Shown in pieces: positions 1 to 64,000 of a stretch of DNA of 64,000 nt. Location of the stretch: NCBI GenBank assembly GCA_000155695.1, contig DS990592.1:62001-126000 (forward strand), written 5' to 3'. This DNA comes from Verrucomicrobiia bacterium DG1235 (GTDB taxonomy: Bacteria > Verrucomicrobiota > Verrucomicrobiia > Opitutales > Opitutaceae). The notes under the pieces are model-generated. The model was not told the origin of the DNA. It did not search any database and worked only from the letters and a program-made list of their open reading frames with translations. Numbering within the stretch: position 1 is the stretch's first letter; the number at the start of each line of letters is the position of its first letter. The position numbers were made by a program, and so were the translations under genes.

Positions 1-1592
1 TGCGGCTCCATGATGGGGACGATCTCTTCGGAGGTGATGGACTCTTTGTAGAGGGTGTTGAGGCGCATGCCGTTGTAGGCGGCGCCGAGGTAGAGGTTGT
101 ACTTGCCGGGGGCTTTGCCGATGAGGCCTATCTCTGCGAGGTAGGGGCGGGCGCAGCCGTTGGGGCAACCGGTCATGCGGATGCTGATGGCGTCGTCGCG
201 GAGGCCGGCTTCGTCGAGCACGGTTTCGAACTGGTCGAGTAGCTCGGGGATGAAGCGTTCGGATTCGGAGAGGGCGAGGCCGCAGGTGGGCAGGGCTGGG
301 CAGGCCATGGCGTTTTTGCGCAGGCCGGAGAGCTTGGCAGGTCCAGCGACGCCGTTGTCGTCGAGGATCTTTTGGATGGCGGCTTTTTCGCTGTCCTTGA
401 TGCCGCAGAACGCGAGGTTCTGGGTGGGGGTGAGGCGGATGTCGCCGTTGTGGATCTTGGCGATCTCGCGGAAGGCGGTGCGTAGGTTGACGCCGTCTTT
501 GTCGACGATACGGCCGGAGGCGACGAATTGGACGTAGTACCAGTCGCCGTGAATGTCTTGGTTCCAGCCGTAGTCATCTTGGATGGTGGTGAACTGGAAG
601 GGCTTGGCTTCGCCGAGGGCGAATCCGGTGCGTTTTTCCACTTCGGCCTTGAAGGCGGCGAGGCCCATGCGGGCGATGGTGTACTTGAGGCGGGCGTTTT
701 TGCGGTCGGTGCGGGAGCCGTTGTCGCGCTGGGCGAGCACGACGGCTTCGGCGACTTGGTTGACTTGCTCGGTGGTGCAGAAGCCCATGACGTCGCCGAC
801 GCGGGGGTAGGTCTTGTCGTTGCCGTGGGTGGTGCCGAGTCCGCCGCCTACGGAGACGTTGAAGCCGAGAAGCTTTTCGCCTTCGAAGATGGCGATGAAG
901 CCGAGGTCTTGGGAGAAGACGTCGACGTCGTTGGTGGGCGGGATAGCTACGCCGATTTTGAATTTACGAGGCAGGTAGGTCTTGCCGTAGACGGGTTCTT
1001 CCTCGACTTCGCCGGAGAATTTTTCGCCGTCGATGAAGATTTCGCGGTAGGCCTTGCCTTTTGGGAGGAGATGGAGGGAGACGTTTTTGGCGACTTCGTA
1101 GACCTTGGCGTGGGCGTGGGTCTTCTGGAAGTCGGGCTGGCACATGACGTTGCGGTTGATGTCGCCGCAGGCTCCGATGGAGTCCATGAGGACTTTGTCC
1201 ATGCCGCGGATGACGTTGCGCAGGTTTCCTTTGAGGAGGCCGTGGAGCTGGTAGGTCTGGCGGGTGGTGAGTCGGATGGTGTGGTTGCCGTAGTCGCTGG
1301 AGAGCTGGTCCATCATGAGGTACTGCTCGGGGGTGCAGACGCCTCCCGGCAGGCGGACGCGGAGCATGAAGGAGTAGGCTTTCTCGAGCTTTTTGACGCG
1401 TCGCTCGCCGCGGATGTCGCGGTCGTCCTGCACGTACATGCCGTGGAACTTGGTGAGCTGGGAGGCGTCGGCGGTGATGCCGGCGGTGCTGGAGTCTGCC
1501 AGCTCCTCCATAAGGGTGCCGCGGAGATTGTTACTCTCCTCTTTGAGGTACTCGTTTTTCTCGAGCTTTGGTGTCGCGTCTGCGGAACTCAT
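1..1592 (-). CDS. cysI: Sulfite reductase hemoprotein (beta) subunit, 3' end cut by window
   Basis: Siroheme/4Fe-4S sulfite (or nitrite) reductase, which reduces sulfite to sulfide in assimilatory sulfur metabolism in the cytoplasm. About 530 residues are visible, starting at ATG 1592, and the C-terminus lies beyond base 1. The cluster ligands are clear: a C-x5-C pair (ACPALPTC, plus-strand bases about 285-310) and a C-x3-C pair (GCPNGC, about bases 155-175), followed by ARPYLAEIG. The spacing puts them near residues 430-436 and 475-479, as in E. coli CysI. The nitrite/sulfite reductase ferredoxin-like half-domain repeat is recognisable (MLRVRLPGG with TRQTYQLHG, and ARMGLAAFK with TPTQNLAFCG). 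The electron donor (flavoprotein CysJ or ferredoxin) cannot be told from the window, so a ferredoxin-type Sir is the alternative. A long antisense reading frame lies over this gene but is only a codon-bias shadow. Confidence 0.93.
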   Translation of the reverse strand, partial: MSSADATPKLEKNEYLKEESNNLRGTLMEELADSSTAGITADASQLTKFHGMYVQDDRDIRGERRVKKLEKAYSFMLRVRLPGGVCTPEQYLMMDQLSSDYGNHTIRLTTRQTYQLHGLLKGNLRNVIRGMDKVLMDSIGACGDINRNVMCQPDFQKTHAHAKVYEVAKNVSLHLLPKGKAYREIFIDGEKFSGEVEEEPVYGKTYLPRKFKIGVAIPPTNDVDVFSQDLGFIAIFEGEKLLGFNVSVGGGLGTTHGNDKTYPRVGDVMGFCTTEQVNQVAEAVVLAQRDNGSRTDRKNARLKYTIARMGLAAFKAEVEKRTGFALGEAKPFQFTTIQDDYGWNQDIHGDWYYVQFVASGRIVDKDGVNLRTAFREIAKIHNGDIRLTPTQNLAFCGIKDSEKAAIQKILDDNGVAGPAKLSGLRKNAMACPALPTCGLALSESERFIPELLDQFETVLDEAGLRDDAISIRMTGCPNGCARPYLAEIGLIGKAPGKYNLYLGAAYNGMRLNTLYKESITSEEIVPIMEP

Positions 1593-1703
1593 GATTCGCG
1601 CGGTTCTAGGTTTGAGTGGTTAGATGGCAAGTTAATTGCCTTAGTTGCCTTAGATTGGATGCTTGGCGAAAGGGTGTCTGCCGTGGAGCGCTTCAGCGCA
1701 GGC

Positions 1704-2600
1704 CTAACGTTGGGCGAGGTTTTCTGGCTGGGCGAGGGTGAAGTCCTCGAGGCGGATGGAGGCGGTGCCAACGGAGGTTTTGACGTCGAAGCGGACGGGG
1801 ACGCGATCGTCGTCGGCCGTGTACCAGACAGCCATCTTTCCGCCTTCGCGTAGGGTTTTGCTTTCCGGGTAGACCTGGACGGGCTCGACGCGGATGCAGT
1901 CTATTTTTCCGAATTCGGTTTTGATGGTTTCGACTTCCATGGCTTGCATTTCGACGAAGTAGAATTTTCCGCGGGTGGAGACGCAGGAGGAGTAGCGTTC
2001 GCCTATGTTCATCTCCCAACCGCGCATTTGCAGGATGAAGCTGGCGTAGTCGAGTGCGACGTCGTAGGGGATCTGGCGGGTTTTGTTGCGTTCGGGATCT
2101 TCTTCGTCGCTGTAGTCGACGATGTTTTCCTCGTAGTCGAAGAGGGCGAGGGTGCGACTGGTTTTTGAGCGTACCTTCTCGTCGACCTCGTCGCGGATGA
2201 TGCGCCAGTTTTCGGCGTCGAGGGTGGTGTTGGAAATCAGGGTGAGCGGGTAGATGCGGCGGATGAGTCCGTCGGAGCGGGTATCGAGCTTGACGGAGAA
2301 GAGGGGCGTGTCGCCGGTCTCGTCTGCGAGTTGGTCGGTGGAGACTTTGATTTTGCCCGCCTTGCGGAAGATGCCCCATTGGGCGCGGTAGGTGAATTGC
2401 TCGCCGGATTGGAAGCCGCTGCCGCGTTGCTCGGAGGCTGGGAAGGAGACTTCGGGCCAATCGAGCGTGTCGTCCTCCGATGTGGTTGTGCTTTCGTCGA
2501 ATTCGTCGCTGCCGAAGCCTGCATAGAGAATGACGGGGCTTGCGAGAAGCGCGGCGAAGGCGAGGCGTGTGCGTAGGGACTTTGAAATTCGAATGTGCAT
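1704..2600 (-). CDS. DUF3108 domain protein with signal peptide
   Basis: Predicted exported protein of 298 residues, starting at ATG 2600 (MHIRISKSLRTRLAFAALL). The N-terminus is a classic signal sequence with an Arg/Lys n-region, a hydrophobic core and an A-x-A-like end near residues 20-27. The mature part opens with an acidic linker (residues 30-45) and then matches the DUF3108 pattern: GEQFTYRAQWGIFRKAGKIKV, the motif YDVALDYASFILQMRG, and the C-terminal KMAVWYTADDDRVPVRFDVKTSVGTASIRL strand series. Family members are periplasmic or outer-membrane-associated beta-rich proteins of unknown role. The gene follows the exonuclease-ligase fusion on the same strand with a 77-bp gap. An overlapping frame continues upstream but would add a non-exported leader, so the ATG before the signal peptide is preferred. 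Confidence 0.8.
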   Translation of the reverse strand: MHIRISKSLRTRLAFAALLASPVILYAGFGSDEFDESTTTSEDDTLDWPEVSFPASEQRGSGFQSGEQFTYRAQWGIFRKAGKIKVSTDQLADETGDTPLFSVKLDTRSDGLIRRIYPLTLISNTTLDAENWRIIRDEVDEKVRSKTSRTLALFDYEENIVDYSDEEDPERNKTRQIPYDVALDYASFILQMRGWEMNIGERYSSCVSTRGKFYFVEMQAMEVETIKTEFGKIDCIRVEPVQVYPESKTLREGGKMAVWYTADDDRVPVRFDVKTSVGTASIRLEDFTLAQPENLAQR

Positions 2601-2677
2601 TAGCGGGCGCAGATAAAGACGAATAGGCTGGGAAATTGGATGCGTGGGAGGCGAGTCGGTTCCAATATTCAGGTGGG

Positions 2678-4975
2678 CTAGTCTTCTTGAGGGGCCAGCT
2701 TGAGCCAGGTGTCTCCGGCGGCGAGCGGATTGTAGGGGCTCCGGGGGTCCTTGAAGACGAGGCCGTTGTTTCCGGTGTTGATGGAGCGGGCGTAGGCTTG
2801 TTCGATTTGCTCGACTCCCATGAGGGGGAGGACGGGGGTGATGCGGATTTTTGGCGTAACGGAGAGCGTATCGAGTTTTTGGCGACGTTTTTCGAGCGGA
2901 AGGTCGAGCAGGTCGATGTCGGCGAGGCAAAGGATGTCGAAGAGCCAGAGTACGACGTGCACTTCTTCGCCAAGGAAGAGATCTTCGGCTTTCCGCGATA
3001 GGCGTTTCTCGAGCTCGGAGCGTGGGAGTGGCGCCTCGTAGCCCCAAGGGACGATGACGGCGTCGCAGATAAAGTGCTGTGGGATTTTTCGGGCTTCGTC
3101 TACGAATTCCGGAAAGAGGTGTGTGATACGCTCGTGGCTGGTCGAGTAGAGTTCGACGTGTTCTTCTTGCTTGTGGATTTGGCAGCGCATGCCGGCGTGC
3201 TCCTGTTCCACCCAGAGAGAGAGGCCTTGCTTTTCGATAATGGCTTCGGCGCTTGTTTCGGGGTGGGCGATGATCGGCGCAATGGGTTGAAAGAGTGAAA
3301 TACGGATACTGTCGAGGGTATCGCTAGCGGCGGCTTGCGCTACTGTATCTAAGTTTTGGCTACGGAGGTAGGCGGCTTGAGTAGCATCTACAGGGCGTTG
3401 GTAGCGGTTGGCGATGGCTTCGCAAAGGAGATTCGGCGTGATGCCGGTTTGTAGGGTGCTGGATAGGAATTGGAGGAGAAACGTGCCTTCGTTTGGAGAG
3501 AGCTTGCGGAATTGCTCGCTGAGGAGGGATTGCTTGAAAATGGGGTTTGGCGCAGCGGCTAGGGTGGTGAGGAATGAGTGTATGTCTCGGAGCGTTTTTT
3601 GAGGAGTTTTGGCGGAGCGGGCTAGAAGTTGGTGGGTAATTTGGAATTTGTCGCGAGATTCCTGATACAGTTGCTTGTATTCTGTTTCGCTTGATCCGGT
3701 GGCGAGGATGAGGGATTGGAGGACGAGTTTTTGAGTGAGTCCGTCGAGGGTTTTGGCGTTTGGCTCGACTAGGAGTTGGAGAGCGATGGGAACGAATTCC
3801 GGGTCGAGCGCGGCGATGTGATTGGAGATGAGGTCGGTTTTGTTTTGGAGGGAGTCTGTGGCCGCGAGGGCTAGGGACGTGAGGACGAGTGCTTCGAGGG
3901 AGCCTGGGGCGGCAGTGGGAGGGGGCGGGGTGGCTCGACTTTTTTTTGTAAGGTTACGAGAATTAGTTGCGGAGGTGTCGTTGGCGGAGGGGGTTGGGAT
4001 GTCGAGGCCGAGTTGGTTTTCGCGGCCTAGGGCCCAGGCTTGGTAGCCTTGCTGGCGGAGGGTGGCGGCGAATTCTTGGGCGAAGCCGTGGACGGTGTAG
4101 ATTGTTTTCGGGGCGACTTTGGCGACGAAGCTTTGGAGGTCGAGGTAGTCGGCGTGATCGGAGAGGGGGAAGGCTTTGTCGGTCTGGTAGCGGTAGGTCG
4201 AGGAGGGATCGATGGCCCAGCCGGATATTATGGCTGTCTTGGGATTTTTGATACGCTGGAGGAAAGGGGCGTTTTTTTGGAAGGGCGGGGAGATGACGAC
4301 TTTGCCTTGGTGGTCGCGTTCGTTGAAGGGGAGGTGGGACGGGAAGGTCCAGCCGAGCTTGGCGCAGGACTGGGTGAGCTTGAGGGCTGTTGGGTGCAGC
4401 ATGACTTCGAGCTTGGCGTCGGTGAGGGATCGGAGAATGGACTGGCTTTTGCCGAGGCTGTAGCCGAAGAGGACGGGGGTGTCGCCGTTTTCGAGGGTTT
4501 CGCGGCAGAAGCGGATTATGTCTGCGTAGACTTCGTTTTCCGGAGGGAAGGTGTATCGAGGAAGTCCATACGTGGTCTCGATGATGAGGGTGTCGACTTG
4601 AACGGGCTGGCAGGGTTCGGCGGAGATTCCGGGGGTGAGCTTAAAGTCGCCGGTGTAGAGAAAGCTTTCTCCGTCTTTCTCGAGCCAGAGCATGGAGGAG
4701 CCGACGATATGGCCGGCGGGGTAGAGGCAGGCTTTGGTGCCCGGCTCGAGTTCGAAGGGCTCGCCGAATTCGTGGATGCTCCATTTACGATCGCCCGGGA
4801 TGCGTTGCCGAATGAGCTGGGCGGTTGGGGGGCTGCAGAGGATTTCCTCGTGCTTGCCCATGTGGTCGAAGTGGGCGTGTGAGACGAAGGAGCGGGCGAC
4901 GGGTTTACGCGCGTCGAGGTGCCAGTCGAGTTGCGGTAGGTAGAGGCCGTTGCGTTGCTCGATTTGCCAGGGCAC
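2678..4975 (-). CDS. Beta-CASP exonuclease fused to a degenerate ATP-dependent DNA-ligase-like domain
   Basis: A 765-residue fusion with a GTG start at 4975. Residues 1-325 match the ligase-associated DNA exonuclease (metallo-beta-lactamase/beta-CASP): metal motif HAHFDH (His33, His35, Asp37, His38), LYTGD (Asp110), IIETTYG, SDHAD (His274) and TVHGF (His296). Residues 326-360 are a Thr/Pro/Ala-rich linker. Residues 360-560 look like the helical ligase N-domain, and 560-765 resemble a ligase adenylation domain (ending LVFKDPRSPY and DTWLKL). The usual KxDG motif reads E592-H-A594-G595, so the AMP-accepting lysine and the following aspartate are gone. The motif-III glutamate region reads CDAVIV, and the protein stops at motif V without an OB-fold. 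The nuclease half looks intact; the ligase half looks inactive. In many bacteria the two activities are separate neighbouring genes used in DNA repair. Inference: a repair nuclease with a vestigial or DNA-binding ligase module. Confidence 0.85.
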   Translation of the reverse strand: MPWQIEQRNGLYLPQLDWHLDARKPVARSFVSHAHFDHMGKHEEILCSPPTAQLIRQRIPGDRKWSIHEFGEPFELEPGTKACLYPAGHIVGSSMLWLEKDGESFLYTGDFKLTPGISAEPCQPVQVDTLIIETTYGLPRYTFPPENEVYADIIRFCRETLENGDTPVLFGYSLGKSQSILRSLTDAKLEVMLHPTALKLTQSCAKLGWTFPSHLPFNERDHQGKVVISPPFQKNAPFLQRIKNPKTAIISGWAIDPSSTYRYQTDKAFPLSDHADYLDLQSFVAKVAPKTIYTVHGFAQEFAATLRQQGYQAWALGRENQLGLDIPTPSANDTSATNSRNLTKKSRATPPPPTAAPGSLEALVLTSLALAATDSLQNKTDLISNHIAALDPEFVPIALQLLVEPNAKTLDGLTQKLVLQSLILATGSSETEYKQLYQESRDKFQITHQLLARSAKTPQKTLRDIHSFLTTLAAAPNPIFKQSLLSEQFRKLSPNEGTFLLQFLSSTLQTGITPNLLCEAIANRYQRPVDATQAAYLRSQNLDTVAQAAASDTLDSIRISLFQPIAPIIAHPETSAEAIIEKQGLSLWVEQEHAGMRCQIHKQEEHVELYSTSHERITHLFPEFVDEARKIPQHFICDAVIVPWGYEAPLPRSELEKRLSRKAEDLFLGEEVHVVLWLFDILCLADIDLLDLPLEKRRQKLDTLSVTPKIRITPVLPLMGVEQIEQAYARSINTGNNGLVFKDPRSPYNPLAAGDTWLKLAPQED

Positions 4976-4978
4976 TGG

Positions 4979-5010
4979 GGAGTGGTGATGAGTGAGTAGT
5001 GAGTGGTGAA
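4979..5010 (-). repeat. Imperfect 32-bp leader repeat, copy 1
   Basis: Low-complexity CACTACT/CACCACT-type tract that ends 3 bases before the GTG start of the exonuclease-ligase gene. A second copy at 11816-11847 sits in the same position before the GTG start of ubiE/menG. The two align without gaps over 32 bp with about 26 identical positions. Neither gene has a clear Shine-Dalgarno sequence. Confidence 0.55.
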
Positions 5011-5066
5011 TTGCTCTACTACTGATCGCTTTGATGCTTGGGAGTTGAGCGGGAAGCGGTATGGAG

Positions 5067-5486
5067 TTAGATGCCTTTTCGGTCGAGGGAGAGGCGTCCT
5101 GGGCCGATGAATACGAGGCCGAGGAGAGCGAGGGTGATTTGCAGGTGGGCGAGGAAGCTGAGCTGGAAGGAGCCGGCGGCGATGTGGTTGGCGAGGGCGA
5201 AGCTGACGACGATAGTGAGGAATAGGGAGGATGCTCGGGTGAAGAGTCCGATGACGAGGAGGATGCCTCCTATGAATTGGATGATGCCGGAGGCGAGTCC
5301 GGCGGCCTTGAAGAGAGAGGCGTTGAGGCTGGCGATTTCGGCACCTTGGCCGACTTCTATCCACACGTCTCCGCCGCCGGTGAGGATGGGGTAGCCGTGA
5401 AAGGCGAGGAGAGCGCCGACTCCGATGCGGAGTAGGAGGACTCCGAAGAAGTCAAATTTGCTGAGGCCTGCGAGGGGAGATTTCAT
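5067..5486 (-). CDS. DoxX family membrane protein
   Basis: A 139-residue integral membrane protein with four hydrophobic segments, at about residues 12-30, 60-82, 85-103 and 112-128. It shows DoxX hallmarks: LLLRIGVGALLAFHGYPIL near the N-terminus, IIQFIGGILLVIGLFTR in the middle and LGLVFIGPGRLSLD at the C-terminus. DoxX proteins are small inner-membrane proteins of poorly defined redox or stress function; no specific substrate can be assigned here. It lies 91 bp upstream of the exonuclease-ligase gene on the same strand and could be co-transcribed with it. Confidence 0.85.
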   Translation of the reverse strand: MKSPLAGLSKFDFFGVLLLRIGVGALLAFHGYPILTGGGDVWIEVGQGAEIASLNASLFKAAGLASGIIQFIGGILLVIGLFTRASSLFLTIVVSFALANHIAAGSFQLSFLAHLQITLALLGLVFIGPGRLSLDRKGI

Positions 5487-5564
5487 GTGTTTCGAGAAAG
5501 TGGGCTAGTCTTGTGAAAGGAGGAAAGAAAACAGAATGTGGACGGGAGGGCAATGAGGGAGTTG

Positions 5565-5786
5565 TTAGGGGGTGGGCTGTTTTGCGGCCCTGAGATAATC
5601 GATGGTTTCGGGAGAAAGTAGATCGGTGAGTCGTTTTGTGGAGTAGTTGTCACGGTCAATGTCGTAGATGGAGGCGCTGCTCGTTGAGCTCCCTTCGCCT
5701 CGCTCAGATTTGCGGGAAAGGATTGTTGCTAGGAGAGTGCAAAGGACTAGAAGCGAAAAGAGTCCGTACTTGTAGAATGTTCCCAT
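5565..5786 (-). CDS. Small single-pass membrane protein, unknown function
   Basis: A 73-residue protein starting at ATG 5786 (MGTFYKYGLFSLLVLCTLL). Residues 5-24 form one hydrophobic helix, followed by a basic patch (SRKSERGEG), a Ser-rich stretch and a polar tail with DIDRDNYSTKRLTDLLSPE. No family is recognised. It begins 19 bp after the HD-domain gene on the same strand, so it is probably translated from the same message. A longer in-frame reading exists upstream but overlaps the HD gene and looks non-native. Confidence 0.5.
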   Translation of the reverse strand: MGTFYKYGLFSLLVLCTLLATILSRKSERGEGSSTSSASIYDIDRDNYSTKRLTDLLSPETIDYLRAAKQPTP

Positions 5787-5805
5787 CGGGAGTGGACCGG
5801 CGGGT

Positions 5806-6408
5806 TTACTTGGCGGGGAGGATGCCTTCGGAGATGGATTTCTGGATGAGGTCTTGGGCGTAGGCCCAGAGGGTGTCGGAGCCGCGGCCGATCTTTTGGT
5901 TGATGGCGTGTACTTGGGTGGCAACTACGCCGTGCTTGTTCCAAGTCTTGCCGCCGGCGAGATAGTTGAGAAGCATGGGGTGGAGGCGGTCGATGGCTTT
6001 TGAAAAGCGGGCTTCGGGGGATTCGCCGGCTTCGAATTCGTCCCAGTCAGCGCGAAAGCTTTTCGCTTGGTCCTCGGGGAGCATGCCGAAGAGGCGGTCG
6101 GCGGCTTGTTGTTCGCGGAGGGCTTGGTCTTGCTTGTGTTCCTCGTCGTAGATGTAGGTGTCGCCGGCGTCGATTTCGACAATGTCGTGGATGATGACCA
6201 TACGGAGGATTTTGAGCAGGTCGAGGTCGGGGTCGTTGGCGTGCTCGTAGAGGGTGATGGCCATGAGGGCGAGGTGCCAAGAGTGCTCGGCGTCGTTTTC
6301 GCGGCGGGACTCGTCGCTGATGTAGGACTGGCGGAAGATGTTCTTGAGCTTGTCGGCTTCGATGATGAAGGCCATTTGCTGGGCGAGTCGGTCTTGGTTT
6401 GCTGACAT
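5806..6408 (-). CDS. HD-domain phosphohydrolase (YfbR/HDDC2-type)
   Basis: HD-superfamily metal-dependent phosphohydrolase of about 200 residues. Metal ligands are visible as the first His in ENDAEHSWHLALMA, the HD pair in VIIHDIVEIDAGD, and a later Asp in AIDRLHPMLLNY. This arrangement and length match the HD_3/HDDC2 group, whose best-known member YfbR is a 5'-deoxynucleotidase; nucleotide clean-up is the likely role but the substrate is inferred. I place the start at ATG 6408 (MSANQDRLAQQMAF); an ATG at 6420 would add four residues, and neither has a strong ribosome-binding site. The gene is divergent from the flagellin transcription unit. Confidence 0.8.
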   Translation of the reverse strand: MSANQDRLAQQMAFIIEADKLKNIFRQSYISDESRRENDAEHSWHLALMAITLYEHANDPDLDLLKILRMVIIHDIVEIDAGDTYIYDEEHKQDQALREQQAADRLFGMLPEDQAKSFRADWDEFEAGESPEARFSKAIDRLHPMLLNYLAGGKTWNKHGVVATQVHAINQKIGRGSDTLWAYAQDLIQKSISEGILPAK

Positions 6409-6542
6409 GGTTTGGAGCAATAAGAGGGATGCCGATTCGGCGCAAAGGTAAAGGAGCTCAAGAATTGAGCTGAGGTTGGGCGTTTAGGGGTGGAGGAGAT
6501 AGTTCTCTATGGAACGGCGGGAAAATTCCCTAATTAATTTCG

Positions 6543-6569
6543 TAAAGTAGTTCAGCTAATCGCCGAAAT
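6543..6569 (+). promoter_or_regulatory. Sigma-28 (FliA) promoter for flagellin
   Basis: The -35 is TAAAGTAG (6543-6550) and the -10 is GCCGAAAT (6562-6569), separated by exactly 11 bases. The known sigma-28 consensus is TAAAGTTT-N11-GCCGATAA, giving 6 of 8 matches in each box with ideal spacing. It implies a transcript start near 6576 and a leader of roughly 95 bases before the flagellin ATG. Confidence 0.8.
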
Positions 6570-6579
6570 AGTACCCTGT

Positions 6580-6595
6580 CTCTTCTTCGGAAGGG
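6580..6595 (+). other. UUCG-tetraloop hairpin in flagellin leader
   Basis: CTCTTC-TTCG-GAAGGG forms a 6-bp stem (one U-G pair) closed by a C(UUCG)G tetraloop just after the predicted sigma-28 start site. A hairpin at the very 5' end of a transcript commonly stabilises mRNA; the function here is inferred. Confidence 0.5.
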
Positions 6596-6672
6596 TCGAG
6601 GCGAGGCGTTCTTATCCCGGACGTCGAGCTTCTCGTGGCAAGGATGCTGCGAATTTCCAACAAAGGATTGTT

Positions 6673-7938
6673 ATGTCTATATCACTGTTAACCAACCAAT
6701 CAGCGACGATGGCGGCTAATAACCTGTCATCGGTGAGCACTCAGTTGCAGCAAAGTCTTCGAAGGATGACGAGCGGCATGAGCGCTACAGGCCCTAGCGA
6801 GGACGCTGGGGGGCTGGCGGTGTCCATGAAGATGGACGCGGCTATAAGGCGGCAGGCTTCGGCTAGCGCCAGCATAGGAAATACTTTGTCGTATCTGCAG
6901 ACGCAGGACGGGGCGATGAATACGGCGAGCGAGATTCTATCGCGTATCGGCGAGTTGAAAACGCTGTCGCAGGATGTGACGAAGAATACTACGGACAAGG
7001 CGAATTACAACACGGAGTTTCTCCAGTTGAAGGAGCAGCTTAGCGGGCTGACGAGCGAGACGTTTAACGGGTTGTCGTTGTTTGGCTCAGAGTCTCTTAC
7101 GGTGAAGACTTCAGGCAATCCGGATGGGGGAACGATTCAGCTTAGCGGAGTGGATTTGCTGGGGTCTGGTCCTTTGTTTGAGGACGATTTCTCTGGTTCC
7201 AGCTTGAGTAGTGATTGGACGGTCAACTCGGGTAGTCCTGCAGTAAATTCTGGAGTGCTTACTCTTGATGGAAGTCGTATCACATTAGCGGAGGCGTTTG
7301 ATGAGGACGTAAGCGTCGAGGTGCAGGTCCGGTTCGACAATTCCTCGGATCAGTTGGATATTTACAACGACAGTAACTATTATCTGTCTGGCTATATTGA
7401 TGGCAATGAATTGCCCGATACCGATTGGCATACGTTGACTTTCGACCTGGCGACCGATGGAACGATGGCGAATCTGGAGCTTGATGGTTCTGACTTCTCG
7501 TCGGCTACTGGAACTGTGAGTACTGCGAGCGGAGATATAAGCTTCGGGCTAAGTGAATCGGGATCTGGAGACGGCGTTGAATTTCGCAATTTGAGTGTGT
7601 CTCCTCAAAGTGGAGTCTCTTCCAGTTCGAGTGTCGGATCGGTGGCCAGTACGGCGGATCTCGATAGCGTGGATATTGAAACCGTGAAGGACGCGATTGG
7701 CGAGGTGGCGACGTTTCGGGCGCAGAATGGGGCTCAGCAAAGCCGCCTGAATTTTGCCCAGGAGCAGCTCAATACGAATCGCGTGAACCTTGAGGCGGCG
7801 AAGAGCCGGATCATGGACGTGGACGTGGCGGCTGAGTCGACGAATTTGGCTCGCTTGAATATTCTTCAACAGGCTGGGGCTTCGATGCTGCAGCAGGCGA
7901 ACCAGAGCCAGCAGATCGCCTTGAAGCTGATCGGATAG
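6673..7938 (+). CDS. fliC: Flagellin with concanavalin A/LamG-like central insert
   Basis: Flagellar filament subunit, 421 residues, with the ribosome-binding site AAAGGA 6 bases upstream. The N-terminal D0/D1 region (residues 1-140: LLTNQSATMAANNLSSVSTQL, RMTSGM, AGGLAVSMKMDA) and the C-terminal D1/D0 region (residues 330-421, ending LQQAGASMLQQANQSQQIALKLIG) are typical. Residues 168-311 are an inserted all-beta domain beginning FEDDFSGSSLSSDW and containing VNSGVLTLDG, VSVEVQVRF and WHTLTFDLATDG. That pattern is seen in LamG/concanavalin A-like jelly-roll domains, so the surface-exposed D2/D3 position probably carries a glycan-binding-type fold (inference). No other flagellar gene lies in the window. 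The gene is driven by its own sigma-28 promoter, and its 3' end overlaps the Nudix gene on the opposite strand by 128 bp. Confidence 0.92.
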   Translation: MSISLLTNQSATMAANNLSSVSTQLQQSLRRMTSGMSATGPSEDAGGLAVSMKMDAAIRRQASASASIGNTLSYLQTQDGAMNTASEILSRIGELKTLSQDVTKNTTDKANYNTEFLQLKEQLSGLTSETFNGLSLFGSESLTVKTSGNPDGGTIQLSGVDLLGSGPLFEDDFSGSSLSSDWTVNSGSPAVNSGVLTLDGSRITLAEAFDEDVSVEVQVRFDNSSDQLDIYNDSNYYLSGYIDGNELPDTDWHTLTFDLATDGTMANLELDGSDFSSATGTVSTASGDISFGLSESGSGDGVEFRNLSVSPQSGVSSSSSVGSVASTADLDSVDIETVKDAIGEVATFRAQNGAQQSRLNFAQEQLNTNRVNLEAAKSRIMDVDVAAESTNLARLNILQQAGASMLQQANQSQQIALKLIG

Positions 7939-8485
7939 ATTCGTCTTTTTTCTGTATCCACTTTTTGGCCATGCGGAGCATGGATGATTCGGTGGTATAG
8001 TTTTCGAGCTTGGAGAGCTCGACCCATTGGAGGTCGAGCGACTCTTGGCTGACGACGAGCTGCTCCGAGCCGATGGGGCGGAGGAGGTAGCGAAGGTCGT
8101 AGTGGTAGTGCTCAGGCTCGTTTTTGCGGGCGGGAATGAGGTGGATGTCGATGTCGAAGATGTCCTCGCTAAGTAGCTCGAAATCGGGGATGCCTGATTC
8201 TTCGATAGCTTCGTTGAGGGCGACGCGGGCAGGTTTTTCGTCTCCGTCGGCGTGGCCTCCGAGCTGGAACCAGCTTTTTAGCTTTCGGTGGTGGGTGAGG
8301 AGGATGCTTGGCTTGCTCGGGTGTACGATCCAGGCGGATCCGGTGACGTGTCCTATGGCGAGACTGCGTTCGAAACAGTCAGGATTTTTGGATACGAACT
8401 CGATGAAGCGATTGGTGGTTTCGCTTTCTTCGGGCCATGTCTCTCGGTAGCGCTCGATGGAGCGGACGAGTGTGGCTCGGCTCAT
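7811..8485 (-). CDS. Nudix hydrolase with antisense-derived C-terminal tail
   Basis: A 224-residue Nudix protein. The Nudix box spans GGHADGDEKPARVALNEAIEESGI-type residues near 75-97 and fits GX5EX7xEUxEExGU, except that the usual Arg before the first catalytic Glu is Asn. The fold is a normal Nudix domain up to about residue 180 (MLRMAKKWIQKKDE). The last 43 or so residues are Ser/Arg/Pro-rich and are read from the strand opposite the flagellin D0 region, so the tail is probably a recent extension after loss of the original stop. The ATG at 8485 directly abuts the rpoN stop codon, implying co-transcription and translational coupling. The substrate is unknown; nucleoside diphosphate derivatives are the family norm. 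Confidence 0.83.
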   Translation of the reverse strand: MSRATLVRSIERYRETWPEESETTNRFIEFVSKNPDCFERSLAIGHVTGSAWIVHPSKPSILLTHHRKLKSWFQLGGHADGDEKPARVALNEAIEESGIPDFELLSEDIFDIDIHLIPARKNEPEHYHYDLRYLLRPIGSEQLVVSQESLDLQWVELSKLENYTTESSMLRMAKKWIQKKDESIRSASRRSAGSGSPAAASKPQPVEEYSSEPNSSTQPPRPRP

Positions 8486-9949
8486 CTAGTATTGTCGACG
8501 GAGATTGGAGGGCAGGATGCCTAGCTCTTCGCGGTACTTGGCGACGGTGCGGCGGGCGATCTTGAGGTCCTTTTCCTGGAGGCGTGATACGATTTCCTGG
8601 TCGCTGAGCGGCTTGGCTGTGTCCTCGGCGGCGATGAGGTTTTGGATCATGTCCTTGACGGAGGTGTTGGAGATGGCCTCGCCGTCTGAGCCTTTGTAGC
8701 CAGGGGTGAAGAAGAATTTCATCTCGAAGATGCCATGCGGAGTTTGCATGTATTTGTTGGCGATGGCACGTGAGACGGTAGTCTCGTGCACGCCGACGAT
8801 TTCCGCGACCTGGGTCATGGTGCAGGGGCGGAGCTTTGATACGCCTTCCTCGAAAAAGTCGCCTTGGAGCTTTATGATCTCGTTGGAGATGCGCTCGATG
8901 GTTTGCTGGCGTTGCTCGATGGAGTTGATGAGGAACTTGCCGGAACGCATCTTTTCCTGAATGTAGTCTTTCTCCTGTTTCGAGACTGTGCCTCTTGCGA
9001 TCATCTCCTTATAGATGGGGCTGATGCGAAGGCGGGGGATGTAGTCGGAATTGAGGGTGACTTTCCACTTGTCTTCGTCCCATTCGACGATGACGTCCGG
9101 CATGACGGAGCGGTTGGTGTCTTCGGCGAAGCGGCGCCCGGGCGCGGGATCGAGCAGGGCGATTTCGGCGATTGCTTCCTGGACTTCCTCGACGTCGATG
9201 CTCATGCGTCGCGCGATGTCGGGAATGCGGCGACGGGAGAGGAGCTTGAAATGGTCTTGGATGATCTCTGCTGCGATGGAGCGGGAGCGGTGTTTTGCCT
9301 TAAGCTGCATGAGCAGGCAGTCCTGCACGTCGAAGGCGGCGATGCCGGCTGGCTCGAAGGTGCGTAGGATGCGATGGGCTTCCTGCATTTCGCCGAGCGA
9401 CAGACCGGAGAGCAGGGCGAGGTCGGAGAGGGAGGTGGCGAGGAAGCCGGAATTGTCTATGCTTCCGACGAGGTACTCGATGGCTTCGCGCTGTTTGGGG
9501 TCGAGGTCGGCGAGGGAGGCTTGATCGAGCAAGTGCTCCTGTAGGGAAGTTTCGGATACGAGAGAGTTGAAGAAGTGCTCTCGTTTTTCGGCGTCCTCGC
9601 TAGTGTACTTTTGGGCTCCGCCGACTTCGGACATGTAGTCGCGCCAATCTTCGTCGAGCTTGTTGAGGATCTCGAAGTTTTCGCCGAATTCGAGCTCTTC
9701 GCTTTGAGAGTGCTCGTCTTTGGGATCGTTGCTGTTTTCTGATTCGCTGGTAGCCGGTTCGTCGAGGCTTGGCGTATCCATAGACATTTCCTCCAATGAG
9801 GGATTTGTCTGGAGCTCCTCGAGGATGGTGGTCCGCAGGTCCATTTGGGCGACCTGAAGAATTTTGAGCGATTGACGAAGTTGTGGCGCGAGTACGAGAG
9901 ACTGTGTCTGCTTTTGTCGTAGCTCTTGGTTGAAACCTTGCGCGGCCAT
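8486..9949 (-). CDS. rpoN: RNA polymerase sigma-54 factor
   Basis: Alternative sigma factor that recruits RNA polymerase to -24/-12 promoters and needs AAA+ activators. It has 487 residues, the normal length. Region I is Gln/Leu-rich (LRQKQTQSLVLAPQLRQSLKILQ), followed by an acidic region II (residues 55-95), the core-binding region, the helix-turn-helix region (MTQVAEIVGVHETTVSRAIANKY) and the C-terminal RpoN box ARRTVAKYREELGI. Only one small gene, the Nudix hydrolase, is coupled downstream. Divergent from the A-type Fe-S carrier gene with a 218-bp gap in which I see no clear sigma-54 site. Confidence 0.96.
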   Translation of the reverse strand: MAAQGFNQELRQKQTQSLVLAPQLRQSLKILQVAQMDLRTTILEELQTNPSLEEMSMDTPSLDEPATSESENSNDPKDEHSQSEELEFGENFEILNKLDEDWRDYMSEVGGAQKYTSEDAEKREHFFNSLVSETSLQEHLLDQASLADLDPKQREAIEYLVGSIDNSGFLATSLSDLALLSGLSLGEMQEAHRILRTFEPAGIAAFDVQDCLLMQLKAKHRSRSIAAEIIQDHFKLLSRRRIPDIARRMSIDVEEVQEAIAEIALLDPAPGRRFAEDTNRSVMPDVIVEWDEDKWKVTLNSDYIPRLRISPIYKEMIARGTVSKQEKDYIQEKMRSGKFLINSIEQRQQTIERISNEIIKLQGDFFEEGVSKLRPCTMTQVAEIVGVHETTVSRAIANKYMQTPHGIFEMKFFFTPGYKGSDGEAISNTSVKDMIQNLIAAEDTAKPLSDQEIVSRLQEKDLKIARRTVAKYREELGILPSNLRRQY

Positions 9950-10167
9950 ACGTTTCTTAGTGTTGGTAAATGGGTTAGGGAGGATGATTCAGGATGGCTC
10001 TCTTAGCCGAATCGACCTGAATGTTTGGGAGTGAAAGAGTTTTTTTTGGTAAATGCAAGCTGCTTGAGAATATTGAGCATGATTTATGCTTCATTCACTC
10101 TAGGGATCGTCCGACAGCGCCGTGGTGATGAATTGACAGCGATGAGAAGCTGAGTAGAGGCTATGGC

Positions 10168-10482
10168 ATGATTACACTAACACCAAGAGCCGCGGCGAAA
10201 GTTCAGGAGCTTCAGGAGGAGGCGGGCGAGGGCAAGTTGCTTCGCGTCTTCGTGGAGTCGGGCGGATGCTCGGGATTTCAGTATGGGATGTCTTTTGACG
10301 AGAAGAAGGCGGAGGACCAAATCATCGAGAGCGAAGGGGTCACGGTACTGATGGACGACGCGAGTGTCGCCTACATGGATGGCAGCACGATCGATTTTGA
10401 CGACGGGTTGCAGGGCAAGGGTTTCGAGATTCAGAATCCGAATGCCGAAAGCACTTGCGGGTGCGGCAAGTCTTTCAGCTAG
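10168..10482 (+). CDS. A-type iron-sulfur cluster carrier (ErpA/IscA family)
   Basis: A 104-residue HesB/IscA-family protein that receives and delivers Fe-S clusters to apo-enzymes. The three invariant cysteines are present: one in VESGGCSGFQYG (Cys35) and the C-terminal CGCG pair (residues 98 and 100). The length and GF(E/K)IQNPNA motif are closest to ErpA-type carriers. The start is the ATG at 10168; an ATG five bases earlier is immediately followed by a stop. It stands alone, not in an isc or suf operon. Confidence 0.9.
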   Translation: MITLTPRAAAKVQELQEEAGEGKLLRVFVESGGCSGFQYGMSFDEKKAEDQIIESEGVTVLMDDASVAYMDGSTIDFDDGLQGKGFEIQNPNAESTCGCGKSFS

Positions 10483-10620
10483 TCGAGGCGTTCAGCGTTT
10501 TTTTGTGATTTGCTGAAGCGCTCCTGACATAGGGTTGTCAGTTGAATGAGGTAGGTTTGGGGATATTCGCTTCCAGAAGGTTTGGTGGCGATTGATTCTA
10601 ACCTAAGCTAAATAATCAAT

Positions 10621-11061
10621 ATGAGTGAACCAACTGTATCTTTTTCTCTGACAGTGAAGGACGGAAACAAGGCCCTGGATTTTTACGCCAAGGCTTTTGG
10701 AGCAAAAGAGCTTTATCGAATGGCGACTCCTGCTGGAGGAGTGGCTCATGCGGAGTTTCAAATCGGCGAGACTAAGATTTACCTTTCGGACGAATCGCCG
10801 GAATGGAATGCGTTTGCAATGGAGGAAGGGGCTAAGGCTTCTTGTCTATTTAGTATCGCGACGGAGAGTTGCGACGACTCCTTCCAGCGGGCGTCTGAGG
10901 CGGGCGGAGAGGTTTTGAGCGAGCCAACTGACATGTTTTGGGGAGCTCGTTCGGCGATGATTCGTGACCCGTATGGCTACCGTTGGTCGTTTACCCAGAT
11001 CATCGAAGAGGTTTCGCCAGAGGAAATGGAGCGCCGGGCGAAAGAGGCCTTTGGGATCTAG
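10621..11061 (+). CDS. VOC-superfamily protein (PhnB/glyoxalase-like)
   Basis: A 146-residue vicinal-oxygen-chelate fold protein with two beta-alpha-beta-beta-beta modules: FSLTVKDGNKALDFYAKAFGAKELYRM, then VAHAEFQIGETKIYLSDE, and second-module residues SCDDSFQRASEAGGEVLSEPTDMFWGARSAMIRDPYGYRWSF. The GxRxxxxxDPxGxxW ending is typical of the PhnB-like group, many of which are of unknown substrate. It is followed by a strong intrinsic terminator and is monocistronic. Confidence 0.85.
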   Translation: MSEPTVSFSLTVKDGNKALDFYAKAFGAKELYRMATPAGGVAHAEFQIGETKIYLSDESPEWNAFAMEEGAKASCLFSIATESCDDSFQRASEAGGEVLSEPTDMFWGARSAMIRDPYGYRWSFTQIIEEVSPEEMERRAKEAFGI

Positions 11062-11085
11062 CCTAGCAAATTTCGGTTTTAGAGT

Positions 11086-11117
11086 ACGCGGCCTTTTAAG
11101 GGGGCCGCGTTTTTTTT
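11086..11117 (+). terminator. Intrinsic terminator after VOC gene
   Basis: ACGCGGCC (11086-11093) pairs with GGCCGCGT (11103-11110) around a 9-base loop, followed by a run of T. The opposite strand gene ends at 11116, so the hairpin may serve both convergent genes. Confidence 0.85.
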
Positions 11118-11811
11118 AAGCTTTGGCGATGTGGAGGGCGACGGTGCCGAAGGTCATGGGGATGGCTTGGACGTCTCGGAATCCGGCTCGTTCGAGTTCT
11201 TCGGTGATGCCTTCTTTGGGGGGGAAGGCTTCGATGGAATCGCTGAGGTACTGGTAGGCGCTGACGTCTCCGGTGAGGGCTCCGGCGATATTTGGCAGGA
11301 GCGTTTTCAGATAGAAGTAGTAGAAGGGGCGGACGATGGCGGCGGGTTGTGAGAACTCTAGTATATAGAGGTAGCCGTTTTCTGGGCGTAGAATGCGTCT
11401 CATTTCGAGCAGGCCTTGGTGGCGGTCGCCGAGGTTTCGGTAGCCGAATGAGATGGTGACGGCGTCGGTGGAGGCGTCGGGGAGCGGGAGTTCGAGGCAG
11501 TCCCCGACCTCGAAGCTCATATTTTGGAAGCCGGCTTTGCTTTGTTTTTTGCGGGCTTCGTCGAGCATAGGCTCGCAGAAGTCGAGTCCGTCGATGCGGA
11601 TGCTTGGGTCGAATTCCTTGCGGAGCTCGAAGGCGACGTCGCCGCTGCCGGTGGCGAGGTCGGTGATGTGAGAGGGGTTGCGCAGCCAGACTTCGTCGAC
11701 GAGCCGATCGCGCCACAGGGTGTCGATGCCGAGGCTGAGGGCGCGGTTGGCGAGGTCGTACTTGGCCGCGATGCGGCTGAACATGGAGTTTACTTTATCG
11801 GGATCTGGCAC
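11116..11811 (-). CDS. ubiE: Demethylmenaquinone methyltransferase (UbiE/MenG)
   Basis: SAM-dependent C-methyltransferase of menaquinone/ubiquinone biosynthesis, 231 residues, with a GTG start at 11811. Diagnostic features are VNSMFSRIAAKYDLANRALSLGIDTLWR at the N-terminus, SAM motif I ITDLATGSGDVAFEL (about residues 48-62), GLDFCEPML, and the UbiE signature stretch ISFGYRNLGDR near residue 120. The downstream FPPKEGITEELERAGF and TFGTVALHIA C-terminus also fit. Menaquinone is the likely substrate in this phylum. The GTG is preceded by a low-complexity leader repeat shared with the gene at 4975 and no clear Shine-Dalgarno. Confidence 0.92.
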   Translation of the reverse strand: MPDPDKVNSMFSRIAAKYDLANRALSLGIDTLWRDRLVDEVWLRNPSHITDLATGSGDVAFELRKEFDPSIRIDGLDFCEPMLDEARKKQSKAGFQNMSFEVGDCLELPLPDASTDAVTISFGYRNLGDRHQGLLEMRRILRPENGYLYILEFSQPAAIVRPFYYFYLKTLLPNIAGALTGDVSAYQYLSDSIEAFPPKEGITEELERAGFRDVQAIPMTFGTVALHIAKA

Positions 11812-11815
11812 CGTA

Positions 11816-11847
11816 GGAGTGGTGAGTGGTAAGTAGTGAGGAGTGAA
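11816..11847 (-). repeat. Imperfect 32-bp leader repeat, copy 2
   Basis: Second copy of the CACTACT/CACCACT-type tract, ending 4 bases before the GTG start of ubiE/menG. It aligns with the 4979-5010 copy over its full length. Confidence 0.55.
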
Positions 11848-11876
11848 TTGGGAGAAAACTTCGAATGGTCAATTCG

Positions 11877-13502
11877 CTACTTGTTCTCGCTGCTTGAGTC
11901 TTCTCGATTGTAGGAGGCGACGACCCAGTTTGAGAGGGCTTTTTCGGCGTCGCGGATTACTTCGGCGTCGATTTTGAAGGTCTTTTGTCCGGTGTTTCGC
12001 GAGATTAGGGTGAGTCCGTGGTTGAAGTCGTGGAATTTGCGCTCGCAGAGGGCACGGATGGTTTTGTCGGTTTCGAGGGATTCTTCGATGAGGGCGACGA
12101 TGGCGTTGTCGGTGAAGTCGAGGGTGAACCCGTACTGGCTTTCGAAGCGCGAGCAATATTCCTGTATGTCTTTTTTCAATACGCCGTGCTGGTCGGTGAG
12201 GTTCTCGCGGAGGAGCTGCTTGAGTTGCTTGTCCGGATCCTCGATGGTGTCGCGGGTGACTTGCAGGGTTTTGATGCTGGTGGAGGGCAGCTCGAACTTG
12301 AAGCTGCGGAAGGCGCGCTCGAGAATGGTCATGAGCCCACGGGCGCCGGTTTTTTCTTTGTAGGCGCGCTCGGCGACTTCCTCTAGGGAGTCTTTGTCCA
12401 TTTCAAGGGTTATGCCGTAGCCTTCGAAGTCCGAGATGTACTGGCGAAGTACGCTTCCTTCGGAGGTGGTCATGATCTCGAAGAGGTCGTTTGGCTTGAG
12501 CGGCTGGCAGGCGACGCGTACGGGTAGGCGTCCGACGAACTCCGGTTCGAAGCCGTAGTCGATGAAGTCGCGCGTTTCGGCTTGGTCGAGGAAGTTTTCG
12601 TCCTCGTCGGAGTCGGAGTGTTGGCTGGCTCCGAAGCCCATGGAGGTGTTGGTAAGGCGTTTTTCGATGGCCTTGTCCATTTGGTCGAAGGCCCCGCTGA
12701 CGATGAAGAGTATGTGTTTTGTGGATATGGTGCGTTTCTTTTTCTTGCCGCGCTGCATTTCCATCATGGCCTGCATCTGCCCCATCATGTCGGTTTGGCT
12801 CTGCAGGTTGACCTCTGTGTCCTCCATGAGCTTGAGGAGGTTGATTTGTACGCCGCGTCCGGATACGTCTCGTCCGCCGGAGCCGTTCATCTTGTTGGCG
12901 ATCTTGTCGATTTCGTCGATGTAGATGATGCCGTATTGGGCAAGCTCGGTGTCGCCGTTGGCGCCCTTTACGAGGTCGCGGACTAGGTCTTCGACGTCGC
13001 CGCCGATGTAGCCCGTTTCGGAGAACTTGGTGGCGTCGGCTTTGACGAAGGGGACTCCGACGAGTTTGGCCACGTTTCGCATGAGGTAGGTTTTTCCGAC
13101 ACCGGTCGGGCCGAGTAGAATGATGTTTTGCTTGGCGTATTCGAGGTCGCCCAGATCGGGGCGCTCGAGGCAGCGGCGCACGTGGTTGAAGTGGTCGCAG
13201 ATGGCGACGGAGATGACTTTTTTCGCCTCGTTTTGCTGGATGACGTAGCGGTCGAGGTAGTCGCGGATCTCGCGCGGTTTGAGGTTGAAGGCTTCGATGC
13301 GTTTGAGGGCTTCGGCTCGTTCGGTTTCTTCTTCGTCTGAAGGTGGGGATTCGCTGCCGGTGCCGCTCGGTTGGCTGGCTACGCCGCTGGGTCCGCCCAT
13401 GGGGCCGCCGAATGGGATGAATGCCTTACCCTGTTTCAAGAGATCCTGCAGGTTCTTCTGCAATTCTTCCAAGGGATCTTTCGGTTGGTCGTCTTTACTC
13501 AT
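11877..13502 (-). CDS. ClpX-like AAA+ ATPase lacking the zinc-binding domain
   Basis: A 541-residue AAA+ unfoldase related to ClpX. Walker A is GPTGVGKT (131-138), Walker B IIYIDEID (192-199), the pore loop GYIG (164-167), the RKH-like region RDVSGRG (211-217) and sensor 2 GAR (386-388). The Cys4 zinc finger of true ClpX is absent: the N-terminus is a Gly/Pro/Ser-rich stretch (30-60). The ClpP-docking IGF tripeptide reads MGF (288-290). An extra Met/Gln/Lys-rich loop (235-258) sits before the ILFIVSGAF strand. After the normal small domain (352-420), residues 444-530 look like a second copy of it (YGITLEMD versus YGFTLDFT openings). It may be a ClpX paralogue working with ClpP or alone. The start is set at ATG 13502; a longer reading to 13586 is less likely. 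The gene is divergent from the HU gene. Confidence 0.85.
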   Translation of the reverse strand: MSKDDQPKDPLEELQKNLQDLLKQGKAFIPFGGPMGGPSGVASQPSGTGSESPPSDEEETERAEALKRIEAFNLKPREIRDYLDRYVIQQNEAKKVISVAICDHFNHVRRCLERPDLGDLEYAKQNIILLGPTGVGKTYLMRNVAKLVGVPFVKADATKFSETGYIGGDVEDLVRDLVKGANGDTELAQYGIIYIDEIDKIANKMNGSGGRDVSGRGVQINLLKLMEDTEVNLQSQTDMMGQMQAMMEMQRGKKKKRTISTKHILFIVSGAFDQMDKAIEKRLTNTSMGFGASQHSDSDEDENFLDQAETRDFIDYGFEPEFVGRLPVRVACQPLKPNDLFEIMTTSEGSVLRQYISDFEGYGITLEMDKDSLEEVAERAYKEKTGARGLMTILERAFRSFKFELPSTSIKTLQVTRDTIEDPDKQLKQLLRENLTDQHGVLKKDIQEYCSRFESQYGFTLDFTDNAIVALIEESLETDKTIRALCERKFHDFNHGLTLISRNTGQKTFKIDAEVIRDAEKALSNWVVASYNREDSSSENK

Positions 13503-13600
13503 TGGCTCGGATATTTGATGGCTTTGAGGTTGACGCAACCCAAAGCGTGGAAGTAGCTTACCCTCAACTATGTAACGAGTTTCCAACTCTCAATGCTGCC

Positions 13601-13915
13601 ATGTCCAACAACCTTACAAAACGCGATATAGTTCTTCGAATTTTCGAAAAGACGAAGGACATCCCTCAAAGCAAAATCCAGGACACCGTCCAGATGACGC
13701 TGGATATCATTTTGGACGCGTTGGCCGAAGGGCGAAACGTGGAGCTACGCAACTTCGGCGTATTTGAGGTGCAGAAGCGCAAGGCTCGTGTGGGCCGCAA
13801 CCCGAATCGTCCGGAAACCGATGTCGTGATCCCGACTCGCGCGGTCGTGAAGTTCAAGGCCGGCAAGGTACTGAAGGCGAAGATCAAGGATATCGATCTG
13901 GAAGGCCTGGCTTAG
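13601..13915 (+). CDS. HU/IHF-family DNA-binding protein
   Basis: A nucleoid protein of 104 residues with the bacterial histone-like fold: TKRDIVLRIFEKTKDIPQSKIQDTVQMTLDIILDALAEGRNVELRNFGVF, then the DNA-binding beta-arm KRKARVGRNPNRPETDVVIPTRAVVKFKAGKVLK. The arm carries the RNPxxxxxxxIP signature with the Pro that intercalates into DNA. The VELRNFGVF form is more like IHF than HU, but assignment as an IHF subunit is uncertain. The start is ATG 13601; the reading frame is open upstream but the extra segment overlaps the divergent promoter region. Confidence 0.9.
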   Translation: MSNNLTKRDIVLRIFEKTKDIPQSKIQDTVQMTLDIILDALAEGRNVELRNFGVFEVQKRKARVGRNPNRPETDVVIPTRAVVKFKAGKVLKAKIKDIDLEGLA

Positions 13916-13946
13916 GACTGCGTTTCGCAGATATAATTTTTTTGAG

Positions 13947-13979
13947 GACGGCTCCTGTTTTGGGAGGCGTCTTTTTTTT
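13947..13979 (+). terminator. Intrinsic terminator after HU/IHF gene
   Basis: GACGGCTCC pairs with GGGAGGCGTC (one G-G mismatch) around TGTTTT, followed by eight T residues. Confidence 0.8.
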
Positions 13980-13980
13980 G

Positions 13981-14344
13981 GTTCATCGTCAAATCGAGTG
14001 GATGGGATGAACTGGTTTAACAGAAGATCCGGCCTTTGGCCGGAACAGGGTGCCCTGCGGCCAGCAGGATTCGAATGGGGTTGTGTGTTTGCGGCTGGAT
14101 TGAGTGGTCTGGATACCGAATCTGCCTTTTTCGGCATGATTCAAGAGACGCCATCCGGGGTGCATTTTATTTCCGCTGTGTTTGGTGCTTCGCTCGAGTG
14201 AAGAGTGCTTCAGGGCTTTAGAGGGATATTCGGGCGATGTGGTCTGCAGCGAGCTGCAACTCAACCGGTTTTAGAGGTCACGCACCTTATTGTTGCCTTG
14301 GTGGAAGGGGAGTGGGCATAGTCCCGCGTTTTATTTTTAGAGAC
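13981..14344 (+). other. Non-coding, hairpin-rich gap before hisS; candidate RNA or leader
   Basis: No protein-like reading frame in about 364 bases, but many stems. CCGGCC-TTT-GGCCGG is at about 14030-14044, CCTGC-GGCCA-GCAGG at about 14054-14068, CCGAA/TTCGG near 14117-14135, CTTCGC-TCGA-GTGAAG at 14188-14203 and TGCAG-CGAG-CTGCA near 14245. A possible long-range pairing joins CCATC plus GGTGC (14151-14163) to GCACC plus GGTGG (14282-14303). It ends in GUGGG-CAUAGU-CCCGC followed by GTTTTATTTTT at about 14312-14339, an intrinsic-terminator shape only a few bases before the hisS start. It could be an independent small RNA or a terminating leader controlling hisS. I do not recognise an RNA family, and no T-box signature is visible. 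Confidence 0.4.
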
Positions 14345-15667
14345 ATGGCCACTTTTAAATCATTGCCCGGATTCCGTGAATTCTACCCTGAGGACTACGC
14401 TCAGCGGAAACACATCTTCCAGATTTGGAGGCAAGTGGCGCGTCGCTTCGCGTTCAAGGAGTTTGATGGTCCTGTACTGGAGTCGCTGGAGCTTTTTACG
14501 GCGAAGTCTGGCCCGGAGATTGAGAGCCAGCTTTTTTGCTTCGAGGACAAGGGAGGGCGCCAGGTGTCGCTGCGCCCGGAGTTGACTCCGTCGCTGGCTC
14601 GTATGGTGGCGGCTCGGGCGAACGGGCTTAAACGTCCGATCAAGTGGTTCAGCATTGGCGACAATTTTCGCTATGAGCGGATGCAGAAGGGGCGTTTGCG
14701 CTGTTTCACTCAGCTGAATGTGGACTTGTTGGGCGAGCCCGGTCCGGCGGCTGAGGTGGAGCTGATTGCTCTGCTGGTGCAGACCTTACTCGGCTTCGGC
14801 TTGAGCGAGGAGGATTTCTTTGTGCGTTTGAGCGACCGGAATTTGTGGATGCTCTACTTGGAGACGCTCGGCTATGACGAGGAAGCGATCGGCGGAATTC
14901 TTGGCGTGGTCGACAAGTGGGAGCGTTTGCCGGAGGAAAAGCTTCTGGCTCAGCTGCAGGAAGTAGCGGGCGAGCGGGCGGCAGAGCTGAAGGCTGCGGT
15001 GGATGGATTTTTGAAGCTCGATTCGGTGGAGGGGATTCGTTCGTGTTTTGCGGAGCTTGAGCAGGATGCGGCTTCGGCGGAGGCCTTGGCGGCTCGTTTG
15101 GCGGATTGGCAGCAGCTGCTCGAAGGCTTGGGTGCGATGGGATTGGCTGACTTTATTAAAATCGACCTGAGTATCGTGCGCGGATTGGCGTACTACACGG
15201 GCTTCGTTTTCGAGGCGTTTGATAAGAAGGGGGAGTTTCGGGCCTTGGCCGGCGGCGGGCGCTACGATGCGCTAGTGGAGAAAATGGGCGGTCCGGATAT
15301 GCCGGCGGTCGGTTTTGGCATGGGCGACGTGGTATTGGGCGAGTTGCTCAAGGCGCGTGGCAAGATGCCGGAGTTTGTCGATACGGTGGACTTTTTCGCG
15401 GTGATTGGCGGCGATGCCGAGAAGCTGGCCGTTCTCGAGGAAGTGGCTTTGTTGCGTCAGGCTGGCTATTCGGTGGAGTATCAGCTCAAGCCGCAAGCGT
15501 TTGGGAAGCAGTTTAAGGCGGCGACTTCGTCCGGGGCGCGGTTCGCATTGATCGTCGGATCCGAAGAGCTCGAGAAGGGCGTGGTGAAGCTGCGGAATTT
15601 GGCGGATCGTTCCGAGCAGGAGATTCCGCGCGGGCAGTTGCTTGAAGCGGTCCGCGGATTGATCTAG
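14345..15667 (+). CDS. hisS: Histidine--tRNA ligase
   Basis: Class II aminoacyl-tRNA synthetase charging tRNA-His, 440 residues, with ATG at 14345 (MATFKSLPGFREFYPED). Motif 2 is WFSIGDNFRYERMQKGRLRCFTQLNVDLLG, with the FRYER and QLNVD forms typical of HisRS. The histidine-A motif appears as SIVRGLAYYTGFVFEAF, and motif 3 as GGGRYDALVEKMGGPDMPAVGFGMG. A C-terminal anticodon-binding domain follows (residues about 345-440). Some members of this group are HisZ-like paralogues, but the motif set and length support a true synthetase. It follows a structured leader with a terminator-like hairpin. Confidence 0.93.
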   Translation: MATFKSLPGFREFYPEDYAQRKHIFQIWRQVARRFAFKEFDGPVLESLELFTAKSGPEIESQLFCFEDKGGRQVSLRPELTPSLARMVAARANGLKRPIKWFSIGDNFRYERMQKGRLRCFTQLNVDLLGEPGPAAEVELIALLVQTLLGFGLSEEDFFVRLSDRNLWMLYLETLGYDEEAIGGILGVVDKWERLPEEKLLAQLQEVAGERAAELKAAVDGFLKLDSVEGIRSCFAELEQDAASAEALAARLADWQQLLEGLGAMGLADFIKIDLSIVRGLAYYTGFVFEAFDKKGEFRALAGGGRYDALVEKMGGPDMPAVGFGMGDVVLGELLKARGKMPEFVDTVDFFAVIGGDAEKLAVLEEVALLRQAGYSVEYQLKPQAFGKQFKAATSSGARFALIVGSEELEKGVVKLRNLADRSEQEIPRGQLLEAVRGLI

Positions 15668-15686
15668 GCTTTAGCGAAAAGAGGCG

Positions 15687-16484
15687 ATGATGGATAGGGA
15701 GCGGCGCAGTGGATTGAACTCGGTCTTGGTGCTGATTTCCGTCTGCGTGCTCTTTTTCTTTCTCTTTTCGCAGGTGATCACGAAGCAGAGGCTGTTTGTG
15801 CCCGGTCCGCCGAGTTACGGGGCGGACGAGTCGATATTGATGGTTTCGGCGGAGGATGGGACTCAATTGGCGGTTTTCTGGGGTCCGGTTCCCGGCGCGA
15901 CGAAGACGGTGTTTTACTTTCACGGAAACGGGGAGGATCTCGGTCAGGTGAATTTCATCCTCAGCAACTATCGTTTGCAGGGAGTGAACGTGTTGAGCTT
16001 CGACTATCGCGGCTATGGGCTTTCGGAAGGGGAGCCGACGGAGAAGAGTACCTATCGGGACGCGAACGCAGTATTGGACTTTGCGGTGGCGAATCTTGGA
16101 GTGGACGCGGAGCGGGTGGTTCTTCACGGCCGTTCGCTTGGCGGCGGGGTGGCGATGGAGTTGGCATCCACGCGCGGCGCGGCGGGGCTGGTGCTGGAGT
16201 CCACGTTTTTGAGCGTGTACCGTTTATTTCTGCCGTTCAGCGGTTTGCCAGGCGACAAGTTCGTAAATTACAGGAAAGCTCCGAAAGTGAGCTGTCCCAC
16301 TTTAATAATCCACGGGCGGTCTGATACGGTGGTTCCGTTTGGGCATGGCGAGGAGCTTTCAACTCTGTTGCCTGCGGAGCTCGTGAAGACGCTTTGGGTC
16401 GAAGGAGTGGGGCACAACGATCTCGTTGATCGGGCGAGCGCGACTTATTGGGCGTCGCTGCGGGGCTTTTTGTCCGGCATCTAG
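15687..16484 (+). CDS. Membrane-anchored alpha/beta hydrolase (ABHD13/BEM46-like)
   Basis: A 265-residue serine hydrolase fold. Residues 12-31 form an N-terminal membrane anchor. The oxyanion HGNGED motif (residues about 79-84), FDYRGYGLSEG, nucleophile elbow GRSLGG and late catalytic Asp/His (HGRSDTVVPFGH and GVGHNDL) are all present. Family members act on esters or thioesters; the substrate is unknown. It starts 19 bp after hisS on the same strand, so it is probably co-transcribed. Confidence 0.85.
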   Translation: MMDRERRSGLNSVLVLISVCVLFFFLFSQVITKQRLFVPGPPSYGADESILMVSAEDGTQLAVFWGPVPGATKTVFYFHGNGEDLGQVNFILSNYRLQGVNVLSFDYRGYGLSEGEPTEKSTYRDANAVLDFAVANLGVDAERVVLHGRSLGGGVAMELASTRGAAGLVLESTFLSVYRLFLPFSGLPGDKFVNYRKAPKVSCPTLIIHGRSDTVVPFGHGEELSTLLPAELVKTLWVEGVGHNDLVDRASATYWASLRGFLSGI

Positions 16485-16592
16485 GCGAGGGAATGTGACG
16501 GTTTCGAGGATTGTCCGGCAGTCTCGGAAGCCGTCCTATTCTATATTTGCTTTTTGAAAGGCATCACTTTTGATGGGCACTCTTTTTTTCCG

Positions 16593-18191
16593 ATGAAAAT
16601 CCTAGTAGCAGACAAAATCTCGTCCACTGGAGTCGACTTCCTGAAGCAGCAGGAAGGTTTCGAAGTCGTAGAAGCCTACGGCACCTTCAAGGAAGACTAT
16701 TCCAAATTTCTCGAGCTCGCTAAGGGCGCGGCCGCAATCATCGTGCGCAGCGATTCCAAGGTAACTCGGGAAGTGTTCGAAGTGGCTGCTCCGACCTTGA
16801 AGGCCGTTGGTCGCGCGGGCGTGGGTGTGGATAATATCGATTCGGAAGCGGCTACCGATTTCGGCGTAGTCGTCATGAATACGCCCGGTGGCAATACGAT
16901 CGCCACGGCGGAACTGACTTTCACCCACATGCTTTGTGGGGCGCGTCCGGTGCCTCAAGCGGCGCAGTCGATGCGCGAAGGCCGTTGGGATCGCAAGATT
17001 TACGGCGGTAGCGAGCTCTTCAAGAAGACGCTTGGCGTTTGCGGCATGGGTCGAATCGGGGCGGAAGTCGCGAAGCGCGCGAAGGCGTTTGGCATGAAGG
17101 TGCTCGCCTACGATCCTTATCTCTCTGGCGCAAAGGCCGAGACGATGGGAGTGGAGCAGGTCGAGCTTGATGAGCTTTTCCGCGAATCTGACTATATAAC
17201 AGTACACATGCCGCTTACCGACGCGACTCGTGGCATGATCGATGACGCGGCAATCGCGACGATGAAGGACGGGGTGCGTCTCTTCAATTGCGCTCGTGGT
17301 GGCATCATTGACGAAGACGCTCTTCTCAGAGGTCTCGAAAGCGGCAAGGTTGCGGCGGCCGGTCTCGATGTTTACACGAGCGAGCCGCCAGCGGAGGATC
17401 ATCCTTTCCGCTCGCAGAAGACTCTCAATCTTACGCCTCACCTCGGCGCTTCGACAGAGGAAGCTCAGGAAAGCGTAGGTCTTGAAATCGCGGAAAGCGT
17501 GACCAGCGTTCTTCGCGGCGGCGGGATTCGCAATGCGATCAACATGCCATCTCTCGACGAGCAAACCTTGAAGACGGTGGGTCCGTACCTCGAGCTTTGC
17601 TCTGCTTTGGGATCGCTCGTCCAGCAGCTCGCCAACGAAAAGGTTGAGAAGGTGAAGATCACTTACTCCGGTAAGGTCGTCGATCTCGATGCGAATTCTC
17701 TTACGCGTGGAATCTTAAAGGGTTTCCTCAAGGATGTGAGCAGCAATGTGAACTTCGTGAACGCGCTTGTTATCATGGATCGTCTCGGCTTGAACGTCGA
17801 CGTTCTCAAGTCATCCGAAGAGTGCGACTACACGGAACTCGTCAAAGTCGAAGCCCTTTGCGCCAACAACGAAAGCGTATCCGCGGAAGGCACTTTAATC
17901 GGCAAAGGCAATTTTCCACGTATCGTATCCATCAATGGACGCGAAGTGGAGGTCGAGCCGCACGGTAGCATGCTAGTAATCGCTAACAGCGACGAACTCG
18001 GCATTGTCGGAAAGATTGGTGAAATCATCGGCAAGGACGGCGTCAACATTGCGGCCATGTCTCTCAGCCGTAACGAGGTAGGTGGAGTCGCTTTGAATAT
18101 CGCGTCTTTGGACAGTGATCTCAGCGACGCAGCCATGGCGGAAATCAAGGCCATCGAAGCAATCAAGCAGGCGAAAGTCGTCCACTTGTAG
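16593..18191 (+). CDS. serA: D-3-phosphoglycerate dehydrogenase
   Basis: First committed step of serine synthesis: oxidation of 3-phosphoglycerate with NAD. It has 532 residues, the long form with an allosteric substrate-binding and ACT domain. Visible are [11 protein letters not shown], the Rossmann loop [13 protein letters not shown] (about 145), the catalytic Arg in [10 protein letters not shown], the Glu in [10 protein letters not shown] and the catalytic His in TPHLGAS. The C-terminal ACT domain runs from about residue 455 ([27 protein letters not shown]), implying feedback control. The start is ATG 16593, not the upstream in-frame ATG at 16554. It heads the serA-plsY-hom-lysC-thrC-cimA series. 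Confidence 0.96.
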
Positions 18192-18211
18192 TTGCTGTCT
18201 GGATATATCGA

Positions 18212-18814
18212 ATGTCCATCGATCCGATAATCGCCATTTCGGCTTCAGGAGCAGGGTACCTTATCGGTTCCCTGCCTTTTGGCTATTTGGTAGCGAAGGC
18301 AAACGGCGTTGATATCTTCAGCGTCGGCAGTCGCAACCCAGGCGCGACCAACGTGAAGCGATGCGTGAGCAAGAAGGCGGGCAATATCGTCTTCCTGCTC
18401 GATGCTCTGAAGGGATTTGTGGCTACCGCTTGGCCGATGTTGCTGGCAGGCGAATCGTTTCATTACGGTTTGCTAGGGCTTGTATTCGTGGTTTTGGGAC
18501 ATTCGTTTTCGCTTTTCACAAAATTTCGCGGAGGCAAAGGCGTGGCAACTATGCTTGGAGGAGTGGTCGCTCTCATGTACGGGGCGGCTTTGGTTGGCGT
18601 GCTTGTATGGTTGGCTGTTTTCTACACTTCCAGATACGTTTCGCTGGCGTCGATCTGTTTGGCGATCAGTCTGCCGATTACGAATCTGATCGCTGGAGTC
18701 CCGAGTACATTGACCTGGGTGTCTTTGGCGTTGGCTGTATTGGTGATCGTGAGACACAAAGATAACATTGCTCGCCTTCTAAGGGGCGAGGAAAACAAAT
18801 TTTCAAAGAAGTAG
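18212..18814 (+). CDS. plsY: Glycerol-3-phosphate acyltransferase PlsY
   Basis: Acyl-phosphate:glycerol-3-phosphate acyltransferase, the first membrane step of phospholipid synthesis. A 200-residue integral membrane protein with the three PlsY signatures: GYLIGSLPFGYLVAK, GSRNPGATNVKR and GHSFSLFTKFRGGKGVAT. It sits between two amino-acid genes, and its stop abuts the hom start, so it is translationally coupled within an operon of unrelated function. Confidence 0.95.
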   Translation: MSIDPIIAISASGAGYLIGSLPFGYLVAKANGVDIFSVGSRNPGATNVKRCVSKKAGNIVFLLDALKGFVATAWPMLLAGESFHYGLLGLVFVVLGHSFSLFTKFRGGKGVATMLGGVVALMYGAALVGVLVWLAVFYTSRYVSLASICLAISLPITNLIAGVPSTLTWVSLALAVLVIVRHKDNIARLLRGEENKFSKK

Positions 18815-20134
18815 ATGAGTGAACGCGTGATAAAAGTAGGCCTTTGCGGCTTTGGGGTCGTAGGGCAGGGCGTTTTTAACCACTTGCGAAAGCGCGAGAA
18901 ACTGCTGAGCGATCAGCTAGGTGCTCGCGTAGAGGTGGCTCGTATCGCGGTTCGTGATACAAGCAAGAAGCGCGATTTCGAATTTGACGCTTCGATGCTG
19001 ACTACCGATCCGGTTTCGATCGCGAGCGATCCGGAAATCGATGTCGTCTGCGAGCTGATGGGCGGGACCGGACTTGCTCTTGAGGTAACCCTGGCCGCCC
19101 TGAAGGCAGGTAAAATCGTGGTGACTGCCAACAAGGCTTTGATCTGCGATCATGGAGAGAGACTCTTTACGGCTGCCAAAGAAGGTGGCGGGCAAATTCT
19201 TTTCGAAGCCAGCGTTGCCGGCGGAATTCCGGTGATCAAAGCGATCAAGGATGGACTGGTTATCAATCGATTCAGCAGCATCTACGGAATTCTCAACGGA
19301 ACCTGCAATTACATCCTGACGCGGATGACCAACGAGGGAGCTTCCTATGAGAAGATTCTTGAGGAGGCAAAGGCTCTTGGCTACTCGGAAGCGGACGAGT
19401 CTCTAGACGTCGACGGTATCGATTCGGCGCACAAGGCAGTTGTGCTGGCGTATCTCGCCTATGGTCGCTGGGTTCCGTACAAGGACATTCTGGTACAGGG
19501 CATTGCGGAGGTGACTCAGGAGGATATCGCCTTCGCCAAGGAAAATGGCTACGCGATCAAGCTGCTGGCTGTCATCGACGTGGCGCACGCTTCAGGTAAG
19601 CTGTACATTTCCATACTTCCTACACTTGTATCCAAAAAATACGTACTTGGAAGTGTTGACGGGGTTCACAATGCGGTGTCTATCCATGGAGACGTGGTGG
19701 GTGAGACTGTTTACATCGGGCCAGGAGCGGGCCGCGACGCGACAGCGAGCGCGGTGATCGCAGACGTGGTTGACGCGACCAAGCTGATAGTGAATGGCGG
19801 AGCGGGACGATTTGTCGATCCAGCGCCGCGAAATGGCGATCAGATCGAATTGGCTGAACCTGAGGAAATCGAGTCTCGATACTATGTGCGATTGGAGGTT
19901 GCAGACAAGCCAGGCGTAATGGCTGAAGTGGCTTCCATGCTTGCGAAGAACGAGGTAAGCCTCGCGAGCGTGACCCAGAAGGAAGTCGAGGAAAACGCGA
20001 CAAGCGCGACGCTAATAATAACAACTCACTACACGACTGAGAAAGCGATTCTTGAAGCGGTCAAAGCTCTTGAGGAGAGCTCGAGTGTGAAAGGGAAGCC
20101 TTTTACGATGCCGATCAGTTCGTTTGAGGACTAA
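18815..20134 (+). CDS. hom: Homoserine dehydrogenase
   Basis: NAD(P)-dependent reduction of aspartate semialdehyde to homoserine. It has 439 residues: the Rossmann motif GLCGFGVVGQGV at residues 9-20, ANKALICDHG, the substrate region EASVAGGIPVIKA and GILNGTCNYILTRM, catalytic segment GYSEADESLDVDGIDSAHK, and a C-terminal ACT domain (from about 355, YYVRLEVADKPGVMAEVASMLAKNEV) expected to sense threonine. The ATG follows the plsY stop with no gap. Upstream of lysC and thrC, so the whole branch to threonine is encoded together except aspartate-semialdehyde dehydrogenase and homoserine kinase. Confidence 0.96.
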   Translation: MSERVIKVGLCGFGVVGQGVFNHLRKREKLLSDQLGARVEVARIAVRDTSKKRDFEFDASMLTTDPVSIASDPEIDVVCELMGGTGLALEVTLAALKAGKIVVTANKALICDHGERLFTAAKEGGGQILFEASVAGGIPVIKAIKDGLVINRFSSIYGILNGTCNYILTRMTNEGASYEKILEEAKALGYSEADESLDVDGIDSAHKAVVLAYLAYGRWVPYKDILVQGIAEVTQEDIAFAKENGYAIKLLAVIDVAHASGKLYISILPTLVSKKYVLGSVDGVHNAVSIHGDVVGETVYIGPGAGRDATASAVIADVVDATKLIVNGGAGRFVDPAPRNGDQIELAEPEEIESRYYVRLEVADKPGVMAEVASMLAKNEVSLASVTQKEVEENATSATLIITTHYTTEKAILEAVKALEESSSVKGKPFTMPISSFED

Positions 20135-20163
20135 GCGTATTCACTTCTTGGAAACTATTCACG

Positions 20164-21390
20164 ATGGCTCGTATTGTTAAGAAATTTGGAGGCACCTCTG
20201 TAGGCGATGTTGATCGCATCAAAAACGTGGCTCGTATCATCAAGGAAGATGTAGAGAAGGGCCATCAAGTGGCGGTAGTGGTATCGGCTCGCTCGGGCGT
20301 GACCAACGAGTTGATTGCGCGCGCCAGAGCGATCAATGAAAGGCCGAACGACCGAGAGATGGACGTTCTTTTGGCTGTGGGCGAGCAGGAGACAATCGCT
20401 CTGACAGCAATGGCTTTGCATGCTCTCGGGCAGGAAGCGATCTCGATGACGGGAGCTCAAGCCGGCATAAAGACCGACCCTTTTCACACACGCGCTCGCA
20501 TCGTCAGCATGAATTGCGAGAAGATCGAAGCGGAGCTCGAGAAAGGCAGCGTTGTGATCGTGGCCGGTTTTCAAGGCGTTAACGATGAGGGCACCACGAC
20601 GACTTTGGGGCGTGGCGGTTCGGACTTGTCGGCTGTAGCTCTTGCCAGTGGCTTGAATGCTGATCTGTGTCAGATTTACACTGATGTTGACGGCGTTTAT
20701 ACGGCGGATCCGCGCATCGTCCCGAAGGCTAGTAAGATTTCAGAAATCAGTTATGATGAAATGCTCGAGATGGCCAGTCTCGGCACGAAGGTGATGCAGG
20801 CCCGTTCGGTCGAATTTGCCAACAAGTTCAATGTCGTATTCGAAGTACGATCCAGTTTTGACACCTCAATCCCAGGCACAATCGTGAAACAGGAAGTAAG
20901 CTCAATGGAGGACGTCGTGGTACGCGGCGTCGCGCTCGATCGTAACCAGGCCAAGATCATGGTCAGCAACATTCCCGATAAGCCCGGTTCTGCGGCGCAA
21001 ATCTTCGAGGCGCTCGGCAAGGCGAATGTCATCGTCGACATGATTGTGCAGAACATAGGCCGCAATGGGGTGGCGAACCTTACCTTCACGGTTCCGCGTG
21101 ATGATTCCGAGCGTTCTCTCGACGCGGTCGAGAAGGTGCTCAATGAGCTCGGTGGCGGCGAGGTTTCGGTCTTTGGCGAAGTCGTTAAGCTCTCGGTCGT
21201 AGGCATCGGTATGCGTAGTCATTCAGGCGTGGCGAGCAAGCTTTTCGCCTCTTTGGCGGAAGCGAAATCAAATATCCAAATTATCAGTACATCGGAGATA
21301 AAGATCTCGGTGGTGATTGACGAAGAGGGAGCGGAAAACGCGCTTCGCATCGTTCATTCCGCATTTGGGCTAGACAAGGCTGAGGCTTAG
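20164..21390 (+). CDS. lysC: Aspartate kinase
   Basis: Phosphorylates aspartate to start the lysine/threonine/methionine family. A monofunctional enzyme of 408 residues: N-terminal KKFGGTSVGDVDRI, kinase core GRGGSDLSAVALA and YTDVDGVYTADPRIVPKA, and two C-terminal ACT domains (about residues 265-400) starting ALDRNQAKIMVSNIPDKPGSAA. Feedback regulation by lysine and/or threonine is therefore likely. It lies 29 bp after hom and ends 4 bp before thrC. Confidence 0.96.
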   Translation: MARIVKKFGGTSVGDVDRIKNVARIIKEDVEKGHQVAVVVSARSGVTNELIARARAINERPNDREMDVLLAVGEQETIALTAMALHALGQEAISMTGAQAGIKTDPFHTRARIVSMNCEKIEAELEKGSVVIVAGFQGVNDEGTTTTLGRGGSDLSAVALASGLNADLCQIYTDVDGVYTADPRIVPKASKISEISYDEMLEMASLGTKVMQARSVEFANKFNVVFEVRSSFDTSIPGTIVKQEVSSMEDVVVRGVALDRNQAKIMVSNIPDKPGSAAQIFEALGKANVIVDMIVQNIGRNGVANLTFTVPRDDSERSLDAVEKVLNELGGGEVSVFGEVVKLSVVGIGMRSHSGVASKLFASLAEAKSNIQIISTSEIKISVVIDEEGAENALRIVHSAFGLDKAEA

Positions 21391-21394
21391 TTCC

Positions 21395-22753
21395 GTGAAA
21401 TTTGTAAGCACAAGAGGGCAGACGGAGCCGCATAGTTTTTCTGAAGCGGTAAGGATAGGTCTTGCTCCGGATAAGGGCTTGTTCGTTCCGGAGAAGCTGC
21501 CGGATTTGAGCTCTGAGATTTTGTCTTGGGACGGACTCTCGTATCCGGAACTTTGCTACGAATTTTTCAAGCATTTCGCGACGGACATTCCTCAGGACGA
21601 GTTGAAGGCATTGATCGAAAAAGCCTACAGTCGCTTTGACCACGCCGAGCACGCGCCAATGGTGAAATTGAGCGACAAGCTTTACGTGCAGGAGCTCTTT
21701 CATGGTCCGACTCTCGCGTTCAAGGATTTCGCATTGCAGTTGCTCGGCTGCCTCTACGAGCGTCAGGTGGCGAAGAGCGGTCAGAGTATCAACGTTTTGG
21801 GGGCTACCTCGGGCGATACTGGGGCGGCTGCGATTAACGGTCTGCTTGGCAAGAAGGGCGTGAACATTTTCATCCTTTATCCAGATGGCCGAGTGTCTCC
21901 GCTTCAGGAGCGCCAGATGACTTGTCTGGAGGAAGAGAATGTCTTTCCGCTTTGTATCAAGGGCAGTTTCGATGACGCTCAAGCGGCGTTGAAGGATGTT
22001 TTCGGAGATAAGGAATTTAGCCAGGAGGTGCATCTCTCTGCGGTGAACTCTATCAATCTCGCTCGAATCTTGGCTCAGTGCGTGTATTACATCTACGCGT
22101 ATCTGAAGCTCCCTGCGGAGCGTCGCGAACGAGCGACCTTTGTGGTGCCTACCGGGAATTTCGGCAATGTGCTCGCTGGTTGGATGGCGTCGCGAATGGG
22201 GATGATCGTTGATGGTTACCGTGTTGCGACGAATCAGAACGACATTCTGCATCGATTCTTCAGCGAAGGCGACTATTCGCTAGGTGATGTGCAGCCGAGC
22301 CATGCTCCGTCGATGGACATTCAGGTGGCGTCGAATTTTGAGCGCTTTCTTTATTTTTCGCTCGGCGGCAACGCGGACATGACGCGCGAGATAATGGAAG
22401 GGTTTAAGAAGGACGGCAACTTCCAGGTGGGTGGAATGGCGATCACGGAATTCATGACGAGCACACGTATGGATGATGCTGAAATTGCCCAGACGATTAC
22501 TAATGTGTATCGTGACTATGGGTACGTAACCGATCCGCATACGGCCTGCGGGTTCAAGGAGCTAGAACAGCTTGAGACTGCGGTGATTCTTTCGACGGCG
22601 CACCCTGCGAAGTTTCCCGATGTCGTTGAAAAGTGCACCGGAGTTGAGCCCACCCATCCGAGTCTTGAAGCTTTGAAGTCAAAAGATATTCGGAAATTTG
22701 CCGTTGCCCCCGACGAGGCGTCGATCAAGGCGTTTATACGCTCGAAACAATAG
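21395..22753 (+). CDS. thrC: Threonine synthase
   Basis: PLP enzyme converting O-phosphohomoserine to threonine. It has 452 residues with a GTG start 4 bases after the lysC stop. N-terminal MKFVSTRGQTEPHSFSEAVRIGLAPDKGLFVPE is typical, the PLP lysine is in GPTLAFKDFALQLLG, and the phosphate-binding loop is NVLGATSGDTGAAAI. The E. coli-like long form ends with the TAHPAKFPDVVEK segment. Co-transcribed with hom and lysC. Confidence 0.95.
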   Translation: MKFVSTRGQTEPHSFSEAVRIGLAPDKGLFVPEKLPDLSSEILSWDGLSYPELCYEFFKHFATDIPQDELKALIEKAYSRFDHAEHAPMVKLSDKLYVQELFHGPTLAFKDFALQLLGCLYERQVAKSGQSINVLGATSGDTGAAAINGLLGKKGVNIFILYPDGRVSPLQERQMTCLEEENVFPLCIKGSFDDAQAALKDVFGDKEFSQEVHLSAVNSINLARILAQCVYYIYAYLKLPAERRERATFVVPTGNFGNVLAGWMASRMGMIVDGYRVATNQNDILHRFFSEGDYSLGDVQPSHAPSMDIQVASNFERFLYFSLGGNADMTREIMEGFKKDGNFQVGGMAITEFMTSTRMDDAEIAQTITNVYRDYGYVTDPHTACGFKELEQLETAVILSTAHPAKFPDVVEKCTGVEPTHPSLEALKSKDIRKFAVAPDEASIKAFIRSKQ

Positions 22754-22785
22754 TCTCCATTTCTTCAATACAAAGTCCTTTTATT

Positions 22786-24369
22786 ATGAGTAAGCCAACG
22801 ATTCTGACGTACGATACTACCCTGCGAGACGGCACCCAAGGGGAGGGCGTCTCATTTTCCGTGACGGATAAGCTCCGTATTGCGGAGAAGTTCGACCAGT
22901 TTGGTATCGACTATATTGAAGGTGGTTGGCCGGGTTCGAACCCGCGCGACATGGCTTTTTTCGAGGAAGCGAAAAAGCTTAAGCTCAAGCATGCGAAGAT
23001 CGCCGCGTTTGGCTCTACGCGTCGGGCGAATCTAAAGGCGGAGGAGGATCCGCAACTTAAGACTTTGATCGATGCGGGCACTCCAGTTGTGACGATTTTT
23101 GGCAAGACTTGGCTCTTGCACGTTACGGAAGTGATTCGTGTCGCTCCCGAGGAGAATCTCGCGATGATCGAGGACAGCGTTCGCTTTTTGAAGGAAAGCG
23201 GCCGCGAGGTGATCTACGACGCGGAACATTTCTACGACGGTTATATCGATAGCCCTGAATACGCGATTCAGACGCTAGAAGCGGCGGTTCGTGGTGGCGC
23301 GGAAAATCTTTCGCTTTGCGATACAAATGGCGGCAAGCTTGTTAGCGAGCTTCAGGAGATTACAAGGGTGGTTGTAGAGCGCTTTCCGAGTGTTAGCGTT
23401 GGCGTGCATTGTCATAATGATTCTGGACTCGGCGTGGCTCTCTCGCTCGGCGGCGTAGAAGCTGGAGCTACGTTGGTACAGGGGACTTTCAATGGCTATG
23501 GCGAACGCGTCGGTAATGCGAATCTCACTACGATCATTCCAAATATCGCTCTGAAGATGGAGTATCCGCTCAATTGCGCGGATCACTTGAAGCGTTTGCG
23601 CGAGCTGTCTCTATTTATCGCTGATTTAGCGAATCTCGAACACGACGGGAAGGCGCCGTTCGTTGGTTTGTCAGCGTTCACGCACAAGGGTGGAGCTCAC
23701 GCGGATGCGACGAAGAAGGTGAGCTATAGCTACGAGCATGTGGATCCGACGAAGGTTGGCAACAAGCAGCGAGTTCTCGTATCCGATATGGCAGGACGCA
23801 GCAGCCTGCTGATGAAGGCACAGGAGCTAGGATTCGATTTAGACCGAAATTCGCCTGAGACAGTTGTGATCATCGAGAAGCTCAAGGAACTCGAGTTCAA
23901 CGGTTACGAGTTCGAGTCGGCGGATGGTTCGCTTCGCTTGTTGCTCGATAAGTTGACTGACAAGTACAAGTCTCACTTTGAGTTTGAGGGGTATCGTGTG
24001 ATCGTGGAAAAGCGTTTCAAGGATGATGATCCTATTTCCGAAGCAACGATCAAGGTGAAGGTAGACGGCGAGCCGCGTTACGTGGTGGCCGAGGATCCGG
24101 GACCGGTTGGCGCTTTGGACAAGGCCTTGCGCGTGGCTTTGGGCGATGCGTTTCCGAATCTCAAGGAACTTGCTCTCAAGGACTATAAGGTCCGTATCCT
24201 TGACTCAAAAGAAGGTGCAGAGGCAAAGACCCGCGTGTTGATCGAGTCGAGCGATGGCGAAGAAATTTGGGGTACGGTTGGGGCGTCTAACAATATTATT
24301 GAAGCAAGTTGGCAGGCGATTCGCGACGCGATCGAATACAAGATCTTGCTCGACGATACGAAGGTTTAG
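22786..24369 (+). CDS. cimA: (R)-citramalate synthase
   Basis: Condenses pyruvate with acetyl-CoA to citramalate, the threonine-independent entry to isoleucine. It has 527 residues and is LeuA-like: YDTTLRDGTQGEGVSFSVTDKLRI at the N-terminus, metal-binding HCHNDSGLGVA, GTFNGYGERVGNANL, and a C-terminal LeuA regulatory domain from about residue 400. The GWPGSNPRD and FGKTWLLH stretches are the CimA/GSU1798-type rather than isopropylmalate synthase. It is the last gene of the amino-acid operon, giving this organism both threonine and citramalate inputs to 2-oxobutanoate unless threonine dehydratase is absent. Confidence 0.92.
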   Translation: MSKPTILTYDTTLRDGTQGEGVSFSVTDKLRIAEKFDQFGIDYIEGGWPGSNPRDMAFFEEAKKLKLKHAKIAAFGSTRRANLKAEEDPQLKTLIDAGTPVVTIFGKTWLLHVTEVIRVAPEENLAMIEDSVRFLKESGREVIYDAEHFYDGYIDSPEYAIQTLEAAVRGGAENLSLCDTNGGKLVSELQEITRVVVERFPSVSVGVHCHNDSGLGVALSLGGVEAGATLVQGTFNGYGERVGNANLTTIIPNIALKMEYPLNCADHLKRLRELSLFIADLANLEHDGKAPFVGLSAFTHKGGAHADATKKVSYSYEHVDPTKVGNKQRVLVSDMAGRSSLLMKAQELGFDLDRNSPETVVIIEKLKELEFNGYEFESADGSLRLLLDKLTDKYKSHFEFEGYRVIVEKRFKDDDPISEATIKVKVDGEPRYVVAEDPGPVGALDKALRVALGDAFPNLKELALKDYKVRILDSKEGAEAKTRVLIESSDGEEIWGTVGASNNIIEASWQAIRDAIEYKILLDDTKV

Positions 24370-24380
24370 TTGGCGAGCGC

Positions 24381-25772
24381 CTACAAGAGAGGCCCGATGA
24401 GGCGGCTTAGGTCTTCGGCGAGTCCTTTGAGGTGTCGCCGAGGGGCGAGCTCTTCTTCTGTGAGTCGAGAGCACCGAGAGATTACGTCTTGTATCCAGTT
24501 TTCCACTTCTTTGATGTCGGAAGGGGTGTAGAAGAATGCGGCTACCTCGTAGTTAACGAAAAGGCTTCGTAGGTCCATATTTGCGGAGCCTGTCATCGCC
24601 ATGGAGTCATCAATCAACATAGCTTTGCCGTGCATCATTTCGCGCTCGTAGGTGAGGATGTGAGCGCCTGCTTCGTTTAGCTCGCGGAGGAAGTGCTTTC
24701 TGGCGAGGTCGGTGATGCGGTGGTTTGAACGTTTGGGGACGATAAGTGTGACTCGCTTGCCAGTTCTCGCTTTTACGGTGAGTGAACGGAGTAGGACTTC
24801 GTCCGGGATGAAGTAAGGGGTTACTATGGTGATGGCCTTTTCCGCTTCCTGTATGCTCGCGAGGACTTTTTCGTAAAAAGGGTCGCCGGGAGTGTCGGGA
24901 CCGCTTGCCATTATTTCTATGACAGAGTCTCCGTTTTCGATTGGCGGTACCGTAGCTAGGGGTTTGGGGGTGTATCCGCGTTTTCGTGACGCGAAAGCCC
25001 AGTCTTCTTCGAATATCGTGTTGAGAGCGGTCACGGCGGGTCCGCTGAAATAGACGCCGAAGTCTGTCCATCGACCTTTTGAGGGTGTGGGACCCATGTA
25101 TTCTCGTCCGATATTTCGACCGCCAACTATGGCGGAGGACTTGTCGAATATCGCGATTTTCCGATGGTTACGAAGATTTGTGGCCCCGGGAAAGGAGATG
25201 GGAAAGACGGGCATAAAGCGTTCTATGCGTCCGCCCGCTTTTTCGAGGTCGAGCATGTAGAGCGTTTTCTTTCCCCATGAACCGATGGCGTCTAGGAGAA
25301 GTCGAACTTCCACGCCTTCCTTGGCCTTTTTCGAGAGTTCCTTGATCACGCGACGCCCGACCGCGTCGTGACTCAGAATGAAGGTCGTGATGTCGATGGA
25401 CGTTTTTGCGCTTTGTATCGAATCTATGAGGACATCGTAGGCATCGGTTCCCTTTGGTAGAAAGCGAGTCGTGTTTCCGCTGGCGATTAGTCCGAAGGGC
25501 GAGACGGTTATAGAGTCTTGGAGTGGTGTGAGTTGGTGGAGGCGAAGCGATTTTTTGTCGCGCGTGAGTTTTTCTATCTTTCTACCACCGATGAGTAGAA
25601 AGAGTGGGACTCCAATGTAGGGGGCGAGGATGATGATGAGCAGCCAGGCGAAGGTATTGCTCGGGCGGCGTTTTTCCCGCATGAGGCGGGCGATCAGGAT
25701 AAAGCCGAGAGCGAGTCCGAGGATAGCGCCTAGGTGCGGTAGAATGGTGTCGATGAGGATAGTTGGATTCAT
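24381..25772 (-). CDS. cls: Cardiolipin synthase
   Basis: Phospholipase D-superfamily enzyme joining two phosphatidylglycerols into cardiolipin at the inner membrane. It has 463 residues: two N-terminal transmembrane helices (about 10-30 and 40-60), a first HKD motif in NHRKIAIFDKSSAIVGGRNIG and a second in MHGKAMLIDDSMAMTGSANMD. The Cls-type stretch TPYFIPDEVLL lies between them. Convergent with cimA, with an 11-bp gap and no obvious terminator between. Confidence 0.93.
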   Translation of the reverse strand: MNPTILIDTILPHLGAILGLALGFILIARLMREKRRPSNTFAWLLIIILAPYIGVPLFLLIGGRKIEKLTRDKKSLRLHQLTPLQDSITVSPFGLIASGNTTRFLPKGTDAYDVLIDSIQSAKTSIDITTFILSHDAVGRRVIKELSKKAKEGVEVRLLLDAIGSWGKKTLYMLDLEKAGGRIERFMPVFPISFPGATNLRNHRKIAIFDKSSAIVGGRNIGREYMGPTPSKGRWTDFGVYFSGPAVTALNTIFEEDWAFASRKRGYTPKPLATVPPIENGDSVIEIMASGPDTPGDPFYEKVLASIQEAEKAITIVTPYFIPDEVLLRSLTVKARTGKRVTLIVPKRSNHRITDLARKHFLRELNEAGAHILTYEREMMHGKAMLIDDSMAMTGSANMDLRSLFVNYEVAAFFYTPSDIKEVENWIQDVISRCSRLTEEELAPRRHLKGLAEDLSRLIGPLL

Positions 25773-25781
25773 TCTTGTCTG

Positions 25782-26261
25782 CTATTCGCCGAGTGGCAGG
25801 GTGACGCCTTCGTGCTCGAGCATCCATTGTTTTCTCCAGAGTCCGCTTGCGAATCCGACGAGGGCGTTGGAGGCGCCCACGACTCTATGGCAGGGAATGA
25901 CGATTGGGATGGGGTTACGGTTGTTTGCTCCGCCTACGGCTCGCGAGGAATTTGGCTGGTCTATTTCCTTAGCGATCTGGCCGTAGGTTTTGGTGCGTCC
26001 GAAGGGGATTGCGGTTAGCTGTTTCCAGACTCGCTTTTGAAAGTCGGTACCTTCGGGGGTGACGGAACAGGTAAATTCAGTGAGATGGCCGGCGAAGTAC
26101 GCTCTTAATTCTTCATAGAGAAGCGCTAGGTGGGGATTTTCAATTCGCACGGCAGCCATCTCAACCGTCGATTTTTCCGTGAAGCGAATCGATTGGATTC
26201 CCTTTTCGCCCGCGGTGAGATGCAGAGTGCCTAGTGGGCTTTTGAAATCTACTTCATCCAC
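25782..26261 (-). CDS. ogt: Methylated-DNA--protein-cysteine S-methyltransferase
   Basis: Suicide repair enzyme that moves methyl groups from O6-methylguanine to its own cysteine. It has 159 residues with acceptor motif IPCHRVVG, the helix-turn-helix GTDFQKRVWKQLTAIPFGRTKTYGQIA, the asparagine hinge and SRAVGGANNRNPIPIV. No Ada N-terminal domain, so it is the stand-alone Ogt type. It is upstream of cls on the same strand (9-bp gap). Confidence 0.94.
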   Translation of the reverse strand: MDEVDFKSPLGTLHLTAGEKGIQSIRFTEKSTVEMAAVRIENPHLALLYEELRAYFAGHLTEFTCSVTPEGTDFQKRVWKQLTAIPFGRTKTYGQIAKEIDQPNSSRAVGGANNRNPIPIVIPCHRVVGASNALVGFASGLWRKQWMLEHEGVTLPLGE

Positions 26262-26318
26262 AATACTTTGAGAATGCGTAGACTCTTCTCGACTGGCAAA
26301 CTTAAGTGAAGGTGCCGT

Positions 26319-27725
26319 TTATCGAGCGCTTTCCGGCGGAAAGAATACGGCCTTGGCGGTGCGAAGCATGATCTTCAGGTCCAGCATGAATGACCAAGTG
26401 TTGATGTATTTGATGTCGTAGTCGATTCGTGCCTTCAGAAGGTCTGGGTTCTCGATTTCTCCTCGTAGCCCGAGGGATTGAGCGAGTCCAGTAATGCCCG
26501 GCTTGACGAAGTGTCGCGTGTAATAGACTTGGAGTTTTTCCGAAAACTCGCGGTCGTGATCGATGAGGTGGGGTCGGGGACCTGAGACGCTCATTTCTCC
26601 GAGGAGCACGTTTATGAATTGTGGAAGTTCGTCGAGGCTGGTCTTTCTCAGAAAAGATCCGAAGGCGTAGATGCGGGAGTCGCCCTTCGTGGCTTGTTTG
26701 GCGACGTTTTTCTGGTTCGCCTCTGAGACGTGCATGGTACGGTACTTTATTATGTGGAAAGTACGCTTGGTCATGCCTGTGCGCGGTTGTGCGTAGAATA
26801 TTGGCCCGGGTGATTGTTTCCTTTGAAAGGCCCAGACGAGCAGGGTCAGAGGGGGGAGGATAAAGGCTACGATGGGCAGGGAGACTGCTACGTCGAAGCT
26901 GCGCTTAACCATGCGGTTGATCGGGTTTTCGAGAGGCTCGTTTTCGTAGGTTAGAAAAGTGTAGTCGCCTTCGTGCTCGACTACGATGCGCTGCTGGAAA
27001 TCGTCCTGCCAGTTGTTGTAGATGCGCACGCGGCAGCCCGCTTTTTGGGCAATGGACATGGCCTTTTTGGAGCTTTCAGGGGATAGGGACTTGTCGACGA
27101 TGACCACCTGAGCGATTTGGTTTTGCTCGATGGATCTAGAGAGGTCGTCGATGGTGCCCATGCAGGGAATTGGCTGTTCACTTGCGGGGGGGCATGTCTC
27201 TTCGCCGGCGTAGCCAATGATCTCGATGCCGTAGTCTGTTTTGTTGGTGATCCAGTTTTCCAGGCTTTTCAGAGACTTCGTGGAGCCGATGATTAGGGTG
27301 GGTATGACCTGTGTTTTGAAGCTAAGGCGGCAAAGGTGCTTTGGCAGAATCTTGTTCATGGCGAACAAAAGCACAAAGGCGGACGCGAAGAAGGAGGACA
27401 GGAAGAGTCGGCTGATATCGGTGTCCTTGAGCGCGAAGACAACCGCCAGTTGCAGGAGCATGATGCGGATGAGTTGCTGGAACGTTAGATAAAAGGTGCG
27501 GAACCACCCCATGTTAACGAAGTGCTCAGCGTAGGTCTTCAGCAGGCGCACGTTCGCGAAGGAACCGATGACGATACCCGCCATGTAGAGATTGAGGTAC
27601 TCCACGCGAAGTCGATAGCCGACCTGATGGAATATTTCGCGAACTACGAGAAAGAGTATGAGGAGACAAGCTGCCTGCCAGAGGCCGTGCAGATTGAGAA
27701 TTCCTTCTTGGCGATTCTTGAGCAT
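26319..27725 (-). CDS. Exopolysaccharide polyprenyl glycosylphosphotransferase
   Basis: Initiating sugar-phosphate transferase (WcaJ/PssY-type) that loads the first sugar-1-phosphate of an exopolysaccharide onto undecaprenyl phosphate. It has 468 residues: four N-terminal membrane helices (about 13-125), a nucleotide-binding-like CoA_binding_3 domain (about 135-240) and the C-terminal catalytic domain from about 268. Catalytic signatures are [62 protein letters not shown] and KPGITGLAQ. The [12 protein letters not shown] region is an ordinary membrane-loop sequence. A perfect inverted repeat (27728-27758) lies immediately before the start codon. No other capsule genes flank it, so it is either orphan or acts with a remote cluster. 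Confidence 0.9.
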
Positions 27726-27727
27726 AC

Positions 27728-27758
27728 GATTACGTCAGGTGTAAAAAAAGACGTAATC
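27728..27758. promoter_or_regulatory. Perfect 9-bp inverted repeat at start of EPS transferase gene
   Basis: GATTACGTC (27728-27736) and GACGTAATC (27750-27758) are exact reverse complements separated by 13 bases. The inner end lies 2 bases from the start codon at 27725. It could be a repressor operator or an mRNA hairpin that blocks initiation; its position over the ribosome-binding region favours control of this gene. Confidence 0.5.
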
Positions 27759-27961
27759 AATATTCGATGTTTTGAGTACTAGCGCAATTTAAAACAGTAG
27801 CGCTACTTACTAGTCCATGGGTGACACTAACAGGCGCTCAGTTTTCGCCTGAGCCTTTTGTTTCTATCGATTGCCTAAGGGTTCGAGTGGGTGCGTCAAT
27901 TTGTTGTAGATGCTTGAGGGATCGACATCAACGCGGCGCGTGCCTTGGGGGGGGCTTGCCT

Positions 27962-28639
27962 CTAGAGAGCTTTTTCGAAGGATTGGCCGGTCTGGGTGTG
28001 AAATATCAGGGCGATTTCGGTAAAGCCGACGAGAACGAGGCCATTCTCGATGTCAACTACGTCACCGATGCGGCGGATTTTTCCGTCGAGAAAAACGCGG
28101 GTTTCCTTTCCGGCTTTGCGAATTCCTTGCACAGTGAATCCGTCTACAAGCTCCTGAATGCGAGATACTTCAGCTAGATCCAGTTCGTTCGTGACCACTG
28201 CAGGCTGATTTGCGGTTTTTGTTTCCGTGGCGGCTTTGGAGGGGTTCGTCGCTTGCTCGCGCTCGAGCAGCATTTTTTGCACGGTGGAAAGCTGGTCGCT
28301 AGAGAGTTCGCTGAGTAGGTCGGTTAGTTCGGCCGCGTCAGTAGTAGGTGATTCGCTCGTGGGAGAGTGTTCTTTGTCTGAGCTTGGTGTCGCGAGTTGG
28401 GGTGTTTGGCTTTGAGCGGCGAGCGCCGTTTCCCCTTTGAGGTAGCCTGAGCCGAAGTAGAAGATGGCGGAGATTGAAAATGCGAGAAGCAGTCCCATTC
28501 CGGTGAAGCCGATAAGGATGAGGGGCAGCCTGTCGCTTTGGCCGTGCCGGGCCATGTGGCTCACCATTGGTGGTTGGGGGCCGCTGGGCGCGTGGCGTTT
28601 TTGTTGTTCGAGCTTTAGCGCTTGGTTGATTAGGCTCAT
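27962..28639 (-). CDS. GspB-like type II secretion/pilus accessory protein
   Basis: A 225-residue protein starting at ATG 28639 (MSLINQALKLEQQKRHAPSG), the MSLINxALK opening typical of GspB/ExeB-like proteins. One membrane helix (about residues 37-62), an acidic Ser/Thr/Pro-rich periplasmic linker (75-140) and a C-terminal beta domain (about 150-225: VQGIRKAGKETRVFLDGKIRRIGDVVDIENGLVLVGFTEIALIF) resembling the GspC/GspB homology region. Such proteins work with an ExeA-type ATPase in assembling a secretin or a pilus, and the ATPase gene lies directly upstream. Partner secretins could be the Amuc_1098-like one at 42.5 kb (inference). Confidence 0.68.
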   Translation of the reverse strand: MSLINQALKLEQQKRHAPSGPQPPMVSHMARHGQSDRLPLILIGFTGMGLLLAFSISAIFYFGSGYLKGETALAAQSQTPQLATPSSDKEHSPTSESPTTDAAELTDLLSELSSDQLSTVQKMLLEREQATNPSKAATETKTANQPAVVTNELDLAEVSRIQELVDGFTVQGIRKAGKETRVFLDGKIRRIGDVVDIENGLVLVGFTEIALIFHTQTGQSFEKAL

Positions 28640-28658
28640 GTCCGTTTCGGTTAGGTTG

Positions 28659-28683
28659 GTTTGTCGGGCTAGACCCGACAAAC
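28659..28683. promoter_or_regulatory. Perfect 10-bp palindrome with 5-base loop in leader of GspB-like gene
   Basis: GTTTGTCGGG-CTAGA-CCCGACAAAC is an exact inverted repeat lying 20 bases upstream of the ATG at 28639. There is no T-run on either strand, so it is not a standard terminator. It may be an operator or a stable 5' hairpin. Confidence 0.45.
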
Positions 28684-28763
28684 TATGAAACGGCCGCGTT
28701 GCTCTATTATTAAGCGGACTTGAGGCCTCTAGGCCGAAAAGTGGCCGAAAGGATGGACTTCGC

Positions 28764-29585
28764 CTACTTGAAGTCGAGGGTGCGGATTTCCTTCAGGGCG
28801 GCTCGGACGTCCTTCCAGGTGACGACTTCGCTGCTGCGAATGTAGGACGAGAGGAGAGCTTTGTCGCAAATATTGTTTACGATTCTGGGTATGCCGCGTG
28901 ATTTCCAGCTAATCCATCTTACGGCCCAGCTGGTGAAGAAGGGTATGCCTTGTCCGCCAGCCATGGCGATGCGGTGGTGGATGTATTGCTCGATTTGCAG
29001 TCGGTTTAGGGGGCGGAGTTCGGTGTGAACGAGAATTCTCTGCCGGAGCTGGCGGAGGCGCTCCTCTCCGAGGATCTCTTTGAATTCCGGTTGCCCCATG
29101 AGGATGATCTGGAGGAGCTTTTGCTTGTCAGTCTCTAGGTTTGAGAGGAGGCGAAGTTGTTCGAGGAGTTCGAAAGTGAGGTTTTGGGCCTCGTCGATGA
29201 TAAGCAGTATGTCTTTGCCGGCTTGTATTTTCTCAAGGAGAAGATCGTTTACCTGTTGGACGAGGCCGCCGCGGCTGCGGCTCATGGTGCCTTCGGCGCC
29301 CAGTTCGGTGAGGATTGTCTTAAGAAGCTGTGTTTCGGTGATGCGCGGATTGAGGATCAGGGCGACCTCGTACTTGTCGTCGTCAATTTCGTTGATGAAA
29401 TGGCGGCACAGGGTGGTCTTGCCGCAGCCGACCTCTCCGGTGAGGACGATAAAACCCTTCCGCTCAGCTACGCCGTATTTGAGATGCTGAAGCGCTTCCT
29501 GGTGTGTGGGGCTTAGGTACAAAAAGTTAGGATCGGGAGTTATGTTGAACGGCATCTCCCTAAGACCGTAGAAACTTTGGTACAT
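28764..29585 (-). CDS. ExeA-family AAA ATPase
   Basis: A 273-residue ATPase of the ExeA/GspA type starting at ATG 29585 (MYQSFYGLREMPFNITPDPNFLYLS). The opening is the family signature; then Walker A TGEVGCGKTT, Walker B LLIIDEAQNL, the sensor LLQIILMGQPEF, arginine RQLRQRILVHTELRPL, and GIPRIVNNICDKALL. It binds and hydrolyses ATP to help assemble a secretin or type II/IV pilus machine. The gene for its GspB-like partner follows on the same strand. No peptidoglycan-binding domain is fused at the C-terminus, unlike Aeromonas ExeA. Confidence 0.9.
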   Translation of the reverse strand: MYQSFYGLREMPFNITPDPNFLYLSPTHQEALQHLKYGVAERKGFIVLTGEVGCGKTTLCRHFINEIDDDKYEVALILNPRITETQLLKTILTELGAEGTMSRSRGGLVQQVNDLLLEKIQAGKDILLIIDEAQNLTFELLEQLRLLSNLETDKQKLLQIILMGQPEFKEILGEERLRQLRQRILVHTELRPLNRLQIEQYIHHRIAMAGGQGIPFFTSWAVRWISWKSRGIPRIVNNICDKALLSSYIRSSEVVTWKDVRAALKEIRTLDFK

Positions 29586-29675
29586 CGGCGCGAAATGTCC
29601 GCTATTTGCAGCGGCCTTACAATTATTTTTTTGCAATATTTGAATTGGCGCCTGTAGTTACAAATCCAATTCGAA

Positions 29676-29957
29676 ATGAGTGCTAGCCGGTTTGTTAATC
29701 TACTTTTCGTCCTTCTGTTTCTCGGAACAGGGATTTTCGCGGCTGCGTTTTTGTATCGGGATTATCAACACTTGGATAATTTGAGAACGGAAAACACGGT
29801 TCTTTCCAAGCGTCTTGACTCTTTGGCGGAAGAATCGACGAGGCGCGAGGTCCAGCTGGATCAGCTGAAGGGAGATTCCGAATACATTGAGACGGTCATC
29901 CGAACAAAACTGAATTTCGCGAAAGACGGGGAAACGATCTTTCGCTTTGAGCGCTAG
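29676..29957 (+). CDS. Septum-formation initiator family (FtsB/DivIC-like)
   Basis: A 93-residue bitopic protein with a membrane helix at about residues 7-27 followed by a coiled coil (about 33-70, LRTENTVLSKRLDSLAEESTRREVQLDQLKGD) and the family ending YIETVIRTKLNFAKDGETIFRF. FtsB/DivIC proteins tie FtsL and FtsQ into the divisome. It is divergent from the exeA gene with a short shared promoter region. Small size and generic coiled coil make the exact subtype uncertain, but the IExxxRxKLxxxKxGE-type ending is diagnostic. Confidence 0.85.
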   Translation: MSASRFVNLLFVLLFLGTGIFAAAFLYRDYQHLDNLRTENTVLSKRLDSLAEESTRREVQLDQLKGDSEYIETVIRTKLNFAKDGETIFRFER

Positions 29958-30052
29958 GCGTTCGCTCCAAGGTTCTGGCGCATTTTTGTTTTTAGAAGTT
30001 TGTTGCCACGGAGGCTTTGGTTTAGGAGCTTTTTGTCGAAACACCGACTACT

Positions 30053-31459
30053 ATGGAGAAAAAGCAGCTTTTCGAGTCTCGCGGGCAGGGTCAGATCTTT
30101 CGTTTTTGGGAAGGTCTCAATGAGAAGGAACGAGCGAATCTGATATCGCAGGCCGACGAGATTGATCTTGATGAACTGGACGATCTTGTTTCCACGCTGG
30201 TAAAGGCTTCGGGAGATAAGGAGTCGGTTAACTTTTCGGCATTGAAGCCCGCTCCCTATTTGCCGATTCCGGAAGATTTGGATACGAACGAAGATTGGCA
30301 GGAAGCCAAGAAGTTGGGCGAAGACGCCTTGCGAAAGGGGAAGGTCGCCGCGTTCACCGTAGCGGGGGGGCAGGGAACGCGTCTCGGCTACGATGGGCCG
30401 AAGGGCACATTTCCTGTGACTCCAGTTAAGAAGAAGACGCTGTTTCAAGTATTTGCTGAGAAAATACAAGCGGCTCGTCTTCGCTACGAGTGCGAGCTTC
30501 CTTGGTTTATCATGACGAGCGATGTGAACCACGAGGCGACCGTTGCATTTTTCGAAGCGAACGATTTTTTTGGTCTCGCTCCAGATAGCATCACGTTTTT
30601 CCGGCAAGGACGGATGCCTGCGGTCGATTATGACGGGAAAATTATTCTCGAGTCCAAAAGTAGCATCGCGATGAGTCCGGACGGACATGGGGGCGCCTTG
30701 CGTGCGCTTGAACGTAGTGGTTCGTTCAAAGCGATGGAAGATGCCGGCATCGAAGTCCTTAGTTATTTCCAAGTGGATAATCCGCTAGTCCAAGCGATTG
30801 ACCCGTATTTCATAGGATTCCATCTCAAATCCGGTTCGACCATGTCGAGCAAGATGCTTCCCAAAGCATACGAGAAGGAGAAGCTCGGTCACTTTTGTGT
30901 TCTGGACGGAGTGACACAGATTGTTGAATACAGCGATATGCCTGATGATTTGTGCGCGCTGCGAGATCCAGACGGTAAGCTCTCTTTCCGAGCGGGCAGC
31001 ATAGCCATACATGTTATTTCGCTCGATTTTGCTCGTTCGCTTGTCGCTGCTGGGAGTTCTGTGTCACTGCCGTTTCATCGAGCTGACAAGAAGGTGCCTT
31101 TTGTTAACGAAGAGGGAAATACCCAGAAACCGGATACGGCTAATGGGGTGAAATTTGAGATGTTCGTGTTCGATGCTATTCCTTTTTCGAAGAATCCGCT
31201 TGTTATCGAAACGACACGTTTGAATGACTTTAGTCCGGTCAAGAATGCGGAAGGTATCGACTCGCCTGAGAGTTGTAGAGCTGATCAGCTTAAACTGTTT
31301 AGAGAGTGGTTCGACGCGGCGGGTATCAACATTCCACAAGGTTTTGATGGCTCGATTGAGGTATCTCCACTCTACGCGTTGGACAAGGAAAGCTTCGTTA
31401 GCGCTTGGAAGAAGAATTCCGTCTCGATTGATTTCTCAAGCGACGTATACATTGGCTGA
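30053..31459 (+). CDS. Eukaryote-like UDP-sugar pyrophosphorylase (UAP1/UDPGP family)
   Basis: Uridylyltransferase making UDP-GlcNAc or UDP-glucose/galactose from the sugar-1-phosphate and UTP. It has 468 residues. The nucleotide loop is FTVAGGQGTRLGYDGPKGTFPV (about residues 100-121), with the later motifs FIMTSDVNHEATVAFF, FFRQGRMPAVD, SPDGHGGALRAL, QVDNPLV and NGVKFEMFVFDAIPF. These match the eukaryotic UAP1/AGX type, which is distinct from bacterial GalU or GlmU; the type occurs in Planctomycetes-Verrucomicrobia-Chlamydiae-group and Bacteroidetes genomes. N-acetylglucosamine specificity is likely but not provable here. Confidence 0.88.
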   Translation: MEKKQLFESRGQGQIFRFWEGLNEKERANLISQADEIDLDELDDLVSTLVKASGDKESVNFSALKPAPYLPIPEDLDTNEDWQEAKKLGEDALRKGKVAAFTVAGGQGTRLGYDGPKGTFPVTPVKKKTLFQVFAEKIQAARLRYECELPWFIMTSDVNHEATVAFFEANDFFGLAPDSITFFRQGRMPAVDYDGKIILESKSSIAMSPDGHGGALRALERSGSFKAMEDAGIEVLSYFQVDNPLVQAIDPYFIGFHLKSGSTMSSKMLPKAYEKEKLGHFCVLDGVTQIVEYSDMPDDLCALRDPDGKLSFRAGSIAIHVISLDFARSLVAAGSSVSLPFHRADKKVPFVNEEGNTQKPDTANGVKFEMFVFDAIPFSKNPLVIETTRLNDFSPVKNAEGIDSPESCRADQLKLFREWFDAAGINIPQGFDGSIEVSPLYALDKESFVSAWKKNSVSIDFSSDVYIG

Positions 31460-31673
31460 TTGCTGAAGCGTATTCACTAATGCCTTACTGGATTTCTAAT
31501 CTTTGAGCTACTTCCTTTTTTCCTTAACAATACGATAGAAACATACCCTTAGAGATCTTTAGTGCGAGTGTTATGCTGCAATAAGTATGAGTACTATTTA
31601 AAGCGGTTCCGCTTGCGGTGTATTAATTCACTTGCTTGGTTCTGTACTTAACCTCCCCAAGTTTTTGCGTGAA

Positions 31674-33809
31674 ATGTCCACCTCATCGATTGCCTGTTTG
31701 GTAGTTGAATCTGACTCAGACCGAGCAGAACAGATAATCGAATTCCTCAAGACCTCTGAGCGATTTGATTTTTTGTGTCATCTTGCTTCCAATCTGTTCG
31801 AGGCAAATCGGAAACTTGTAGATGTTCGGGCGGATATCGTGATTTCAAAGGGTGTCTTCCCTGATATCGAGCATTTGGACGTAGTTACTCGATATCGAAA
31901 AAATGAATACGACTCTGTCGTGTTGTGTCTTCTTGAAGACGAAGAGAAATCGGTGATATTGGACAGTGCTCAAGAAGCGGCGGATGACTATATTTTCTAT
32001 AAGGACTTAACGGCGGAACGCTTGCTCGAGGCAGTAGAGCATGGGTTTGAGCGACGCGTGCTTCTTAACGAATTGAAAACGGTGCAGGCAGGACCGGGAG
32101 AGGGGAAGGCGGTGTACCGGGGTTTGCTTCATTGCTTGGATGCAGCGCTTTTTCTGGTTTCTAGGCCTGATGGGGAACTTCTTTTCAACAACAAGGTAGC
32201 TGACGCGTGGTTTCCTGAGAGTAAGGAATCAACCTTGAAGGAGCTTTTTGAATACGGGGTACTAGAATCGGAACTGATAGAGCTTGAGATTCTGACGGAG
32301 AATGCGGTTGTGCCCAATGCGGAACTACGTTCGGTGATCGTCGAATGGAAGGGCAGGGAGTGCTCGCTTGTAACTTTGCGAAATATTTCAAAGCGAAAGC
32401 GGGCGGAAGAGGCGTACAAGGCAAGTCAACGGCGTTTGGATTTGGCTTTGAAGGCCTCGAATATCGGGCTTTGGTCCTGGGATCTTAGGAAGAATCAACT
32501 TCATTTTAGCGAACGATGGAAGGGGCAGCTTGGCTACTCGGGGAGTGAGTTTTCGAATTCGCTGAGCGCGTTTCGCAGTAAACTTCATGCTGACGACCAT
32601 CTCGAGGTAGAGGAGGTTTTTGGCCAGGCCTTGCGCGGTGAGATAAGCGAAATCGAATTGAAATATCGTATGCGACATAAGGAGGGCGGATTTCGCTGGA
32701 TTCTTTGTCGCGCTGAAATCTTCCCTGACGATTCGGGCAAGCTTTCAACGCTTCTCGGATCGCATATTGATATTACCGATAGGAATCCGACCTCTGGAAA
32801 GCTTGGGCTCGAAGCTTCCTTGAGCGAGAAGCTCAGTATTCGTATGGAGCGAATTGCGGCCGAGCTGGAAAAAAACGCTTCTGAAATTCGATCGAATTTT
32901 AGAGGGGACTCGGCGATCGTGGAGCGTATTCAAGAATTGGAGCGTTTGTCTCGCAGTTTTTCCTGCTTGAATGAAGTTCTACAATTGGACGCGAGTAGAA
33001 GTGATCACGTCATCGAGGCAATTGATCTAGTGGAAGAGACGAACGAGCTGTACAATTCGCAACGTAGTTTGTTGCCCGCTAAAGCTTCGCTTCAGGTCGA
33101 GGCGACTGGTGAGATTCGATTACATGGCTTGTCGCGCCGGGGGCTTCGCTTTGCTTTGACGGAAGCCTTGATTTGCGTGGCTGACAAGGTCTCGGCCGAT
33201 ATGAAGAATCGAATTCAGGTTTCGATTGGAAGGAGGAAAAGGTCGGAGGATTTGGACTCGTTGCCCTTTGCTCGATTCGTCTATCAGGGCGAAAAGATCG
33301 GTAAGGCGGAGATGCTGGCCTTGTCGAAGACACTACATATTTCGGTAACTTGTGAAGGCGAGAGCAGTTTGTCTGCTCTGGAGATTGTGTTTGAATCTGA
33401 TGAGCGGTCGCCTACCGCGACTCAGGCTAGTTCGCAGCTCGCCTTGCTTGCTGAAGATGAAGGTGTATTGAGACTTGCGATACGCACGATGTTGGAATCA
33501 CTCGGCTTTGAAGTGGTTGTAGCAAAGGATGGAGCCGAGGCGGTAAATGCCTTTGCGCGGAGGAAGTCTGAGTTCGCCCTAGCGCTTGTGGATTTGCAGA
33601 TGCCAGAAATCGATGGCTACGGGGTGGTCGCTTCGATACGCGCGACGCGTGAGGACTTGCCAGTGATTCGCATGAGCGGAGATTCGGCTGATGAGCGTAG
33701 CGAGCTGCTTGATAGGCTCGACGAGCATAGTTGTTTTTTGTCGAAGCCTTTTGGAATATCGGAATTGAAAAAGGCTATCGAGGACTTGTCGCTTCGAGTG
33801 CGAGCTTAG
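31674..33809 (+). CDS. PAS/receiver signalling protein with a degenerate kinase core
   Basis: A 711-residue protein. Residues 1-130 resemble a receiver domain, but the phosphoacceptor position reads VISKG, not a D-type motif (a conserved late Lys, YIFYKD, remains). A PAS-like region follows, then a PAS_3 fold at about residues 260-375 (ASNIGLWSWDLRKNQLHFSERW, LHADDHLEVEEVFGQAL, YRMRHKEGGFRWILCRAEIF). Residues about 390-580 sit where a histidine kinase core would be: no His-box is visible and the N and G boxes of an ATPase are missing. The C-terminal receiver domain is complete, with acidic AEDE, phosphoacceptor VDLQMPEIDG, MSGDS and LSKPF. It is probably a pseudokinase scaffold. The start is ATG 31674; a TTG at 31632 is less likely. 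Confidence 0.75.
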   Translation: MSTSSIACLVVESDSDRAEQIIEFLKTSERFDFLCHLASNLFEANRKLVDVRADIVISKGVFPDIEHLDVVTRYRKNEYDSVVLCLLEDEEKSVILDSAQEAADDYIFYKDLTAERLLEAVEHGFERRVLLNELKTVQAGPGEGKAVYRGLLHCLDAALFLVSRPDGELLFNNKVADAWFPESKESTLKELFEYGVLESELIELEILTENAVVPNAELRSVIVEWKGRECSLVTLRNISKRKRAEEAYKASQRRLDLALKASNIGLWSWDLRKNQLHFSERWKGQLGYSGSEFSNSLSAFRSKLHADDHLEVEEVFGQALRGEISEIELKYRMRHKEGGFRWILCRAEIFPDDSGKLSTLLGSHIDITDRNPTSGKLGLEASLSEKLSIRMERIAAELEKNASEIRSNFRGDSAIVERIQELERLSRSFSCLNEVLQLDASRSDHVIEAIDLVEETNELYNSQRSLLPAKASLQVEATGEIRLHGLSRRGLRFALTEALICVADKVSADMKNRIQVSIGRRKRSEDLDSLPFARFVYQGEKIGKAEMLALSKTLHISVTCEGESSLSALEIVFESDERSPTATQASSQLALLAEDEGVLRLAIRTMLESLGFEVVVAKDGAEAVNAFARRKSEFALALVDLQMPEIDGYGVVASIRATREDLPVIRMSGDSADERSELLDRLDEHSCFLSKPFGISELKKAIEDLSLRVRA

Positions 33810-33819
33810 GCTTTGGGAC

Positions 33820-33852
33820 AGAAGAAAGCCTCACGTTTGGGAACGTGAGGCT
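33820..33852 (-). terminator. Terminator of pdh operon
   Basis: AGCCTCACGTT (33827-33837) pairs perfectly, 11 bp, with AACGTGAGGCT (33842-33852) around TGGG on the plus strand. Read on the minus strand the stem is followed by TTTCTTCT, so it terminates the pdhC side. It lies in the 72-bp gap between convergent genes. Confidence 0.8.
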
Positions 33853-33881
33853 GTATTGGAGATTTTGTTACGCGTCGCTTT

Positions 33882-35156
33882 CTAGATGAGCGAAAGAGCG
33901 GGCGTCTCGAGGAGGATCTTGAGTGCCTGTAGGTATTGAGCTCCGACCGCTCCGTCGACTGCTCGGTGGTCGCAGCTTACGCCGATGGTCATGATTTGGC
34001 CGGGAACGATTTCGCCAGCGTCATTGACGATAGGCTTCGTTTCTGTGGCGCCCACGGAGAGAATGCCCGCGTTTGGCGTGTTGATGATGCCGTAGAAGCT
34101 GGAAATGCCGAACATGCCAAGGTTGGTGACCGTGAATGTGCTGTCGGACATTTCGGCTGGGCTGAGCTTCTTGTTGCGGGCCTTGCCGATGAGTTCCTTG
34201 GCTTCGATGGCGATCTGCTTGAGCGTCTTGCTTTCCGCGTTGCGGATGACGGGGGTGAGAAGTCCGTCTTCGATGGCGACGCCGAACGCGAGGTGTACCG
34301 ATCCGTTTTGGCGAATGGTGGAGCCTCCCCAAGCTCGGTTCATCGCTGGTACGCGGCGAAGGGCTTCGGCGGAGGCCTTGAGAATGAAGTCGTTGACGGT
34401 GAGCTTGATGCCGCCACCGTGCTCGGCCGGTACGTTGGCTAGGTCGGCGTTGATCTTGGCGCGGGTAGCGAGGAGGTTGGCCGCGTTGACTTCGATCTGG
34501 AGATAGAAGTGTGGGGCGTTGACCTTTGACTCGACGAGTCGCTTGGCGATGACGCCGCGCATGGTAGAAACGGGGAGTTCAGCATCTTCCGCGATGGCGA
34601 GGCCTGGGAGGGATACGGATGCTGCTGCAGGAGCTGAAGTGTTTGCGGTCACGGACGAGCCGCCGTTGGCTTTGGCGGCGATGACGTCTTCCTTGATGAT
34701 ACGACCGTTGGGGCCGGTGCCTTTGACTGATGCGAGGTCTATGCCCTCGGCTTTGGCGAGTTTCTTGGCAAGGGGAGAGGCTTTGATGCGATCTGTAGAC
34801 TCTTCGGCAGAGGGTTCAGCGGGAGTCGAAGATGAAGCGGCTGGAGCTGCTTCTTCTTTCTTTTCCTCTTTCGCCTCAGGCTCGGGAGCGGAGCTTGTGG
34901 GGATTTCCACTTCTTCACCGGCTTCGCCGATGGCGGCGATAGGAGCTCCAATGGCTACTTGTTCGCCTGCTTTTGCGATTTGCTTGAGCAGGATGCCATC
35001 GTCGAAGGCTTCCAGTTCCATGGTGGCCTTGTCAGTTTCGATTTCGGCGATGACGTCGCCGGACTCGATGGCGTCGCCTTCGTTTTTGAGCCAGTTAGCG
35101 ACGGTTCCGACAGTCATGGTGTCGGAGAGCTTCGGCATATCTATGAATGTAGCCAT
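33882..35156 (-). CDS. pdhC: Pyruvate dehydrogenase E2, dihydrolipoyl acetyltransferase
   Basis: Core subunit of the pyruvate dehydrogenase complex that passes the acetyl group to CoA. It has 424 residues: one lipoyl domain (residues 1-80, lipoylated Lys in EIETDKATMELE), an Ala/Pro/Glu-rich linker (88-130), the peripheral-subunit-binding domain (about 130-165, RIKASPLAKKLAKAEGIDL and GTGPNGRIIKEDV), and the catalytic domain (about 195-424) with the active-site motif SCDHRAVDGAVGAQYL. It is the third gene of pdhA-pdhB-pdhC. Pyruvate rather than another 2-oxoacid is inferred from the E1 pair type. Confidence 0.93.
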   Translation of the reverse strand: MATFIDMPKLSDTMTVGTVANWLKNEGDAIESGDVIAEIETDKATMELEAFDDGILLKQIAKAGEQVAIGAPIAAIGEAGEEVEIPTSSAPEPEAKEEKKEEAAPAASSSTPAEPSAEESTDRIKASPLAKKLAKAEGIDLASVKGTGPNGRIIKEDVIAAKANGGSSVTANTSAPAAASVSLPGLAIAEDAELPVSTMRGVIAKRLVESKVNAPHFYLQIEVNAANLLATRAKINADLANVPAEHGGGIKLTVNDFILKASAEALRRVPAMNRAWGGSTIRQNGSVHLAFGVAIEDGLLTPVIRNAESKTLKQIAIEAKELIGKARNKKLSPAEMSDSTFTVTNLGMFGISSFYGIINTPNAGILSVGATETKPIVNDAGEIVPGQIMTIGVSCDHRAVDGAVGAQYLQALKILLETPALSLI

Positions 35157-35207
35157 GTGGATTTAGAATTTAAGATTTGAAAATTAGAATTAGAGGACGG
35201 TGTCGCC

Positions 35208-36182
35208 TTACATGATGGAGAGAACTTTCTCCACTACGGTGGCCGCTTTAGGGAGCTGTTCTGGCTCAAGGGCTGGGCTGTAGATGGCCGGCGCGTCCAC
35301 GGTGGATACGCGCTGAATGGGTGCGTCGAGGTAGTCGAAGGCCTTGTTTTGGATGGTGTAGGCGATTTGGGCGTCTACGCCGCAGAAGGGGCGGTTTTCT
35401 TCGACGAGCACGGCGCGGTTGGTCTTCTTGACCGACTCGAGAATGGTTTCTTCGTCGAGTGGGCGGATGGAGCGAAGGTCGACGACTTCCGCGTCGATGT
35501 TGTGCTCTTCCTTGAGGACTTGAGCGGCGGTCATGGCGACGGATACGGAAGGCCCGTGGCAGACGATGGTGACGTCTGTGCCTTCGCGCTTGATGTCGGC
35601 CTTGCCGAGCGGGATGACGTACTCTTCTTCGGGCACTTCGCCGGTGGTTCCGTAGAGGAGAGTGGACTCCATGACGTAGACAGGGTCGTTGTCGCGGATA
35701 GCGGACTTCATGAGGCCTTTGGCATCGTAGGGCGTGGCCGGGCAGACGACCTTGAGGCCTGGCATATTGGCGATGAGATTTTCCGGTGTGTGCGAGTGTG
35801 TCGCTCCGACGTTTGTGCCGCCGTTTGCCGGCCCGCGGATGACGATGGGCACGTTGATGAGTCCGCCGGACATGTAGCGTACGCAGCCGGCGTTGTTGAT
35901 CATCTGGTCCCAGGCGACGTAGGCGAAGCTCCAGAACATGAGTTCCATAACGGGGCGGACGCCCAGCATGGAGGCGCCGATGCCCATGCCGATGAAGCCG
36001 GCTTCGGAGATGGGGGCGTCGACGATGCGTTTTGGGCCGTAGCGTTCGAGCAGGCCTTCGGTGACCTTGTAGGCGCCATTGTACTGGGCGACTTCTTCGC
36101 CGATGACGACGACGTTTTCGTCTCGCTCGATTTCTTCGGCGAGGGCGTCTTTGATCGCTTGTCTGTAGGAAATTGTTGGCAT
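35208..36182 (-). CDS. pdhB: Pyruvate dehydrogenase E1 beta subunit
   Basis: Transketolase-like beta chain of the heterotetrameric E1, 324 residues. N-terminal ISYRQAIKDALAEEIERDENVVVIGEEVAQYNGAYKVTEGL is typical; KRIVDAPISEAGFIGMGIGAS and WDQMINNAGCVRYMSGG build the ThDP site, and RGPANGGTNVGATHSHTPE is the phosphorylation-type loop region. The C-terminal domain from about residue 195 binds E2. The start codon lies 25 bp after the pdhA stop. Confidence 0.94.
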   Translation of the reverse strand: MPTISYRQAIKDALAEEIERDENVVVIGEEVAQYNGAYKVTEGLLERYGPKRIVDAPISEAGFIGMGIGASMLGVRPVMELMFWSFAYVAWDQMINNAGCVRYMSGGLINVPIVIRGPANGGTNVGATHSHTPENLIANMPGLKVVCPATPYDAKGLMKSAIRDNDPVYVMESTLLYGTTGEVPEEEYVIPLGKADIKREGTDVTIVCHGPSVSVAMTAAQVLKEEHNIDAEVVDLRSIRPLDEETILESVKKTNRAVLVEENRPFCGVDAQIAYTIQNKAFDYLDAPIQRVSTVDAPAIYSPALEPEQLPKAATVVEKVLSIM

Positions 36183-36206
36183 GTCAGGTGTCCTGATGTC
36201 TGAAAA

Positions 36207-37316
36207 TTAGTCGTTGAAGAAGAGGCGGCCTTCTGAGGCGCGCTGCTCTGGGTTGTCCGCTTCCCAGTAGACGTCTTCGGTAATGGAGGAGGCTTCGGGG
36301 AATGGGCTCTCGTCGGCGAACTTGGCAGCGTCTTCCGCCTCTTTTTTGGCAGCGTCGTCGATGACTTTCATTTCCTCTTCGGACATGATTTTGGAATCGA
36401 GAAGGTAGAGGCGGTAGACGTTTAGCGGATCGTGGTTCTTGCGGTAGTCGTCGATCTCTTCCTTGGTGCGGTACTTCTTGGCGTTCGCGTCTGCGACGGA
36501 GTGACCTTGGTAGCGGTAGGTGTGAATTTCGAGAATGGTAGGCTTGGATTCCTCGTGGGCGCGTTTGATGGCGCGGCCGACTCCTTCGCGAATGGCGAAG
36601 AGGGACTCGCCGTTGATGTTTTCCCAGGCCATGTTGTAGCCTTCGGCGCGAGCGGCGAGGCCTTCCTTGGGGTGGGAGGAGGAGCGCTCCTGGGAGGTGC
36701 CCATGGAGTAGCCATTGTTTTCAATGATGAAGATCGCTGGGAGGTCCCAGAGGGCGGCAATATTGTAGGCTTCGTGAACGGCTCCCTGGTTGATGGCTCC
36801 ATCTCCCATGAAGGCCATGGCGGAGCCTTTCTGTTCCTTATACTTGACGCCGTAGGCGAGTCCGACGCCGAGAGGGATCTGGCCGCCGACGATGCCGTGG
36901 CCGCCCCAGTAGTTCTTATCCGGAGCGAAGTAGTGCATGGAGCCGCCTTTTCCCTTGGAGCAGCCGGTGGCCTTTCCGAGGAGCTCGGCCATGCATTCGT
37001 TCATGTTCATGCCGACTGCGAGGCCGTGGCCGTGGTTGCGGTATGCGGTGATCATGTGGTCGTGTGCGCCCATGAGGGATGCGCAGCCGACCGCGATGGA
37101 TTCCTGACCGATATAGAGGTGGAGGAATCCGCCGATTTTGCCCTGTTGATAGACGCGAAGGGAGCGTTCCTCGAAACGGCGGATACGTACCATTTCGCGG
37201 TAGAAATGGATCAGCTCGTCCTTGGAGAGATCCTTGTTGATAGGCAGTTTCGCTTCTTTCGCCAGATTGGATGTCTCTGGCTTAACGCGTTTCTTTGGCG
37301 TGGTTTTTGCGCTCAC
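36207..37316 (-). CDS. pdhA: Pyruvate dehydrogenase E1 alpha subunit
   Basis: ThDP-dependent alpha chain, which decarboxylates pyruvate. It has about 369 residues from a GTG at 37316 (after AGA-rich spacing; first residues read SAKTTPKKRVKPE). An in-frame ATG at 37403 would add 29 residues with no obvious function. Signatures: YQQGKIGGFLHLYIGQESIAVG, HGHGLAVGM, GCSKGKGGSMH, GHGIVGGQIPLGVGLAYG, and the ThDP motif GDGAINQG...IFIIENNGYSMGT. It is the first gene of pdhABC. The Nudix gene lies upstream on the same strand. Confidence 0.92.
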   Translation of the reverse strand: MSAKTTPKKRVKPETSNLAKEAKLPINKDLSKDELIHFYREMVRIRRFEERSLRVYQQGKIGGFLHLYIGQESIAVGCASLMGAHDHMITAYRNHGHGLAVGMNMNECMAELLGKATGCSKGKGGSMHYFAPDKNYWGGHGIVGGQIPLGVGLAYGVKYKEQKGSAMAFMGDGAINQGAVHEAYNIAALWDLPAIFIIENNGYSMGTSQERSSSHPKEGLAARAEGYNMAWENINGESLFAIREGVGRAIKRAHEESKPTILEIHTYRYQGHSVADANAKKYRTKEEIDDYRKNHDPLNVYRLYLLDSKIMSEEEMKVIDDAAKKEAEDAAKFADESPFPEASSITEDVYWEADNPEQRASEGRLFFND

Positions 37317-37432
37317 TTTTCTGTCTCGTGTTCTCGGATTTTGAGAAGGAAATTCTTTGGAAAACGGGGATTCAAGGAGTTGGCCGCTATGAGACAACAA
37401 CAAAGCTCGTCCGATATGCGGCTAGGGTCACT

Positions 37433-37936
37433 TTACTCGCTGTTCTCGGTTGGGATGAGGCCTTCGATCTCGAATTGCAGCGGTTTTCCGGGAAGGCAGT
37501 CGACTTTGAGGGCGACGAAGCGGTCATGGTATTTGTCGTAAATGTCCCAAAGGCCCTCGCGGTCTGTCTCGGGAATCGCGAGCGTATCGATCTCTTCGCG
37601 GGTGTAGAAGGCGAATTTGCCTTCGTCGATGTCAGCGGGTAGGGCTTCTAGCGGTTTCGAGCATTCGAAGAGGAACATCAGCCAATGGCCCTTTCCTTCG
37701 TAGGCTTTTTCGGCCGCCATGCAGAAGAGGTGCAAATCCTTGTTTTCTAGCTGGATGCCTGTCTCTTCTTCGGCTTCGCGAATAGCGCACTCGAAGGGGG
37801 ACTCGCCTGTTGGCATTTCCAGTTTTCCTCCGATGGGGCTCCAGAGCCCATTGTTTGGCGCTTTGGCTCGCTGGAGCATGAGGAAGCGGCCGGAACGGTC
37901 TTTCAGGAAAATGAGAACGCTGATCTTGTACTGCAT
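37433..37936 (-). CDS. Nudix hydrolase
   Basis: A 167-residue Nudix protein starting at ATG 37936 (MQYKISVLIFLKDRSGRFLMLQRAKAPNNGLWSPIGG). The Nudix box is GKLEMPTGESPFECAIREAEEETGI, with the REAEEETG core intact and two extra residues between the Gly and first Glu compared with the usual spacing. The overall shape resembles MutT/8-oxo-dGTPase-like or ADP-ribose-type enzymes; substrate unknown. It is immediately upstream of pdhA on the same strand and divergent from the pilus-like locus. Confidence 0.87.
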   Translation of the reverse strand: MQYKISVLIFLKDRSGRFLMLQRAKAPNNGLWSPIGGKLEMPTGESPFECAIREAEEETGIQLENKDLHLFCMAAEKAYEGKGHWLMFLFECSKPLEALPADIDEGKFAFYTREEIDTLAIPETDREGLWDIYDKYHDRFVALKVDCLPGKPLQFEIEGLIPTENSE

Positions 37937-38072
37937 GAAGGTCTGGTGCGGGGCGAGTAGGCTAGAGGAAGAGGTGCGGGGCAAGCGGAATTGGCGTCGC
38001 TGGCGGGAGCTTGTTGCCCCGATGACTGGGATTCTCTTGATCCCTGTGGCGATTCGAGAGATAGGCATAGTC

Positions 38073-38660
38073 ATGCTTGGATCTATTCGCTTGTTGCTGG
38101 CTGCTTTTGTTTTCGTTCCTGCTGCATTCGCTCAAGACGCGGAGTTGGAGATTCTCAAGGTGGACTTTGGTCTTGTCGATCAGGCAGGCGCTTCTGATCC
38201 TTGGTTTGAAATAGCTGTTGCGATATCCGTCGAGAGGGGAGATGGGGAAGCTGGGGCAAATCCTCGTTTCGCAGACAATATTGATGTGTCCTTGTCATTG
38301 GCGACGCAGTCGGAGCAGGGGGGTGGCTCGCGATTTGCATTTTATTCGGCGACTGCCGAGTATCCGACGCTTGAAGTCGGGCGTCACATGATTCGGTTTT
38401 ATCTGCCACCAGAGTTAGTGAAGCGTGATCGCGTGCGGGGCGAGCCCTTTGGATTCGAGGCCCAGGTGCGGTCAGGGGAGAGCATCCTCTCTGCCATAGT
38501 TTCGAGAAAGTTGGAGGCGGCGAGCGCTCTTGAATCGTTCCGAGCGCGCATTGCGTCCAGCGCGGAAGAGGGCTTGCTTCGGTTGCAGAACGAGACTCCG
38601 TTTGGGCTGGCAAGTCCTCGCGACACTCCAAATCCAAGGCTTCGGATCCGCCTGGACTAG
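38073..38660 (+). CDS. Amuc_1102-family pilus-like protein
   Basis: A 195-residue exported protein starting at ATG 38073 (MLGSIRLLLAAFVFVPAAFAQ, a clear signal peptide cleaved near residue 21). The mature part is beta-rich: AELEILKVDFGLVDQAGASDPWFEIAVAISVERG, then FADNIDVSLSLATQ and RFAFYSATAEYPTLEVGRHMIRFYLPPELVKRDR. This matches the family named for Akkermansia Amuc_1102. It lies first in the locus in front of the PilM-like gene, as expected for the conserved order (1102, 1101, 1100, 1099, 1098). Its molecular role is unknown; it is associated with the pilus-like machine. Confidence 0.8.
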   Translation: MLGSIRLLLAAFVFVPAAFAQDAELEILKVDFGLVDQAGASDPWFEIAVAISVERGDGEAGANPRFADNIDVSLSLATQSEQGGGSRFAFYSATAEYPTLEVGRHMIRFYLPPELVKRDRVRGEPFGFEAQVRSGESILSAIVSRKLEAASALESFRARIASSAEEGLLRLQNETPFGLASPRDTPNPRLRIRLD

Positions 38661-38812
38661 TTCGATCCCGGTGGCGGGGCTTTTCGCGCGGGTCGGGAGA
38701 AATTCTATAGTCCCTCTGGTGCTTGCACGTAAGTCCCTATTATATAACGGTTTTAGCTTGTAATGCCTACTTGTTAAAAAAGAATGAATGATCCAATTTC
38801 TCCTTTGTTTGT

Positions 38813-40489
38813 ATGTCGAATCCTCACTTTCTAGCGATCAGCCTTGGGGCGAACCATTTGTGTTCGGTTCATCTGAAGATGAACCCGAGTGGTCGCTGTG
38901 AGCTTTTGGATTACCAGGTGGATACGGTGGATTTTTCGTCGCACGACCCATTGCTTTGGCTGAAGGCAACGTCGTCGCACCTTGATTCAGTGGCTCTGCG
39001 GTTTCGGAGTGAAATGCCTGCTGGCTTCTCGATCCCTGGCCATGTAGCGTTGTGCAAGTACCTCAAGATCCCTCAGGTTGCGGTGGGGAAGAGGCAGAAA
39101 ATCGTGGCTTTCGAAGCGAAGCAGAACATCCCGTACCCGATCGAGGAAGTGACTTGGGCGTATGCGGTAGTGGAAGAGGACTCGCTTGATTTTGACGCGG
39201 TGATTGGGGCGACGCGTACTGAGATTGTGGAGACGATCGCCCGCTATAGCAGAGACTCCGAGATCGATTTACGTGGGGTCGAGCCCTCCACAACCGCGCT
39301 GGTAAATGCGTTTCGCTACAACTACGCCGACGAAAAGCGGTGCAGTTTGATTTTATCGATAGGGTCCAAGTCCACGGATCTCGTGTTTGTGGATCGGACT
39401 CGATATCATTCGCGTAACGTGCCTTTCGGCGGTCAATCAATAAGTGGCGAGATTGCGGAGATGCTTGGCGTGACGGTTAGCGAAGCTGAACGTATCAAGA
39501 TTTCGGCTACGCAGGAAGAAGCGCTTCCGAGCGAACAGTATACAGCCTACGAGAATGCAAAGCGCAGCTTCCAAACGCGCTTGAGTACTGAGGTTCTTCG
39601 CACGGCGGCAGTGCTGAAGCGGCAAGGTTTCAGCTTTGAGGCGGAAGTTATTTATTTGGCGGGTGGCGGGTCTTTATTGCCCGGCTTGAGCGAAAAGCTG
39701 GGCGCGAAGCTTAAGCTCCCGGTTGTTCGATTGGATCCATTGCATAAACTAAATGTTTCGGATGAAGTCTTGCGGGAGGAGATCCAGGGGGCGTCGGCGT
39801 TTCTTTCTGACGCGATCGGCATGGGAGTCGGTCGGTTTATGCCGGACGGGGCGACGCTGGATTTGACGCCTCGCAGTCTGGTTTGGCAGCGCAAATTCCG
39901 CCGCCAACAGCCTTTCTATGTATTAGCTGGATTGGTAGCTTGCGCGGCGATTGGTCTCCCAATTTTGAATACGGCACTTGAAATCAAGGCGTATGAGCAG
40001 GAATTGCAGAATTTGGATGTGCAAATTCGTCCTCTTCGGCAGTTGAACCAGGAGATTTTCGATCGAACCGAGCAGATAAAGCAGATCAAGGATGTGATTG
40101 GCAAGGCGTCGACGATCATGGCTTCTCAGTCAGTTTGGTTGGAGGTGTTGAACGATCTTCAATCGCGACTCGTGGAGGTCGAGGATGTGTGGCTGGATAA
40201 TCTTCGTCTTGAACGCCCTGAAATTGCAGCTCCGAGAGGTCGCGGAGTGGCTCGGGTCCAGCAGAATGACTCCCGTACCAAGATCCAGCTCGTTGGCCGA
40301 TTGATTGACGTGTACAATCCGGTTTCGAGCGTCAGCCCCGATTCGTACGAGCGGGTCAAGTCTTTGCTGGAGAGCTTTCGCGCCGCGGATTTTGTTGCGA
40401 CCCTAGAGGACGAGCGTTTCGACTATTCCGTTCCGGGGATTCTGAGATTCGATTTTACATTAATCGTGAAGGAGGACGTTCCGCTTTAG
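38813..40489 (+). CDS. Amuc_1101-family PilM/PilN-like pilus protein
   Basis: A 558-residue protein joining two inner-membrane pilus functions. Residues 1-350 are an actin-like ATPase fold (PilM type): FLAISLGANHLCSVHL, LCKYLKIPQV, FEAKQNIPYPIEEVTWAY, SLILSIGSKSTDLVFVDRTRYHSRNVPFGGQSI and IYLAGGGSLLPGL. Residues about 371-395 are one membrane helix (VLAGLVACAAIGLPILNTALEI), followed by a PilN-like periplasmic coiled coil and domain (about 400-558). In type IV pili PilM and PilN recruit the assembly ATPase and pass signals across the membrane. The gene for the PilO-like (Amuc_1100) protein follows 3 bases after the stop. Confidence 0.88.
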   Translation: MSNPHFLAISLGANHLCSVHLKMNPSGRCELLDYQVDTVDFSSHDPLLWLKATSSHLDSVALRFRSEMPAGFSIPGHVALCKYLKIPQVAVGKRQKIVAFEAKQNIPYPIEEVTWAYAVVEEDSLDFDAVIGATRTEIVETIARYSRDSEIDLRGVEPSTTALVNAFRYNYADEKRCSLILSIGSKSTDLVFVDRTRYHSRNVPFGGQSISGEIAEMLGVTVSEAERIKISATQEEALPSEQYTAYENAKRSFQTRLSTEVLRTAAVLKRQGFSFEAEVIYLAGGGSLLPGLSEKLGAKLKLPVVRLDPLHKLNVSDEVLREEIQGASAFLSDAIGMGVGRFMPDGATLDLTPRSLVWQRKFRRQQPFYVLAGLVACAAIGLPILNTALEIKAYEQELQNLDVQIRPLRQLNQEIFDRTEQIKQIKDVIGKASTIMASQSVWLEVLNDLQSRLVEVEDVWLDNLRLERPEIAAPRGRGVARVQQNDSRTKIQLVGRLIDVYNPVSSVSPDSYERVKSLLESFRAADFVATLEDERFDYSVPGILRFDFTLIVKEDVPL

Positions 40490-40492
40490 ATT

Positions 40493-41101
40493 ATGGTTTT
40501 CTACCGCCAGAATCCGTTCTTCTACACCTTGCTGCTTGTGCTCTTCGCCGCTAGCATCGTGGGGATTTGGTATTTGACGAAACTGAGCAGCGAGCTTTCG
40601 GCTCTGACGTCTTCCTACGAGACGAAGTCCTCGCAGTATGACCGTTACCTTGCAGCGAGGCCGTCGCCGACGCGTTCCAATCTCGAGGCTATTGAAGATA
40701 ACTATCGGGAATTGTACTCTGTTTATGAAAAGGCGATGGGTACCCTTAATTTGAATACGTTCGACCAGGCGGCGTTTTTCGGGGAGACACCGGTTTCGAG
40801 AGCGGACTGGTCCTTCGAATTGCACAAGTTTAAGGAGAACGCCCGCTACGCGGCTTTGAGTAATTCGATCGAGCTACCGACGGTGGTGGAGTTTGGATTT
40901 GAGGACTACGCGAACGGGGGGCCGCCTCCCGAAAACATGGAGGAGGTTCACCAGCAGATTGTTGTGATGTCGTCGCTTCTGGAGACCCTTTTCGATTCGG
41001 GAGTTCAGTCGTTTGTGAAAATCCAGCGAGGAGTGAAACCGGACGGGTCAAGAACTGCGGTTGGTAGTCGTCGGCCCGTGAATCAGTTGTATAGCGACTG
41101 A
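40493..41101 (+). CDS. Amuc_1100-family PilO-like protein, N-terminal half (ends at in-frame UGA)
   Basis: The first 202 residues of what appears to be a PilO-like inner-membrane protein of the Amuc_1100 type: a short cytoplasmic start, one membrane helix (about 9-30: FYTLLLVLFAASIVGIWYL), a coiled coil (about 32-80) and the first alpha/beta domain (about 85-200: YEKAMGTLNLNTFDQAAFFGE, RADWSFELHKF, MSSLLETLFDSGVQSFVKI). It stops at UGA 41099-41101. The next reading frame (41111-41482) is in the same frame and encodes what looks like the second domain of the protein, so the original gene seems split by a stop codon. Confidence 0.7.
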   Translation: MVFYRQNPFFYTLLLVLFAASIVGIWYLTKLSSELSALTSSYETKSSQYDRYLAARPSPTRSNLEAIEDNYRELYSVYEKAMGTLNLNTFDQAAFFGETPVSRADWSFELHKFKENARYAALSNSIELPTVVEFGFEDYANGGPPPENMEEVHQQIVVMSSLLETLFDSGVQSFVKIQRGVKPDGSRTAVGSRRPVNQLYSD

Positions 41102-41110
41102 GATCAATTC

Positions 41111-41482
41111 GTGGTTAGTCAAGGGCAAAGTATCAGTATTCCGGGTACAATCGACAGTTATGTTTTTCGCCTCGTGTTTCGGGGTCAGTCGATCGCGTTG
41201 AGGGGCTTTCTGAATCGAGTGGCGAACTCGCCCCTGCCGTTTGTCATTCGCGGCGTTGAGGCGGATCTCTCGAGCGAGGGAGGGGAGAAGCTTGGCCTGG
41301 AGTCTATCGCCGATAACCCATTCGTGGGAGAGGAGAAGAATTTTTCTAACCAGGCGGCTGGGGTACCCATCATTTCGGATAACACTTCCTTGTTTGTCGT
41401 CACTGTGGAGTTTTTGCAGCTAGTTGTGGATATTGCTGCGCCCACGCTAGTTGAAAAAGGGGAGGAGGACGAAAGTGCATAG
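41111..41482 (+). CDS. Amuc_1100-family protein, C-terminal half
   Basis: A 123-residue segment starting at GTG 41111, 10 bases after the UGA and in the same frame. It matches the second alpha/beta domain of PilO-like proteins: IDSYVFRLVFRGQSIALRGFLNRVANSPLPFVIRGVEADLSSE, a flexible loop and LFVVTVEFLQLVVDIAAP. The stop overlaps the start of the Amuc_1099-like gene. Possible readings: a separate subunit made by reinitiation, UGA read-through, or a pseudogene fragment. The combined length of the two halves (about 328 codons) is near that of Amuc_1100 (317 residues). Confidence 0.7.
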   Translation: MVSQGQSISIPGTIDSYVFRLVFRGQSIALRGFLNRVANSPLPFVIRGVEADLSSEGGEKLGLESIADNPFVGEEKNFSNQAAGVPIISDNTSLFVVTVEFLQLVVDIAAPTLVEKGEEDESA

Positions 41483-42425
41483 GTTTAAGTTCTCCGAGTT
41501 TTTCGACAAATTGGCGCTGCTTTGCGCGATGCTGCTGTTTGCATGGGTAGGAATTCGAGCGATCATAGAGGTTCGCAAGCTCGATAGCATTGCTGGACAG
41601 GGTCGTCCACTTTTGTCCGAGCTGAAGGTGAACGCTCCGCTTTTCGAGGCGGAGACGCCGAGTATCTCTGATGTTTCCTGGAACCCGGCCAAAAGCCAAA
41701 GTCGGGGGGACGATTGGGTGTTCGACGTTTTCACTCCGCCGGTGATCTACTACGATCCGAATTCTCGGGAATTCGCGGTCACTCCGCCGAGTATGCAAGT
41801 CGTCGATACAGGAGAGAATCAGTGGGCGTCATTTGACGTGGAGCTTCTCGAGGTGCGATTGCGCCCTTACAAGCTCCAGCTCGTAGGTTACGCTGGCGAA
41901 ACGGGAACTTATATCGTCTATTTCGAAAACACGGATACCGGAGCGATCGTTTTGCTCAGGGAAGGGCAGGAAGAATCGGAATTAGGCGTACGCTTGACCT
42001 CGTTTCAAGAGCAGCAAATTGAGATCGTGAATGAAGACGATACGCCGGTCGTGCAGAATGTCGGAGTCGCTCGCATTGCGGATTACGCGAGCGGGCAGGA
42101 GGTGAGTCTCACGAATATGGAGACAAAGATGTTCTCAGATCTTGAAGCCAAAATCCGGCTGCTTCCGGCTGGTATTATTCGGTATGCCCAAATTGGCACG
42201 CGTTTGGAGCTCGAAACCGGAGATTATCTCATCGAAGACTTGTCTGCTCAGCCTCAAGAGGCAATGATCACTAAAATTTCAAAAGATGGAGCTCGCCGTA
42301 TTTCTCGTACCCTCACTCCTGCTGCTCCCTCGGAATTGATGCCTCGCGGCAGTCGTCAAGAAACCTCTCCCCAAAGTCCTTTCGCCATCAGACCCAGATC
42401 CCAGAGTAAAAAGCCGCAAGGCTGA
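41475..42425 (+). CDS. Amuc_1099-family pilus-like protein
   Basis: A 316-residue protein from GTG 41475, chosen because GGGGAGGAGG lies 7-9 bases upstream and the start overlaps the previous stop; a TTG at 41451 would be earlier. Residues about 10-30 form a membrane helix (LALLCAMLLFAWVGIRAII). The periplasmic part has the opening DVSWNPAKSQSRGDDWVFDVFTPPVIYYDP, two beta-rich repeats (YKLQLVGYAGETGTYIVYFENTDTGAIVLLREGQ), and a basic Ser/Pro-rich tail. It matches the Akkermansia Amuc_1099 slot between the PilO-like and secretin genes. PilP-like linker function to the secretin is inferred. Confidence 0.8.
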   Translation: MHRFKFSEFFDKLALLCAMLLFAWVGIRAIIEVRKLDSIAGQGRPLLSELKVNAPLFEAETPSISDVSWNPAKSQSRGDDWVFDVFTPPVIYYDPNSREFAVTPPSMQVVDTGENQWASFDVELLEVRLRPYKLQLVGYAGETGTYIVYFENTDTGAIVLLREGQEESELGVRLTSFQEQQIEIVNEDDTPVVQNVGVARIADYASGQEVSLTNMETKMFSDLEAKIRLLPAGIIRYAQIGTRLELETGDYLIEDLSAQPQEAMITKISKDGARRISRTLTPAAPSELMPRGSRQETSPQSPFAIRPRSQSKKPQG

Positions 42426-42462
42426 CCCTAAGCTCCTCGGTCAATTCAAATCCACCAGCCAC

Positions 42463-45003
42463 ATGACTAATAAGATGCCACTACTCAGAATCCTCGCTCG
42501 AGTGCTTTGCCTTGGATTCGTCCTCGCTTTCTGCGCAAGTTCCTACGGGCAGGATGATACGGACACGAAGATTAGGCTTATGACCGAAGCTTTGCAGGCT
42601 CGTGATTCGGGCAATTTGTCCTTGGCGAAATCGAAGCTCGAGGAGCTCATTGCTATCGCTCCGAATGACGCATCCGTAAAACGAATACTAGGGAGCGTGG
42701 ATCGTCTCATTGAAAATCAAGGGACAAGCAGCGGATCGGCACCGGCTCAGCCCGAGGATCGCCTTGCCGCTTTGCAGAGGGAGGCGGAGTATTTGGCGAG
42801 TCTCGAGACGGAACGTATCGAGAGGGCGATGCAGGGTTCGCGTGACATGCGGGAGGTCGCCCGTCGGCAGGCGAATCGTGGCGAGTATGATACGGCACTG
42901 CGCACGATTGGGCGAGCGATCGCCGGATTGGAGCCGAACCCGATGACGCAGGTGCTCATCGAGGAGCTCAAACGAGACGAGCGCGAGTTTCTCCGCCAGC
43001 GTTCGCAGTATTCCGCGAGCAGCGCAAACGGTTCGCCCGATTCTATTTCTTTGTCGGAAGCCAGTCCTGATTTCGTGAAGTTGCAGCAGCAAATCGAGGT
43101 GCTGAATCTTCGGGGTCGCAGCCAGTTTTTCGCTGGTGACATAGAAGGCGCGGAGGCGACTTTCAAACAAATCGAGTCGCTCGATCCCAACAACGACATG
43201 GCGAAGAACTTTCTCATCCGGATTGCTCGGGAGCGTCAGACGATGGGCTACCTCAACAAGCTCAAAACCCGCGAGCAACTCCTACAAGAAGTTTCAAACG
43301 CATGGCAGCGGCCGAGCATCTACGAGGAACGTCCCGGTGTTGAAACAGTGGATACAGTAACCTTACCGCTTACGGAGAAGCTAAATCGGATTATCATCCC
43401 GAGCGTAAACTTCACCGAAGTCGAGTTGAGCAAGGTGGTGAACACCTTGAGCGCGATTTCCGAGCAGTTTGATGGAACGGGCTTGGGGGCTAGAGGTGTG
43501 AATCTCGTGCTTCTCGATCCGGACCGGGCGGATCCGACCGTTAACATCACGCTCCGCAATCTCTCTCTAAAACGTATCCTCGACTTTATTGTGGATTCGG
43601 TCGGCTTCCAATACGAGGTCGAGGCGGATGCGGTGGTTGTGCGCCCAGGCGGCGAGCGTACGAATCTGGATACGGAATTTTTTCCGATCTCTCGTTCCAC
43701 GGTTATTCGCATGACGGGGGCGAGTTCAGGCGCGGGATCGAGCAGCGTGTTTGACGATCCGTTTTTCACGGATGGTGGGGATCGTGTTCGCGATCAGGGT
43801 GTGGCTACCGACGCGCAGACGATTCGAAACTTTCTCCAGCAGGCGGGTGTTGATTTCGTGGCGACGGAGGGGAGCACCTTGGCTTATGACGGTTCTTCAA
43901 TGATCGTGACTCAAACGCGGCGTAATATTGAGCGGATACGCAATATCCTTAATCGCTACACCGATGTGAAGCAGGTCGAGATCGAGGCGAAGTTTCTTGA
44001 AATCCAGGAAGGTTCTTTGGATGAGCTCGGATTTGATTGGGTAATCGATGAACGCGGATCACCAAATGATCCGCAATACGAGACAGGCGAGGTTTACCGC
44101 TCTTCGATGCGTACCTTGGCTCAGGCGGCGGCGCCTTCGAGCGTGAGCAGCTCTATTCTCGTTGATGGAGAGGTTATCGACAATATCGACGCTCCGGATC
44201 TCCCTGGATCCAATCTCCTCGGCGCGGGCGCGGTGCCGTTTACCAACGTGATTGGAAACATCAATAGCGTTAACTTGAATGTGGCGATTCGGGCGCTCTC
44301 GCAGCAGTCAGGATCGGATCTTCTGAGCGCTCCGAAGGTGACGGTTCTCTCTGGCAATGAGGCGAAAATCAACGTGAGCCAAGAGTTTCGCTATCCGACT
44401 CGCTATTCGGATACGGAGAGCGACGTTGGCAGCACGAGCGGTTCGCTCACAGGAGGCAGCGCGGGCGTGACCATCACACCCGGGACGCCGGAAGATTTCG
44501 TTACTCGCAATGTAGGCGTGGAACTCGCGGTCACTCCGATCGTGGAAGAGGACGACTACAGCATCACGCTAGATTTGAATCCGCGCGTCACAGAATTCGA
44601 AGGATTTGTTGAGTATGGTGGTCCAAGCATCGCCATTTCTGGCGGACGGACAGTTAAAACTCCATCTGGTTTCTACCAGCCGATTTTCGCTGTGCGCGAG
44701 GTGGAAACGAAGGTCACTATCTGGGATGGAGCCACGGTCGTGATGGGTGGCATGACACGAGAGGATGTCGTGACGGTGAACGACAAGATTCCGTTTCTTG
44801 GAGACATTCCATTCGTTGGTCGACTCTTTCGCTCGGAAGGGGAAAGCTCAGCCAAGCGGAATCTGCTTATTTTCGTGACTGCGAATTTGGTGAGCCCTGG
44901 CGGTTCTCCGAAGCGTCAGACGCTTCGCGGCGTGCAGCCTGGTTCGCTTTTCCAGAATCCGACGATTGTCACCCCTGGCGGCAGCGAGTCGCGCAGCCAA
45001 TAG
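42463..45003 (+). CDS. Amuc_1098-family type IV pilus secretin
   Basis: A large outer-membrane secretin of 846 residues forming the pilus/secretion channel. The signal peptide ends near residue 29 (LCLGFVLAFCASSYGQ). Then a TPR-like helical region (about 35-255), N-domains (about 285-560, with LRNLSLKRILDFIVDSVGFQYEV and TVIRMTG; a second stretch at ERIRNILNRYTDVKQVEIEAKFLEIQEG) and the secretin core: QSGSDLLSAPKVTVLSGNEAKINV, FVTRNVGVELAVTPIVEEDDYSITLDLNPRVTEFEGF and the C-terminal VVMGGMTREDVVTVNDKIPFLGDIPFVGRLFRSEGESSAKRNLLIFVTANLV. It is the last gene of the pilus-like locus and is followed by a strong terminator. Partner ATPases (ExeA type) are at 28.8 kb. Confidence 0.93.
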   Translation: MTNKMPLLRILARVLCLGFVLAFCASSYGQDDTDTKIRLMTEALQARDSGNLSLAKSKLEELIAIAPNDASVKRILGSVDRLIENQGTSSGSAPAQPEDRLAALQREAEYLASLETERIERAMQGSRDMREVARRQANRGEYDTALRTIGRAIAGLEPNPMTQVLIEELKRDEREFLRQRSQYSASSANGSPDSISLSEASPDFVKLQQQIEVLNLRGRSQFFAGDIEGAEATFKQIESLDPNNDMAKNFLIRIARERQTMGYLNKLKTREQLLQEVSNAWQRPSIYEERPGVETVDTVTLPLTEKLNRIIIPSVNFTEVELSKVVNTLSAISEQFDGTGLGARGVNLVLLDPDRADPTVNITLRNLSLKRILDFIVDSVGFQYEVEADAVVVRPGGERTNLDTEFFPISRSTVIRMTGASSGAGSSSVFDDPFFTDGGDRVRDQGVATDAQTIRNFLQQAGVDFVATEGSTLAYDGSSMIVTQTRRNIERIRNILNRYTDVKQVEIEAKFLEIQEGSLDELGFDWVIDERGSPNDPQYETGEVYRSSMRTLAQAAAPSSVSSSILVDGEVIDNIDAPDLPGSNLLGAGAVPFTNVIGNINSVNLNVAIRALSQQSGSDLLSAPKVTVLSGNEAKINVSQEFRYPTRYSDTESDVGSTSGSLTGGSAGVTITPGTPEDFVTRNVGVELAVTPIVEEDDYSITLDLNPRVTEFEGFVEYGGPSIAISGGRTVKTPSGFYQPIFAVREVETKVTIWDGATVVMGGMTREDVVTVNDKIPFLGDIPFVGRLFRSEGESSAKRNLLIFVTANLVSPGGSPKRQTLRGVQPGSLFQNPTIVTPGGSESRSQ

Positions 45004-45016
45004 TTTTTAATGAACG

Positions 45017-45047
45017 AAGCCCGGCTGATTTTAGCCGGGCTTTTTCT
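45017..45047 (+). terminator. Intrinsic terminator of the pilus-like locus
   Basis: AAGCCCGGCT (45017-45026) pairs with AGCCGGGCTT (45033-45042) around GATTTT, followed by a T-rich run. A perfect 10-bp stem. Confidence 0.9.
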
Positions 45048-45096
45048 TTGGCTTCTTTGGGTTTGAAAAGGGGGAGCGCGTGTCTTGAGCTACGTC

Positions 45097-45987
45097 ATGG
45101 CGAAATATCTCCTTATCGATGGCTTTAATATGGCGTTCCGTGCTTTTTACGCGGTGAAGGAATTACGTCGTTCCGACGGTTTTCCGACGAATGCGCTCTA
45201 TGGTTGGGTCCGCTCGATGTGGAAGTTGCAGGACGATCAGAAGGCGGATTACGTGACGGTTTTTTTCGATCTGGGCGGCGCTCAGGAGAAGTTGGCATTG
45301 CTTCCTGAATACAAGGCGAACCGTGGGGAGACGCCGGAAGATTTCGAGAAGCAGATTCCGATTATCAAGCAGCTCACTAAGGCGATGGGATTTGGGCATA
45401 TCGAGCTTGATGGAGTGGAGTCGGACGACTTGCTGGCTGCCTATGCGACTCGACTAGTGGCGAAGGAGGAGGACGCGATCGTCAAGATCGTCAGCGCGGA
45501 CAAGGACTTCGCTCAATCGGTTACAGATCGTATCCATCTTTTGCTGCCACCGCCTACTGCGAATCCGCGCCTTGGCTGGCGTGAGCTTGATCCGGCGGGG
45601 GTTGAGGAGAAGTGGGGACTGCCCCCAGAGAAGATGGTAGACTACCTTTCGCTGATTGGCGACACCTCGGACAATATCCCCGGCGTTCCCGGCTGTGGCC
45701 CGAAGACGGCGGTGAAGTGGCTAACTGAATACGGCGATATCAATGGTGTTTTAGCCAACGCCGCCGACATCAAGCCACCCCGTTTTCGCGAGCTGCTTCC
45801 CACTCTTGAGGAGCGCATGGATATCAATCGGAAGATCATCGGGTTTAATCTGAATCACCATGAGGGCCTCGAGCTGGACACGGGAACTCTCGACGTATCC
45901 GCTCTCTGCGCTATCCTTGAAGAGATGGAAATGAAGAGCCACCATGCGGAAGCTCTGAAACGCTACTCGCAGGGCGAACTGTTTTGA
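45097..45987 (+). CDS. 5'-3' exonuclease, FEN/Pol I N-domain type
   Basis: A 296-residue stand-alone 5' nuclease like the N-terminal domain of DNA polymerase I. Metal-binding acidic clusters are visible in LIDGFNMAFRAF, VTVFFDLGG, GVESDDLLA, SADKDFAQ and GDTSDNIPGVPGCGPKTA; the last is the helix-3-turn-helix motif that grips the DNA duplex. It removes RNA primers or flaps during replication and repair. The start is ATG 45097; a TTG at 45085 is possible. It has no polymerase partner in the window. Confidence 0.9.
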   Translation: MAKYLLIDGFNMAFRAFYAVKELRRSDGFPTNALYGWVRSMWKLQDDQKADYVTVFFDLGGAQEKLALLPEYKANRGETPEDFEKQIPIIKQLTKAMGFGHIELDGVESDDLLAAYATRLVAKEEDAIVKIVSADKDFAQSVTDRIHLLLPPPTANPRLGWRELDPAGVEEKWGLPPEKMVDYLSLIGDTSDNIPGVPGCGPKTAVKWLTEYGDINGVLANAADIKPPRFRELLPTLEERMDINRKIIGFNLNHHEGLELDTGTLDVSALCAILEEMEMKSHHAEALKRYSQGELF

Positions 45988-46057
45988 GGCGGCGTCCTGA
46001 TGCTGCGAGTTGGCGAGAGATAAAGTGGCCTAGGACCGAGTTGGCATTGGAAACCTT

Positions 46058-46831
46058 CTAGTGAAAGGTCGGACTGCCGCCTGGCGTGTAGCTTGCGAGG
46101 AACTGAGACATTTCGCTTTGCGACGCTTTTGCGGTGAGCACAAAGAGGTAGTCTTGGTCCTTCCATTTGCTGACTGTCCAGCCGTTTTCCTTTTGAGCGT
46201 ATCCAATTTCTTCGGACGCCTCGAATGAGGGGAAGTCTTTGTCTTTGCCAATGAAGAGGTGGTAGACGGTGTCGGCGTTGAAGCACATGAGGGCGACACG
46301 TTCTTCGGACCATTTCAGGGGTCGACAGCCAACGCCTTCGAGCTCGAGGAGCTTCGGTGGTAGCTGATCGGGGAGGTCGAAGCCGTTATTGGTGAGCCAG
46401 GTTTGGAGGCTGCTGGTATCGCGGTTGAAGTATGAAAGGCGTGGCCCGTCGTAGGAGTACTCAAAGGCGCGTTGAGCGAGAGGTCCGATGTAGTCGTCGC
46501 TGCGGTCGATGCCGTATTCGAAGAAGAGAAATGAGCCGAATACGAAGAGAGCGGCGATGGAAAGCCATTTGCGGGCTCGAACGAAGCGGAGGCGCTTACG
46601 CTGTTGGTCGGCCATGGACATTTTGAGCGCGGAGCGAAGGTCTGGCGGCACGTCGAAGCTGTGCAGGGATTTTCTCACAGACGCGTCGGACTGTTTTTGG
46701 GAGCTCCACCAGGCTTTGAGTTCTTCGTCGTTTTCGGCGAGAGCTTTGGCTTGGGTGAAGCGTTCGTCGCCAGTCGGCTCGTTATCGAGCGTGTAGCTGC
46801 TGAGGATCAGTTTTGCTTCCTGCTTATCCAT
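46058..46831 (-). CDS. Putative anti-sigma factor, membrane protein
   Basis: A 257-residue protein with one membrane helix at about residues 87-107 (KWLSIAALFVFGSFLFFEYG) between a cytoplasmic N-domain rich in Lys/Ser (QAKALAENDEELKAWWSSQKQSDASVRKSLHSFDVPPDLRSALK) and an extracytoplasmic C-domain (about 108-257). The gene overlaps the end of the ECF sigma gene by 8 bases and follows it, the standard arrangement for a cognate anti-sigma factor. I see no zinc HxxxCxxC motif, so the N-domain is a variant type. The function is inferred from the context. Confidence 0.7.
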   Translation of the reverse strand: MDKQEAKLILSSYTLDNEPTGDERFTQAKALAENDEELKAWWSSQKQSDASVRKSLHSFDVPPDLRSALKMSMADQQRKRLRFVRARKWLSIAALFVFGSFLFFEYGIDRSDDYIGPLAQRAFEYSYDGPRLSYFNRDTSSLQTWLTNNGFDLPDQLPPKLLELEGVGCRPLKWSEERVALMCFNADTVYHLFIGKDKDFPSFEASEEIGYAQKENGWTVSKWKDQDYLFVLTAKASQSEMSQFLASYTPGGSPTFH

Positions 46832-47366
46832 TGGATGACTTTCTCGTTTTTTCGGAGAATGGGACGAGGTTCCCTTTACGGTTAGGTTTAGTGAGCTGGA
46901 CTCGGAGCATTTCTTTGCCGCGAGCGAGGCGCGACATGACGGTGCCGATGGGGATTTCCAGAATGGCGGCGATTTCCTTGTAGGAGTAAGACTCGAGATA
47001 GTAGAGGGAGACGACTTGGCGGTACCCGTCTTTGAGCGTGAGCAAGCTGTCCATGACGTCTTGCGCCTCGGTGGTTCGTACTTGGTCGGACTTTTCGTTG
47101 TCGACGGTTTCGGCGGGGCCGTTTTCTTCCCACGAATCGAAACGGGAGCCGCGTTTGGCGACTCGGATGAATTCGCGGTAAAGAGTGGTGTAGAGCCAGG
47201 ATTTTATGGCTCCGGTCGAGCGGATGGTGGAGCGTTTTTTGGCGAGGCGCAGGAAGGCTTCCTGCGTGAGGTCCCATGCGTCGTCTCTTGAGCGGGTGAG
47301 GCTCATGGCGAAGCGGTAGAGGTTTTGGTAGTGGTCGTCGACGACCGTTTGGAGTTCTGGCGGCAT
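46824..47366 (-). CDS. ECF sigma factor
   Basis: RNA polymerase sigma-70 family, extracytoplasmic-function type, 180 residues. Region 2 is LYRFAMSLTRSRDDAWDLTQEAFLRLAKKR and IKSWLYTTLYREFIRVAKRG; region 4 is LTLKDGYRQVVSLYYLESYSYKEIAAILEIPIGTVMSRLARGKEML, with a recognisable helix-turn-helix. A linker of about 30 acidic residues separates the two. It is coupled to the anti-sigma gene by an 8-base overlap. No promoter motif for auto-regulation was recognised. Confidence 0.92.
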   Translation of the reverse strand: MPPELQTVVDDHYQNLYRFAMSLTRSRDDAWDLTQEAFLRLAKKRSTIRSTGAIKSWLYTTLYREFIRVAKRGSRFDSWEENGPAETVDNEKSDQVRTTEAQDVMDSLLTLKDGYRQVVSLYYLESYSYKEIAAILEIPIGTVMSRLARGKEMLRVQLTKPNRKGNLVPFSEKTRKSSNG

Positions 47367-47508
47367 TGGCTTGTCGTTTGGAAATTTGGTGAGACTGGAG
47401 GACCTACGACAGAAATAGAACGTTTGAGAGATTGGTTTATTCCCTAAAAATGGCGAGTGCGGAAAGGCCGGTTGCTCCCGGCGTTCTTTTTATTCGATTG
47501 CTTAGGGG

Positions 47509-49125
47509 ATGGCTGTTGGTATCAGGCCTTTGGAAATGAGTAGAGCGCCCGTGCAAACCGTTGATATCATACTTCCGCTGGAGCAGTCGGAAGATGTTGA
47601 GTTGTGGAAAAAGAAGGCGGGGCGAAAGCTAAAGATCCATCCTAAGTCGATAGAGGACATTCGCTTGCGGAAGCACTCGATCGACGCTCGTAAGTCTCCG
47701 GTGAAGATTCAGCTTCGTTTGGAGGTTTCCACCAATGGTCCTTTGCCGGAGGATTCGGTGCAGGAGCCAAGCTATGCGAAGCTCGGCTCGAATGTTCGGA
47801 AACTGGTGATTGTGGGAAGCGGTCCGGCGGGGATGTTCGCGGCCCTGCGTGCGATCGAGCTTGGCTGGCGTCCGATTTTGTTGGAACGCGGGAAGGACGC
47901 GATCAAGCGACGCTTCGACTTGGCTCCTATTTTGCGGGAAGGGCGCGTGGTGGAAGATTCGAACTATTGTTTCGGCGAGGGCGGGGCCGGGACGTTTTCG
48001 GATGGCAAGCTCTACACGCGGGCGACGAAACGTGGTCCGGTTCGTTTCGTTTACGAGACGCTGGTGGCGCACGGGGCCCCGAGCCGGATTTTGACAGACG
48101 CGCATCCGCATATCGGCTCGAACTTGTTGCCAAACGTGGTGCGGGCGATGCGCGAGTCGATTTTGGCGGCGGGCGGCGAGGTGCATTTCGAGACGCGGGT
48201 TACCGGCTTTCTGCGATCGGTTGATGGGAAACGGGCGGTAGGCGTGAGTTCGCGCGACGGTCGGGAGTTTACGGGCGAGGGAGTGATACTAGCGACCGGG
48301 CATAGCGCTCGGGATATTTACCGTTTGCTGCAAGCGGAAGGCGTGCGGCTGGAGCAGAAGGCGTTTGCGGTGGGGGTGCGAATCGAGCATCCGCAGCCGC
48401 TTATCGATAGTATTCAGTATCACTACGAACGTGGCACGGAGCGACCGAGGATTTTGCCCGCTGCGGCGTATCGCTTGGCGACTAAGATCGAGGATCGCGG
48501 GGTGCATTCTTTTTGCATGTGTCCGGGAGGCTTCATCGTACCGGCTGCTACGGAGAACGACGAGGTAGTGGTCAATGGGATGTCGTTGGCTCGACGGGAT
48601 TCGCCATTCGCGAATTCCGGGCTGGTGGTCACGGTCGAGCCGGAAGATACGCGAGAGCTGGAGGCGGAGCATGGAATATTGGCAGGTCTCGCTTTTCAGA
48701 AAAATCTCGAGCGCCTTGCGTCCGTATCCGGAGGAGGCCTACAGAAGGCGCCTGCTCAGCGGGTGACGGACTTTCTCAAGGGGAAGCTTTCCTTGAGCTT
48801 GCCGAAGTCGAGCTACTTTCCGGGACTTACGAGCTGTCCTTTGCACGAGCTGATGCCGGAGTTTATCGTTTGGCGAATGAAGGAGGGGCTGGAGCAGTTT
48901 GGGGCGTCTATGAGGGGGTACATTACGGATGAGTCTTGTTTGATCGGCTTTGAGACGCGTACGAGTTCGCCGGTGCGTATCCCTCGCGATGATACAAGCT
49001 TGCAGCATCCTGAACTCGAGGGGCTTTATCCTTGTGGAGAAGGGGCTGGATTTGCGGGCGGAATCGTTTCTGCGGCACTTGATGGCGTGCGTTGCGCTGA
49101 GGCGGCTTGCGCGGTGAGCGTTTAG
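47509..49125 (+). CDS. FAD-dependent oxidoreductase (COG2509-like)
   Basis: A 538-residue flavoprotein. An N-terminal basic domain (residues 20-80: ELWKKKAGRKLKIHPKSIEDIRLRKHSIDARKSPVKIQLRLEV) precedes the FAD Rossmann fold KLVIVGSGPAGMFAALRAIELG (about 98-119), then NYCFGEGGAGTFSDGKLYTR, GVILATGHSARDIYRLL and a C-terminal FAD-binding stretch LYPCGEGAGFAGGIVSAALDGVRCA. This layout is typical of the conserved but uncharacterised FAD-dependent dehydrogenase group. Reaction unknown. An alternative start is ATG 47536. Confidence 0.85.
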   Translation: MAVGIRPLEMSRAPVQTVDIILPLEQSEDVELWKKKAGRKLKIHPKSIEDIRLRKHSIDARKSPVKIQLRLEVSTNGPLPEDSVQEPSYAKLGSNVRKLVIVGSGPAGMFAALRAIELGWRPILLERGKDAIKRRFDLAPILREGRVVEDSNYCFGEGGAGTFSDGKLYTRATKRGPVRFVYETLVAHGAPSRILTDAHPHIGSNLLPNVVRAMRESILAAGGEVHFETRVTGFLRSVDGKRAVGVSSRDGREFTGEGVILATGHSARDIYRLLQAEGVRLEQKAFAVGVRIEHPQPLIDSIQYHYERGTERPRILPAAAYRLATKIEDRGVHSFCMCPGGFIVPAATENDEVVVNGMSLARRDSPFANSGLVVTVEPEDTRELEAEHGILAGLAFQKNLERLASVSGGGLQKAPAQRVTDFLKGKLSLSLPKSSYFPGLTSCPLHELMPEFIVWRMKEGLEQFGASMRGYITDESCLIGFETRTSSPVRIPRDDTSLQHPELEGLYPCGEGAGFAGGIVSAALDGVRCAEAACAVSV

Positions 49126-49141
49126 AATCGGGGGTTATTCA

Positions 49142-49876
49142 GTGGGGCATGCGGAGATAGCGAAAAAGTTGCCTTGGGCGCGTGGCGTGACGGTGCTTGA
49201 TTGCGATCAGAATGGTTTGCTCGCGATCGAAAAGCCGGCGGGTGTCCTTTCGCATCCGAATAAGAAGGGCGAGAAGGCTAAGGCCTTGCTCGATGCGGGC
49301 TACGACGAGAAGCGCCAGGCGTATTCGGTTCTGGATACGGAATCGGGTGAAACGCGCTTGGTTTATCTGTTGAACCGTTTGGATTCGGCGACATCCGGAA
49401 TCGTGTTGCTCGCTCTCGAAGAAGGGACGGCGAAGGCGGCGCTAAAAGCTTTCGAGACGAAGAACGTTCGCAAGACCTATCAGGCTCTCGTTTTTGGGGC
49501 GCCGCGTGGCGGACCTCCCCTTTGGCGAGATCGATTGAGCGTGAAGCATGCGGAAGGGGGAGTTCGCGCCTCGGCTGGCGGTGGTTTGAGCGCGGAGACG
49601 AAGTTGGTGAAAGTGGAACTGCTTCCCGGAGTGCCGCTTGTCTCGCGACTTACCTTGATGCCAATTACGGGCCGCACCCATCAGCTGCGTATTCAGACTT
49701 CGAAGCGTCGTATCCCGATCGTTGGCGATCGGACTTACGGAGATTTTCAGAAAAACAAGATGGCTGCGAAGAAGGGGATGAAGAGACTTTGTCTCCATTG
49801 CGTGGGTACGGAGCTTCAGTATCAGTTGTCCGGGCGAAGCTTTCGATTTAAAGCGAGTTCGAAGTCGCCCTTTTAG
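49142..49876 (+). CDS. RluA-family RNA pseudouridine synthase
   Basis: A 244-residue enzyme isomerising uridine to pseudouridine in rRNA or tRNA. The catalytic Asp lies in LNRLDSATSGIVLLAL (HRLDxxTSG signature, with Asn replacing His), followed by KTYQALVFG and the RluA motif TGRTHQLRIQTSKRRIPIVGDRTYG. No S4 domain. The start is GTG 49142. It is 16 bp after the FAD oxidoreductase, and its last bases overlap the convergent PL10 gene by 4 bases. Target nucleoside unknown. Confidence 0.88.
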   Translation: MGHAEIAKKLPWARGVTVLDCDQNGLLAIEKPAGVLSHPNKKGEKAKALLDAGYDEKRQAYSVLDTESGETRLVYLLNRLDSATSGIVLLALEEGTAKAALKAFETKNVRKTYQALVFGAPRGGPPLWRDRLSVKHAEGGVRASAGGGLSAETKLVKVELLPGVPLVSRLTLMPITGRTHQLRIQTSKRRIPIVGDRTYGDFQKNKMAAKKGMKRLCLHCVGTELQYQLSGRSFRFKASSKSPF

Positions 49877-51093
49877 GGCGCGGCATTTTTTGCTTTTTCG
49901 CGGGCGCGGCGCCACTTCGCTACGCGATTGAGCGTGGATCCGGGGTCCGTGGTGTACCAGGCGTAGCCATTGCGACGCTCGGTGGAGATGGGGTCGATGG
50001 AGTAGTGGATGGAACCGTCGCGATCGCCGAAGAGGGGGCGGTTGCTTCCGATCTCGTAGAAGCGGGCCCAGAGGGGTTTGGCATTTGGATTTGGGATAAG
50101 TTGCCTGACGTCATTTTCGCCTTTGCGGAAGTCGTAGCCTTGAATGGCGGTGGCTTCGAGCCATTCGGTAACTGAATTGATGGCGGCGACGGTTTTGTCG
50201 CTTGGGTTCGGCAGTGTGATGAGAAAGTCGAGAATCTTTGACGATTCCTTGCTGCTGAGGCTTGTCATTTCAAAGGCTCTAGCAGGGGCGGGGGAGAGGC
50301 TGCGGGCGTCGTATTGCTGGGCCCAGCCTAGGCGTTGTCCGGCAATCGAAATTTGGGTGGCGAGAACGCACTGGATGCCTTTTTGGAAATACTCGGATAA
50401 GCTGTTTTTATACTCGGAGTCGAGCCAAGCGAAGTCTTCGTCTCCTTTTGAGATGTCTGAAAGGAGGAAGAGGATGTTGGTGATGGCGTCGTCGTTGAAG
50501 GTGATATGGTCGTGGTATTTGCCGGCGAGTGGATAGATTTGGGGCCATCCGCCGTTCGGGTATTGGGAGTTTTCGATGTAGTCGAGGCCGCGAAGGACAG
50601 CGTTTTTATCGGCAGGGTTTCCGTGCAGTCGGTAGGAGCGGGCGAGAAGGCGGATTTGCGGTATGGTGGCGTTGTTGTCGAAAGTGGACACGTATTTTGA
50701 TTCCGGGCCGTAGTGCTGGCCGGCTTTTCTGGGGCCGGTCGAGTAGTCAACCTGTTTGGACCAGCCTCCGTTGGGGCATTGGTAGCTGCGAACGGCAGCT
50801 AGGTAGGCGGTTCCTTCTGGCGATTGGAACCAAGGGTCGCCGAGGTCGGCGAGTTTCGGGAACTTTTTGCTGTAGGGAGCTTTGATCGGTTTTTCCGCTT
50901 CGCTGGCTGAAAGCTCGTCGCTCAGGGTTGTTTGAAGTGTCGAGCGGGCATCCGCTGAGCGTAGATTATAGGATATCCATTCTTCGTTTGTTGGGGAGAT
51001 ATGAGCCCTTGAGCTGGTGGGTTCCTTGGCGATGCCCCACGTGATAGCGAAGACGAACAACAGTAGAATATTTAGTCGGTAAATTGTGATCAT
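49873..51093 (-). CDS. Pectate lyase, PL10 family
   Basis: Exported beta-eliminating pectate lyase, 406 residues, which cleaves polygalacturonate to unsaturated oligomers. N-terminal signal sequence (about residues 1-21, LNILLLFVFAITWGIAK). The family features are visible: QCPNGGWSKQVDYSTGPR, YVSTFDNNATIPQIRLLARSYRLHGN, ENSQYPNGGWPQIYPLAGKYHDHITFNDDAITNIL, and ARFYEIGSNRPLFGDRDGSIHYSIDPISTERRNGYAWY with the catalytic Arg/Asp environment. It is divergent from the TonB-dependent receptor gene across a 268-bp shared control region. Confidence 0.9.
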   Translation of the reverse strand: MITIYRLNILLLFVFAITWGIAKEPTSSRAHISPTNEEWISYNLRSADARSTLQTTLSDELSASEAEKPIKAPYSKKFPKLADLGDPWFQSPEGTAYLAAVRSYQCPNGGWSKQVDYSTGPRKAGQHYGPESKYVSTFDNNATIPQIRLLARSYRLHGNPADKNAVLRGLDYIENSQYPNGGWPQIYPLAGKYHDHITFNDDAITNILFLLSDISKGDEDFAWLDSEYKNSLSEYFQKGIQCVLATQISIAGQRLGWAQQYDARSLSPAPARAFEMTSLSSKESSKILDFLITLPNPSDKTVAAINSVTEWLEATAIQGYDFRKGENDVRQLIPNPNAKPLWARFYEIGSNRPLFGDRDGSIHYSIDPISTERRNGYAWYTTDPGSTLNRVAKWRRAREKAKNAAP

Positions 51094-51361
51094 GTAGGTC
51101 GAAAAATGTAATGTTTTGACTATCTTAGTAGGGTATTGGTCAGCGGAACGCTTTTAATTTTAAACAAAACAACCACGTGTTAGGAGTGCGCGCAATCTGA
51201 ATTAATCATTTGGTATTTAAAATGAGTTGACAGGGCTTTAGCGTATTATCAATAAACGAACTCTACCTACCTCAATACCCTTTAGCCCAGTGTTTGGGCT
51301 ATTTTTTGCCTCATATAACAAACACGTGTTGGATAAAGTGCCAACAGAACCCATACCTACG
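51094..51361. promoter_or_regulatory. Divergent control region between PL10 and TonB-receptor genes
   Basis: AT-rich spacer of 268 bp. It holds a TTGACA box (51227-51232) oriented towards the receptor gene, with only a weak -10 (TATCAA, 14 bp later). It also holds two near-identical 14-mers, AACAACCACGTGTT (51168-51181) and AACAAACACGTGTT (51317-51330), which share the palindromic core CACGTG; the second includes the perfect 10-bp palindrome AACACGTGTT. They are possible operators for the LacI-type regulator at 62.3 kb or another pectin-responsive factor. Confidence 0.4.
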
Positions 51362-54300
51362 ATGTCATTCTACCAAGAACCTACCCTATCCACGGCCTTG
51401 AGTCGTGTATCGCGAGCGGCGCTGAGATGCGTGCCGCTTTTTCTGTTGTCGTTCGCAATGATTGCGACCGGTTTCGCTCAATCAACTGGCTCGATTACTG
51501 GTAAAGTTAAGAACCTGTCTAATGGAAGGCTTCTCTACAATGCTCGCGTGACGATAGAAGAAACAGGCCAAAATACGCAGACCGACGAATACGGGGTCTA
51601 CCGTTTCTCGAACGTTGAGACGGGAACTTACACGATCAAAGCGTCCTTCGTAGGTTTGAGGGGCAAGTCGATTCAGGTAACGGTCGATTCCGGTGTGAGT
51701 ACCAATGGCGACATTTTACTCGTGTCTAATCGTCTCGAAGCTGACCTCGATGACGAAGAAGTCTTTGAGCTTGAGGCTTTCGAAGTCGATGGCAGTGGCA
51801 CTTACGACAGCAACGCAATTGCTCTGAACGAGCAGCGCAACTCGGATAACCTCATTTCCGTGCAGCATGCGGAAGCGTTCGGAGAAATCGCCGAAGGCAA
51901 TATTGGCGAGTACTTGAAAAATCTCCCTGGCGTTTCGGTCAATTACGTGGCTGCTGACGTTCGTTCGATCAAGCTCCGCGGCATGGCTCCTGGCTTCACG
52001 CAAGTTACCGTCGACGGTTCGCAGATGGCGAGCGCGGGTTCCGGCAATAAGATTCGTTCGTTCGAGCTGGAGCAGGTTTCGCTCGCTAACGTCGAGCAGT
52101 TGGAAGTGTCAAAACTTCCGACTCCAGCAATGCCCGCGAATGCGATTGGCGGTTCCGTGAATCTAGTGAGCAAGAACGCTTTTACGGCGGGCGAGCGCAA
52201 GCTCAGCTACAAGGTCTCTTTGAATATGAACGATCAGGAAAGCTCGCTTGGCAAGTCGCCAGGTTGGCCTGCAGATGTAGAGCGCAGCAAGGTCCTTCCA
52301 GGTGTTGAGCTCAACTACTCTGATGTATTCATGGATGAGCGTCTGGGCTTCAACATGACCTACAAGCAGTCGAACATGTTTAATGTTCAGCAGCGTTTCC
52401 GCTGGAGAGAGTGGGACTTGTCCCCGCAAGGCGGTTCAGGTGATGCGGACGATGTTTACTTCCTTCGCCTAGAAGCGCAGGACGGACCAAAGAAAACTTC
52501 TCGCGAATCATTCTCTACGAACGTGGATTTCAAGGTTAATGAAAACACGACTTTCTCTTTCCGAGGACAGGCCAACACCTACGACTCAACATTCTTCAAC
52601 CGTAATCGCAGCTGGAGAATCAGCGCGGAGGATGATTTGTCAGATATCGGTTTGAATGGCTCTACGGATGACTTGAGCAATGCCGGCTACACGGCGGGCG
52701 GAAATCGCGGCCTTGGATTTGGCGGTTCGTTCCGTTCCAAGTACGGAAGCACGATTCACCTTGATTTTGGCATGAAGCATTATGTCAACGATTGGGCGAT
52801 CGACTATGGCTATACAAGTTCCGTCGCTACCAATCACTATGGTGACAACGATCGTGGCTTCTTGGAAACTTGGGAAGCTGGCTACCGTGGCGATGCAGAG
52901 TACATTGTGTTTGATCAGACGATGGGTGACCAATTCGCTTTTTCCGACGTCAAGGTGTACGACGAGGACGGAAACCTTCTTCCGGATCGTGGATTTGCGC
53001 TCGGAGACTACGAACTGCGCCGCACTCGCGAGCGTCCCAAGGAATCGGTAGATCGGATAGACGGACTGCGCTTCAATGCCCGTCGTAATTTCAGCATCGG
53101 CGAAAACCAAGGTTGGTTCCAGTTCGGTGGACGTACTTCTCGCCAGGAACGTGAAGGCTATCAGTTAGAGCTTCGTTACGAATACGATGGCTACAACACC
53201 GACGGTGAGCGTATCTGGTTTAGCGACATCAAGGATGACGTGTACTCAGGAAGGTCTCCAGGATTTGGATACGAGAATTGGGATTGGGCGAGCATCGCTC
53301 AAATTCATACCATCTATAATTCTGATCGTAGCGTTTGGGATCTGGACGAAGGTCGAGCTGTCGATCGTACAATCGGAACTTGGTTCGAGCTGCAAGAGAA
53401 CATAGATGCGATTTACGGCATGGCTAAAATCGAGATGCTGGATAACAAGCTAGGAATCTTGGGCGGTGTGCGAATTGAAGAAACTTCAGTGAACGGACTT
53501 GTGCCGCTTTCGGGCAGTTCCCAGAACTACGTTCTTAGCCCGACTGATTTCAATTTCGAAACCTTGTCTGTACAATCGGACTATAGAACATCTCACCCAA
53601 GTCTTCATATCACTTACGATGCTACGGAAAATCTCGTTCTCCGTTTGAGCTACGCAAAGACTATTGGGCGTCCTGATTTTGGGGACATGTTTGGACCAAC
53701 AGTTATCCGCGAGCCGGATCCAACAGACGAGGATGCTACAGAAGGTTATATTGAAACGACCAATCCTGGTCTCCTTCCAAGAAAGTCGGACAATATCGAC
53801 TTGACCGCAGAATACTACTACGGCGACACCGGCGTACTGTCTGTATCACTCTTTCAGAATGATATGACGAATTATATTCTGAGCGAAGAACGCGATGTTG
53901 TTGCAACTGATGTTCAGACATTCGGTCTTCCGTCATATGTCTTCGGTGGAGCTGATCAGTACCGCATCGATACTACCTACAATGCAGGTAATGCGAAGGT
54001 TGAGGGTGTGGAACTCAGATGGGATCAGGATCTCAATTTCGATGCTCTGCCAGCGTTGCTTCGTGGTTCTAGCATTTATGCTAACGGCACGTTCCTGTCG
54101 ACGACTGGTGATTTCGGAAACGACTTCCAGGATTTCGCAAAGACTTCGATCAACTACGGTTACCTCTTCGACTATGGACCAGTAGACTTCAAGTTCCGCT
54201 GGAACGTCCGTGGCGATGAGATTGGCGGAAGCTCGCGTGGCTATACTCTCGAAGGCGAATCGGGAGATGCTTTCTTGTATCGTGAACGCCGCCTCGCACT

Positions 54301-54487
54301 GGACTTCGACTTCGGTTACAAGTTCAACGACAAAGCTAAGCTCTTCGTGAATGCTCGTAATCTCAACGATGCGCCGCATCGCCAAGGCTACTACGTTCCC
54401 GGCACTGACGGAAACCGTACACTCATCCTCGAGCGCGAAGAGCGATTCGGAGTTCAGTGGACTGTGGGCGTGAAGGGCGAATTCTAG
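51362..54487 (+). CDS. TonB-dependent receptor, pectin locus
   Basis: Outer-membrane beta-barrel receptor of 1041 residues starting at ATG 51362 (MSFYQEPTLSTALSRVSRA), with a signal peptide ending near residue 40 (MIATGFAQ). An N-terminal carboxypeptidase-regulatory-like domain (about 43-122: GSITGKVKNLSNGRLLYNARVTIEE, then DEYGVYRFSNVETGTYTIK) is followed by a TonB-box-like EEVFELEAFEV (132-142), the plug domain (about 160-290, with LKNLPGVSVNY, IKLRGMAPGFTQVTVDG, NAIGGSVNLVSK) and the barrel, ending in aromatic GVKGEF. It imports oligosaccharides by TonB-ExbBD energy. The gene starts the plus-strand series of the pectin locus. No SusD-like gene follows. Base composition matches its neighbours. 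Confidence 0.9.
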   Translation: MSFYQEPTLSTALSRVSRAALRCVPLFLLSFAMIATGFAQSTGSITGKVKNLSNGRLLYNARVTIEETGQNTQTDEYGVYRFSNVETGTYTIKASFVGLRGKSIQVTVDSGVSTNGDILLVSNRLEADLDDEEVFELEAFEVDGSGTYDSNAIALNEQRNSDNLISVQHAEAFGEIAEGNIGEYLKNLPGVSVNYVAADVRSIKLRGMAPGFTQVTVDGSQMASAGSGNKIRSFELEQVSLANVEQLEVSKLPTPAMPANAIGGSVNLVSKNAFTAGERKLSYKVSLNMNDQESSLGKSPGWPADVERSKVLPGVELNYSDVFMDERLGFNMTYKQSNMFNVQQRFRWREWDLSPQGGSGDADDVYFLRLEAQDGPKKTSRESFSTNVDFKVNENTTFSFRGQANTYDSTFFNRNRSWRISAEDDLSDIGLNGSTDDLSNAGYTAGGNRGLGFGGSFRSKYGSTIHLDFGMKHYVNDWAIDYGYTSSVATNHYGDNDRGFLETWEAGYRGDAEYIVFDQTMGDQFAFSDVKVYDEDGNLLPDRGFALGDYELRRTRERPKESVDRIDGLRFNARRNFSIGENQGWFQFGGRTSRQEREGYQLELRYEYDGYNTDGERIWFSDIKDDVYSGRSPGFGYENWDWASIAQIHTIYNSDRSVWDLDEGRAVDRTIGTWFELQENIDAIYGMAKIEMLDNKLGILGGVRIEETSVNGLVPLSGSSQNYVLSPTDFNFETLSVQSDYRTSHPSLHITYDATENLVLRLSYAKTIGRPDFGDMFGPTVIREPDPTDEDATEGYIETTNPGLLPRKSDNIDLTAEYYYGDTGVLSVSLFQNDMTNYILSEERDVVATDVQTFGLPSYVFGGADQYRIDTTYNAGNAKVEGVELRWDQDLNFDALPALLRGSSIYANGTFLSTTGDFGNDFQDFAKTSINYGYLFDYGPVDFKFRWNVRGDEIGGSSRGYTLEGESGDAFLYRERRLALDFDFGYKFNDKAKLFVNARNLNDAPHRQGYYVPGTDGNRTLILEREERFGVQWTVGVKGEF

Positions 54488-54545
54488 TTAACACCGCGAT
54501 TATTGCACTGGGTAGTGATTAATAAAATACACGGTTAGACATTTG

Positions 54546-54574
54546 ACGCGGGAGAGGTTTTGCTTCTCCCGCGT
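54546..54574 (+). other. Strong hairpin between receptor gene and kduI
   Basis: ACGCGGGAGA (54546-54555) pairs perfectly with TCTCCCGCGT (54565-54574), 9-base loop. It is followed by TCATCTAATC, not by a T-run, so it is not a canonical terminator. It may stabilise or attenuate the transcript, giving different levels of receptor and downstream enzymes. Confidence 0.55.
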
Positions 54575-54590
54575 TCATCTAATCAAGACA

Positions 54591-55436
54591 ATGAAAGAAA
54601 CAATCACCACAGTTCTACATGCTTCGGATCCGAAAAGTACCCGAAGATTCAATTCAAGCGATCTGATCGCTAGCTACACCGTTAAGGACCTCTTTAAGGC
54701 TGGAGAGTTGAATCTCGCCTATTGGGAGGTGGATCGGACCGCCATCGGAGGCGCGATCCCAACGGAAACCAGCTTGAAACTAGGAGGATCCAAGTTTCTC
54801 GCTACTGAATTTTTTTGTGATCGCCGCGAGCTCGGCGTGATCAACCTCGGCGGGCAGGGCACTGTCAGCGTCGATGGAGATGATTTTGCGCTTGGACCGA
54901 AGGACGCCCTTTATGTGGGCAGGGGTTCGCGGGAAGTCAGTTTCTCCAGCGCGGATGCTTCGTCGCCTGCAGTTTTTTATCTTCTTAGCTATCCGGCTCA
55001 CGCCGAGCATCCGACTATGGTCGTTAAGGCGGCGGATATTGAGCCGCTGGAGCTTGGCACGCCAGAAGAAGCGAACGAGCGGAGTTTGTACAAGATGATT
55101 TGTCCGGGCGTGGTGGAGAGCTGCCAGCTGGTTATGGGATTCACTGTTCTCAAGCCTGGCAGCGTCTGGAACACCATGCCGCCGCACACGCACGCGCGTC
55201 GCTCGGAGGTGTATCTCTATTTCGACGTTCCTGAAGATAAGGCTGTCATGCACTTCATGGGCGAGCCGGATGAGACGCGTCATCTGGTGATGCGGAATCT
55301 CGAGGCGGCGCTTTCTCCTAACTGGTCGATCCACTGTGGCGCGGGCATAGGGAATTATTCCTTTGTCTGGGGCATGGGTGGCGAGAACCAGGATTTTACT
55401 GATATGGACCACCTGCAGGTTTCAAATTTGCGATGA
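54591..55436 (+). CDS. kduI: 5-dehydro-4-deoxy-D-glucuronate isomerase
   Basis: Isomerises the keto sugar from unsaturated uronates to 3-deoxy-D-glycero-2,5-hexodiulosonate, an early step in pectin-monomer catabolism. It has 281 residues from ATG 54591 (MKETITTVLHASDPKSTRRF). The metal-binding motif MPPHTHARRSEVYLYFDVPE and the C-terminal HLVMRNLEAALSPNWSIHCGAGIGNYSFVWGMGGENQ are diagnostic for KduI. The next enzyme, KduD, is not in the window. It is downstream of the TonB receptor. Confidence 0.95.
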   Translation: MKETITTVLHASDPKSTRRFNSSDLIASYTVKDLFKAGELNLAYWEVDRTAIGGAIPTETSLKLGGSKFLATEFFCDRRELGVINLGGQGTVSVDGDDFALGPKDALYVGRGSREVSFSSADASSPAVFYLLSYPAHAEHPTMVVKAADIEPLELGTPEEANERSLYKMICPGVVESCQLVMGFTVLKPGSVWNTMPPHTHARRSEVYLYFDVPEDKAVMHFMGEPDETRHLVMRNLEAALSPNWSIHCGAGIGNYSFVWGMGGENQDFTDMDHLQVSNLR

Positions 55437-55517
55437 TGTAAATCGACTTGCTCGGTACTAAGGGGTTGGTGCCGGGCAGGTCGTCTATCGATTTTTTTCT
55501 CATTTTCCCTTTTGCTT

Positions 55518-57938
55518 ATGAAAGTCTCTTTAGCCCTAGTTTTAGCTTCTAGCTTCACGCTTATCGGTTGCTCCCGAGTGGATCCGCTTGCTCGCCTAGA
55601 AGTCGCGAATTCAACAGAATATGCTCGTGCGGATGAGGTCGTGAATCTTCGTCTTATCGATTTGGGCCTGGAGTTGGGCGATGCTTCTACGGAGAGTATC
55701 GAGGCTTACGCTGGCAAAGAGGCAGTTCCTGCTCAGGCTTGGGATCGCAGTGGTGATGGGATTGCGGATACCTTGAGTCTGCTTCTTGATTTCGAGGCCG
55801 CGGAAAGGAAGAGCCTGCGGCTCGAGTTGGGAGACGGCGGGGCAAAGTCGACTTTCCCGCGTCGGACGAATGCGGAGATTTCTCGCAAGTTTGGCGGCGA
55901 GTGGAATCGTCGCGTTTACGAAGGTGGAGAGTTTTCGAATGTCCAGTCGCTGGAGACACCTCCTGAGCATACGGATCATTCCTTTTACATCCGGTACGAA
56001 GGCCCAGGTTGGGAAAGCGACAAGGTCGGGTATCGTTTTTATCTGGATTGGCGAAATGGCTTCGATATTTTTGGAAAGCTAACTGATGAGCTGGTATTGG
56101 GCGATGTGGGGCAAGATGGATTTGATTCGTACCATGAGCCCGCGGAGTGGGGGATGGATATTCTCAAGGTCGGGCCGTCTCTTGGCTCTGGTGGATACGG
56201 ACTTTGGGTAGACGGAAAGGCGGAGCGAATCTCGAAGACTGATAAGTTGAGCTGCGAGATTCTCGAAAACGGTCCGGTCCTCAGCCAGTTTAAGGCGACT
56301 TACCATGGCTGGGAGGGAACTGGTCAAGCTAAGATGGATCTTGTAGCAGATCTTTCAATACACGCAGGAAGTCGTCTGACTTGGGTGCGTCTTCATCCGT
56401 CCGATACGGCTGGCAATCTTTGCGCGGGTCTCGTGAAGCACGAAGATGCGGAGCTGATCAAGGGTGACACGGATATTACTGGTGAAGCGTTCACGTATCT
56501 AGCGACTTGGGGAAAGCAATCTCTTGACGGAAGCGACCTGGGGATGGCGATTCTCTTGCGCAAGAAGGATCTCGATAAGTTCGCCGAGGATGAGTTCAAC
56601 GAAATCGCGGTATTCGAAAAGCGGATAAAAGGAGTGGAGTACGCGTTTCTCGCAGCTTGGTCTCAGGAGCCGGGAGGGATTAAGACAAAGGACGAATTTA
56701 TTTCCTATTTGGATGAAACCGCAGAGCGCCTTACGATCACACCACGTGTCGACGTGTATTCGAAGATGGATACGGAAGAAAAGTCCGGTGCTCTTGATTC
56801 TGAAAAAGCTCTTTATTGGACCAAGCGCATGGGTGACTCGATTCTCAAGCGTCGCGGCGAGACGCTAGCCCTAGGCGGCTATGATCCTGAAGCGGAGCGC
56901 ATGGCGAGGTGGACTTATACGACTGGGCTCATATCCAAGGCGGTTCACGACTTGGGTAAGGCGACGGGGGAGGAGAGTTATACTGATTGGGCGGAATCTG
57001 TGATTTCCTCTTATGTAGAGGAAGATGGTTCGGTGAAGACCTATACCTATGACACGTTTAACATAGATCAGATCAATTCCGGGAAGATGTTGTTGGAACT
57101 TCATGCGATGACCGGCGAAGATCGCTATCGCGTCGCCGCGTCTCTGCTTCGCAAGCAGCTTGTCGAGCATCCGCGCACGAAGAACGGAGCTTTCTGGCAT
57201 AAGAAGCGTTATCCGTGGCAGGTCTGGCTCGATGGCGTCTACATGGGCATCCCTTTTATGGTCGGCTATGAAATGGCTTTCAACGATGGGAAGAACCTAG
57301 AGGAGGCTGTGCATGAGTTTCTCGTATGCGAGGAGCAACTACGCGACCCAGAGACTGGTTTGTATTGGCATGCTTGGGACGAGTCTCGGCAAATGAATTG
57401 GGCGGATCCGGAGACGGGGCGATCCAAGTATTTCTGGGGTCGCGGGCTAGGCTGGTATGCGATGGCTCTGGTGGATACGCTGGAAATGTTGCCTGAAGAT
57501 TCGCATGAGGCAGCGGAGTTGCGTCGCTTGTTGAACGATTTGGCGGCAGCTTTGGTGAAGGTGCAGGACACTGAGAAGGGAGTTTGGTATCAGATTCTCG
57601 ATCGACCGGAAGCGGCCGGAAATTATCGGGAGTCGTCGGCCTCGAGCATGTTTACGTATATGTTGGCGAAGGGCGTGAACCACGGTTGGCTTGACGCAGC
57701 TGTGTATAAGGCGCCAGCTGAGCGGGCGTTTGCCGGAATGCTGAAGGAGTTTGTGCGTGTGCACGCTGATGGGACTACGAGCTTGAGTCATATCTGCCGC
57801 GTGGCGGGGCTTGGGTTCGGTCGGGACGGAAGCTACAAGTATTATATGAGCGAGCCGGTGGCTGAGAATGATCCCAAGGGGATCGGTCCGTTTTTGATGG
57901 CGGGGCTGCAGGTTTCGAAGTTGTTAGAGGAGAATTAG
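55518..57938 (+). CDS. DUF4861-GH105 fusion lipoprotein (unsaturated rhamnogalacturonyl hydrolase)
   Basis: An 806-residue lipoprotein starting at ATG 55518: MKVSLALVLASSFTLIGCS with lipobox LIGC, Cys18. Residues about 25-400 match DUF4861 (opening LEVANSTEYARADEVVNLRL, then AQAWDRSGDGIADTLSLLLDFEAAE, DSYHEPAEWGMDILKVGPSLGSGGYGLW). Residues about 430-806 are a GH105/GH88-type (alpha/alpha)6 barrel: GDSILKRRGETLAL, ARWTYTTGL, VWLDGVYMGIPFMVGY (the Asp in this stretch is the family catalytic residue), FWGRGLGWYAMALVDTLEMLP and SSASSMFTYMLAKG. GH105 enzymes hydrate and cleave the unsaturated uronate left by lyases. Fusion of the two domains suggests periplasmic or surface use on rhamnogalacturonan-type oligomers (inference). 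Confidence 0.88.
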   Translation: MKVSLALVLASSFTLIGCSRVDPLARLEVANSTEYARADEVVNLRLIDLGLELGDASTESIEAYAGKEAVPAQAWDRSGDGIADTLSLLLDFEAAERKSLRLELGDGGAKSTFPRRTNAEISRKFGGEWNRRVYEGGEFSNVQSLETPPEHTDHSFYIRYEGPGWESDKVGYRFYLDWRNGFDIFGKLTDELVLGDVGQDGFDSYHEPAEWGMDILKVGPSLGSGGYGLWVDGKAERISKTDKLSCEILENGPVLSQFKATYHGWEGTGQAKMDLVADLSIHAGSRLTWVRLHPSDTAGNLCAGLVKHEDAELIKGDTDITGEAFTYLATWGKQSLDGSDLGMAILLRKKDLDKFAEDEFNEIAVFEKRIKGVEYAFLAAWSQEPGGIKTKDEFISYLDETAERLTITPRVDVYSKMDTEEKSGALDSEKALYWTKRMGDSILKRRGETLALGGYDPEAERMARWTYTTGLISKAVHDLGKATGEESYTDWAESVISSYVEEDGSVKTYTYDTFNIDQINSGKMLLELHAMTGEDRYRVAASLLRKQLVEHPRTKNGAFWHKKRYPWQVWLDGVYMGIPFMVGYEMAFNDGKNLEEAVHEFLVCEEQLRDPETGLYWHAWDESRQMNWADPETGRSKYFWGRGLGWYAMALVDTLEMLPEDSHEAAELRRLLNDLAAALVKVQDTEKGVWYQILDRPEAAGNYRESSASSMFTYMLAKGVNHGWLDAAVYKAPAERAFAGMLKEFVRVHADGTTSLSHICRVAGLGFGRDGSYKYYMSEPVAENDPKGIGPFLMAGLQVSKLLEEN

Positions 57939-59372
57939 ATGATGTTGAATTTTCAGATGAAAAGATGGATTGGGGCGGCGTCGTTTGCGGCTGTTGCTTT
58001 GGTGAATTCTGCGGTAGCGGCTGAGTCGCCTGCGGTATCGCAGGAGGAGGCTTACGAGTGGCTGGTTGCCGATGAGATTCTCGAGCGCATTCAGGCTCCG
58101 GTCTTTCCGGAGGTTGTGTATGATATTCGCGAATACGGAGCGGAGGAAGGTGTTGTTGGCGGAGCGGGCGACGCGATTGCGAAGGCGATCGAAGCGTGCA
58201 ATGCTGGTGGCGGCGGCACGGTACTGGTGCCAGCGGGAACGTACCACACAGGTCCGGTTCATCTGTTGAGCAATGTGAATTTGCATGTTGCGGAGGGGGC
58301 GACGCTGAAGTTTAGCACTGAGGCGAAGGACTACCTGCCGGCTGTTTTCACGCGGTGGGAAGGCGTGGAGTGTTATAATTATTCTCCGCTGATTTATGCG
58401 TTCGAACAGACGAATATCGCGGTGACGGGAAAGGGGACTTTGGACGGTCAGGCCAGTTTGGACAATTGGCTCGACTGGAATGTGAAGTCAGCCCCCGGTG
58501 GATCGAAGCAAATTCCCGCTCGTAATCGATTGATTGAATACGGAGCGAAGGGAACTCCGGTCGACGAGCGAGTGTTTGGCGAAGGGGACTTTCTGCGTCC
58601 GAATTTCCTGCAGCCGTATCGTTGCGATAATGTGTTGATCGAGGATGTTACGATTATCAATTCCCCGATGTGGGAGATTCATCCGGTGCTGTCGCGCAAT
58701 GTGACGGTACGCGGCGTGACGGTGGTCAGCCACGGATCCAATAACGACGGCTGTAATCCGGAGAGCAGCAAGGATGTTTTGATCGAAAACTGCGTTTTCG
58801 ATACCGGGGACGATTGCATAGCGATCAAGTCCGGCCGCAACAACGACGGACGCCGCGTCAACGTGCCCTCTGAGAACATCATCGTGCGAAACTGCAAAAT
58901 GAAGGACGGCCACGGCGGGGTGGTGATCGGAAGCGAAATTTCTGGCGGCGTGCGAAACGTGTTCGTGGAAAACTGTGAAATGAGCAGCCCGAATCTCGAC
59001 CGCGCCTTGCGGATCAAGACGAATTCGATTCGAGGCGGTTTGATTGAGAATGTATTCGTGCGCGACGTGGAAGTCGGCGTGGTGAAGGATTCCGTGATCA
59101 AGGTTAACTTTTTGTACGAAGAGGGGGATGCTGGCGATTTCGCTCCAGTGGTTCGGAATGTGGTGGTGCGTCGCTTGACGAGCCGCGAAAGCAAGTACGC
59201 CCTGTTTCTCAAGGGTTACGAGCATACGCCAATCACTGGCATTCGTCTGATTGATTGTCAGTTCGAGGGTGTGCAAAGGCCGAGCGTGTTGCTCAATGTG
59301 CGTGGCTTGCAGCTCGACAATGTTCGCATGAACAGCGGAGCTAAGACGGATCTTTGGGGGAATCCGCTGTGA
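57939..59372 (+). CDS. Polygalacturonase (GH28)
   Basis: Glycoside hydrolase family 28, 477 residues, exported: signal peptide MMLNFQMKRWIGAASFAAVALVNSAVAA. The right-handed parallel beta-helix signatures are clear: VYDIREYGAEEGVVGG, catalytic NNDGCNPES and DTGDDCIAIKSG (Asp pairs), GHGGVVIGSEISGGV, and RALRIKTNS. It hydrolyses alpha-1,4-galacturonosyl bonds in polygalacturonate or oligogalacturonides. The ATG abuts the GH105 stop codon with no gap, so the two are coupled. Confidence 0.93.
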   Translation: MMLNFQMKRWIGAASFAAVALVNSAVAAESPAVSQEEAYEWLVADEILERIQAPVFPEVVYDIREYGAEEGVVGGAGDAIAKAIEACNAGGGGTVLVPAGTYHTGPVHLLSNVNLHVAEGATLKFSTEAKDYLPAVFTRWEGVECYNYSPLIYAFEQTNIAVTGKGTLDGQASLDNWLDWNVKSAPGGSKQIPARNRLIEYGAKGTPVDERVFGEGDFLRPNFLQPYRCDNVLIEDVTIINSPMWEIHPVLSRNVTVRGVTVVSHGSNNDGCNPESSKDVLIENCVFDTGDDCIAIKSGRNNDGRRVNVPSENIIVRNCKMKDGHGGVVIGSEISGGVRNVFVENCEMSSPNLDRALRIKTNSIRGGLIENVFVRDVEVGVVKDSVIKVNFLYEEGDAGDFAPVVRNVVVRRLTSRESKYALFLKGYEHTPITGIRLIDCQFEGVQRPSVLLNVRGLQLDNVRMNSGAKTDLWGNPL

Positions 59373-59386
59373 ATTTCGGCTTTGCG

Positions 59387-59398
59387 TGAAACGTTGAA
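59387..59398. promoter_or_regulatory. Candidate LacI-type operator upstream of TRAP genes
   Basis: TGAAACGTTGAA, an imperfect palindrome around the CG centre typical of LacI/GalR-family sites, about 84 bases before the DctP start. A LacI-type gene lies at 62.3 kb in the same locus. Short and unverified. Confidence 0.3.
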
Positions 59399-59481
59399 TT
59401 AGAAATTGTTAGTTTGAAGTTACTCAGCTCAGCTAGGTCTGCTAAGGCTGCTCTCCCTTTAATTACCCACTTTTGATCTAA

Positions 59482-60495
59482 ATGGATAAAAAACCCCTCT
59501 CATTTTTCGCGGTAGGCCTCATGGTCGGCATACTTGCGAGCGCCACTGTATTTTCGTTTTTAAGTTCACGGAAAGGCGATGTCGGCTCTGGCGGTCGCGT
59601 TTTGAAACTCGCCCACAGCCTCGATACGACACATCCGGTGCATCTCGGAATGGTGAGGATGCAGGAGCTGCTGGCGGAGGTGTCCGGCGGAAAGCTGTCC
59701 ATCGATATTTATCCGAGCGGTGTATTGGGATCTGAAGTACAGTGCATCGAGCAATTGCAGGCCGGCGTGCTCGCCATGTCGAAGACTTCGACGGCGGCCA
59801 TGGAGAGCTTCATCCCTGAGCTAGGCGTATTCGGCGTGCCATACATTTTTAAGACGGAGGAAAGCTTCTGGGAGATTCTTGGAGGCGAGATCGGCCGAGA
59901 CCTTCTTACGGTCGGAGAGAAGACAGGGCTCCGCGGTCTGTGTTACTACGACGCGGGGAGCCGCAACTTTTATAGTACGGAAAAGCCGATTCGCAGCCCG
60001 AAGGATCTTCAGGGAATGAAGATTCGCGTGCAGAACAGCCGCATGGCGATCGCCATGATTGAAGCGATGGGTGGGTCTCCAACACCTATTGCCTGGGGAG
60101 AGCTTTACTCGGCTCTCGCTCAAGGCGTGGTGGATGGAGCGGAGAACAATCCGCCGAGCTTCGAAACGAGTCGCCACTACGAGGTGAGCAAGTACTTCAC
60201 TCCCGACGCGCATACTCGCGTGCCCGACCTGCTGATGATTAGCACGAAGGTATGGGCGTCGCTCGACGCTCAGGAAAAGGCTTGGGTGCAGCAGGCGGCG
60301 GACGAGTCTTCGTTGTTCCAGAGGGAGCTTTGGGCGAAGAAGACGAAGGAGTCGCTCGCCGCGGTGCAGGCGGCAGGCGTGGAGATTGTGGATTGCGATC
60401 CCTCCGAGTTTCAGAAGGCGTGCGCGAAAATCGGGGACAGCTTGGCAGGTACGCCGGTTGCTCCATGGCTCGCGAAAATCCTAGCCGTTCAATAG
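59482..60495 (+). CDS. dctP: TRAP transporter substrate-binding protein (DctP family)
   Basis: Periplasmic binding protein of 337 residues with an N-terminal hydrophobic segment (about 7-28: LSFFAVGLMVGILASATVFSFLS) that serves as signal or anchor; no lipobox. DctP features: LKLAHSLDTTHPVHLGM, LLAEVSGGKLSIDIYPSGVLGSEVQCIEQLQAGVLAMSKTSTA, the conserved GMKIRVQNSRMAIAMIEAMGGSPTPIAWGELYSALAQGVVDGAENN and YFTPDAHTRVPDLLMISTKVW. It delivers the ligand to the DctQM permease. Uronate or hexuronate ligand is inferred from the locus. Confidence 0.92.
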   Translation: MDKKPLSFFAVGLMVGILASATVFSFLSSRKGDVGSGGRVLKLAHSLDTTHPVHLGMVRMQELLAEVSGGKLSIDIYPSGVLGSEVQCIEQLQAGVLAMSKTSTAAMESFIPELGVFGVPYIFKTEESFWEILGGEIGRDLLTVGEKTGLRGLCYYDAGSRNFYSTEKPIRSPKDLQGMKIRVQNSRMAIAMIEAMGGSPTPIAWGELYSALAQGVVDGAENNPPSFETSRHYEVSKYFTPDAHTRVPDLLMISTKVWASLDAQEKAWVQQAADESSLFQRELWAKKTKESLAAVQAAGVEIVDCDPSEFQKACAKIGDSLAGTPVAPWLAKILAVQ

Positions 60496-60497
60496 CG

Positions 60498-61037
60498 ATG
60501 CCTGAATCCAAAAATCAACTACTAGAGCGAGCCGTGACTGTGCGAGTGGCTCTGACCAAGGTGCTGCAGTGGATCGTAATCATTTTGATGGCCCTGCTGG
60601 TGCTCGACGTGATTTGGGGAGTCTTTTCTCGGTATGCTCTCGGGCAGCAGGCGAAGTGGAGCGAGGAGCTCGCGCGGCTTTTGCTGGTTTGGGTGGCTCT
60701 GTTCGGGGCGAGCGTCGCCTTCGGCATGAAGGCTCACCTTGGCTTGGACTACTTTGCGGAAAAGCTTCATCCGGAAGCTGGCAAGCTGAACGGTGTGATC
60801 GGCGCTCTTATTTCGCTGACGTTCGCAGTTGTCGTTTTTCTTTTTGGCGGATGGGTCTTGATGCAGAAGACGATTGATTCGGGCCAGACCATGGTCGCCC
60901 TGCCGATTGCAATGTGGTGGAAGTACGCGGCCTTGCCGGTTAGCGGAATCTTCATGGTGTTTTTTCTGGTGGAGCAACTGATCGAGAGCTTATTGGCTCC
61001 GTCCGATAGGGCTTCGGAAAAGGAGGAGGCGAAATGA
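60498..61037 (+). CDS. dctQ: TRAP transporter small permease (DctQ family)
   Basis: A 179-residue membrane protein with four helices, at about 25-45, 55-75, 90-115 and 130-155. The family signature is ALLVLDVIWGVFSRYALGQQAKWSEELARLLLVWVALFGASVAFGMKAHLGLDYF. The start is ATG 60498, 3 bases after the dctP stop; an in-frame upstream ATG at 60465 would overlap dctP. Its stop overlaps the dctM start (ATGA). Confidence 0.92.
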   Translation: MPESKNQLLERAVTVRVALTKVLQWIVIILMALLVLDVIWGVFSRYALGQQAKWSEELARLLLVWVALFGASVAFGMKAHLGLDYFAEKLHPEAGKLNGVIGALISLTFAVVVFLFGGWVLMQKTIDSGQTMVALPIAMWWKYAALPVSGIFMVFFLVEQLIESLLAPSDRASEKEEAK

Positions 61038-62323
61038 TTGAAGTCATTGTTATCCTTGTAGTTGTTTTTGGGGTTCTGCTTTTCATGAATGTGCCGATCG
61101 CGGTGGCGATCGCGGCAGCCTCGATGCTGGCGATGGTGATTGACGGTCACGATCCGAGCCTGATGGTCGCTTCGAAAATGGCTAACGGCATTGATAGTTT
61201 CGCTCTGCTTGCCATCCCGTTCTTCATTTTGTCAGGTCTGCTGATGGGGCGGGGCGGCATGGCGCGTCGTCTTATGGATTTCGCGGCTACTTTGATGGGA
61301 CGTTTTCCTGGCGGTCTTGGTTATGTGAATACATTTACCTGTATGCTTTTCGGATCCATCTCGGGATCCGCTGCTGCTGCGGTGACTTCGATTGGCGGCT
61401 TCATGCTGCCCGAGATGAGGAACAAGGGCTACAACAACGAGTTTAGCGTATCGATCACGACGACGGCGGCGACGACTGGTTTGCTCATTCCTCCGAGCAA
61501 CATCATGATCGTCTACGCGGTGGCATCGGGTTCGGTGTCGATCGCGGCCATGTTCATGGCTGGTTTGCTGCCGGGGATTCTTATCGGTCTTCTGCTGATG
61601 GTTGTCTGCTATATCGTAGCAGTTAAGAAGAAGCTCAAGGCCGGGGAACGATCTAGCTTGAGCGACATCCTCTTGGCGTTTCGCCGTTCGATACTGAGCA
61701 TGCTGTTGCTCGTAATCGTGATCGGCGGAATTTTGGCAGGCGTTTTCACTGCGACTGAGGCATCGGCGATCGCGGTGGCGTATTCCTTCCTGCTTTCGGT
61801 CATTGTCTACAGGGAGGTGAAGCTGAAGGAGTTGCCCGATATTCTGCTGCAGGCTGGAGTAACGACGGCGGTAATCATGCTTCTGATTGGGGCGAGCGCT
61901 GGGATGTCGTGGATCATGACGATTGCGAATATTCCTCAGACTGTTTCGGCTGCCTTGCTTGAGGTTTCGGACAATCCGCTGGTGATCATGCTCTTGATCA
62001 ACCTGCTGTTGCTTTTCGTTGGCACTTTTATGGACATGACGCCGGCGGTGTTGATCTTCACTCCCATTTTCTTGCCGGTGGCGAATCAGCTTGGAATCAG
62101 CGACGTGCACTTCGGGATCATCATGATCGCGAATCTGTGTATTGGCCTTTGTACGCCGCCAGTAGGCACGTGTTTGTTTTTGGGTTGTGGAGTTGGAAAG
62201 ACGACGATTGCCAAGGTGACTCCGTACATGATTCCCTTCTTCATCGCTATGTTCATAGGATTAATGTTAATCACTTACGTGCCGCAGGTTTCAATGTGGT
62301 TGCCAAGCCTCCTAGGCCTATAG
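61034..62323 (+). CDS. dctM: TRAP transporter large permease (DctM family)
   Basis: A 429-residue transport protein with about twelve membrane helices, energised by a sodium gradient in known members. Signatures: LLFMNVPIAVAIAAASMLAM, LLAIPFFILSGLLMGRGGMARRLMDFA, FGSISGSAAAAVTSIGGFMLPEM, TTGLLIPPSNIMIVYAVASGSVSIAAMFMAGLLPG, EASAIAVAYSFLLSV and the C-terminal TPPVGTCLFLGCGVGK. It forms the membrane unit with DctQ, which it overlaps by 4 bases. Confidence 0.94.
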   Translation: MIEVIVILVVVFGVLLFMNVPIAVAIAAASMLAMVIDGHDPSLMVASKMANGIDSFALLAIPFFILSGLLMGRGGMARRLMDFAATLMGRFPGGLGYVNTFTCMLFGSISGSAAAAVTSIGGFMLPEMRNKGYNNEFSVSITTTAATTGLLIPPSNIMIVYAVASGSVSIAAMFMAGLLPGILIGLLLMVVCYIVAVKKKLKAGERSSLSDILLAFRRSILSMLLLVIVIGGILAGVFTATEASAIAVAYSFLLSVIVYREVKLKELPDILLQAGVTTAVIMLLIGASAGMSWIMTIANIPQTVSAALLEVSDNPLVIMLLINLLLLFVGTFMDMTPAVLIFTPIFLPVANQLGISDVHFGIIMIANLCIGLCTPPVGTCLFLGCGVGKTTIAKVTPYMIPFFIAMFIGLMLITYVPQVSMWLPSLLGL

Positions 62324-62339
62324 TTAGTTAGAAAAGATT

Positions 62340-63383
62340 ATGGCAGGTACTAGCGAGGAAGAGAGCAACATTCGGTCGGTTGGCGATTTCGCCAAGTATC
62401 TTGGCCTGTCTCGTTGGACTGTTTCTCGTATTCTAAATGGCCATACGGGGGTTCACGAAGACACCCGAAAGCGGGTGATGGACGAAATGCATCGGCTGGG
62501 CTTTCAGCCGAATATGATGGCTCGCAGCTTGAAGGGGGCGAAGACCGGCTTGATCGGCGTTTGCTTCCAGGAAATCGAGTCTCCGATCCTTGCCCGAAAG
62601 ATCTCCAGCCTGCAGGAGAGCCTTCGCTCTCGTGGCTTGAGGGGCGTGATGGAAATCACTTCGGGCGTCGCGGAGGCGGAGCGTGATATTATCAATCACT
62701 TTTTTTCTCTGCGAGTGGACGGCATTATTTTGATCGGTTCCGAGCTCGCCCCGGAGGATCCCATTTTCAAGCGATTGTCGCGCGAGGCGATGCCGGTTGT
62801 GACGGTTGATGCCGCCTACGACATCCCGCTGCCTCGCGTCGAGCTCGATCGTCATATGGCGATGTTGCTTTCTCTTCGGCACCTTCAGCAGCGCGGGCAT
62901 TCGTCGTTCGCATTGTTAGGTTTGGAGAGCGATCCTGTTTACGGGGCACGCAGAATTGAAGGTCTGAAAGAGGCTGCGAAAAAGCTCGGCCTGGATTGGG
63001 ATGGTAGCTTTTTGTCTTTGAAAACGGAAAGCCGAAAGGATTGGTCGTACGAATATGGCTACGATCTGGCTCAGGAGCTCTTGCAGCTCGAGAATCCTCC
63101 ACGCGGTGTCATCGCCTTGAACGACCGGGTCGCTATCGGGGCGATGAAGGCGATACGGGAGTGGGGGTACAAGATTCCGAAAGATTTCTCGGTGGTAGGG
63201 TTCGACAATCTCGAGATAGGGCAGTGGACCGAGCCCTCCCTAACAACCGTTGGGCAAAATGTTGGCGAGATTATCGAGGAGTCGATTGTTTTGATCCAAG
63301 GGCTGATCGATGACGGCAAAAAACCGAATGTCGCGCCAGTGATTCGTGTACAGCCGAAGCTGATCGTAAGGACTTCGAGCTAG
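62340..63383 (+). CDS. LacI-family transcriptional regulator
   Basis: A 347-residue regulator. The N-terminal helix-turn-helix is SVGDFAKYLGLSRWTVSRILNGHTGVHEDTRKRVMDEMHRLGFQPNMMARSL (about 14-65), followed by a periplasmic-binding-like effector domain (TGLIGVCFQEIESPILARKI, VDGIILIGSELAPEDP, ALNDRVAIGAMKAIREWGYKIPKDFSVVGFDN, and the end EPSLTTVGQ). It starts 16 bases after dctM, so it is probably part of the same transcript. It likely controls the pectin locus; candidate sites are the CACGTG repeats at 51.17 and 51.32 kb and the motif at 59.39 kb (inference). Confidence 0.93.
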   Translation: MAGTSEEESNIRSVGDFAKYLGLSRWTVSRILNGHTGVHEDTRKRVMDEMHRLGFQPNMMARSLKGAKTGLIGVCFQEIESPILARKISSLQESLRSRGLRGVMEITSGVAEAERDIINHFFSLRVDGIILIGSELAPEDPIFKRLSREAMPVVTVDAAYDIPLPRVELDRHMAMLLSLRHLQQRGHSSFALLGLESDPVYGARRIEGLKEAAKKLGLDWDGSFLSLKTESRKDWSYEYGYDLAQELLQLENPPRGVIALNDRVAIGAMKAIREWGYKIPKDFSVVGFDNLEIGQWTEPSLTTVGQNVGEIIEESIVLIQGLIDDGKKPNVAPVIRVQPKLIVRTSS

Positions 63384-63484
63384 TTTTCTCTGTGCATTAA
63401 TACGAAAAGAAAGAGAGTTTTCTACATTCACCCAACACGAGTAAGATTTAGATTGATTTAGAAACCTAAACCCGTTCTTTAGGA

Positions 63485-63498
63485 GTGTCATGCGACAC
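63485..63498. promoter_or_regulatory. GTGTC-ATGC-GACAC palindrome before last gene
   Basis: A 5-bp perfect inverted repeat with a 4-base centre, about 37 bases upstream of the last start codon. A possible regulator site for the gene that follows; weak evidence. Confidence 0.25.
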
Positions 63499-63534
63499 CT
63501 GTTGGGTTCTCGTCCCATGGTTGCGAAATAAACA

Positions 63535-64000
63535 ATGAAACAGATAAACCAATTTCTTCTCCGCAACGATTTGCGCCTCGAGGACAACCCCTGCGTGAGT
63601 CCGGACTTTTGCTTGGACTGGGCTGGACTGAGCTCCTCTATTCAGTCTGGCGCGACGCTGGTAGAGCACGAAAAAAGCGAGTTCGGGTCAGCTTATGGTT
63701 CGTGGCTTCTGGTCGAGGGAGCCGGTGGCGATCATGCCTGGAAATTGACGCCGTCAGAAACCGACCTGGGAGAATGCCCGTTGGAGCCAAGTGTCGAGCG
63801 CGGCGGAGCTTATTATTTTCCCGCAAGCTACGAGAATCTGATTCGAATCAAGAACCTCGCTCAGGAGCACAACGAGGGGTGTTCGATCTTTCCAACTGCT
63901 CGTGGCGACATTTCGCGAAGCACTTTGGGGATAGGAGCGAGGTTTACTACTTTGCACTGGTCTGGAGTGGATTGGGCGATGGCCAATCTTGGAGTAGGCC
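63535..64000 (+). CDS. Unidentified protein, 3' end cut by window
   Basis: Open from ATG 63535 (MKQINQFLLRNDLRLEDNPC) to the window end, 155 codons with no stop. No signal peptide or membrane helix is apparent. It contains segments such as EKSEFGSAYGSWLLVEGAG, YYFPASYENLIRIKNLA and GDISRSTLGIGARFTTLHW. I do not recognise the family. Its place directly after the LacI regulator in a pectin locus suggests a sugar-acid or uronate-metabolising enzyme, but this is context only. Confidence 0.6.
   Translation, partial: MKQINQFLLRNDLRLEDNPCVSPDFCLDWAGLSSSIQSGATLVEHEKSEFGSAYGSWLLVEGAGGDHAWKLTPSETDLGECPLEPSVERGGAYYFPASYENLIRIKNLAQEHNEGCSIFPTARGDISRSTLGIGARFTTLHWSGVDWAMANLGVG

Follow-up and report, generated by a model that had tools for sequence, protein, structure and literature searches.

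The window analysed here, a stretch of 64,000 nucleotides from Verrucomicrobiia bacterium DG1235, lies on a 5.5 Mb contig and carries on its reverse strand a gene (2678..4975) that starts with GTG and encodes a protein of 765 amino acids. The start position agrees with that of the relatives L032 and L033 (L-numbers denote loci and G-numbers genomes throughout), and coordinates, strand, length and residues were as given in a preliminary description made from the sequence. The protein comprises an MBL/beta-CASP nuclease (residues 1-316, 4028..4975; TIGR04122, E = 1.5e-65), a variable linker (residues 317-359, 3899..4027), in which residue windows between 321 and 360 have an invariant fraction of 0.05-0.2 in the six dead rows of the genus, a fast evolving ligase DNA-binding domain (DBD; residues 360-555, 3311..3898; PF04675 at residues 370-522) and an adenylation (nucleotidyltransferase) domain (residues 556-763, 2687..3310; PF01068 at residues 567-760), all on the reverse strand. 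A DoxX-family gene lies upstream (5067..5486) and a DUF3108 gene downstream (1704..2567), both also on the reverse strand. Both also adjoin live, that is KxDG-bearing, copies of the fusion in another genus, here called g13, and the DUF3108 gene also adjoins the live copy in G006, while neither neighbour was picked up at the live copy of G005. Elsewhere in the window, a flagellin gene (6673-7938, forward strand) encodes N- and C-terminal Flagellin domains, between which some 200 residues look, on visual inspection, like a lectin/LamG-like insert.

The ligase half is of the LigB type and, judged by its sequence, is a true homologue of DNA ligases and not a chance match. Pfam DNA_ligase_A_M (PF01068) and DNA_ligase_A_N (PF04675) match it with E-values of 1.1e-28 and 3e-10, and the solved ligases 3rr5, 9dfa, 9df9 and 2cfm match at 4e-31 to 1.4e-32 with their motifs aligned. 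An AlphaFold2 model from a 3-row alignment reached a mean pLDDT of only 37 and a pTM of 0.25, too low to be of use, and we assign the fold of this half from homology. Motifs I, III, IV and V deviate. Motif I reads EHAG in place of KxDG (residues 592-595, 3191..3202), with E592 on the lysine of the solved ligases. Motif III reads DAV in place of DGE (residues 638-640, 3056..3064) and motif IV NGLVFK in place of EGLMxK (residues 737-742, 2750..2767), so that V640 and N737 stand where relatives have the glutamates. In motif V (WLKLA in place of WLKLK, residues 757-761, 2693..2707) the second lysine is lost as well, and the open reading frame stops just past WLKL, the protein ending four residues after the motif without an OB domain. 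Searches for an OB domain in the 1.5 kb downstream of the dead loci of this genus gave chance-level matches only (E 3.7 or worse). The preliminary description had reported the replacement of the KxDG lysine (E592-H-A594-G), the missing motif III glutamate and the end at motif V; all three hold against the solved ligases and the relatives, and the losses of the motif IV glutamate and of the second motif V lysine are defects that it had not listed. From these residues, loss of ligation is near certain. A sequencing error appears very unlikely, since five other genomes of the genus share the same dead state. The protein thus resembles a pseudoenzyme at the sequence level: homology is kept, catalytic residues are lost, and the domain is retained by selection (see below).

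The nuclease half shows no such decay. Nine residues that we take to be the metal site (H33, H35, D37, H38, H89, D110, E133, H274 and H296) are identical in 32/32 aligned fused proteins, and the six metal ligands named in the preliminary description (His33, His35, Asp37, His38, Asp110, His274) are kept here and in every dead row. Against the TIGR04122 profile the nuclease scores 221 bits and thus stays below the equivalog cut-off of 325. It contains an RMMBL domain and resembles the nucleases Apollo and DCLRE1A, whose structures have been solved. Many genomes of the family match the nuclease only, with about 45-56% identity. In a nuclease tree of 49 rows, the fused proteins from ten non-family genomes fall outside the family rows, and six nucleases taken as stand-alone branch among the fused ones of the family, with moderate support and a long outgroup. 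From this nesting, it is probable that genes with the nuclease only derive from fusions that lost their ligase half.

To describe the distribution of the fusion we refer to the genus of the window as g1 and to a second genus with dead copies as g48. The ligase half was matched in 75/252 genomes of the family (E <= 1e-20). Motif I could be read in 73 of these, namely 60 with KxDG (two sets of 19 and 39, the latter after removal of the duplicate row G198, plus G034 and G050) and 13 that are dead and OB-less; the other two, L098 (G247) and L105 (G256), are decayed copies of the dead fusion, both in g48. At L155, L156, L159, L163 and L164 the contig begins inside the gene, so that a fusion is not visible, and at L143 and L167 the nuclease motif did not align. 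A phylum sample of 387 genomes gave 39 matches at 1e-15, of which 25 lie beyond the family. Twenty of these 25 were examined and 20/20 keep the nuclease motif and KxDG; left out were G537 (a frame of 935 aa) and G313, G335, G428 and G441 (ligase-sized frames of 538-555 aa). The 13 dead rows thus share losses that set them apart from 80 other rows with KxDG. As live fusions are widespread in the family and also occur outside it, we judge the fused form to be of old standing in the class, whereas dead copies, as far as copies were read, are confined to two genera. The preliminary description had stated that nuclease and ligase are separate enzymes in known bacteria, which does not apply to this class, where fused proteins with intact motifs are common.

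Six of the eight g1 genomes carry the dead form, with E592-H593 in 6/6 and DAV or DAA at motif III, whereas G005 and G006 are live and retain the OB domain. In g48, nine genomes were matched, and all seven with an intact frame are dead, with L or R at position 592 and T or L at position 640. Both g13 genomes are live (2/2). All 13 dead copies terminate at motif V or within a few residues of it. The dead state is therefore wider than one strain and is common to several species (6 g1 and 7 g48 genomes). KxDG in close relatives had been put forward as a sign of a sequencing error or a recent single-strain loss; KxDG does occur within the same genus (G005, G006), but the loss is not that of a single strain. 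Named relatives are Pelagicoccus sp. SDUM812005 and SDUM812002 with 68% identity, and 22 fused relatives (rows L003-L024) share 39-69% identity over the matched length. Together with the DoxX and DUF3108 neighbours shared with the live g13 copies, this identity establishes, as far as sequences tell, common descent with the Opitutus-type fusion of nuclease, DBD and adenylation domain. A further OB-less copy was observed at L160 (G164), where the frame from base 303 has intact KxDG, DGE and EGLM motifs and ends about 10 residues past motif V. This fused frame runs into the next open frame and represents a third loss of the OB domain at the same boundary. An OB-less protein with its motifs kept would fit an order of events in which the OB domain was lost before catalysis.

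The trees differ as to whether the dead form arose once or twice. In the nuclease tree, well-supported branches force two changes, and a single dead clade is rejected (AU p 0.014). A tree of the neighbouring RpoN gene from 11 genomes, in which the decayed G256 was counted among the dead, has the same shape, with G006 grouping with the dead g1 rows and g13 with g48. The ligase-half tree, in contrast, unites all 13 dead rows (support 99/97, and 87/96 without the motif columns), but both dead stems are long in this tree (0.55 and 0.71) and a g1 clade is not rejected by the ligase data (p 0.076; 0.167 without the motif columns). Position 751 is L in 13/13 dead rows and G in 19 live rows, which speaks for common ancestry. 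Based on the nuclease and RpoN trees, two independent losses are favoured although the ligase tree disagrees; the alternative would be a single loss, after which the ligase half recombined. A tree of the neighbouring sulfite reductase was discarded due to long branches.

In the dead adenylation domain, K592, E640 and E737 are lost in 13/13 dead rows and position 679 is variable, while E590, G595, R597, D680 and K742, to which we presume nucleotide-pocket roles, are kept in 13/13. The five retained residues would be in line with a repurposed domain that gates the nuclease by binding ATP, AMP or NAD, with no adenylation taking place; given the uniform loss of the other three and the variability at 679, we consider such a domain very improbable.

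To estimate selection we calculated NG86 ratios for 14 hand-chosen pairs (9 dead, 5 live), which are rough values due to high synonymous divergence. For the adenylation domain, the dead pairs gave 0.133, 0.050, 0.107, 0.104, 0.143, 0.074 and 0.336, with two saturated, and the live pairs 0.124, 0.277, 0.135 and 0.351, with one saturated. All computable ratios are well below 1, and in the dead pair G250/G253 the adenylation domain (0.050) compares with 0.070 for the nuclease. By this measure, the dead adenylation domain is under purifying selection. At the same time, the ligase half has accelerated while the nuclease has hardly changed. Invariant columns make up 0.49 (g1) and 0.37 (g48) of the adenylation domain in the dead sets compared to 0.58 and 0.59 in two live sets, 0.23 (g1) and 0.21 (g48) of the DBD compared to 0.46 and 0.32, and 0.58 (g1) and 0.48 (g48) of the nuclease compared to 0.53 and 0.55. 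Likewise, the dead adenylation domains lie at mean distances of 1.17 and 1.30 from the other live rows in comparison to 0.59 for near live relatives, and the nuclease at 0.73 and 0.77 in comparison to 0.71. The relaxed DBD, the faster adenylation domain, the two decayed g48 copies and the nuclease-only genes of the family could all be expected if the ligase half were a decaying passenger of the nuclease whose removal is merely slow. However, 13 frames have stayed open despite high synonymous divergence, the adenylation-domain ratios are 0.05-0.34 and the E592-H593 pair is identical in 6/6 dead g1 rows, so that we regard a mere relic as improbable. New constraint after the loss was considered for residues 461-500 and 701-720, which seemed specially conserved in both dead clades, but is not claimed, as live G005 and G006 share both segments and g13 shares 461-500; columns conserved only in the clade are also few (16 in the nuclease, 8 in the DBD and 8 in the adenylation domain).

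A loop of the DBD is relaxed as well. For residues 501-520, invariance is 0.10 in the g1 dead set and, counted without row G249, also in the g48 dead set, compared to 0.75 in six live rows. This segment includes the GDLRIG loop (506-511), each position of which is kept in at least 18 of 19 KxDG rows and which, presumably, contacts DNA, as we assume from ligase structures. It is lost in 6/6 dead g1 rows; in the window the site reads STLQTG (3443..3460, reverse strand). In g48, G250, G251, G252 and G253 keep GDLK or GDFK, whereas G054, G249 and G255 do not. The adenylation domain thus appears relaxed yet conserved, and the putative DNA-contact loop seems to have been freed from constraint, entirely in g1 and to some extent in g48. 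Furthermore, the mean net charge of the adenylation domain is -9.5 and -8.1 in the dead sets, -5.2 in near live relatives and -0.4 in other live rows. These data bear on the idea of a DNA-end sensor raised in the preliminary description. In this reading the dead half would have retained its binding to DNA, at ends or nicks, and would steer the nuclease to breaks; inactive Lig4, which aids NHEJ, offers an analogy. Homology of the DBD and adenylation domain is retained, R597 and K742 are present in 13/13 dead rows and GD(L/F)K remains in the loop of 4/7 dead g48 rows; moreover, catalytically inactive DNA ligase IV has been described to promote repair (PMC9638927) and Artemis to bind Lig4 (PMC4037875). 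Yet the loop is gone in all g1 and in 3/7 g48 dead rows, the OB domain is missing, the dead adenylation domain is more acidic than the live one and it is this domain rather than the DBD that is conserved. The sensor idea is thereby weakened, and we hold it to be unlikely; a scaffold, the other role named in the preliminary description, may still apply.

We also asked which other ligases and partner genes accompany the fusion. In the genome of the window, the fusion is the sole PF01068 match. Of the six dead g1 genomes, four (G000, G002, G004, G007) have no further match, whereas G001 and G003 do; G054, the only g48 genome searched, has no match besides the fusion. An adenylation-domain match of the NAD-dependent (LigA) type was found in 10/10 genomes searched, with two in the genome of the window; a second match of this kind (in the window's genome, G000:C6:4208886-4209620) also occurs in five of the other nine genomes. 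Genes for a helicase (TIGR04121) and a phosphoesterase (TIGR04123) adjoin the fusion in 8/19 live genomes (G010, G011, G013, G020, G040, G055, G058, G068) and in none of the 13 dead genomes. As 11 live genomes, including G005, G006 and g13, also lack these adjacent partners, partner loss alone does not explain the loss of the ligase. An adjacent Lhr helicase and phosphoesterase are also not strictly defining for this type of fusion, since only 8/19 live genomes have them and the Dry Valley fusions, as described in PMC10140301, do not. G003 contains a separate set of nuclease, 539-aa ligase, helicase and phosphoesterase and has kept the dead fusion in addition. In G247, whose own fusion is decayed, a separate nuclease, a helicase and a phosphoesterase lie near each other on contig 13. 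At L115 (7994-15145, genome G068), genes for helicase and phosphoesterase accompany a live fusion, and after them comes an additional gene for a nuclease without ligase, which shares about 48% identity with the fused nuclease (all in one row).

The fact that related species share and preserve the dead half suggests a job other than joining. On balance we lean towards a nuclease that is supported or regulated by a conserved pseudo-ligase module without catalytic activity, while LigA would take over the sealing. An ancestral fusion of nuclease and LigB-type DNA ligase would have given up ligation and kept the nuclease together with the body of the adenylation domain. The resulting protein would be unable to self-adenylate or seal, its dead half may serve as a folded module that aids the nuclease by stability, substrate access or partner docking, and the trimmed ends could be sealed by the NAD-dependent LigA. 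The shared losses, the low NG86 ratios, the intact nuclease residues, the LigA-type match in 10/10 genomes and the lack of a second PF01068 match in four dead g1 genomes point in this direction. So does a report on a fused homologue whose nuclease part, produced alone, was insoluble, but in the same account the full-length protein was also poorly soluble (PMC10140301). Against the supporting module stand the faster evolution of the ligase half and its lower number of invariant columns than in the live sets. In addition, the decayed copies indicate that the fusion is dispensable in two g48 genomes, and the many family genomes matching the nuclease only indicate that the nuclease does not always need such a module.

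Plant DNA ligase 6 carries a nuclease-like part ahead of its ligase. In bacteria, the fusion itself is already known: a nuclease-LigB fusion has been reported from a Dry Valley cluster, with Opitutus terrae (OTER_RS15935) named as precedent, and its ligase part DV-1-1-Lig seals nicks (PMC10140301). As described there, these fusions have the same order of nuclease, DBD and adenylation domain as the protein of the window but also a C-terminal OB domain, whereas here the OB domain and the catalytic motifs are absent; O. terrae has helicase and phosphoesterase genes alongside, in contrast to the Dry Valley fusions (PMC10140301) and to the gene of the window. The same source refers to a separate four-gene set of LigB, TIGR04122 exonuclease, Lhr-type helicase and phosphoesterase (Ejaz and Shuman 2018, cited in PMC10140301), the role of which it states is not known; nuclease and ligase of this set are homologous to those of the window, but they are separate genes and the ligase is intact. 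In word searches of open-licence papers, no bacterial DNA ligase that is conserved yet catalytically dead was found to be reported. In eukaryotes, Lig4 and Artemis likewise pair an MBL nuclease with a ligase in a structural role, but they are separate proteins and the ligase is active in nature (PMC9638927, PMC10858965, PMC4037875, as far as described there). It may tentatively be speculated that the pseudo-ligase arose twice, that two genera independently lost the OB domain, at one and the same boundary, along with the chemistry of adenylation, and that the leftover domain now serves the nuclease as a dedicated part without catalysis, much as Lig4 has a structural role beside Artemis; we consider this combined scenario possible rather than probable. 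Within one family, the active fusion, the OB-less form with catalytic motifs, the dead OB-less form and the nuclease alone form a natural series, which allows a direct test of what the ligase contributes to the nuclease apart from catalysis.

With regard to a mobile or defence context, there was no PADLOC match to a defence system at E 0.01 and no match in phages at 1e-10. Matches were found in 86 plasmid records, all with less than 60% identity. The four best are haloarchaeal megaplasmids, which encode a similar nuclease and an ATP-dependent ligase as adjacent separate genes.
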